A DNA stretch of 33,271 bases. It comes from Minisyncoccota bacterium (GTDB lineage Bacteria > Patescibacteriota > Minisyncoccia > Minisyncoccales > JAQTPW01). Where the stretch lies: positions 141,114 to 174,384 of the forward strand of contig JAQTPW010000001.1 of the NCBI GenBank assembly GCA_028712565.1. The letters are read 5' to 3'. The notes under the pieces were generated by a model. The model was not told the origin of the DNA, did not search any database, and was given only the letters and a program-made list of their open reading frames with translations. Of this stretch, positions 1 through 33,271 are shown one piece after another. Numbering within the stretch: the stretch's first letter is position 1; each line of letters starts with the position of its first letter. A program made the position numbers and the translations under genes.

Positions 1-8701: not shown

Positions 8702-9814
8702 TTATGGCTGGAATAATTCTTCCGGTGAAAATCTGACCTGTGTAATTCCGGAAAATTGCTTTGCCGTAGCTTCAATCTGAAACCACAAAATCCCCACCCG
8801 GCAAGATCCGCCTCCAGTTTTGTTGTTTGGATCGGAAAAAGCAAAAGTTAAAACTCCATTATTCAAAGAAGCTCCCTCCAAAGAAAATCCGGACAAAGGA
8901 TATTCGGTTGTAATCCCTTGCGCCCTTTCAGCGTCACTTAAATTCCCGGAAATAAGCAGTTTAATCGTATCTTGTATCGGCGTATTGGTTATTGGAATTT
9001 GGCGGTCCAAAGCCACCAATCCTTTTCTGCTGCAAAGGATGTTTCCGCTAGAATCCTTATCAAGATTGGGATTATAATAATAAAGCTTCACTGTTTGAGT
9101 CGGCATTGTTAATGTTTTCACAACCACCGCACCGCCTATTTTCCAGCCGGATATCTGAACCCGCTCCCCTGTTTCAAACGCGACCGAATGGCAAGATTTA
9201 CTATTATTTCCGATATTGCAGCCACTATCTGCGCTGAATTTAAGTTCTGCATTTAAAGCGGGCATTCCTGGCTCTTCATAGACCAAATACCAGACACCGG
9301 GTTTAAATCCCGGATTGTCTTTTACAAGGTTTCCGGTTTTAGAAAAATCTAAAGCCAATTCTGCGGCTTTTAATTTTACCGGTATTATGATTTCTGCGCT
9401 GTTTTGGGGCAGGCCGGAAGGATTGTCTTTTCGCAAAATAAGAGTGCCGTTTTGGTCTTTTGGCACTGAAAAGGCCAATATTGATTCAAAGGGAACAAAA
9501 TCTTCGGTCATCCAGTCACCCTGCGCCTGAGCATAAGTTTGCTTTACAGTATTTCCGTTTTCATCGAGCAGGATTACCGGAAATGTGGCTTCAAAATACC
9601 AACCTCCCCGGGCTTTTCCTTTTATAATGTAAGGGCTTTGGATTTCTTCATTTCTATCTGGATTTTCCACTTGGATTTGGCTATTTTCTGGTTCAATTTT
9701 TTCGCCTTTCATATAATAATAAATATAAAGGCCGCCGGCCACAATAGCAACTAAAATAACAATTATAAGAATTAACGCCAGCATTGAAGTTCCTTTTTCG
9801 GTTTCTTTGAACAT
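8702..9814 (-). CDS. Membrane-anchored Gmad2 + GerMN (sporulation/germination-like) domain protein
   Basis: N-terminal TM; IQSPYIIKGKARGGWYFEATFPVILLDENGN (Gmad2-like); VKLYYYNPNLD...QDTIKLLISGNLSDAERAQGITTEYPLSGFSLEGASLNNGVLTFAF (GerMN-like). Confidence 0.75.
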   Translation of the reverse strand: MFKETEKGTSMLALILIIVILVAIVAGGLYIYYYMKGEKIEPENSQIQVENPDRNEEIQSPYIIKGKARGGWYFEATFPVILLDENGNTVKQTYAQAQGDWMTEDFVPFESILAFSVPKDQNGTLILRKDNPSGLPQNSAEIIIPVKLKAAELALDFSKTGNLVKDNPGFKPGVWYLVYEEPGMPALNAELKFSADSGCNIGNNSKSCHSVAFETGERVQISGWKIGGAVVVKTLTMPTQTVKLYYYNPNLDKDSSGNILCSRKGLVALDRQIPITNTPIQDTIKLLISGNLSDAERAQGITTEYPLSGFSLEGASLNNGVLTFAFSDPNNKTGGGSCRVGILWFQIEATAKQFSGITQVRFSPEELFQP

Positions 9815-9941
9815 ATTTTTGGATTAATTATTAACGTTTATATTATAATATATATCTTCGCTAATTTTAATTATGCAAAAATATTATTAAAATTTTGTGA
9901 AATTAGAATTGTGCGATAATCCGAAAAGCCGCAATTTTCTT

Positions 9942-12662
9942 TTAGTGCAATTTTTTTATATGGAATATATGAGTTAGAAATTTTAAAAGCAAATATAATC
10001 CGAGTAAAAGGGATATGCCGGCAGATAAATAAAATATTATTCTTATAATTTTTCTGCCGCCGGAATCGCCAGAATTCACGCCATTGCTTATCTGGGCAGA
10101 AAGTTTTTTTGAATAATCTTCCTTAATTTCCTCATTTTCCGGGATTGAATTTGCAGAATCATCAACTGATAAATTCTGTTCGTTTTCTATTTTTACTTCC
10201 GGGATATTCGCAACCAATTGTTGCGAGGTTTCAAGAGAAACCGTCGATGTTGCAGAAATTAATTTTGCTGGAGTTGCATATTGGGGTTCCGGCACATTTT
10301 CATTAATTGAAGTTGTGGCAAAAACTGTAGTGGTTGCGGCAAGAACCATGGGAGTTGTGGTAGAAATTGTAGTAGTTGCGGCTGATAATTCAGGAGTTGA
10401 AGTGGGACTGACAGGCAAATTTTCGGCAGCTTCTAATTGCGTTATATTTGCATTATTCGAATTTTGCAGATTTTCAGTTTTTTTTGGAAAACTTTGCATT
10501 ATTCCATCCCAGGTTTTTCCCAATGCCGCCGGAATAACATAAGCTGTAGTCCAAATCCTGGTATCGAGAGCAATGGATACGTCCTCAAACCCGCCGTCAT
10601 CATTTTGGCGGGAAGCTAAAAAATCATAGGAATTGTTTCCAGTATTTTCCCAGCTTTGAACCTGCTCTCCCAAAGCTACAATTGCCTGAATTGCCCAGGA
10701 AGTTGATATTGCATTGTTGTCAAAACCGCCATTTTCAGTTTGCGAATTTTTTAGAAAATTTTTTGCCAACTGCAATGATTGCTCAATTGAGTCTATAATA
10801 TCAGTATCTAAACCCCCTGTTTTTTTTGCAAGAGAAAGCGCTTGTATTGCCGACGCCGTCAAATCAATGTTGCCCCAGGAACCATTTGTATTTTGCTTTG
10901 AAATAATAAATTTTAATACAGCCCTAATAATCGGATCGGAACCTGAATATCCGGCTTTTAACAAAGGAAAAAGCGCAAAAATATCGTCGTTAAAAAGTTC
11001 GGGATCGCCAATTTGTGTCCCGTCAAAAGCGGATAAAATCAAAGAAATATAATCTGTCGCAGTTTCAGAATAAGGATTAACTGAAAGCGCCATCAAAGCC
11101 ATAGCTCTCCTTTCCAGATCGGTAATGCTTCCATTGGTATTATACTCGGCTCCCGACAAATAATTTTTTAATTTATTTTTCGCATCACTCCCGCCAAATG
11201 CAGACAGCGCAATCGCCGCCCAATCAGAATAAATAATTGAAGATCCTATAGAGCCGTCGCTGTTTTGATTTAAGACAAGAAAATTTATGGCTTTATTTAT
11301 ATCTGCTGTTTTATGCGTTTGCGCATTTCCGGGATTTGCCCCGGGGTTGCCTCCAGAACCGCCGCTTGGAATTGGAATATCGGGAGGAGTTGGCGGAATT
11401 ATTTCATCTTGAAAGATCCCAGCCAAAGTTAAAATCGGGCTGTCCAAATACCCTGCTTTTTTCCCAAAAATTAAATATGGGCTGGTTGTGGCGACTAATA
11501 ATTGAAATGCGCCGTCTTCAGAAAAAAATTCCTGTCCATCAATTAAAAATGTGCTGCTCGCAGCTAATTCCCAAACAGGACTCCAGCCAGAATCATAAGC
11601 GAATTGTTCCAAAAATAAAGTAGTTGTACTATTTACGGCCGGAGTTGTGGTCGCGGTTGTAATTCTTAAAGGACTTATGCCGTAAATCAGGAGTAAGTTT
11701 TCATTTTCGCTTAAAATATCCTTGTTTAGCGCAACTTGCCCGTAATCCAAATCTTTAAACCAGCTCCAATAAATTCCGTTTCCATCCTGATTGTTTGCAA
11801 AATCTGCAATTGAATCCAAAAATGAATCACTCCCCCAGTCCGTCCATTGGTTTAAAAGTCCCGACTGTTCCACCGCGCATTTGCCATTCAAACTGTAAAT
11901 GCCATTTCCCGCATTTTCTTCACAAGCTAAAACCGCCAGATTCTGATTGAGCAAAGTTGAGCTTGCAGTTTCAAGACGCAAATTAATATTAATTGTTGGC
12001 AGCTGCGGAATAATTATTGTGGGCTCGCTGTCAATAAATCCCGGTTCTTTTGCAGAAATTTCATAAGCCGTAGTGGTATTCGGCCATAATTCATAAGTTC
12101 CGCTGGCGCTGGGAATTTCCAGCCCGTTGATTGAAAACGTGGTGCTTGCCGCCAGAGCCCATTGCCAAAAAGAAACATCAAAATAAAAAGCGCTTATAGT
12201 TGTGGTTGAATTAATAAACGGCGAGATATCGGATGCTGTTATTTTAAGCGGACTTGTCCCAAAAGATAGCAACAGTTTTTCACCCTCGGAAAGTATATGC
12301 TGATTTAACGCTGTTTCTCCGGGTTCTGAATTGCTAAACCAAAGCCAGTAATTAATAAAATCTCCTTCGTATTGATTTATGGAATTTAACATAATTCCGT
12401 ACGGATACCAGGTTGAAGTCGCAGTCCAACTTTTGCTGGAAATTAATTGGTCTATTGCGCACCAGGCGTTAATAGTATAATTTGTGCTGCTTGCCTGGTC
12501 CGGGCAGGAACTCACAATAAAGTCATTATCAAACAAAATTTGATCAAAGGCGGCAACTTTCATTTGAATTGTTGTTGTCCCCTCGGCTTTAGCTTGCGAG
12601 ATAAATAAAAACAGGCTGGCAAAAACTATAAAAAGAATGATTTTAGAATTGAGGTTTTTCAT
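9942..12662 (-). CDS. Secreted/anchored protein: signal peptide, two DUF4430-like domains, prenyltransferase/terpene-cyclase-like alpha/alpha barrel, C-terminal TM
   Basis: Two copies of YWxWFxxxxxGxxALNxxxLxxxExLLLxxGxxPLxI; barrel repeats AINFLVLNQNSDGSIG...AQALSLAKKTGG...FLKNSQTENGGFDNNAISTSWAIQAIVALG...FLASRQNDDGGFED; C-terminal IIFYLSAGISLLLGLYLLLKFL. Confidence 0.8.
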   Translation of the reverse strand: MKNLNSKIILFIVFASLFLFISQAKAEGTTTIQMKVAAFDQILFDNDFIVSSCPDQASSTNYTINAWCAIDQLISSKSWTATSTWYPYGIMLNSINQYEGDFINYWLWFSNSEPGETALNQHILSEGEKLLLSFGTSPLKITASDISPFINSTTTISAFYFDVSFWQWALAASTTFSINGLEIPSASGTYELWPNTTTAYEISAKEPGFIDSEPTIIIPQLPTININLRLETASSTLLNQNLAVLACEENAGNGIYSLNGKCAVEQSGLLNQWTDWGSDSFLDSIADFANNQDGNGIYWSWFKDLDYGQVALNKDILSENENLLLIYGISPLRITTATTTPAVNSTTTLFLEQFAYDSGWSPVWELAASSTFLIDGQEFFSEDGAFQLLVATTSPYLIFGKKAGYLDSPILTLAGIFQDEIIPPTPPDIPIPSGGSGGNPGANPGNAQTHKTADINKAINFLVLNQNSDGSIGSSIIYSDWAAIALSAFGGSDAKNKLKNYLSGAEYNTNGSITDLERRAMALMALSVNPYSETATDYISLILSAFDGTQIGDPELFNDDIFALFPLLKAGYSGSDPIIRAVLKFIISKQNTNGSWGNIDLTASAIQALSLAKKTGGLDTDIIDSIEQSLQLAKNFLKNSQTENGGFDNNAISTSWAIQAIVALGEQVQSWENTGNNSYDFLASRQNDDGGFEDVSIALDTRIWTTAYVIPAALGKTWDGIMQSFPKKTENLQNSNNANITQLEAAENLPVSPTSTPELSAATTTISTTTPMVLAATTTVFATTSINENVPEPQYATPAKLISATSTVSLETSQQLVANIPEVKIENEQNLSVDDSANSIPENEEIKEDYSKKLSAQISNGVNSGDSGGRKIIRIIFYLSAGISLLLGLYLLLKFLTHIFHIKKLH

Positions 12663-13251
12663 ATTTCCAATTTATTGCATCATTTGGCTTTAAAATATAA
12701 TTCGAAATTCCGACCTGGGCAGCTTTGTCATTTATATAGTAGATCCAATAGGTGTTTTCACCTGGGTTATTTTTTATTCCGTTAATTTCTTCAACAAAAA
12801 AACCCAATCCCAGCGAATTCTTTCCAGCAAAACTAATTTCGTTTTTGGCTGAAAGCAAATCCATCAATTCATAAACTGTGCTTTTTTCCGGAACTGAAAT
12901 TTCATATTTTTTTTCGCCAACGTATAAAATGTGCGGCTCACCCGTCGCCTCTGTTTTTACTCCAGCGACAGTTTCGGACATAGTTGATGTGGCCTCGGAT
13001 GTTTTAATGTTTTCTTCCGGAACAATATTTGAAACCACGTTTTCTTGTTGAGCTTGTTCTGTTTCCAGTTGGTACTGGTTATCTGATATTTGGCGTGGCG
13101 AATAATTCTTATTTTCAATCGGCGCGCTTTGGTTAATATAAATATAACTTACAGCAGCAAGGCATGAAAAAATAAAGAAAATAATTAATAATTTTTTCGT
13201 CCGAGGCAGACCAGACTTAGGCTGATTATTTCCGTGGATTAAGTTATTCAT
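12643..13251 (-). CDS. Membrane-anchored DUF4430 (transcobalamin C-domain-like) protein; start corrected to ATG 13251
   Basis: MNNLIHGNNQ...KKLLIIFFIFSCLAAVSYIYI TM; VYELMDLLSAKNEISFAGKNSLGLGFFVEEINGIKNNPGENTYWIYYINDKAAQVGISNYILKPNDAINWKYE. The 25 residues before it in the track are translated riboswitch/terminator. Confidence 0.85.
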   Translation of the reverse strand: MNNLIHGNNQPKSGLPRTKKLLIIFFIFSCLAAVSYIYINQSAPIENKNYSPRQISDNQYQLETEQAQQENVVSNIVPEENIKTSEATSTMSETVAGVKTEATGEPHILYVGEKKYEISVPEKSTVYELMDLLSAKNEISFAGKNSLGLGFFVEEINGIKNNPGENTYWIYYINDKAAQVGISNYILKPNDAINWKYEKPQF

Positions 13252-13281
13252 AAAAAAATCTTTCCCAAAACAGGAAAGATT
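13252..13281 (-). terminator. Riboswitch expression platform: intrinsic terminator
   Basis: AATCTTTCC-TGTTTTG-GGAAAGATT followed by T-run on minus strand, ending at the ATG. Confidence 0.85.
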
Positions 13282-13299
13282 CCGGATAAAATCCGCGTT

Positions 13300-13440
13300 T
13301 GTCCTGCTCGGGACGTTTGCTGCCAAACAATGTTCGGGCTCATTCCGAAAAAAATACGGACATTACCGTTGCGGCACAGCCGGGGAATCTAACCCCACTT
13401 TCTGCCCCATAATCGGGCTCGCTCAAAAAGCGATGAAGGC
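13300..13440 (-). ncRNA. Cobalamin riboswitch
   Basis: Minus strand GGGGCAGAAAGTGGGGTTAGATTCCCCGGCTGTGCCGCAACGGTAATGTCCG...GAATGAGCCCGAACATTGTTTGGCA contains the conserved GCxGxxCCGCAACxGTAA core and B12-box-like AGCCCGAACATTGTTTGGCA. Confidence 0.9.
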
Positions 13441-13468
13441 AACAATTTATTTAACTTATTATATTTTA

Positions 13469-13497
13469 ATTTTATTCCAAAAACATCTGTAAGTCAA
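13469..13497 (-). promoter_or_regulatory. Promoter of the riboswitch operon
   Basis: TTGACT (13497-13492)-17 bp-TAAAAT (13474-13469). Confidence 0.75.
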
Positions 13498-13531
13498 ATC
13501 GCCCAAATGGCGATTTCTGATTTGTACGTAC

Positions 13532-13559
13532 GGTTGTACGTACGTCCGTACGTACAACC
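13532..13559. repeat. 28-bp near-perfect palindrome GGTTGTACGTACG-TC-CGTACGTACAACC
   Basis: Direct reading, 13-bp perfect arms. Confidence 0.9.
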
Positions 13560-13578
13560 ATATATCGAAGAAAAGCCT

Positions 13579-13608
13579 GCACTGAGCGAGCGAAGCGAGT
13601 CGAAGTGC
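13579..13608 (-). repeat. REP-like element, CTTCG...CTCAG core (minus), arms GCACT/AGTGC
   Basis: GCACTTCGACTCGCTTCGCTCGCTCAGTGC on minus strand. Confidence 0.75.
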
Positions 13609-13671
13609 TGTGGGGATGGTAAAATATTACCTGCCCGCATTACTACTCAAAGCGTTGCAGGCGGGGAACTT

Positions 13672-13695
13672 GGTACTTCGTTAAAACTCAGTACC
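13672..13695 (+). repeat. REP-like element, arms GGTAC/GTACC
   Basis: GGTACTTCGTTAAAACTCAGTACC. Confidence 0.7.
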
Positions 13696-13721
13696 AATAC
13701 TGAGCACACCGAATGTATTGG
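13694..13721 (-). repeat. REP-like element, arms CCAATAC/GTATTGG
   Basis: CCAATACATTCGGTGTGCTCAGTATTGG on minus strand. Confidence 0.6.
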
Positions 13722-13802
13722 TTTACGAGTAATTTTCCCTTTTTAGAAACAAACCGGAACCTTCTTACTATGGAATATTAGAACTTTTTAATGATTACCT
13801 TT

Positions 13803-13839
13803 CCAAAAAAAAGTCTCTTACCTAGACGGCAAGAGACTT
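13803..13839 (-). terminator. Intrinsic terminator
   Basis: AAGTCTCTT-N11-AAGAGACTT followed by T-run on minus strand. Confidence 0.85.
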
Positions 13840-13865
13840 AGACGATTTTATCTTTTTTAAGAACC

Positions 13866-14495
13866 TCATTTGATATTTTTTTGCTTTTTGATCTTTGCCC
13901 AACTTGCAGTTTTAGGAAGCCCAAGATCGCGAGCACGTTTTTCACGAAGAGCTTCAAGAATCTGGTAGAGGGGTACTAATTTCGAGAATCCAAGTGCTGA
14001 CGCGATATTATCCCAATTCGCTTCTTTAGATAAATTAAGTTCGTGAGAAATTCTTTCGCGAAGCGAATCCGTCATTTCCCCAAGAATAGCATAATCTGGC
14101 AATCCTAAAGCCCTAATAATATCGTCCCAGCTATGAACCCTATCTAATTCCAGCACCCCAGCGAATCTTTCAAGATTGCGCCGGCTATAATTGCTAACGT
14201 TAGGCAAACTGCCAAACATATCCGATTCTTTATCTTCCCTTTCTCGAATTCTTCTCTTTAAAACCCCTGCCCTCTTTTTTATTATATTAGCTAATCTTAA
14301 ATAAACAGGACTGGGTAAAACTTCTAGAAAATCGGCAATCTTCCTAGCTTCAATTTCAACTCTTTTAGATTCTTCTTCGGGAGTTAAGAGTTTTCCCCGA
14401 CTAGACCATTTCTTAATTACAAAAACTCGCTTCTCCCTATCTGAAATACCTTCGGTTTCAATAGCTGATCTGTCAGAAGAAATAATTATTTTCAT
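13866..14495 (-). CDS. Uncharacterised protein with internal LGLPxxASWxxI-type repeats (start moved to ATG 14495)
   Basis: LELDRVHSWDDIIRALGLP / LNLSKEANWDNIASALGFS / LGLPKTASWAKIKKQ; good SD (GGAGAT) upstream. Confidence 0.75.
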   Translation of the reverse strand: MKIIISSDRSAIETEGISDREKRVFVIKKWSSRGKLLTPEEESKRVEIEARKIADFLEVLPSPVYLRLANIIKKRAGVLKRRIREREDKESDMFGSLPNVSNYSRRNLERFAGVLELDRVHSWDDIIRALGLPDYAILGEMTDSLRERISHELNLSKEANWDNIASALGFSKLVPLYQILEALREKRARDLGLPKTASWAKIKKQKNIK

Positions 14496-14585
14496 CAATT
14501 CATCTCCTATTTTTTATTTTGGTATTTTAGAATCAATCTATATTTAAGCTTTTCAGCCGATATTTTTAAAGTTCAGAATAACAAA

Positions 14586-14614
14586 ACAATACCATATTTT
14601 TATGGGATTGTCAA
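14586..14614 (-). promoter_or_regulatory. Promoter TTGACA-17-TATTGT with inverted repeat CCATA-AAAA-TATGG in the spacer
   Basis: Direct reading; -35 at 14614-14609, -10 at 14591-14586. Confidence 0.75.
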
Positions 14615-14714
14615 TGTTAAAATTACTGAATTCACCCTAAGCGCAACAATAAAAAATCGTTCAATTAGCAAAAAATAGTGAATTTTTAAATTCAAGTTCG
14701 AACTTGTACAATTA

Positions 14715-14799
14715 GCTGTGACAGTCGGTCTAGAACCGAATCTTTAAGGGAAAAAATCAGGACCTTTAGAGGTGTTTCACCGACCCGTCTCGGTCAGGG
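14715..14799 (-). other. Structured intergenic element A, downstream of the NADAR gene
   Basis: Aligns to element B (15295-15411): GACCGAGAC ... GGTCCTGATTTTTTCCCTTAAAGATTCGGTTCTAGACCG...CACAGC. Confidence 0.6.
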
Positions 14800-14802
14800 C
14801 AA

Positions 14803-15288
14803 TTATTTTATAATTTCACCTCTTAACTTCATCCATATTTTCCCCAATTCGTTTCTTCCGTTCCTTTTCTTTCCCCACCCCCAAAAGTCGTCTTTCGGAG
14901 AATCTTCTATAATTTTTCTTTTCCCAGTTTGTAATAATTTGTGCATTACGTAGGGATTCTGTTTTAATTTGTGCCTGACAATATCTTCCATAATTGCGAT
15001 TTTTTTATCTGCCCAATCACTCGGAAATTTATCTTTATTCGCACTCGCAATTCTTTTTGCCTCATCAGCCGACATCGCTTTGTAAATTTTTTCGACTAAT
15101 TTTGGCGCGGTTTTTAAAAAATGTGCGGCTTGATAAGCATGCTCTGAAGTTTGCCAAAGTCTGCCCCTCCATTGCACCGCAAAACTGGAAAAATTAGAAA
15201 AACAATAGAATTCTCTTTCATAAAATCCGACAATTTTTCCAGAAGTTTCTAACTGAGGATCTCTGTTTTGATATTTTGTTTTCAACAT
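14803..15288 (-). CDS. NADAR (YbiA/DUF1768) family protein
   Basis: GFYEREFYCFSNFSSFAVQWRGRLWQTSEHAYQAAHF...MEDIVRHKLKQNPYVMHKLLQTGKRKIIEDSPKDDFWGWGKKRNGRNELGKIWMKLR. Confidence 0.9.
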   Translation of the reverse strand: MLKTKYQNRDPQLETSGKIVGFYEREFYCFSNFSSFAVQWRGRLWQTSEHAYQAAHFLKTAPKLVEKIYKAMSADEAKRIASANKDKFPSDWADKKIAIMEDIVRHKLKQNPYVMHKLLQTGKRKIIEDSPKDDFWGWGKKRNGRNELGKIWMKLRGEIIK

Positions 15289-15294
15289 AAATTT

Positions 15295-15411
15295 GCTGTG
15301 CTCCCCGGCCTAGAACGGATTTCTTAGCGGGAAATTCGGCCCATTTTTGGCTCCCCCGCTGACGCCGCCTTGCCCGTCCGAAGCTTTATACGAAGGAGGG
15401 TCTCGGTCGGG
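15295..15411 (-). other. Structured intergenic element B, upstream of the NADAR gene
   Basis: CCCGACCGAGAC...GGGCCGAATTTCCCGCTAAGAAATCCGTTCTAGGCCGGGGAGCACAGC. Confidence 0.6.
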
Positions 15412-15735
15412 TCATAATTTTCGCGTTTCAAGAGGATAAAGGTCGTACGCGATCTCTTCGTATGGGTGAACTTTCTTTAAGGCGGTGAGAACATCGTTAA
15501 CTACTTCAGCGTCAACTTGGCATTCAACCCGTTCCTCTTCTATTTCTTCAAACTTCCCAACTTCTCCAATAGTTGGTTTCGCTCCTTTTTCGGGCCTAAA
15601 ACGGCCGATTCCTCGAGTAGTAAAACTGCAGAAAGAATAATTCCCTAATTTTCCAGCACCAGCTTCACCGATAGCTCTTCTTGCCTTTTCAGCATACGAC
15701 GGAGGAATTGTAAAAATAAGTTTATATTTAGACAT
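15412..15735 (-). CDS. NIF3/YqfO-like (CutA-like fold) small protein
   Basis: YKLIFTIPPSYAEKARRAIGEAGAGKLGNYSFCSFTTRGIGRFRPEKGAKPTIG...VHPYEEIAYDLYPL. Confidence 0.8.
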   Translation of the reverse strand: MSKYKLIFTIPPSYAEKARRAIGEAGAGKLGNYSFCSFTTRGIGRFRPEKGAKPTIGEVGKFEEIEEERVECQVDAEVVNDVLTALKKVHPYEEIAYDLYPLETRKL

Positions 15736-15741
15736 AAATTA

Positions 15742-15750
15742 ATTATAGCA
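15742..15750 (-). promoter_or_regulatory. Extended -10 TGCTATAAT 6 nt from ATG 15735 (leaderless transcript predicted)
   Basis: TGCTATAATTAATTTATG on minus strand. Confidence 0.65.
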
Positions 15751-15793
15751 TTACCTTGCGAAGCGTCCCGGTCTCTCGATACCGAGAACTAGG

Positions 15794-16063
15794 CTAATTA
15801 TTTCCGAAATACTCTTTCAGCATCGTTATTAACGTAGTTCTTCCCCGATTAGTTTTTAAATATAGCTCTCTTCTTTTGGCGTCTCTTTCATTTTTATAAG
15901 CTTCATAGTGTATAAGCTCCAATGGCCTGTATGGTTTAGTTGATTTTGAAAATCCGTGATTATGTTCTTGTATTCTCTGACGAAGATTTTCAGAATATCC
16001 AATGTAAATAAAATTTTTGGCCTTATTCCGGAGAATATAAACGTAGAAAAACTTCATATTCAT
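15794..16063 (-). CDS. GIY-YIG nuclease family protein (UvrC-N-like)
   Basis: FYVYILRNKAKNFIYIGYSENLRQRIQEHNHGFSKSTKPYRPLELIHYEAYKNERDAKRRELYLKTNRGR. Confidence 0.95.
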   Translation of the reverse strand: MNMKFFYVYILRNKAKNFIYIGYSENLRQRIQEHNHGFSKSTKPYRPLELIHYEAYKNERDAKRRELYLKTNRGRTTLITMLKEYFGNN

Positions 16064-16147
16064 CTTCTATGGGGCGGGTACAAGTCTGCACCCGCCACAG
16101 TCCCCATACGCGCTGTCTCCTTGCGGAGCCAGGCGCCGTATGGTGCC

Positions 16148-16222
16148 TGGCTGCGGGGGAAGGATTCGAACCTTCAATATACAGCTCCAAAGGCTGTTGT
16201 CCTACCATTAGACGACCCCGCA
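16148..16222 (-). tRNA. tRNA-Gln (TTG), CCA encoded
   Basis: TGCGGGGTCGTCTAATGGTAGGACAACAGCCTTTGGAGCTGTATATTGAAGGTTCGAATCCTTCCCCCGCAG-CCA; all stems pair, anticodon TTG. Confidence 0.95.
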
Positions 16223-16234
16223 TTGAATGGCTTT

Positions 16235-16297
16235 ACTGGTAGCCGGAACTGGTAGCTGGTAACTAGTAACTGGTAGCTGGTAAGTGATAAGTGGTTA
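16235..16297. repeat. Heptad array, consensus RCTGGTA
   Basis: ACTGGTA GCCGGA ACTGGTA GCTGGTA ACTAGTA ACTGGTA GCTGGTA AGTGATA AGTGGTT. Confidence 0.85.
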
Positions 16298-16645
16298 TTT
16301 TAATGTATTTATTAATTTATATAATTGTTTGCCACAAATTGTATATTCCTTCTGAAATTCCTGAAAATATTTTTCCGAGATTAAATTTGTATCTCTTAAA
16401 AATTCTAAATTAAATAACATTTCTTCATTAGATCCCAAGGCATCGTTTAAAAAATTTATCTTATCTTTACTGGATTTGTTTCTGCTATAACCCTCCGCAA
16501 TATTAGACGGGATAGACCGCGATGCTCTTCTTATTTGATCCCCTAAATCATACTGTAATTCTTTTGGAAGTTCAAGGGAAAGCTTGTAAATTTTCAATGC
16601 CAAATCGTAAGATCGTCTATATACATCTAGGTCTTTATAAGTCAT
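16295..16645 (-). CDS. Four-helix bundle protein (23S rRNA intervening-sequence S23 family)
   Basis: YKDLDVYRRSYDLALKIYKLSLELPKELQYDLGDQIRRASRSIPSNIAEGYSRNKSSKDKINFLNDALGSNEEM. Confidence 0.95.
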   Translation of the reverse strand: MTYKDLDVYRRSYDLALKIYKLSLELPKELQYDLGDQIRRASRSIPSNIAEGYSRNKSSKDKINFLNDALGSNEEMLFNLEFLRDTNLISEKYFQEFQKEYTICGKQLYKLINTLK

Positions 16646-16666
16646 ATATAAAAATTAAATAACTAT

Positions 16667-16715
16667 TTACCAGCAACCAGTTACCAGCAACCAGCAACTA
16701 GCTACCAGCAACTAG
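16667..16715. repeat. Heptad array YAACCAG, inverted relative to 16235-16297
   Basis: TTACCAG CAACCAG TTACCAG CAACCAG CAACTAG CTACCAG CAACTAG. Confidence 0.9.
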
Positions 16716-17813
16716 TCCAACTGCTTCAATTATCGCAAGTTCTATTGGCAATTGTGGAATTGACGAATACTTCATTTTGTTTTCCGCTTCCAGAAAAAGA
16801 TTTATAATTTTTCTGATTTCTTCTTCTTGAAAAACGCCTGCTTGGCTTTCTAATTTCTGCAATTCTTCTTTAGTCAAACCCGTTACAATGGGATTTTCAG
16901 CTCCAACTATTTTATAAATCATTATCTGCCTCAAATAATTAACCAAAGCTTTCGAAAACTCTTGCAAATCAGCTCCCTTATCGGATATTTCGGTTAAAAA
17001 ATTAATTGCCTCTGCAGTTTTCTTTTGGGAGATAAAGTCCGTAATTTTGCTTACTAGATCTATTTCGATAAGCCCTAAAAGCCCCTTCACATCTTCTGCT
17101 TTTATTTCTTTTTCAGAAGAAGCCTTAAAGCTCAAAATCTGGTCTAATAAGCTTTCGGCATCTCTTATGGAACCTGTGGCGTTAATGGCAATTAATTCCA
17201 AAGCCGGTTTTTCAATTTTTGCTTTTTCTTTTTTGCATACTTCCTCTAATCTCTCGACGATTTCCGGTACTGTCAATTTTCTGAAATCAAATCTCTGGCA
17301 TCTAGAAATAATAGTCGAAATCATTTTATGAATTTCTGTTGTAGCAAGGATAAAAATCGCGTGGGCTGGCGGCTCTTCCAAAGTTTTTAATAAGGCATTT
17401 GAAGCTTCTTTTGTAAGCTGATGGCTTTCATCTACTATAAATATCTTGTATTTTGATTTTGTCGGAGAAAATTTTATTCCCTCTATTAATTCCCGCATTT
17501 CGTCTATTCCTCTGTGGGAAGCGGCATCAATTTCAATTAAATCAATAGACCTGCCCTCCATAATTTCCAGACAAGACGGGCATTTATTGCAGGGCTCAAA
17601 TTCGTTGCTTTTTCTATTCTCGCAATTTGCCGCCTTTGCCAAAAGCCGGGCTAAAGTAGTTTTTCCGGTTCCTCTGGGTCCTGAAAATAAATAAGCATGG
17701 GATACCATTCCTGAAGAAATTTCATTCGTCAATGTCCTGACAATATGCTCCTGCCCGATAAATTCAGAAAAATTCTGCGGCCTGTATTTTCTATATAAAA
17801 CCAAGTTATTCAT
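16698..17813 (-). CDS. dnaX: DNA polymerase III subunit gamma/tau (short form)
   Basis: LYRKYRPQNFSEFIGQEHIVRTLTNEI...HAYLFSGPRGTGKTTLARLLAKAANCE; start MNNLVLYRKYRP. Confidence 0.95.
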   Translation of the reverse strand: MNNLVLYRKYRPQNFSEFIGQEHIVRTLTNEISSGMVSHAYLFSGPRGTGKTTLARLLAKAANCENRKSNEFEPCNKCPSCLEIMEGRSIDLIEIDAASHRGIDEMRELIEGIKFSPTKSKYKIFIVDESHQLTKEASNALLKTLEEPPAHAIFILATTEIHKMISTIISRCQRFDFRKLTVPEIVERLEEVCKKEKAKIEKPALELIAINATGSIRDAESLLDQILSFKASSEKEIKAEDVKGLLGLIEIDLVSKITDFISQKKTAEAINFLTEISDKGADLQEFSKALVNYLRQIMIYKIVGAENPIVTGLTKEELQKLESQAGVFQEEEIRKIINLFLEAENKMKYSSIPQLPIELAIIEAVGLVAGS

Positions 17814-17860
17814 AAAAAAACCGATGCTAATATACAAATTAATACTAATTATACTAATTT

Positions 17861-18265
17861 TTATATAAACCTATTTTTGGCACTTGTATCTATTTTTATA
17901 ATCCTAATCGGTTTTAAATATCGATTTCTAAAATTTATTAATAATGCAAGTTTTATATTTGAGACTTGTAGATAACGCTGGCTCTGATAATAATCAGTTT
18001 TTAAAATGAAAGGGGTTGCTTTTAATTCTAATACTATTTTATCATCAATTAAAAAATCTACAGTATTACCACTTTCTTCTATTATAAATTCTCTTTTATA
18101 TGGAATTTTTATTTCTTTTAATTTCTTTTCTAATAGATCTCCGTATTGCCTTTCACGACAATAACGTCCTAGTTTATTATGCACGTCAAAACAGATGCCT
18201 GTAAGCAGATAAGATAACTCTGGATAAACAAGCTTGTTGTTTTTATTCGTATCATTAGTATGCAT
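17861..18265 (-). CDS. GxxExxY family protein (PD-(D/E)XK-like)
   Basis: [47 protein letters not shown]...[15 protein letters not shown]. Confidence 0.85.
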
Positions 18266-18287
18266 TAGTATATTGGTATCGCGTTAT

Positions 18288-18905
18288 CTATTTTTTGAAT
18301 ACAATGAATTTATAACCTAAAAAGTTAAAGGCAGAAGCTACTGCAATGCCAATGATTTTTGCTATATTCCCTTGATTAACTCCCGTCATTTCAGTTGCAG
18401 ATAGGGCCTTGAAAGCGACGAAAGCTACGCCCGTCTGGATTATGCCTATTGCCATTGTTACTAAAAAGAACTTTAGAAATTCCATTCCTAATTGGGTTTT
18501 TTCTTTTTTCTCAAACGCCCAATATTTATCGGCAATGTATTTTACGACAGTGGCGATAACAAAAGAAATTGCTGAAAACAAAGAATATTTAAAACCGCTG
18601 TCTTTTGATATGCCGAATTTCTCCATTAAAAAATTCAAAATAGTAAGATCAAATATGGCAAAGACTGCGCCGATTAAAAGGAATCTTGCCAACTGATAGA
18701 CAAACAAGTATCTTTTGCCGATAATTGAAGCAATCCAGACGGCAAAAAGTGACAAAGCCGGGAAAATAACCAGTAAAAGCCAATAAGAAAAAGGCAAAAC
18801 GAAATTCGATGAATTCTTGATAAGCCAGATTGATAACCCTGCTAATCCGACTCCCGCGATTGAAGCTAAAATAATATCTAAACGTTTCACCCCCACACCA
18901 AACAA
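18288..18905 (-). CDS. GtrA family membrane protein
   Basis: QLARFLLIGAVFAIFDLTILNFLMEKFGISKDSGFKYSLFSAISFVIATVVKYIADKYWAF; tracked start is a TTG, a downstream GTG is possible. Confidence 0.8.
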   Translation of the reverse strand: MFGVGVKRLDIILASIAGVGLAGLSIWLIKNSSNFVLPFSYWLLLVIFPALSLFAVWIASIIGKRYLFVYQLARFLLIGAVFAIFDLTILNFLMEKFGISKDSGFKYSLFSAISFVIATVVKYIADKYWAFEKKEKTQLGMEFLKFFLVTMAIGIIQTGVAFVAFKALSATEMTGVNQGNIAKIIGIAVASAFNFLGYKFIVFKK

Positions 18906-19115
18906 GCTTATGCCTTAAGGCTTCTCTCGATTCTATTTTTGAGCTGCCTTAGAGCTTTCGCCCGTAGTTTTAAATTATGTTCTTTAAAATTTCCGATTTT
19001 CTAATTTTACCCCGTTAGAAATTTAAAATCAAGAGGCGTATTTTTTAGTATAACAATGTTTTTTGTTAGGAATTTCTAGCGGGGCCAGTCACAATTTTCC
19101 AAAAAATCAAACGGA

Positions 19116-19124
19116 TGGTATAAT
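19116..19124 (+). promoter_or_regulatory. Extended -10 TGGTATAAT 6 nt before ATG 19131 (leaderless cysS predicted)
   Basis: TGGTATAATTAAAAAATG. Confidence 0.7.
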
Positions 19125-19130
19125 TAAAAA

Positions 19131-20528
19131 ATGCAAAAGGTATCGAATACTTTGACTCAAAAAAAGGAGGTATTGAAACCCTTCGATAATGCTCAGGGCA
19201 AAAAGCTGCGGCTTTTTGTCTGCGGGCCTACGGTGTACGATTTCTCTCATTTAGGCCATGCAAGAACCTATATTGCTTTTGATATGATTGTAAAATACCT
19301 AAAAACAAAGGGGTACGATGTTTTTTATCTCCAAAACATTACTGATATTGATGATAAAATAATAAATCGCGCAAAAGAAAAGGGAGTTTTGCCAAAAAAA
19401 TTAGCCCTTGAATTTGAAAAAGAATACCTAAAAGATATGAGGGGCTTGAAGATAACCAGCATAACAAAATATGCCAGAGCCACGGACCATATTAAAGAAA
19501 TCATCAGCCAAGTGGACCGCCTTTTAAAAAAAGGGTTTGCCTATCGAATAGAAGACGGAATTTATTACGATATTTCAAAATTTAAGAATTACGGAAAATT
19601 GTCCCGAAGAACAGCGCTTCAAGCCGAAGATTCGGTATCCAGAATTGACGATAGCGTAGGAAAAAGAAACCGAGGAGATTTTTGCTTGTGGAAGTTTAGT
19701 AAAACCGGAGAGCCAAGCTGGCCTAGTGTTTGGGGAAGCGGCCGCCCCGGCTGGCACATCGAAGACACGGCAATAACTGAAAAATATTTTGGCCCCCAAT
19801 ATGACATTCATGGCGGAGCTCGCGACTTAATATTCCCCCATCATGAAGCCGAAATCGCCCAGATGGAAGCCATTTCCGGAAAAAAACCTTTGGTCAGATA
19901 TTGGCTGCATACTGGATTTTTGACAATTAATGGCCAGAAAATGTCAAAGTCCCTTGGAAACTTCATTACTATAAGAGATTTTTTGAAAAATAACTCTTTC
20001 CGGTTGTTGCGGCTTTTTGTCCTGAAAAATCATTACCGCTCCCCTATTGATTATACTGAAAATGAAATAAATGCGGTAAAAAGCCAGTTGGAAAGGATTG
20101 ATGAATTAATAGATAAATTACAAATCACAAATTACAAATTACAAGCAAATTCTAAATTCCAAATTGCAAAATATGAAAAGGAATTCTATTCCGCCATGGA
20201 CGACGATTTTAACACGCCAAAAGCCCTATCCATTATTTTTGAACTTATAAATAAAACAAACTCCTTAATTTCGCAAAATAAACTAACAAAGCAAGGTGCT
20301 AAAGATATTTTAGAATTTCTCAAAAAAATTGACGGCTTTTTTGGATTTATTTTTGAGGGGAGAACAAAAGAAAAGATTCCGGAAGTAGTTCTAAAATTAT
20401 CAAAAGAAAGGGAAAAATACCGAAAGGAAGACCTCTGGAAAAAGGCGGACGAAGCAAGAGAAAAAATAAAAAAATTTGGCTATTTAATCGAAGATACAAA
20501 AGCCGGCAGTAAAATAAAAAAGATCTAA
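19131..20528 (+). CDS. cysS: Cysteinyl-tRNA synthetase
   Basis: LRLFVCGPTVYDFSHLGHARTYIAFDMI...GRPGWHIEDTAITEKYFG...HGGARDLIFPHHEAEIAQMEA...KMSKSLGNFITI. Confidence 0.97.
   Translation: MQKVSNTLTQKKEVLKPFDNAQGKKLRLFVCGPTVYDFSHLGHARTYIAFDMIVKYLKTKGYDVFYLQNITDIDDKIINRAKEKGVLPKKLALEFEKEYLKDMRGLKITSITKYARATDHIKEIISQVDRLLKKGFAYRIEDGIYYDISKFKNYGKLSRRTALQAEDSVSRIDDSVGKRNRGDFCLWKFSKTGEPSWPSVWGSGRPGWHIEDTAITEKYFGPQYDIHGGARDLIFPHHEAEIAQMEAISGKKPLVRYWLHTGFLTINGQKMSKSLGNFITIRDFLKNNSFRLLRLFVLKNHYRSPIDYTENEINAVKSQLERIDELIDKLQITNYKLQANSKFQIAKYEKEFYSAMDDDFNTPKALSIIFELINKTNSLISQNKLTKQGAKDILEFLKKIDGFFGFIFEGRTKEKIPEVVLKLSKEREKYRKEDLWKKADEAREKIKKFGYLIEDTKAGSKIKKI
19179..19198 (+). repeat. REP-like element inside cysS, arms CCCT/AGGG
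   Basis: CCCTTCGATAATGCTCAGGG encodes PFDNAQG in-frame. Confidence 0.8.
20115..20170 (+). repeat. Heptad-repeat array inside cysS encoding LQITNYKLQANSKFQIAK
   Basis: AAATTAC AAATCAC AAATTAC AAATTAC AAGCAAA TTCTAAA TTCCAAA TTGCAAA. Confidence 0.85.
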
Positions 20529-20535
20529 AACTAAA

Positions 20536-21702
20536 TCAAGAAGATTTAGATTTTCTTTTCTGGCACAATTTATAAAACGCCAAAACTTCATCCGCAATTC
20601 TTGGCCAAGAATATTTCCTGGCTTCTTTTTTACCCCACTCCCCCATCTCTTTTCTTAGTTTTTTATTTTTTATCAAAATTTCTAATTTTTTTGCCAAGGT
20701 CCTGTAATCTTTTGGCTTTGCCAAAAAATTTTTTCCTTTGCCTTTTCCGAGAACTATTTCATATCCGCTGTTTGCAAAAGCAACTACCGGCTTTCCAACT
20801 GCCATTGCCTCTATTAAAACGATCCCGAAGCTCTCGCCATAAATTGCCGGACTGCAGTAAATGTCCGCTGTCGCATAATAAGAAGCGGCTGGGATTTTTC
20901 TATTTTCTCCCTCAAAAACAACATTTTTTAATTTATTGTCTCTAACAAATTTTTCACAATCGTCTTTTAAGGGTCCTTCGCCCACAACAATCAGCCGCAA
21001 ATTGGAATTCGCCCAACCGTTTCCAACTTTTTTTTCTAAAATTTTATATGCTTTCAAAAGATAAATCAGCCCCTTTCTCTCTTCGATCCTTCCCAAAAAC
21101 AAGATATTGATTTTCCCATCCAGATACTTTTTTATTTTGGGAACCCGTGGATTGAATTTATCAAGATCTATTCCGTTTGGAATCACAATTTTTGGGCCTT
21201 TGTAATTTTTAAAAACTTTCAGGTTCAATGGATTTACGCCAATTATTCCATCTATTTCATCTATAACCTCTTTTCTGAAAACATCTAATATAAACGGGAA
21301 AGTTTTAAAAATTTTAACCTTTTCAATATTGGCATGAAAAGTTAAAATATTAAGGGATTTTGACCTCTCTAAAATTTGGAATCCCAAAGGAAAGCTGAAA
21401 TTGTGGAAATGAAGCACGTCAAACTTCTCTCTTTTCAGCATCTCGGTAATGGAAAAAGGATTGAAACCTATGTCAAAATCCGCCTGAGTACCGGCAATTT
21501 TTAAGGGCAGGGATGTCCCCAATAAAATCACGTCTTTGCCGTAATTTTCAGGTATTTTACGCCTTGGAACGATTATTTTTGACTTTATCCCCCGTTTTTT
21601 AAACTCGGTTTGCAAACCCAAAATATGCGCCTTTACGCCTCCCGGGTTGAAAAAAGAGTGAAAAGAAACTAAGCCAATTTTCATATAAGTTGATTTTACC
21701 AA
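20536..21702 (-). CDS. Glycosyltransferase family 4
   Basis: GLVSFHSFFNPGGVKAHILGLQTEFKKRG...NILFLGRIEERKGLIYLLKAYKIL...YGESFGIVLIEAMAVGKPVVAFANSGYEIV. Confidence 0.95.
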   Translation of the reverse strand: MVKSTYMKIGLVSFHSFFNPGGVKAHILGLQTEFKKRGIKSKIIVPRRKIPENYGKDVILLGTSLPLKIAGTQADFDIGFNPFSITEMLKREKFDVLHFHNFSFPLGFQILERSKSLNILTFHANIEKVKIFKTFPFILDVFRKEVIDEIDGIIGVNPLNLKVFKNYKGPKIVIPNGIDLDKFNPRVPKIKKYLDGKINILFLGRIEERKGLIYLLKAYKILEKKVGNGWANSNLRLIVVGEGPLKDDCEKFVRDNKLKNVVFEGENRKIPAASYYATADIYCSPAIYGESFGIVLIEAMAVGKPVVAFANSGYEIVLGKGKGKNFLAKPKDYRTLAKKLEILIKNKKLRKEMGEWGKKEARKYSWPRIADEVLAFYKLCQKRKSKSS

Positions 21703-21755
21703 AAAAATTTTGGCTTGCCAATAATTTTCCGTTGTGATAGTTTAATATTAGAATT

Positions 21756-23113
21756 ATGCCGCAAGAAATTTTAGAAAAACTGCCTCCGCAAAGCATAGAT
21801 GCCGAACAGTCCCTATTGGGATGTTTAATGATAGATAAAAACGCAATACTGAAAGTTGCGGATTTTTTGCAGCCAGCTGATTTTTATAAAGGCATCCATC
21901 AGGAAATTTACAAGGTCTGCCGAGGTTTATTTGAGAAAGGAGAGCCAATAGATCTTTTATCTGTTTCCAACCGCCTTGGAGATAGTGGAGTTTTGGAAAC
22001 AATTGGCGGCAACACTTATTTAACTGATTTAATAAATACTGTTCCAACTGCCAGCCATGTTTTAACTTATGCAAGAATTATTCAAAGAAAAAGAATTTTA
22101 GGGACTTAATTTCTGCTTCCCAGGAAATAAACCAAATGGGATACAACGAAAATGAAGACATTAATGTTTTGCTGGATCAGGCGGAAAAAAGAATTTTCAG
22201 CATTGCTCAAAAGGGCTTTACCCATGAGTTTATTCATGTAAAAAATGATTTGGAGGAAGCTTTCCAGAGAATTGACATGCTCTCAAAAGGCGGAGGATCT
22301 TTAAGGGGGATTTCCAGCGGATTTGTAGATTTGGATAATGTCTTGGCAGGTTTCCAGAAATCCGATTTGATAATCTTAGCTGCCCGCCCCTCTCTTGGAA
22401 AAAGCGCCCTAGCTATTAATTTTGCTTCAAACATTGCCATCTCCCAAAAAATCCCAGTTGGCGTATTTTCTCTTGAAATGTCCCGTGACCAAATAGTTGA
22501 TAGATTAATTTCTTCAATCGCAAATATAGACCTGTGGAAATTACGAACCGGACATTTATCCAACAAGGAAGACGATAATGATTTTGAAAAAATCCAGCAA
22601 TCGATGAGCATACTCTCTGAAGCCCCGATTTATATTGACGACGCCGCCGCTTCCAACGTTTTGCAAATGAAGGCAATGGCGCGAAGATTGCAGGCAGAAA
22701 AGGGATTGGGATTAATAGTAATTGATTATTTGCAGCTAATGGATCCTATGACTCCCGACGCCAGCCCTGTCCAACAGGTTTCTGATAATTCAAGGGCTCT
22801 AAAAGCTATGGCAAAAGAGCTAAATATCCCGGTTTTGGTTATTTCCCAATTATCCAGAGCAGTAGAGCAAAGATCTCCGCAAATACCAAGATTAGCGGAT
22901 TTGCGGCAGTCAGGCACCATAGAACAGGATGCCGACGTGGTTTTATTCATTTACAGGGAAGACAAATACAGGCAAGACGAATCTAGCCAAAAAGGGGTCG
23001 CCCAGGTAATCGTTGCAAAGCATAGAAATGGCCCTGTGGGGCAAATTGATATGTTCTTTGATGAAAGGACTGTCAGCTTCAAAAACCTAGAAAAGGGCTA
23101 CTTGGAGGAATAA
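21756..23113 (+). CDS. dnaB: Replicative DNA helicase DnaB, split by a -1 frameshift near 22100
   Basis: PPQSIDAEQSLLGCLMIDKNAI...ARIIQRKRIL | RDLISASQEINQMGYNENED...VIDYLQLM...QLSRAVEQRSPQIPRLADLRQSGTIEQDADVVLFIYRED. Confidence 0.93.
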
Positions 23114-23115
23114 AT

Positions 23116-23721
23116 ATGTATTCAAAATCTGTTCAAAAATTAATTGATATTTTTTCAAAATTTCCAACAATTGGGCCGCGAACTGCTGCCCGTTTTGTTT
23201 TTTATTTAATTGATTTAAAAGACGAAGAGCTGGATGAAATTTTAAATTCTATTTCCGCGGTTAAAAGGAATATAAAGATCTGCATTTCTTGCTTTAATCC
23301 GTTTGAAGGGCAAGGCATGCTTTGCGAAATTTGCGTAAATCCCAGCCGCGACAAATCCTTGCTTTGCATTGTGGCGAAAGAAACGGATTTAAATTCACTA
23401 GAAAAGACAAAAAAATATAAAGGGCTATATTTTATTTTAGGAGGAACCGTATCGGCCTTAAAAAAAGCTGAGGTTGAAAAGTTAAGAATAAAAGAATTAG
23501 TGGCAAAAATAAAAAATCAACCGGAAATTTCGGAAATAATTTTAGCCCTGAATTCCAATTCGGAAGGCGAAGCCACCACTTTGTATTTAGAAAGATTATT
23601 AAAACCTTATATCTCTACTAATAAAAAAATAACCCGCCTAGGGCGGGGTTTGCCAGTCGGCGGCGAACTGGAATATGCCGACGAAGAAACTCTTTCTTCG
23701 GCATTGGAAAGCCGTAAGTAA
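23116..23721 (+). CDS. recR: Recombination protein RecR
   Basis: LIDIFSKFPTIGPRTAARFVFYLI...CISCFNPFEGQGMLCEIC...EGEATTLYLERLLKP...ITRLGRGLPVGGELEYADEETL. Confidence 0.97.
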   Translation: MYSKSVQKLIDIFSKFPTIGPRTAARFVFYLIDLKDEELDEILNSISAVKRNIKICISCFNPFEGQGMLCEICVNPSRDKSLLCIVAKETDLNSLEKTKKYKGLYFILGGTVSALKKAEVEKLRIKELVAKIKNQPEISEIILALNSNSEGEATTLYLERLLKPYISTNKKITRLGRGLPVGGELEYADEETLSSALESRK

Positions 23722-23727
23722 ATATTA

Positions 23728-23762
23728 GCTGGTAGTTGGTAACTAGTTACTAGTTACTCATT
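23728..23762. repeat. Heptad array (GCTGGTA/ACTAGTT) overlapping the 3' end of rplU
   Basis: GCTGGTA GTTGGTA ACTAGTT ACTAGTT ACTCATT. Confidence 0.8.
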
Positions 23763-24074
23763 ACCAGATACTATCTTTCCTATTTCCACTTCGGTGAAGG
23801 TCTGCCTATGGCCTTTTCTTTTTCTATAACGTTTTTTAGCTCGATATTTGAAAACAATCACTTTTTCACCTTTTCCCTGGGATAAAACTTTTCCGGAAAC
23901 TTCTGCCCCTTTTACCAAAGGATCCCCTATTTCTACCTTATTTCCTTTTTCCAAAAGCAAAACCTCTTTGAAGGTCACTTCATCCCCTTCTTTTTTGTTC
24001 AATTTTTCAATTTTTATTTTTTGTCCGGGAGAAACCACGTATTGTTTCCCGCCGGTTTGAATTACTGCTAGCAT
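23754..24074 (-). CDS. rplU: 50S ribosomal protein L21
   Basis: MLAVIQTGGKQYVVSPGQKIKIEKL...VIVFKYRAKKRYRKRKGHRQTFTEVEI. Confidence 0.97.
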   Translation of the reverse strand: MLAVIQTGGKQYVVSPGQKIKIEKLNKKEGDEVTFKEVLLLEKGNKVEIGDPLVKGAEVSGKVLSQGKGEKVIVFKYRAKKRYRKRKGHRQTFTEVEIGKIVSGNE

Positions 24075-24081
24075 ATTTTTG

Positions 24082-24130
24082 TTTAGAATTTAGTATTTAG
24101 TATTTAGAATTTAGAATTTAGAATTAAGAT
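24082..24130. repeat. Heptad array TTTAGWA upstream of rplU
   Basis: TTTAGAA TTTAGTA TTTAGTA TTTAGAA TTTAGAA TTTAGAA TTAAGAT. Confidence 0.9.
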
Positions 24131-24144
24131 TTGATGGCGATTTT

Positions 24145-25179
24145 TTAATCTTCCAGCTGGGGAGATTCAATTTCTTTTACTTCTATTTTAGGTTCCCCAT
24201 CTGTAATTTTTACCACATCTTTATCCACTTTGGCAAGCTCTTTTCCCGCCTTGTTGTAGCTGCTGACGGATAATGACAAATGTTCGCCCAGCTTTTTCAT
24301 ATAATCACTATAAGTGTATAAATGCTTTCCCAATCTTTCAACCTCCTTTATTATTTCCTGCGCCTGCTCGGAAATCTTCTGATTTCTTAATCCCTGAAGC
24401 ACAGTTTGCAGATAAGCCAGAAAAGAAGTTGGAGAAACAACTACCACTTTCTTTTTTGCCGCGTAATAAATCAAATTGTTTGTCTCTTCAACCACTATTC
24501 CAACCTTATTTATGAGCAAATCGTAAAAAACAGCTTCCGATGGAATGAACATAAACGCAAAGTCCATTGTCTTTTCTTCGGGTTTTACATATTTTGAAGT
24601 TTCATCAATCCTCATTTTCAAATCAGCAACAAAATTATTTTCATATCTCTTTTTTTCATCCGGGCTGCAGGGCTCTAACATCCGATTATAGTTTTCCAAG
24701 CTGAATTTTGAGTCAATCGGAATTATTCTTTTGTCCACAAAAACCACAGAATCAACTATCGTGCCGTCTTTGAACGAATACTGCATTTGATAGGAACCCG
24801 GCGGCAAAACATTTTTTAAAACAGTTTCCAAATAATACTCTCCCAAAATACCTCGCTGTTTTGGATTTTTAAGGATATCTTGAAGGTTTTTAAGCTGGTC
24901 GGCAAAACTCTTTATCTGCTTATTTGTTTCCATTAATTCTGTTACCTTTTCTGTTGCATCTGTAACGATTTTCAAGCTCTGGTTATACTGAGTTTGGATA
25001 TTTCTGTTTGATTCTGACAATTTGCTATCCACTGCCTGATTTAATTCATTCAACCTTTGCATTATCAAAAGATTTTCCTCTTGAGAAGATTTTTTAGGTC
25101 TCAATAGTAAAAAAATAACAACACCCAATCCCACTACAACTAAAATTGAAAGAAAATCAGGCATAAAATATATTAGCAC
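24145..25179 (-). CDS. rmuC: RmuC family DNA recombination protein
   Basis: QRGILGEYYLETVLKNVLPPGSYQMQYSFKDGTIVDSVVFVDKRIIPIDSKFSLENYNRM...FIPSEAVFYDLL. Confidence 0.92.
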   Translation of the reverse strand: MLIYFMPDFLSILVVVGLGVVIFLLLRPKKSSQEENLLIMQRLNELNQAVDSKLSESNRNIQTQYNQSLKIVTDATEKVTELMETNKQIKSFADQLKNLQDILKNPKQRGILGEYYLETVLKNVLPPGSYQMQYSFKDGTIVDSVVFVDKRIIPIDSKFSLENYNRMLEPCSPDEKKRYENNFVADLKMRIDETSKYVKPEEKTMDFAFMFIPSEAVFYDLLINKVGIVVEETNNLIYYAAKKKVVVVSPTSFLAYLQTVLQGLRNQKISEQAQEIIKEVERLGKHLYTYSDYMKKLGEHLSLSVSSYNKAGKELAKVDKDVVKITDGEPKIEVKEIESPQLED

Positions 25180-26177
25180 TAAATTGTTATAATTTCAACT
25201 GCGACAAAGGCAAAATAAATAAGCAATAAAAGGAACGCTTCGCTTTTTGTAATTTTGTGGCCGGTGCGGATACAGAATAGGAAAAATACCGCAGAAATCG
25301 CCAAAAACAATCTGCCTACCGCAAAAGGCGCAATATCGGCAGTAGCAATAGGAGAGATTAAAACAACGACTCCCAAAACCAGCGTAGTCGTCATAATTAC
25401 AGATCCCATAACATCACCTGCTACCATCCAGTCCTGGCCTTTTCTGGCGGCCTGCAAAGTGAAAGAGCTCTCGGGCAAAGCCGTTCCCAAACCCACAATC
25501 AGAATGCCAATTAGGGCCAAAGGCAAATGAAAACTCTCGGAAAAATAAACTGTTGAAGAAACAATTCCCTGGGAAGACAAAAGTAAAAGAGATATTGAAA
25601 AAATAAATAAAAACAAGTTTTTAAAGAAAAATTTCAAGGTCATTTTTTCTGAAATCCCGTCATAAGTTTTTTTAAACCGGTCTTCTTTTATAAACAGCCA
25701 GAACATATAAGCTGCAAACGCGCTCAGCAATATAATTCCATCTAGCCGCGAAAGATTGCCGTCTAACATTAAAAGCAAGGGCAAAATAGCAACCCCAATT
25801 GTAAAAATTGAACTGCCCTGAACGGTCCGGCTCGGAACTGAAAGCCCTTTTACGGAAACTAAAGCGGATAATGCCACAATTAATGTTAAATCGGCAATAT
25901 TTGTCCCGACGACATCGCTTAAAGCAAGTTTTGGAATTCCTTTCAATGCCGCAGTTATATCAACAAAAAAATTGGGAATTGTCGTGGCGACAGCCATTAT
26001 AAAAAAAGAGACCACGAATTCTTTCCAGCCAAGAAACTTGGATATTTTAGTTAAGGCGCTTACCAAAAAATTGCTGGAGAAAAAAAGTATAGCAAAAGAA
26101 CCAATCAAAACAATAATATTCCCTAAAAGAGTATGGAAGAGAAACGAAACCGCTATCGCAAAAAAACAGGAAATCAT
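25179..26177 (-). CDS. Sodium/calcium exchanger family membrane protein (CaCA)
   Basis: Two homologous halves: AVATTIPNFFVDITAALKGIPKLALSDVVGTNIADLTLIV and GLGTALPESSFTLQAARKGQDWMVAGDVMGSVIMTTTLVL. Confidence 0.9.
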   Translation of the reverse strand: MISCFFAIAVSFLFHTLLGNIIVLIGSFAILFFSSNFLVSALTKISKFLGWKEFVVSFFIMAVATTIPNFFVDITAALKGIPKLALSDVVGTNIADLTLIVALSALVSVKGLSVPSRTVQGSSIFTIGVAILPLLLMLDGNLSRLDGIILLSAFAAYMFWLFIKEDRFKKTYDGISEKMTLKFFFKNLFLFIFSISLLLLSSQGIVSSTVYFSESFHLPLALIGILIVGLGTALPESSFTLQAARKGQDWMVAGDVMGSVIMTTTLVLGVVVLISPIATADIAPFAVGRLFLAISAVFFLFCIRTGHKITKSEAFLLLLIYFAFVAVEIITI

Positions 26178-26227
26178 ATTACTTTATTGTAATAAAAAAC
26201 GGGACTAATTAAAAGTCCGCTTATCTG

Positions 26228-26300
26228 CGCCGCCTACCGGAGTCGAACCGGTGTTACAAGAATGAGAATCTTGCGTCCTAAGCCACTAGACGAAGGCGGC
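26228..26300 (-). tRNA. tRNA-Glu (CTC), CCA not encoded
   Basis: GCCGCCTTCGTCTAGTGGCTTAGGACGCAAGATTCTCATTCTTGTAACACCGGTTCGACTCCGGTAGGCGGCG; anticodon CTC. Confidence 0.93.
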
Positions 26301-26320
26301 AAGGGGAAGGGGAAATGGTC

Positions 26321-26776
26321 TTATTTTTGGATGTTTCGCCCAAGCTTATCTTCGCACCTTTGAAGAAGAGCTTTGATTTTAGTTATTTCAGGATCATCTT
26401 CCAGAAATAACTTTTTTGTCACTAAGAAATTCAATGGCTTGATGTCTTGATCTTCCCGAAATCCGTGTCGATGGAGTTCCTCGTTGTTATCGGCAATAGC
26501 GCCATATATTTCATCCACGCTTGCGTTTGCCTGATACGCGACGGTCAGACGACAAACCAAACGAACCTGATTAAGGATAACTACTTCAGAAGCTGATACA
26601 ATATGGCCATTTGCCAAAATTTCAGCAACTAACTTACTCATCCGTTCAATATCAGATTCTCTAATACCGGGTGGAAGCTTTTTTTCAGCTGACCGCCATC
26701 CCTTAGCCTCGGTTCTTTTGAATTGTTTTTTTGGATATTTCAACTCTTTCTCCTTTCCGACCATCCCCCTTAACAA
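26321..26776 (-). CDS. Uncharacterised protein (start uncertain)
   Basis: Open frame with SD-like sequence; no recognised family. Confidence 0.6.
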   Translation of the reverse strand: MLRGMVGKEKELKYPKKQFKRTEAKGWRSAEKKLPPGIRESDIERMSKLVAEILANGHIVSASEVVILNQVRLVCRLTVAYQANASVDEIYGAIADNNEELHRHGFREDQDIKPLNFLVTKKLFLEDDPEITKIKALLQRCEDKLGRNIQK

Positions 26777-26830
26777 GAAGCTAATATTAAACTACCACGG
26801 AGTCCTAATTTTGTCCATTTTAAAAAATAA

Positions 26831-26852
26831 GTGGCAGTTAGTTAACTGCCAC
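26831..26852 (-). terminator. Terminator whose stem includes the last codons and stop of the GT35-like gene
   Basis: GTGGCAGTTA-AC-TAACTGCCAC then TTATTTTTT on minus strand. Confidence 0.75.
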
Positions 26853-28361
26853 AAAAGAATTAAAAATATTATCGTATAATTTTAAAGTACCAGTAATATC
26901 AATCTTTTTTCGGCTCTCAAAAGTATTTTCCATCAAATAAAGCAAAGTGTCGTTTTTTTCCTCGATCGTTTCGTAATAGATCTGAGAATATGCTTTTGCT
27001 TTCTGATAAACAGTATAAGAACTGTAAGGGTCAATGAAAAATCCGTTGCCTTCGTGAGTTTCAGGATTAAATTCAGAAATAAATTCTACATCTCCTCCGG
27101 TCTTTGAGGTAATTGTAGGAATGCCGTTAATAGTCCATCTTTGAGTTGAAGTGCCGCAGGCTTCGCGTTTTTTAATAGGACAGTGAAGCCCAAGGTCTAA
27201 TCCCCAGCCAAACAGTTTTAAAAGCTCAAAATCGTATCTCTGCAGAAAAACAAAATTTTTATTTAGCAGCGGATCTTGCATCCATTTATTGAACTCGTTA
27301 ATCCAAGCCCAGCAGTTGCTATCGGCAACATAACCTGCGCAGAGAAATTGCATGCCAAGGCCTTCGAGCTTTCCGAAAACCGTATCAACTGATTCTCCTC
27401 TTTCGGCGCAAATTGCCCGAATTATAGGAGCTATCATATCATACTGGTTTTTGTAGGAAACTAACCTCCTCGCAAATCCGAATATCGGATTTTTCAGGTT
27501 GAAATTTAAACCCAGCTTATCCAGCGAATCTTTTTTTATTTCTTGATGAATTTGCCACAGCTTAAACCTATCAATATTATCTCCGGCCTCTCTTAATCTC
27601 GGGTTTTGCCAAGTATCTTGATGAGACCCATTCCGGATGCCGCAAACCTTTTCCGTATATTTAGGATATGTTTCTTGGGTCGTTTGAGAATGCTCTTTGC
27701 ATACCCCATTTATCCGGTCAGCCATGCTTATTGCCGCCAGAGTAAAATCCATGCAGCCGTTCTGGACAAAATAATTATGGAATTCATCGCTTACCTTTAG
27801 CTCCGGAAACCATTCTTTATCATACCTTTCATTTCCTGCCAATTCAGGAGTATGAATGGTAAAAAGAATTTTTGATCCGTTGGAAAATGGATCTTTTTTT
27901 ATTTCCGGCAAGACAACAGCTGTATGCGACTCATTAAGCCAGATAATGTCGGGTTTAATGTTCAATGTTTTTAAAACAATAGGCACAGTTTTCCCAAACA
28001 AAATTTCTTGCTGAAGCCGTCGCCACCGGTTATCCGTATACAAGTAATCGAAAACTGAGGGACATTCCAAACCAAGAAGAAAAACATTATTTCGGTTGGT
28101 AATATTCCGGACATTTACAGTGTTCCCTAAGACATCCAGAGTGAGTATTTTTGGCGCAATGGTATCGTAGAAAACTCCATGCCCGTTTACCCAGCAATTA
28201 GAATACAAAGGAACAATCGCAGTTAATTTTTTATCAAGACACCAACCATTTTTTATATCCCCTCCCAAAATTCCAAGTCCTCCCCTGAAATTTGCTATTT
28301 GCGCCAAATCCGGAAGTTCAGTCATCAGCATCTCAAAAGAAAGAAGCAAAACGCCCTTCAT
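26838..28361 (-). CDS. Alpha-glucan phosphorylase-like (GT35) protein
   Basis: NGVCKEHSQTT, GIRNGSHQDTWQNPRL, FARRLVSYKNQYD, REACGTSTQRWTINGIPTITSKTGGDVEFI; strong SD GGAGGAATTCG-ATG. Confidence 0.75.
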   Translation of the reverse strand: MKGVLLLSFEMLMTELPDLAQIANFRGGLGILGGDIKNGWCLDKKLTAIVPLYSNCWVNGHGVFYDTIAPKILTLDVLGNTVNVRNITNRNNVFLLGLECPSVFDYLYTDNRWRRLQQEILFGKTVPIVLKTLNIKPDIIWLNESHTAVVLPEIKKDPFSNGSKILFTIHTPELAGNERYDKEWFPELKVSDEFHNYFVQNGCMDFTLAAISMADRINGVCKEHSQTTQETYPKYTEKVCGIRNGSHQDTWQNPRLREAGDNIDRFKLWQIHQEIKKDSLDKLGLNFNLKNPIFGFARRLVSYKNQYDMIAPIIRAICAERGESVDTVFGKLEGLGMQFLCAGYVADSNCWAWINEFNKWMQDPLLNKNFVFLQRYDFELLKLFGWGLDLGLHCPIKKREACGTSTQRWTINGIPTITSKTGGDVEFISEFNPETHEGNGFFIDPYSSYTVYQKAKAYSQIYYETIEEKNDTLLYLMENTFESRKKIDITGTLKLYDNIFNSFVAVN

Positions 28362-28450
28362 CGAATTCCTCCTTCTCGCCTACTTCGTTATGTCAATGAA
28401 CAAAAAATTGCACTTATCAAATACTATAATATTTGAAAAAATTTGCAAAC

Positions 28451-28488
28451 AAAAAGCCGCCATTGTCTATAAAGGCAGACAAGGCGGC
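28451..28488 (-). terminator. Intrinsic terminator
   Basis: GCCGCCTTGTCT-N8-AGACAATGGCGGC TTTTTG on minus strand. Confidence 0.8.
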
Positions 28489-28500
28489 ATATTCGTTTTA

Positions 28501-28818
28501 TTATTCGCATATCGAAACAGAAACAACCTCACTCATTTTAAAAGGTATCAGTTTCCCTATTGATTCTATATCAGTAGAACTTAAAATGTACATATTAATG
28601 GGAAAACCATCGTAATAACCCTTCGTACATTTACCTCGGCATTCAATCATCTTGTCGTTCTGCAAAAGCTTAATAAGAATGACCGGCATCTTTTTTAAAT
28701 CGCACGGATTATTAGAAGTCACTGTTGTCCTACTGATAGTTTCTCTTATCTTTCGCTTCTCACCATCGGAAAGAATTGCTTTAGTGTTATTTAAGCCTTT
28801 TAAAATCTCAGTTGCCAT
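28501..28818 (-). CDS. Orphan 105-aa protein behind a leader-peptide attenuator
   Basis: Strong SD (AAGGAGGAAT-ATG), own promoter and terminator; no family recognised. Confidence 0.75.
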   Translation of the reverse strand: MATEILKGLNNTKAILSDGEKRKIRETISRTTVTSNNPCDLKKMPVILIKLLQNDKMIECRGKCTKGYYDGFPINMYILSSTDIESIGKLIPFKMSEVVSVSICE

Positions 28819-28856
28819 ATTCCTCCTTTCAAATATTTAGATATTAAAGATCTTTC

Positions 28857-28941
28857 AAAAAAAGAGCTGGTCCTCTTGACCAGCTGAATTTTCTTTACCT
28901 TTTTAGTCCCCAAGAAAACTCAGCTGGTCACTGGAACAGCT
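28857..28941 (-). promoter_or_regulatory. Transcription attenuator: mutually exclusive antiterminator (28912-28929 with 28878-28895) and terminator (28878-28885 with 28865-28872 plus T7)
   Basis: 18-bp antiterminator pairing with one G.U; 8-bp terminator stem and T-run. Confidence 0.8.
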
Positions 28942-28982
28942 TTGATAGCAAATAGGAATCTTTGTAAATTTGAAATTTTCAT
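28920..28982 (-). CDS. Putative 20-aa leader peptide MKISNLQRFLFAIKAVPVTS, stop codon inside antiterminator segment 1
   Basis: ATG 28982 to TGA 28920; too short for the ORF track; weak SD (GGAAA). Confidence 0.55.
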   Translation of the reverse strand: MKISNLQRFLFAIKAVPVTS

Positions 28983-29039
28983 TTTCCGTATATTATGACG
29001 TTTCTACCCCTAATTTATTACACAATTCCCAATTTGTAA

Positions 29040-29067
29040 ATTTTAGCAAATTTGGCGATTTTGTCAA
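29040..29067 (-). promoter_or_regulatory. Promoter of the attenuator/105-aa unit
   Basis: TTGACA (29067-29062)-16 bp-TAAAAT (29045-29040). Confidence 0.8.
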
Positions 29068-29084
29068 TACCCGGTTTTTACTGG

Positions 29085-29687
29085 CTAGCTCTTTAAAGAT
29101 TGTGATATCTCAACTAAATTTAAACCTAAAACTAACCCACAGCATGCGGCGGCTGCGGCTGCATAAATATTTTCTTTTGAAAACTCCCCTTCTAACCACA
29201 TTGGAACTATATTTCCCTTATAATTGATTTTAAAATTCACGCCGCCATTCTGGTTTATGTCGCTAACATGAAAATCCGCCATTTCTGAAAACCCAAAAGT
29301 TATTACGTTTGCACTGGTTTCTTTTTTTATAGCCCTTGCCGTTTCATCGTCAAAATTCAAAATCAGATAACCTTGAGAAGGCAAAACTTTAGAAATTTCC
29401 CTTGCGAAACTTAATTTTTCTTCTTCGCCCGAAAATAAAATTGATTCTTTGGGAATAAGACCTGCATTTGTTACAACTAAAATCGGTAAAGAAGATTTTT
29501 TTACAAAAAAACTGAAGTTTTCCAAATCTTTTTTATCTTCAGAATAAACCAAGACATCTTTCCCGATTTTAAAATGCGGCTTTAAAACCTGAAAGGTCGC
29601 CAATACTCCTTTTTCTTTTCCTTCTCCAGCCAAAATTATTGTCCGGGGTTTATTTAAAACAAAATTTATTTTTTCAATAATTTTCAT
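29085..29687 (-). CDS. Truncated Mur ligase-like (MurF central-domain) protein
   Basis: ITFGFSEMADFHVSDINQNGGVNFKINYKGNIVPMWLEGEFSKENIYAAAAAACCGLVLGLNLVEISQSLKS; no GKT P-loop and no C-terminal domain. Confidence 0.7.
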   Translation of the reverse strand: MKIIEKINFVLNKPRTIILAGEGKEKGVLATFQVLKPHFKIGKDVLVYSEDKKDLENFSFFVKKSSLPILVVTNAGLIPKESILFSGEEEKLSFAREISKVLPSQGYLILNFDDETARAIKKETSANVITFGFSEMADFHVSDINQNGGVNFKINYKGNIVPMWLEGEFSKENIYAAAAAACCGLVLGLNLVEISQSLKS

Positions 29688-31369
29688 ACATTATAATCAG
29701 GCGGTATTTGCCAATAATTTATTATGAATTTTGCCAATTCCTGGAAAATTGGAACCGCAGAATATTCAGCGGTTTTGGTATTGGGATTGTCCAATTTTAT
29801 TAGAATTAAAAACTTTGGCCCGAATGCCGGCGCATAACCTATAAATGTTTGAACGGTCTTATCAGAATAACCGGATTTATCAATTCCCAGGGCCGAAAAC
29901 GGAATTTGGGCAGTCCCGGTTTTTCCGGCAATATGATAACCTGGAATCTTTGCGGCTTTCCCATAGCCATTATCAACAACGCTAACTAGCATAGCTGTTA
30001 CTTGAGATGCAGTCATCTGAGAAATAACCTGTTCTGAAATCTCAGGCGTTGTCACAATTTCCGTGCCGTTTTCAACCTTTTTATCGACCACATAGGGTTT
30101 TACCAATTTTCCTCCGTTTGCTATTGCGCAAAAAGCGCGGCACAGCTGGATTGGAGTCATGGCAATTCCCTGCCCGAAAGAACAAGTCGCAAAATTTATT
30201 TCATAACCTTTTAAAAGTTCCTTATTTTCCGAATATTTTTCCGGCAAATCTATGCCGGTTTTTTCCAAAAATCCGAATTTTTCAATATAACTTAAAAATA
30301 CATCGTGGGGAATCAGCTTTTCCGCAAAAACAGCCCCAGTGTTGATTGATTTTTCCAAAACTTCAGTCATTGTCCGCTTTCCCCAAACCCGGTTGTCATA
30401 ATTTGAAATGATATATCCGCCGATTTTCAGCTTGCCCTCGTCAACATAAGTTGTTTGGGGAGTTATTTTTCCTTCTTCGAGGGCAGCTGCCATGGTAATG
30501 GGTTTGAAAGTCGAACCGGGCTCAAAAACTTTTTGAGTTGCCGAATTCTGGAAAATTTCCAAACTTTCATTTGCATATTCTGAATATTTATTAGGGTCAA
30601 AATCAGGAAAATTCGCCAAAGCAATCATTTTTCCAGAAACAGGGTCCATTACTATTATTTGCCCCGATGAAAAATTAAAAACTTCCTTTTTTTCTTTTAA
30701 AAGCTTTTCCGCCATAAACTGAATGTTATAATCCAAAGTCAAAACAAGATTTGCCCCTTTATTATCTTCTGCTTCAAGATCAGGAAAAAAATATCCCAAA
30801 GGCCCTTTTTCTTTTTGCAGCAATTTTTCCTTACCTTTTAAAATGTCATTGTAATATCCCTCCAATCCGTACTGTCCTTCCGAATTTGCATCTACAAATC
30901 CCAAAATATGGGACGCAAAGTTTCCTTGCGGATAACTTCTCTGGCGTTCCTGCCCTAAATAAATTCCTGATATTGCCAATTCTTTCAGTTTTTCAATTTC
31001 AGAATTTTCTAATTTTTCCTTCAGTAAAACAAAAAAAGTATCTTCTTTTTTTAATTTTTCCAAAATCAGATTTTCTTTTATATTAAGAATTTCGCTCAAG
31101 TTTTTTGCCGTTGTCGTGCAGTCAGTGATTTCCGATGGGGATGCATAAACAAAAGTTGAATTTTTATTTATTGCGATTGAAAAAGCATTTTCGCTAAGAG
31201 AAATAGTGCCCCGCTCTCCAAAAGATTCTTCAAAGATATTCTGCTGGCCTTGCGCCATTGCCTTCCAATATAATCTGTTCACAATCTGAACATAAATTAA
31301 GCGACTGAGAATAGCCGCTAAAGTTATAAATACAAAAATTAAAACCAAGTTAGATCTCCACCCCTTCAT
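29684..31369 (-). CDS. ftsI: Penicillin-binding protein 2 / FtsI
   Basis: RGTISLSENAFSIAINK...FEPGSTFKPITMAAALEEG...EKSINTGAVFAEK...HIAGKTGTAQIP. Confidence 0.95.
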   Translation of the reverse strand: MKGWRSNLVLIFVFITLAAILSRLIYVQIVNRLYWKAMAQGQQNIFEESFGERGTISLSENAFSIAINKNSTFVYASPSEITDCTTTAKNLSEILNIKENLILEKLKKEDTFFVLLKEKLENSEIEKLKELAISGIYLGQERQRSYPQGNFASHILGFVDANSEGQYGLEGYYNDILKGKEKLLQKEKGPLGYFFPDLEAEDNKGANLVLTLDYNIQFMAEKLLKEKKEVFNFSSGQIIVMDPVSGKMIALANFPDFDPNKYSEYANESLEIFQNSATQKVFEPGSTFKPITMAAALEEGKITPQTTYVDEGKLKIGGYIISNYDNRVWGKRTMTEVLEKSINTGAVFAEKLIPHDVFLSYIEKFGFLEKTGIDLPEKYSENKELLKGYEINFATCSFGQGIAMTPIQLCRAFCAIANGGKLVKPYVVDKKVENGTEIVTTPEISEQVISQMTASQVTAMLVSVVDNGYGKAAKIPGYHIAGKTGTAQIPFSALGIDKSGYSDKTVQTFIGYAPAFGPKFLILIKLDNPNTKTAEYSAVPIFQELAKFIINYWQIPPDYNV

Positions 31370-31372
31370 ATG

Positions 31373-31744
31373 TTATTGTTTTGCGGTAGCTACAGGATTT
31401 TCTGAAATTTGAATATAGCTGATTTGATTAATTTTTTCTAATTTTAACTCGCCGATTAAATTTTCTACATTATATAAAGACCCGACTCCTGCCAAATTTC
31501 CTTCTAGCTCCTCTTTTTCCTGATTCAGTTTTTCGATTCTCTTTTGGTAGTTTTGCAGAAGATAAGTTTGAGAAATCAGATTATTAATCTGGAAAACATA
31601 AAAAATTAAAAGAGAAACTATCAATAATGAAAAAAATGCCCAGAAAAATCTAAAATTGAATTTAAATTCTGCCTCGGAAGCAATCGGAAAGGGCAAAGTT
31701 AGGGTTCTGTTATGGTTTATTATATTTTTTTTGTAATTTCTCAT
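31373..31744 (-). CDS. FtsL-like division protein (single TM, coiled coil)
   Basis: Position between rsmH and ftsI; TM plus LLQNYQKRIEKLNQEKEELEGNLA. Confidence 0.75.
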   Translation of the reverse strand: MRNYKKNIINHNRTLTLPFPIASEAEFKFNFRFFWAFFSLLIVSLLIFYVFQINNLISQTYLLQNYQKRIEKLNQEKEELEGNLAGVGSLYNVENLIGELKLEKINQISYIQISENPVATAKQ

Positions 31745-31749
31745 ATCGG

Positions 31750-32634
31750 TTATATTTTTTCAGCCGCCCTTAGTTTGGCAGACCTTGCCCGGTTATTTCG
31801 GGCGACCTCACAATAAGCTGGCTGAATTGGCTTTTTAGTTAAAATTTTTATTAATCCGTTTTTTCCATTTTCTTCCAGAAAATTTTTTATAATTTTATCC
31901 TCCAGCGAATGGAATGAAATTATGGCGAGCTTCCCTTTTGGCTCCAAAACTTCAATTGAAGCTGGTAAAAATTTCTTCAAATTATTTAATTCATCATTTA
32001 CTGCAATCCTTATTGCCTGGAAAGTTTTTGTCGCAAAATGAATTTTTCTGTGCTGATACCATGCGGGAGTCGCTCTTTTTATAATTTCTACTAATTGAAA
32101 TGTACTTTTTATTGGCTTTACCCTTCTAATTTCAATAATTTCTTTTGCAATTTTTTCGGAAAATTGCTCCTCGCCGCATTCCCTTAAGATTTTCTCAATG
32201 TCTATTTCCGAAGAATAATTTAATATTTTTTCTGCCGTATTCGGATTTTCAGGACTATACCTCATGTCAAGCGGCTCGTTTTTCAAAAAACTGAATCCCC
32301 TCTTTCCTTCTTCCAAATGCCAGCTGGAGAATCCGAGATCAACTAATATTCCCGATATATTTTTAAATTTATTTTCTTTTAAAATAACTTTTAAATTTGC
32401 AAAATTATTGGAAACAAGAATTATTCTCTTTTTATAATCTGAAAAGGTGTTTTTTAAATTTTCAATTTGCCTTGGATCCCAGTCTATCCCCAATACTTTT
32501 CCATCTGGAAAAGTTTTTTCAAGAATTAATTTGGCATGGCCTCCTTTTCCGATCGTACAATCAACAAAATTTTCGTTGGGTTTTGGGTTAAGAATTTCTA
32601 AAACTTCTTTTTGAAGAACAGGTGTATGAATCAC
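31750..32634 (-). CDS. rsmH: 16S rRNA (cytosine1402-N4)-methyltransferase
   Basis: MIHTPVLQKEVLEILNPKPNENFVDCTIGKGGHAKLILE...GILVDLGFSSWHLEEGKRGFSF...ISFHSLEDKIIKNF. Confidence 0.97.
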   Translation of the reverse strand: MIHTPVLQKEVLEILNPKPNENFVDCTIGKGGHAKLILEKTFPDGKVLGIDWDPRQIENLKNTFSDYKKRIILVSNNFANLKVILKENKFKNISGILVDLGFSSWHLEEGKRGFSFLKNEPLDMRYSPENPNTAEKILNYSSEIDIEKILRECGEEQFSEKIAKEIIEIRRVKPIKSTFQLVEIIKRATPAWYQHRKIHFATKTFQAIRIAVNDELNNLKKFLPASIEVLEPKGKLAIISFHSLEDKIIKNFLEENGKNGLIKILTKKPIQPAYCEVARNNRARSAKLRAAEKI

Positions 32635-32645
32635 GAAATTTATAA

Positions 32646-32673
32646 TTTAGTATTTAGAATTTAGGATTTAGCC
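32646..32673. repeat. Heptad array TTTAGNA between mraZ and rsmH
   Basis: TTTAGTA TTTAGAA TTTAGGA TTTAGCC. Confidence 0.85.
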
Positions 32674-33105
32674 TTATACTCCTAGCTCTTTTAACCTTTC
32701 TGCGATATCTCCAACTTCTTTTTCAGTTTTTTCCTTATATTCTTTCCATTTGATTTCGTCCCAAATTTCAATTCTGTTATAAACTCCGGCAATAACAACT
32801 TTTTTTGTCAGAAAAGCGTAAACCTTCAAGTAATCAGGAACTAAAATTCTTCCCAAATTATCGATATTAACTTCCATAGCTCCAGTCAGCATAATTCTGG
32901 CAAATCCCCTAGCATCGGCTTGGGATAACGGAAGCTGGCTCAATTTTTTTGCCAAGATTGTCCATTCCTTTGCAGGATATAAAAAAAGGCACTGGTCCAA
33001 TCCTCTGGTAATTACAGCCTTCTTTCCTAAAACATTTCTCAATCGCGGCGGTATTGCTAATCGTTTTTTTTCATCAATTGTATATGAATATTCTCCAATA
33101 AACAT
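32674..33105 (-). CDS. mraZ: Transcriptional regulator MraZ
   Basis: MFIGEYSYTIDEKKRLAIPPRLRNVLGKKAVITRGLDQCLFLYPAKEW. Confidence 0.97.
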   Translation of the reverse strand: MFIGEYSYTIDEKKRLAIPPRLRNVLGKKAVITRGLDQCLFLYPAKEWTILAKKLSQLPLSQADARGFARIMLTGAMEVNIDNLGRILVPDYLKVYAFLTKKVVIAGVYNRIEIWDEIKWKEYKEKTEKEVGDIAERLKELGV

Positions 33106-33155
33106 GTTCTTTTAATAAATGGGCGGGGTCTTCGTTACTTCGTTCCTCGAGTTAT

Positions 33156-33238
33156 CCCCAGAAAGTGCCAGTTTTCCCACACTTATCCACAATTCCCCAT
33201 CTGTCTTCACTTTACCTCATTTTATGGCACCTAGTCAA
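33156..33238 (-). promoter_or_regulatory. mraZ promoter (TTGACT-18-TAAAGT) followed by phased TGGNN repeats (MraZ operator-like)
   Basis: Minus strand TGGGG aattg TGGAT aagtg TGGGA aaac TGGCA ctttc TGGGG. Confidence 0.75.
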
Positions 33239-33271
33239 CCACAATTAGCCACTATTAGAAATAAGCTTAAA

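Follow-up and report, generated by a model that had tools for sequence, protein, structure and literature searches.

On the minus strand of the window (the whole stretch of 33,271 nucleotides that was analysed), we identified between positions 13497 and 9942 a promoter, a cobalamin-type riboswitch and a terminator, followed by two overlapping genes (Table 1). We read the whole unit, with a probability of roughly 0.78, as a corrinoid-repressed B12 scavenging system of this patescibacterium, for which we infer the ligand, its binding, hand-off and transport, and the direction of the regulation. Patescibacteria have tiny genomes, and their cofactors must come from others. The corrinoid capture proposed in the initial annotation was supported by the riboswitch family, the Foldseek matches of the barrel, the match of DUF4430 to intrinsic factor, the co-occurrence with DUF6580, and the NrdJ and adenosyltransferase genes found as neighbours in relatives. 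The promoter and the overlap of the two genes (20 bp, 12643–12662) were likewise recovered: the promoter-like TTGACT-17-TAAAAT matches the consensus at 10 of 12 positions, and inspection of the sequences revealed that many relatives have a similarly placed TTGAC box ahead of their riboswitch. The order of riboswitch, DUF4430 gene and barrel gene was kept in L032, L064/L095, L072/L094 and L089/L096, and probably also in L078.

Table 1. Features of the riboswitch-controlled unit, numbered by position in the window
Feature	Position	Strand	Remarks
Sigma-70-type promoter	13469..13497	-	-35 TTGACT 13497-13492; -10 TAAAAT 13474-13469
Cobalamin-type riboswitch aptamer	13317..13445	-	core 13322-13413 by covariance models
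Riboswitch P1 arms	13445-13438 / 13324-13317	-	
Riboswitch L5 UGCCG	13376-13372	-	
P13 hairpin GUCC-CGAGCA-GGAC	13301..13314	-	L13 13310-13305 pairs with L5
Intrinsic terminator	13252..13281	-	strong hairpin, ending just before ATG 13251
202-aa membrane-anchored DUF4430 (SLBB-like) protein	12643..13251	-	TM residues 18-41; domain about 12655-12882
906-aa secreted, C-terminally membrane-anchored barrel protein	9942..12662	-	homologues L001, L032
SLBB/DUF4430-like repeat 1 (residues 25-172)	12147..12590	-	profile-profile comparison; unrecognised by Pfam
SLBB/DUF4430-like repeat 2 (residues 225-345)	11628..11990	-	profile-profile comparison; unrecognised by Pfam
Alpha/alpha barrel (residues 450-725), prenyltransferase/squalene-cyclase-type repeats	10488..11315	-	Pfam, structure model, Foldseek
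C-terminal transmembrane helix (residues 871-902)	9957..10052	-	hydropathy; helix 883-904 in the model

The cobalamin riboswitch had been annotated from the letters of the sequence, and the existing Rfam models did not recover it: a scan of the window at gathering thresholds returned only tRNAs, with no cobalamin family reaching its gathering score, the comparison with RF01689 gave 29.8 bits against a cut-off of 36.5 (E 1e-4 when 1 kb was searched), and a search of the whole genome with RF00174 gave zero matches. These sub-threshold results were resolved by the relatives and by a leave-out model. Seven relatives of the same riboswitch family scored above the Rfam cut-offs for RF00174, RF01482 and RF01689, and a model built without the window RNA or its close kin assigned it 39.5 bits (E 9e-10), while the next-best match in the window reached only 10.4 bits; the leave-out model thus recovers a cobalamin riboswitch that is missed by the current Rfam thresholds. 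The core helices P4 and P6 are conserved, with compensatory changes in three of the four pairs of P4 and in the middle pair of P6, and the L5-L13 kissing loop covaries, since five different L5/L13 sequence pairs occur among the relatives and all are complementary (5/20000 in a permutation test). GGCAGC was at first taken as L13 and was replaced by the loop of the conserved CGAGCA hairpin. The window RNA resembles RF00174, RF01482 and RF01689 in P4, P6, the kissing loop and the terminator-type platform, but differs from them in its divergent B12 box, its small periphery and its scores below all Rfam thresholds.

The annotated terminator runs up to the first gene and overlaps its translation initiation region. 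Its 3' arm, GGGAAAGA, likely doubles as the ribosome-binding site, and its 5' arm and loop, UCCUGUUU, are complementary to P13/L13, GAGCAGGA, constituting a potential antiterminator. The longest pairings of this type summed to 96, as compared with 68±4 in shuffled sequences (0/2000), for segments that were picked by hand.

For the first gene, the most likely start codon is ATG 13251, which gives a protein of 202 amino acids, and not the upstream TTG; the predicted transmembrane segment and DUF4430 domain stood (PF14478, E 8.5e-20), while the start had been placed too early. When the DUF4430 profile was compared with the PDB, the top matches were to intrinsic factor (beta domain, E 6e-4), in agreement with the kinship to the beta domain of the cobalamin carriers that had been proposed. 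The 906-aa protein, whose homologues in L001 and L032 are 70 % and 72 % identical, presented the expected hydrophobic N-terminus and C-terminal transmembrane helix. Its two DUF4430-like domains scored below the Pfam threshold, but hhalign related them to DUF4430 with 71–91 % probability (E 4e-5 to 1e-6), and their mutual similarity is 34–37 %. The alpha/alpha barrel was modelled at residues ~450–725 with a pLDDT of ~90, and the N-terminal repeats at low confidence.

Pfam matches of the barrel to SQHop_C (1.8e-5) and Cobalamin_bind (4.1e-5) both fell just under the cut-off; for Cobalamin_bind (PF01122) the score was 23.1 bits against a cut-off of 25, with 24.5, 23.1 and 18.3 bits in the relatives L027, L001 and L032, respectively. 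In the structural comparison, cobalamin carriers (intrinsic factor, transcobalamin and haptocorrin) made up 15 of the first 21 Foldseek matches of the model (best E 2e-6), including the intrinsic-factor alpha domain 2pmv_B with a TM score of 0.68, in a fold partly common to cyclases and thioester domains. The sequence profile of the barrel matched squalene-hopene cyclases and no cobalamin carriers in the PDB. DUF4430 is fused to related barrel proteins in L025, L031, L066 and L096, and some of these fusions have the domain order of intrinsic factor.

No BtuFCD- or ECF-type transporter had been noted in the window, and the likely transporter, a DUF6580 protein, is encoded on a different contig of the same genome (G000:C30:541-1119), outside the riboswitch operon. 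The only PDB match of the DUF6580 profile up to E 10 was 6fnp_A (E 9.6e-5), which we take to be the structure of ECF-CbrT. ECF-CbrT is a vitamin B12 transporter (PMC5997447), and DUF6580 shows the S-component fold (Foldseek probabilities reaching 1.00, with E values of 0.1 or higher). Judged by its sequence, DUF6580 thus likely resembles the B12 S-component CbrT and is a candidate B12 transporter. EcfT (CbiQ, PF02361) was absent from the genome, which is 98.7 % complete, and a FecCD match in it was below the cut-off. DUF6580 is comparable to CbrT as a sequence relative with NrdJ and PduO neighbours in related genomes, and to the solitary S-component BtuM (PMC6072759) in that it sits in a genome without EcfT; it differs from both in forming its own Pfam family and in being accompanied by secreted capture proteins, and its transport activity is predicted. 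The survey of the genome also gave 12 matches to the B12-binding domain, of which the one scanned further was radical-SAM-like, while searches for NrdJ, BtuR, PduO and the large RNR subunit found none of them. The B12 users are likely about 12 B12-binding radical-SAM-type proteins, an assignment checked for one.

Of 380 genomes sampled across the phylum, 113 contained related RNAs, and these often preceded DUF4430, barrel, DUF6580 or adenosyltransferase genes. All 22 genomes with DUF4430 also carried DUF6580 (Fisher 3e-19), and 12 of 12 riboswitch genomes carried both DUF4430 and DUF6580 (6e-10 and 5e-9), in each case with relatedness ignored. In L023/L024 the order, partly read from the sequence, is riboswitch-DUF4430-DUF6580-RNR-BtuR, and in L057 it is NrdJ-PduO-DUF6580, which resembles nrdJ-cbrS-cbrT-pduO of Lactobacillus delbrueckii (PMC5997447). 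In G016, G082 and G089, which carry DUF4430 and DUF6580, the searches for B12-using and adenosylating families found no member, so the pair may carry another cargo there. Riboswitch matches in G013 (inside a coding region) and in L035/L036 (preceding riboflavin-type genes and resembling FMN riboswitches) were discarded, and a DUF4430 search of plasmids gave zero matches; the search with the barrel brought up the Latilactobacillus curvatus pair discussed below.

The unit might instead capture another tetrapyrrole or cofactor, for example haem, with the riboswitch merely coupling it to corrinoid status, which we consider unlikely. Although pairs of toroid and DUF4430 proteins occur with full ECF operons and no detectable cobalamin riboswitch, as in Latilactobacillus curvatus, and a similar operon of Lactobacillus sakei is reportedly a haem importer, members of one and the same riboswitch family lie ahead of DUF4430, barrel, DUF6580 and PduO genes in the phylum, and the sole PDB relative of DUF6580 is presumably the CbrT structure. 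The reviewers of PMC1796856 cautioned that SLBB ligands may vary, which is compatible with such a cargo.

It is still less probable that the 906-aa protein is a squalene/terpene-cyclase or prenyltransferase-type enzyme, or a thioester-type adhesin, linked to B12 indirectly. Matches to squalene-hopene cyclase and SQHop_cyclase_C profiles would fit an enzyme, but they reflect the repeat motif and span the cyclases only in part; moreover, the protein is secreted and membrane-anchored, most of its best structural neighbours are cobalamin carriers, and relatives elsewhere carry a fused DUF4430 domain, arranged as in intrinsic factor. We give just as little weight to a riboswitch-like leader that has lost corrinoid sensing: core, P13 and terminator are near-identical in L032 and L001, P1 pairing is retained in L032 despite a double, compensatory change, and the L5-L13 kissing loop is intact, against which stand the window score under the Rfam cut-off and the divergent B12 box.

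Under the preferred reading, corrinoid-repressed B12 scavenging, L13 would be unoccupied when cell corrinoid is low and would pair with the terminator, which would then be absent, leaving both genes on. In the corrinoid-bound aptamer, L5 and L13 would kiss, the terminator would form and mask the ribosome-binding site, and expression would be off. Both products would be exported and then membrane-anchored; the barrel cleft of the 906-aa protein would accommodate the corrinoid, capped by SLBB domains (resembling the transcobalamin beta domain) of its own and/or the partner chain, and the protein would then release it to the CbrT-like DUF6580 for import and delivery to the B12-binding radical-SAM-type enzymes. 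More tentatively, many Patescibacteria may share an undescribed two-step B12 import, in which riboswitch-controlled surface capture proteins serve a solitary CbrT-like DUF6580 without an ECF energising module, feeding radical-SAM methyltransferases in this lineage. Since these methyltransferases, and not adenosylcobalamin enzymes, would be fed, the switch would sense a non-adenosyl corrinoid. The capture proteins and DUF6580 suggest a possible B12 scavenging route in reduced bacteria apparently not making B12, a candidate for about a third of the sampled genomes of the phylum, and a likely substrate and function for DUF6580 and, within this group, DUF4430.

Burroughs et al. 2007 (PMC1796856) described a transcobalamin-like SLBB clade with an alpha/alpha toroid, located N- or C-terminally, and predicted that its members scavenge B12 for low-GC Gram-positive bacteria without key B12 biosynthesis enzymes. 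The unit shares with that system a secreted, anchored toroid protein with SLBB domains, here recognised in the same chain by profile comparison only, and a second SLBB protein as partner encoded by a paired gene. It differs in its occurrence in Patescibacteria, its direct control by a cobalamin riboswitch and the two SLBB-like repeats before the barrel, and EcfT was not found in the patescibacterial genome, while operons of 2007 carried CbiO/CbiQ. The idea that secreted toroid and SLBB proteins scavenge B12 had thus already been proposed for Gram-positive bacteria, and what is new is a riboswitch-controlled version, widespread in Patescibacteria, apparently with a solitary S-component; among the papers searched, none mentioned cobalamin riboswitches together with the Candidate Phyla Radiation. 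With intrinsic factor, transcobalamin and haptocorrin the unit shares the barrel fold and a beta-domain family common with DUF4430 (PMC4350170), and the two surface proteins would represent extant bacterial counterparts of the B12 carriers found in humans, although encoded by two genes, with reversed domain order and a membrane anchor in the 906-aa protein and a PF01122 score below the cut-off.

The initial annotation placed a cobalamin riboswitch ahead of two overlapping genes. At gathering thresholds, an Rfam scan of the window returned tRNAs only and no cobalamin family, while a permissive scan gave AdoCbl-II (RF01689) at 29.8 bits (E 1e-4), under the cut-off of 36.5. A search of the 100 nearest genomes with RF01689 yielded more matches upstream of similar genes, and their alignment showed compensatory changes in helices P4 and P6. 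The kissing loops L5 and L13 were complementary in five sequence versions (UGC/GCA, UAC/GUA, GGC/GCC, CUCCC/GGGAG and GCUCCCCC/GGGGGAGC), a pairing equalled by random re-pairing in 5 of 20000 trials. Several relatives of the window RNA scored above the Rfam cut-off of RF00174, RF01482 or RF01689, and a model built without this RNA and its close kin scored it at 39.5 bits (E 9e-10; second-best window match, 10.4 bits). The leave-out score and the L5/L13 covariation argue for a cobalamin riboswitch, although the Rfam score falls short.

The leader following the promoter is structured (z-score −2.8; equal stability in 0/200 shuffles), and the initially proposed TTG start of the DUF4430 gene at 13326 falls within it and is unlikely. 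The L13 stem is able to pair with the terminator 5′ arm (summed 96 versus 68±4 in shuffles, with hand-chosen segments) and the likely ribosome-binding site sits in the terminator 3′ arm, immediately upstream of the ATG, which makes an off-switch acting by termination the likely mode.

Features of the unit, its surroundings and the transporter candidate (window positions unless a contig is named; the window is G000:C12:141114-174384 of its own genome, 867 kb, 98.7 % complete)
Feature	Position	Strand	Remarks
Inverted repeat	13518-13565		GTACGTAC-rich, near-perfect, immediately upstream of promoter
Promoter TTGACT-17-TAAAAT		minus	Upstream of structured leader
202-aa membrane-anchored DUF4430 protein	start ATG 13251	minus	Downstream of leader
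906-aa protein		minus	20-bp overlap with DUF4430 gene
Membrane-anchored protein, Gmad2 and Germane domains	8702-9814	minus	Directly downstream of 906-aa gene
NADAR-domain protein	14803-15288	minus
DUF6580	C30:541-1119		Near two of 12 B12-binding-domain proteins

The alpha/alpha barrel proposed for the 906-aa protein was borne out by structure prediction. The AlphaFold model was confident for the barrel (residues ~450-725) and poor elsewhere, probably because only three homologues span most of the N-terminal half. With this model, 15 of the 21 first Foldseek matches were intrinsic factor, transcobalamin or haptocorrin (E from 2e-6; TM 0.68 for the intrinsic-factor alpha domain), ranking above most cyclases and the alpha-2-macroglobulin family. 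By sequence, SQHop_cyclase_C and Cobalamin_bind each lay slightly below the Pfam cut-off. Since the barrel profile matched cyclases and related barrels in the PDB and no cobalamin carrier, the resemblance of the predicted barrel to the carriers lies in its fold. Pfam clearly assigns the 202-aa protein to DUF4430, and the best PDB matches of the DUF4430 profile were intrinsic factor (E 6e-4). The two DUF4430-like domains claimed in the 906-aa protein correspond to its N-terminal repeats, whose likeness to one another and to DUF4430 shows in profile comparison only. Barrel and DUF4430 are fused in intrinsic-factor order in three relatives (L025, L031, L066), and DUF4430 precedes the barrel in two loci (L027, L096).

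No BtuFCD- or ECF-type transporter is visible in the window, as initially stated, but a candidate, the CbrT-like membrane family DUF6580, is encoded on another contig. Among 100 genomes, own included, DUF6580 was present in 22/22 with DUF4430 (Fisher 3e-19, a statistic that ignores relatedness), the two being adjacent in at least 15. Its model has six confident helices, with ECF S-components as nearest structures at modest E values, and its profile gave a single PDB match, 6fnp_A (E 9.6e-5), which we take to be the S-component of ECF-CbrT. ECF-CbrT is a B12 transporter (PMC5997447), and the order NrdJ-PduO-DUF6580 in one relative (L057) resembles nrdJ-cbrS-cbrT-pduO of L. delbrueckii (PMC5997447). 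Family search found no EcfT in the 98.7 % complete own genome, a trait shared with organisms that have BtuM, a solitary B12 S-component (PMC6072759). A divergent DUF6580 branch, mostly with adjoining DUF4430, occupies a nusG-rplK neighbourhood (L045, L050, L052, L053, L060), in several loci beside dCTP deaminase- and ThyX-like genes (names read from sequence); these loci have no riboswitch, their genomes mostly lack known B12 users, and the branch may have another substrate.

A role as B12 scavengers was proposed by Burroughs et al. 2007 (PMC1796856) for secreted Gram-positive toroid+SLBB proteins, which are accompanied by CbiO/CbiQ and may have the toroid before or after SLBB. An L. curvatus operon of the same kind (toroid-LPXTG, DUF4430, EcfT, ATPase, EcfS) had no detectable cobalamin riboswitch. 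The window unit differs from these systems in its riboswitch control and wide spread in Patescibacteria, a version of which we found no description in the open-licence literature, and, unlike CbiO/CbiQ systems, it apparently works with a solitary S-component. We infer that the unit and DUF6580 bind, hand off and transport corrinoid; ligands other than B12 are possible in some lineages, since three genomes with the DUF4430-DUF6580 pair had none of the searched B12-related families.

Family searches of the own genome, which by its size and relatives is taken to be patescibacterial, found no NrdJ, large RNR subunit, BtuR or PduO, but did find 12 proteins of about 430-660 aa with a B12-binding domain. 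The sole such protein scanned further (L042:2136-3506) is radical-SAM-like, and, judging from size, the others presumably are too. Such a set suggests that corrinoid is used in its methyl- or hydroxo- form.

Across the phylum, a model built with the window RNA included matched in 113 of 380 genomes drawn. The strongest matches (L092, G465:C42; L093, G333:C9) lie upstream of an operon encoding an acidic protein that matches no Pfam family, a ClpB-like AAA ATPase and a TraG/TrwB-like coupling ATPase, a secretion- or contact-type machine apparently under cobalamin riboswitch control. Similar leaders occur at L065, L067, L068, L070, L071 and L080, and at L087 (G383:C8) a cobalamin riboswitch stands upstream of an NrdR-type gene.

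Follow-up and report, generated by a model that had tools for sequence, protein, structure and literature searches.

How is an orphan gene of 105 aa on the minus strand of a Minisyncoccota genome controlled, given that it is preceded by a short open reading frame (ORF) and by segments that can pair with each other in mutually exclusive ways? The gene lies within a stretch of 33,271 nt that was analysed as a whole (the window). An initial annotation, made from the letters of this stretch, proposed a complete leader-peptide transcription attenuator in front of it. Judged from sequence comparison, the leader is very probably a ribosome-mediated transcription attenuator placed under an envelope-stress-type sigma factor. 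The elements and their conservation, the covariation, the fold logic, the promoter motif and the link to an ECF sigma locus are computed results; the signal to which the leader would respond may be one of several.

Elements of the leader and its cargo gene

The annotated elements, namely the TTGACA-16-TAAAAT site, the 20-codon ORF, the pairing segments, the U7 tract, and the Shine–Dalgarno (SD) sequence and terminator of the gene, could all be read in the sequence where they had been placed, with the leader at 29067–28857 on the minus strand (Table 1). Helix 1:2 had been described as 18 bp with one G.U pair, and this count held (19 bp if U28930–A28877 is included); the longest helix among 300 dinucleotide shuffles of the leader was 15 bp. 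RNA folding, suggested as a check, gave −43.7 kcal/mol for the 141-nt region against a shuffle mean of −27.5, that is, 4.7 SD below the shuffles (z = −4.7). A predicted intrinsic terminator with a U-tract lies between the leader and the gene, and the antiterminator shares its 5′ arm, excludes it and is backed by covariation. The Rfam search of the window returned two tRNAs only; no family reached its gathering score over the leader, where even the best permissive matches were far under their cut-offs.

Table 1. Features of the leader locus and its surroundings, in the order in which they are read on the minus strand.
Feature	Coordinates	Strand	Remarks
Short murF-like gene (Mur ligase central domain)	29687–29085	−	Last of the dcw cluster; landmark 5′ of most homologous leaders
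Sigma70-type promoter-like site, TTGACA-16-TAAAAT	29067–29040	−	11/12 match; TTGACA box 29067–29062, TAAAAT box 29045–29040, 16 nt between
ECF-sigma promoter, TGTAATAAA-N13-CGTC	29022–28997	−	Motif and spacing common to 10 leaders
Leader ORF, MKISNLQRFLFAIKAVPVTS, 20 codons	28982–28920	−	UGA stop is nt 8–10 of segment 1
Segment 0, AGCUGUUC	28941–28934	−	Partner of segment 3 around 1:2, or weakly of segment 1
Segment 1	28929–28912	−	Antiterminator 5′ arm; holds the leader stop codon
Segment 2	28895–28878	−	Antiterminator 3′ arm and terminator 5′ arm
Segment 3	28872–28865	−	Predicted intrinsic terminator with segment 2
C + U7 tract after segment 3	U7, 28863–28857	−	Segment 3 and tract span 28872–28857
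105-aa orphan gene	28818–28501	−	AAGGAGG SD; attenuated cargo (predicted)
Terminator 3′ of the 105-aa gene	about 28488–28451	−	GCCGCC-TTGTCT...AGACAA-T-GGCGGC-TTTTT read in the sequence
151-aa gene	26776–26321	−	Related to a ~130-aa helical protein 3′ of the leader in other genomes

The orphan status of the 105-aa gene was borne out across the protein libraries and genome sets searched. Relatives were found neither in its own genome, 60 relatives, 247 genomes of the order and 384 of the class, nor in GTDB/viral contigs, phages, plasmids, Pfam, PHROGs, NCBIfam and PDB; weak matches, which contained in-frame stops or lay within long ORFs, were judged to be chance. A structure prediction of the protein by itself was unusable (pLDDT 41). 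Around window 28361–28501, an AAGGAGG sequence also occurs at the adjoining glucan phosphorylase/synthase-like gene, as it does at the 105-aa gene.

Homologous leaders and covariation

In ~166 kb, covering the window and related loci, terminators were sought whose 5′ arm has a second partner far upstream; two other sites were found with an 18–19-bp upstream helix sharing the terminator arm. Both turned out to be homologous leaders from other genomes in this order, each sitting 3′ of a murF-like gene and carrying an ORF of 20–21 codons with a UGA stop within segment 1. The first covariance model gave strong matches in 11 genomes, and model R2 gave 12 strong leaders including that of the window (76–136 bits, at least eight families); with the G089 and G093 leaders added by inspection, the total was 14. 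The 13 further leaders all belong to the same Patescibacteria order (Nealsonbacteria/Paceibacteria-type MAGs), and at least 10 of them lie directly 3′ of a murF-like gene. A truncation of murF by insertion was rejected because several relatives stop at the same domain boundary, and a tRNA remnant suspected 5′ of the G171 leader found no support.

The genes behind these leaders differ. Zinc-ribbon-like proteins are encoded in G029, G018, G046 and G179, and small beta-barrel-type proteins in G172, G021, G171 and G173. In most members, these small genes are close 3′ of the leader and have a strong SD, and none of their products had a confident Pfam match. Profile comparison detected no relation between the 105-aa protein and the beta-barrel cargo (probability 0.2%). 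The barrel at locus L109 was modelled with pLDDT 88 as one helix and five strands, and Hfq was among its best PDB matches, albeit non-significant (E about 0.06, TM about 0.5); the Hfq/Sm likeness of the modelled L109/L111 cargo is a lead only and cannot be carried over to the window gene. A later gene of ~130–150 aa is common to several leader loci, including the window (26321–26776), and the 151-aa product there aligned with a ~130-aa helical protein in hhalign (E = 8.5e-7, 122 columns). The description of a leader in front of an orphan gene therefore needs amendment: orphan status applies to the gene alone, whereas the leader, as judged from its homologues, is a conserved cassette with varying cargo and is not private to the 105-aa gene.

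The covariation check over homologous leaders supported both alternative helices. In the alignment of 12 sequences, helix 1:2 was paired in 94.8% of cells and helix 2:3 in 91.7%, each with two-sided changes at five pairs (10 cells with such changes vs. 4.0 in shuffled alignments for 1:2; 8 vs. 2.9 expected for 2:3). The covariation score of either helix was reached by 0/500 shuffles, although the shuffles overstate significance because there are only 12–14 members, which are related to each other. When the partner was shifted by one column, the pairing of both helices dropped sharply. The annotated alternative pairing of segment 2 with segment 3, followed by U7, is thus conserved and covarying in the homologous leaders. 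Conservation was lower for helix 0:3, with 76% of cells paired and its covariation score attained in 22/500 shuffles. Furthermore, one set of columns in segments 0, 1, 2 and 3 covaries, with TATA in three genomes (G000, G018, G179) and CGCG in another seven; such a co-change in four segments would follow from competition of segments 1 and 3 for segment 2, and the resolution of the murF tree is too poor to count independent four-way changes.

An ECF-type promoter common to the leaders

The initial annotation assigned the promoter to the TTGACA-16-TAAAAT site. This sigma70-like site exists, but the main conserved promoter is of the ECF type and had been overlooked. The motif TGTAA(C/T)AAA-N13-CGTC precedes 10 leaders including that of the window (nine exact, one with one mismatch), with CGTC 9–23 nt 5′ of the leader ATG. 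The 14 member genomes contained 21 sites with this motif and 0 with the reversed pattern. Two sites were found in the genome of the window, one at the leader and the other behind the gene of its single ECF sigma factor (the single PF08281 protein; genome contig C1, around 18266), where it precedes a gene for a DUF5667 membrane protein that looks like an anti-sigma factor. Among the 247 genomes of the order, the motif occurred in 99, with about 117 sites vs. about 20 reversed ones, and well over half of the 98 sites read precede an anti-sigma-like gene behind an ECF sigma gene. A −35/−10 motif with fixed spacing is therefore common to the leader and the sigma/anti-sigma locus, as in an ECF-sigma regulon. 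The position of the sigma70-type site is not conserved in most relatives; G172 and G173 have a TTGACA-17-TATAAT/TAAAAT promoter just 5′ of the leader ATG. The TTGACA-16-TAAAAT site is probably a second, housekeeping promoter.

The −35 and −10 elements resemble the B. subtilis ECF consensus, (T)GAAACNT and CGT(C/A)T (PMC5126115), and, as in the sigM/V/W/X-type regulons, the predicted targets include the anti-sigma gene. Unlike in those regulons, the sigma factor here would also drive an attenuated leader, which would amount to two-layer control, and the Patescibacteria sigma gene is followed by that of a DUF5667 membrane protein.

Predicted switch logic

Ribosome positions were mimicked by partition-function folding with the 5′ part of the leader masked. 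Without a ribosome, the window leader formed helix 1:2 while segment 3 was paired with segment 0 (0.83). With segment 0 masked, 1:2 was formed and segment 3 was free (0.02 paired); with a ribosome at the stop codon, 2:3 was formed (1.00). Segment 0 had been annotated as a partner of segment 1, with which it can indeed pair, but segment 3 is the better partner (MFE; P = 0.83). Most of the 12 members gave the same off/on/off order for no ribosome, a stall over segment 0 and a ribosome at the stop. The ribosome-free state deviated in G186, G171 and G021, and helix 0:3 was not formed in G186 and G171. The edge of the ribosome lies 16 nt from the P site, and with this value, codons 11–14 (UUU GCU AUC AAA) in the A site gave the read-through fold.

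These folds suggest the following sequence of events. Transcription would start at the ECF-sigma promoter, with the sigma70-like site further 5′ as a possible second start, and the leader would be translated while it emerges. A ribosome running to the UGA in segment 1 would cover segments 0 and 1; with these covered, segment 2 would pair with segment 3, and the U7 terminator would therefore be expected to stop transcription. A ribosome slowed with codons ~11–14 (Phe-Ala-Ile-Lys) in its A site would cover segment 0 and leave segment 1 free, so that the 18-bp helix 1:2 forms; segment 3 would then be left unpaired, and transcription would continue into the 105-aa gene. In the absence of a ribosome, 1:2 would form and segments 0 and 3 would pair into a stem before the U-tract, where transcription might likewise terminate. 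Promoter and fold logic together predict that the gene is on only when an active ECF sigma factor coincides with a slow-down of leader translation at one place. The envelope-stress promoter and ribosome slowing together seem required for cargo expression.

The leader peptide and the candidate signals

The leader contains no run of one control codon, as previously noted, but this statement has to be softened because Phe and Tyr are enriched about threefold just 5′ of segment 0: between positions −13 and −7, they account for 24 of 84 residues vs. 7.6 expected, with a P value that is optimistic because the members are related. A loose pattern, approximately M..LIS[KR].Y[FL].[FI]K[GA]..Q..G/S, recurs in many leader peptides. 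The sensing position holds Phe, Tyr, Ile and Lys codons, and the signal may be the supply of these amino acids, a general slow-down of translation or an antibiotic.

The same attenuator could be triggered by ribosome-binding antibiotics or nascent-peptide arrest of the bmrB/erm type instead of aminoacyl-tRNA scarcity, a reading that we consider possible though rather unlikely. The peptide is partly conserved, roughly [IV]S[KR]xY[FLK]x[FI]K[GA], beyond what a codon run would need, and the cargo does not belong to amino-acid biosynthesis. The logic of the B. subtilis bmrB-bmrCD leader is also similar: a terminator, an antiterminator and an anti-antiterminator overlap a short translated ORF, slow translation leads to read-through, and the cargo is non-biosynthetic (PMC4191407). 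However, bmrCD encodes a drug transporter that is switched on by antibiotics acting on the ribosome (PMC4191407), whereas no cargo here resembles a resistance or ribosome-protection gene, and the likeness noted is one of logic. The Phe/Tyr enrichment is also compatible with control by tRNA, of the kind suggested by the Phe leaders found in this class (see below).

Evidence for ribosome-dependent control

Whatever the trigger, the preferred reading requires that the ribosome makes the choice between 1:2 and 2:3. An ATG ORF of 19–39 codons ending inside segment 1 was found in 12 of the 14 leaders, and a comparable ORF in either other frame in 0/14. The stop is UGA throughout these ORFs except in G093 (UAA), and the stop triplet is invariant across the 12-leader alignment, which agrees with the annotated position of UGA within segment 1. 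The leader ORF has no SD, as is the case for most genes in the window; therefore, the argument for its translation comes from conservation.

A protein or small molecule might instead select the helix, with the ORF being incidental. The leaders of G021 and G171 (L059 and L061) would suit such a switch, having neither an ORF start codon nor an ECF promoter while retaining helices 1:2 and 2:3. The in-frame ORF and its invariant stop speak against it, as do the lack of a conserved unpaired aptamer-like core and of any Rfam family at gathering score, and we regard it as improbable. The conserved frame, stop, helices and terminator, together with the covariation of the helices, strongly support the annotated proposal that ribosome position decides the fold.

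It is even less probable that the leader is a stand-alone small RNA (~130–170 nt) ended by the terminator, with the 105-aa gene transcribed from its own promoter. A promoter and a strong terminator do bound a compact RNA, and there seem to be further short RNAs driven by ECF promoters; yet a promoter-like site was not found between 28857 and 28818, and in most members genes with a strong SD lie close behind the leader. Nor would such an RNA have any obvious use for helices that exclude each other or for a conserved short ORF. The end of a mobile element or a recombination site, suggested by a near-perfect inverted repeat adjoining an orphan gene, was rejected as having a negligible chance, given the single genome copy, the same post-murF position in several families, the covariation and the conserved stop codon.

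Comparison with known attenuators and related transcripts

The ribosome-dependent attenuator proposed here shares a short leader ORF, overlapping helices, a U-tract terminator and a decision by ribosome position with the E. coli trp/phe/his type. It differs in lacking a single-codon run, in its non-biosynthetic cargo and in its ECF-type promoter, from whose CGTC the leaders of the window type start at a distance of 9–23 nt. In the ribosome-free state, the predicted nested 0:3 around 1:2 contrasts with the consecutive 1:2 and 3:4 of the trp/phe/his type. The cognate codon run and biosynthetic operon that define an amino-acid biosynthesis attenuator are both missing, the cargo being an orphan, a zinc ribbon or a beta-barrel.

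Leaders closer to the classical type were observed in the same class. Phe-rich leader peptides with attenuator-like helices, MQTITTQNYFFFFSFFIRGVGLSV (L088, G211) and MKTQTSKNFFFFFFTSSEKRRNFLV (L091, G077), precede prephenate-dehydratase-like genes, that of L088 being backed by NCBIfam; by sequence, these represent putative Phe attenuation in Patescibacteria. The leader MNFRHTLINIIIITGIRPEPS (L101, G299) lies 5′ of a homoserine dehydrogenase gene as a thr-type attenuator. All three resemble the window leader in size, in an ORF running into the antiterminator and in the U-tract terminator, and differ in their runs of 4–6 Phe or 4 Ile codons and their biosynthetic cargo; no common ancestry is claimed. 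Since the class has classical Phe- and homoserine-type attenuators, the mechanism appears to be at home in these organisms.

Other ECF-promoter transcripts were also seen in relatives. Those at L175, L163, L177 and L254 carry short ORFs rich in Leu, Val and Ile (e.g., MGKQMNLIIVLLLVLLVLNVNKRGLVRFI), located 5′ of a ClpB-like gene at L163 and L177, and could represent a further leader-peptide system of this regulon. At L176, L165, L253 and L258, the promoter is followed by a hairpin and terminator within ~70–90 nt and by no clear gene, making these candidate ECF-controlled small RNAs. At L106 (4611–4818, G037), an ECF promoter 3′ of murF precedes a short ORF rich in aromatic codons as well as repeats of CCCC(A/G)TTAGAAA / TTTCTAACGGGG segments; this element may be related to the switch but diverged from it.

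We tentatively propose, with reservations, that the CPR attenuator has a new four-segment architecture, in which segment 0 acts as a lid on segment 3 around 1:2, termination ensues both when the ribosome is absent and when it completes the leader, only a pause over segment 0 allows read-through, ECF sigma activity and slow translation form an AND gate, and the switch is conserved while the small-protein cargo is interchangeable.

Significance for Patescibacteria

Neither leader-peptide attenuation in CPR bacteria nor Patescibacteria ECF promoters were found described in the open-access literature searched; the regulation of this large uncultured group therefore appears nearly blank. The present analysis points to a sigma factor, its promoter motif, a regulon and an attenuator family in organisms whose genomes measure about 1 Mb or less. 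It also offers an example of a regulatory cassette that stays in place while the gene under its control is swapped, and suggests that even such reduced cells join the sensing of envelope stress with that of translation.
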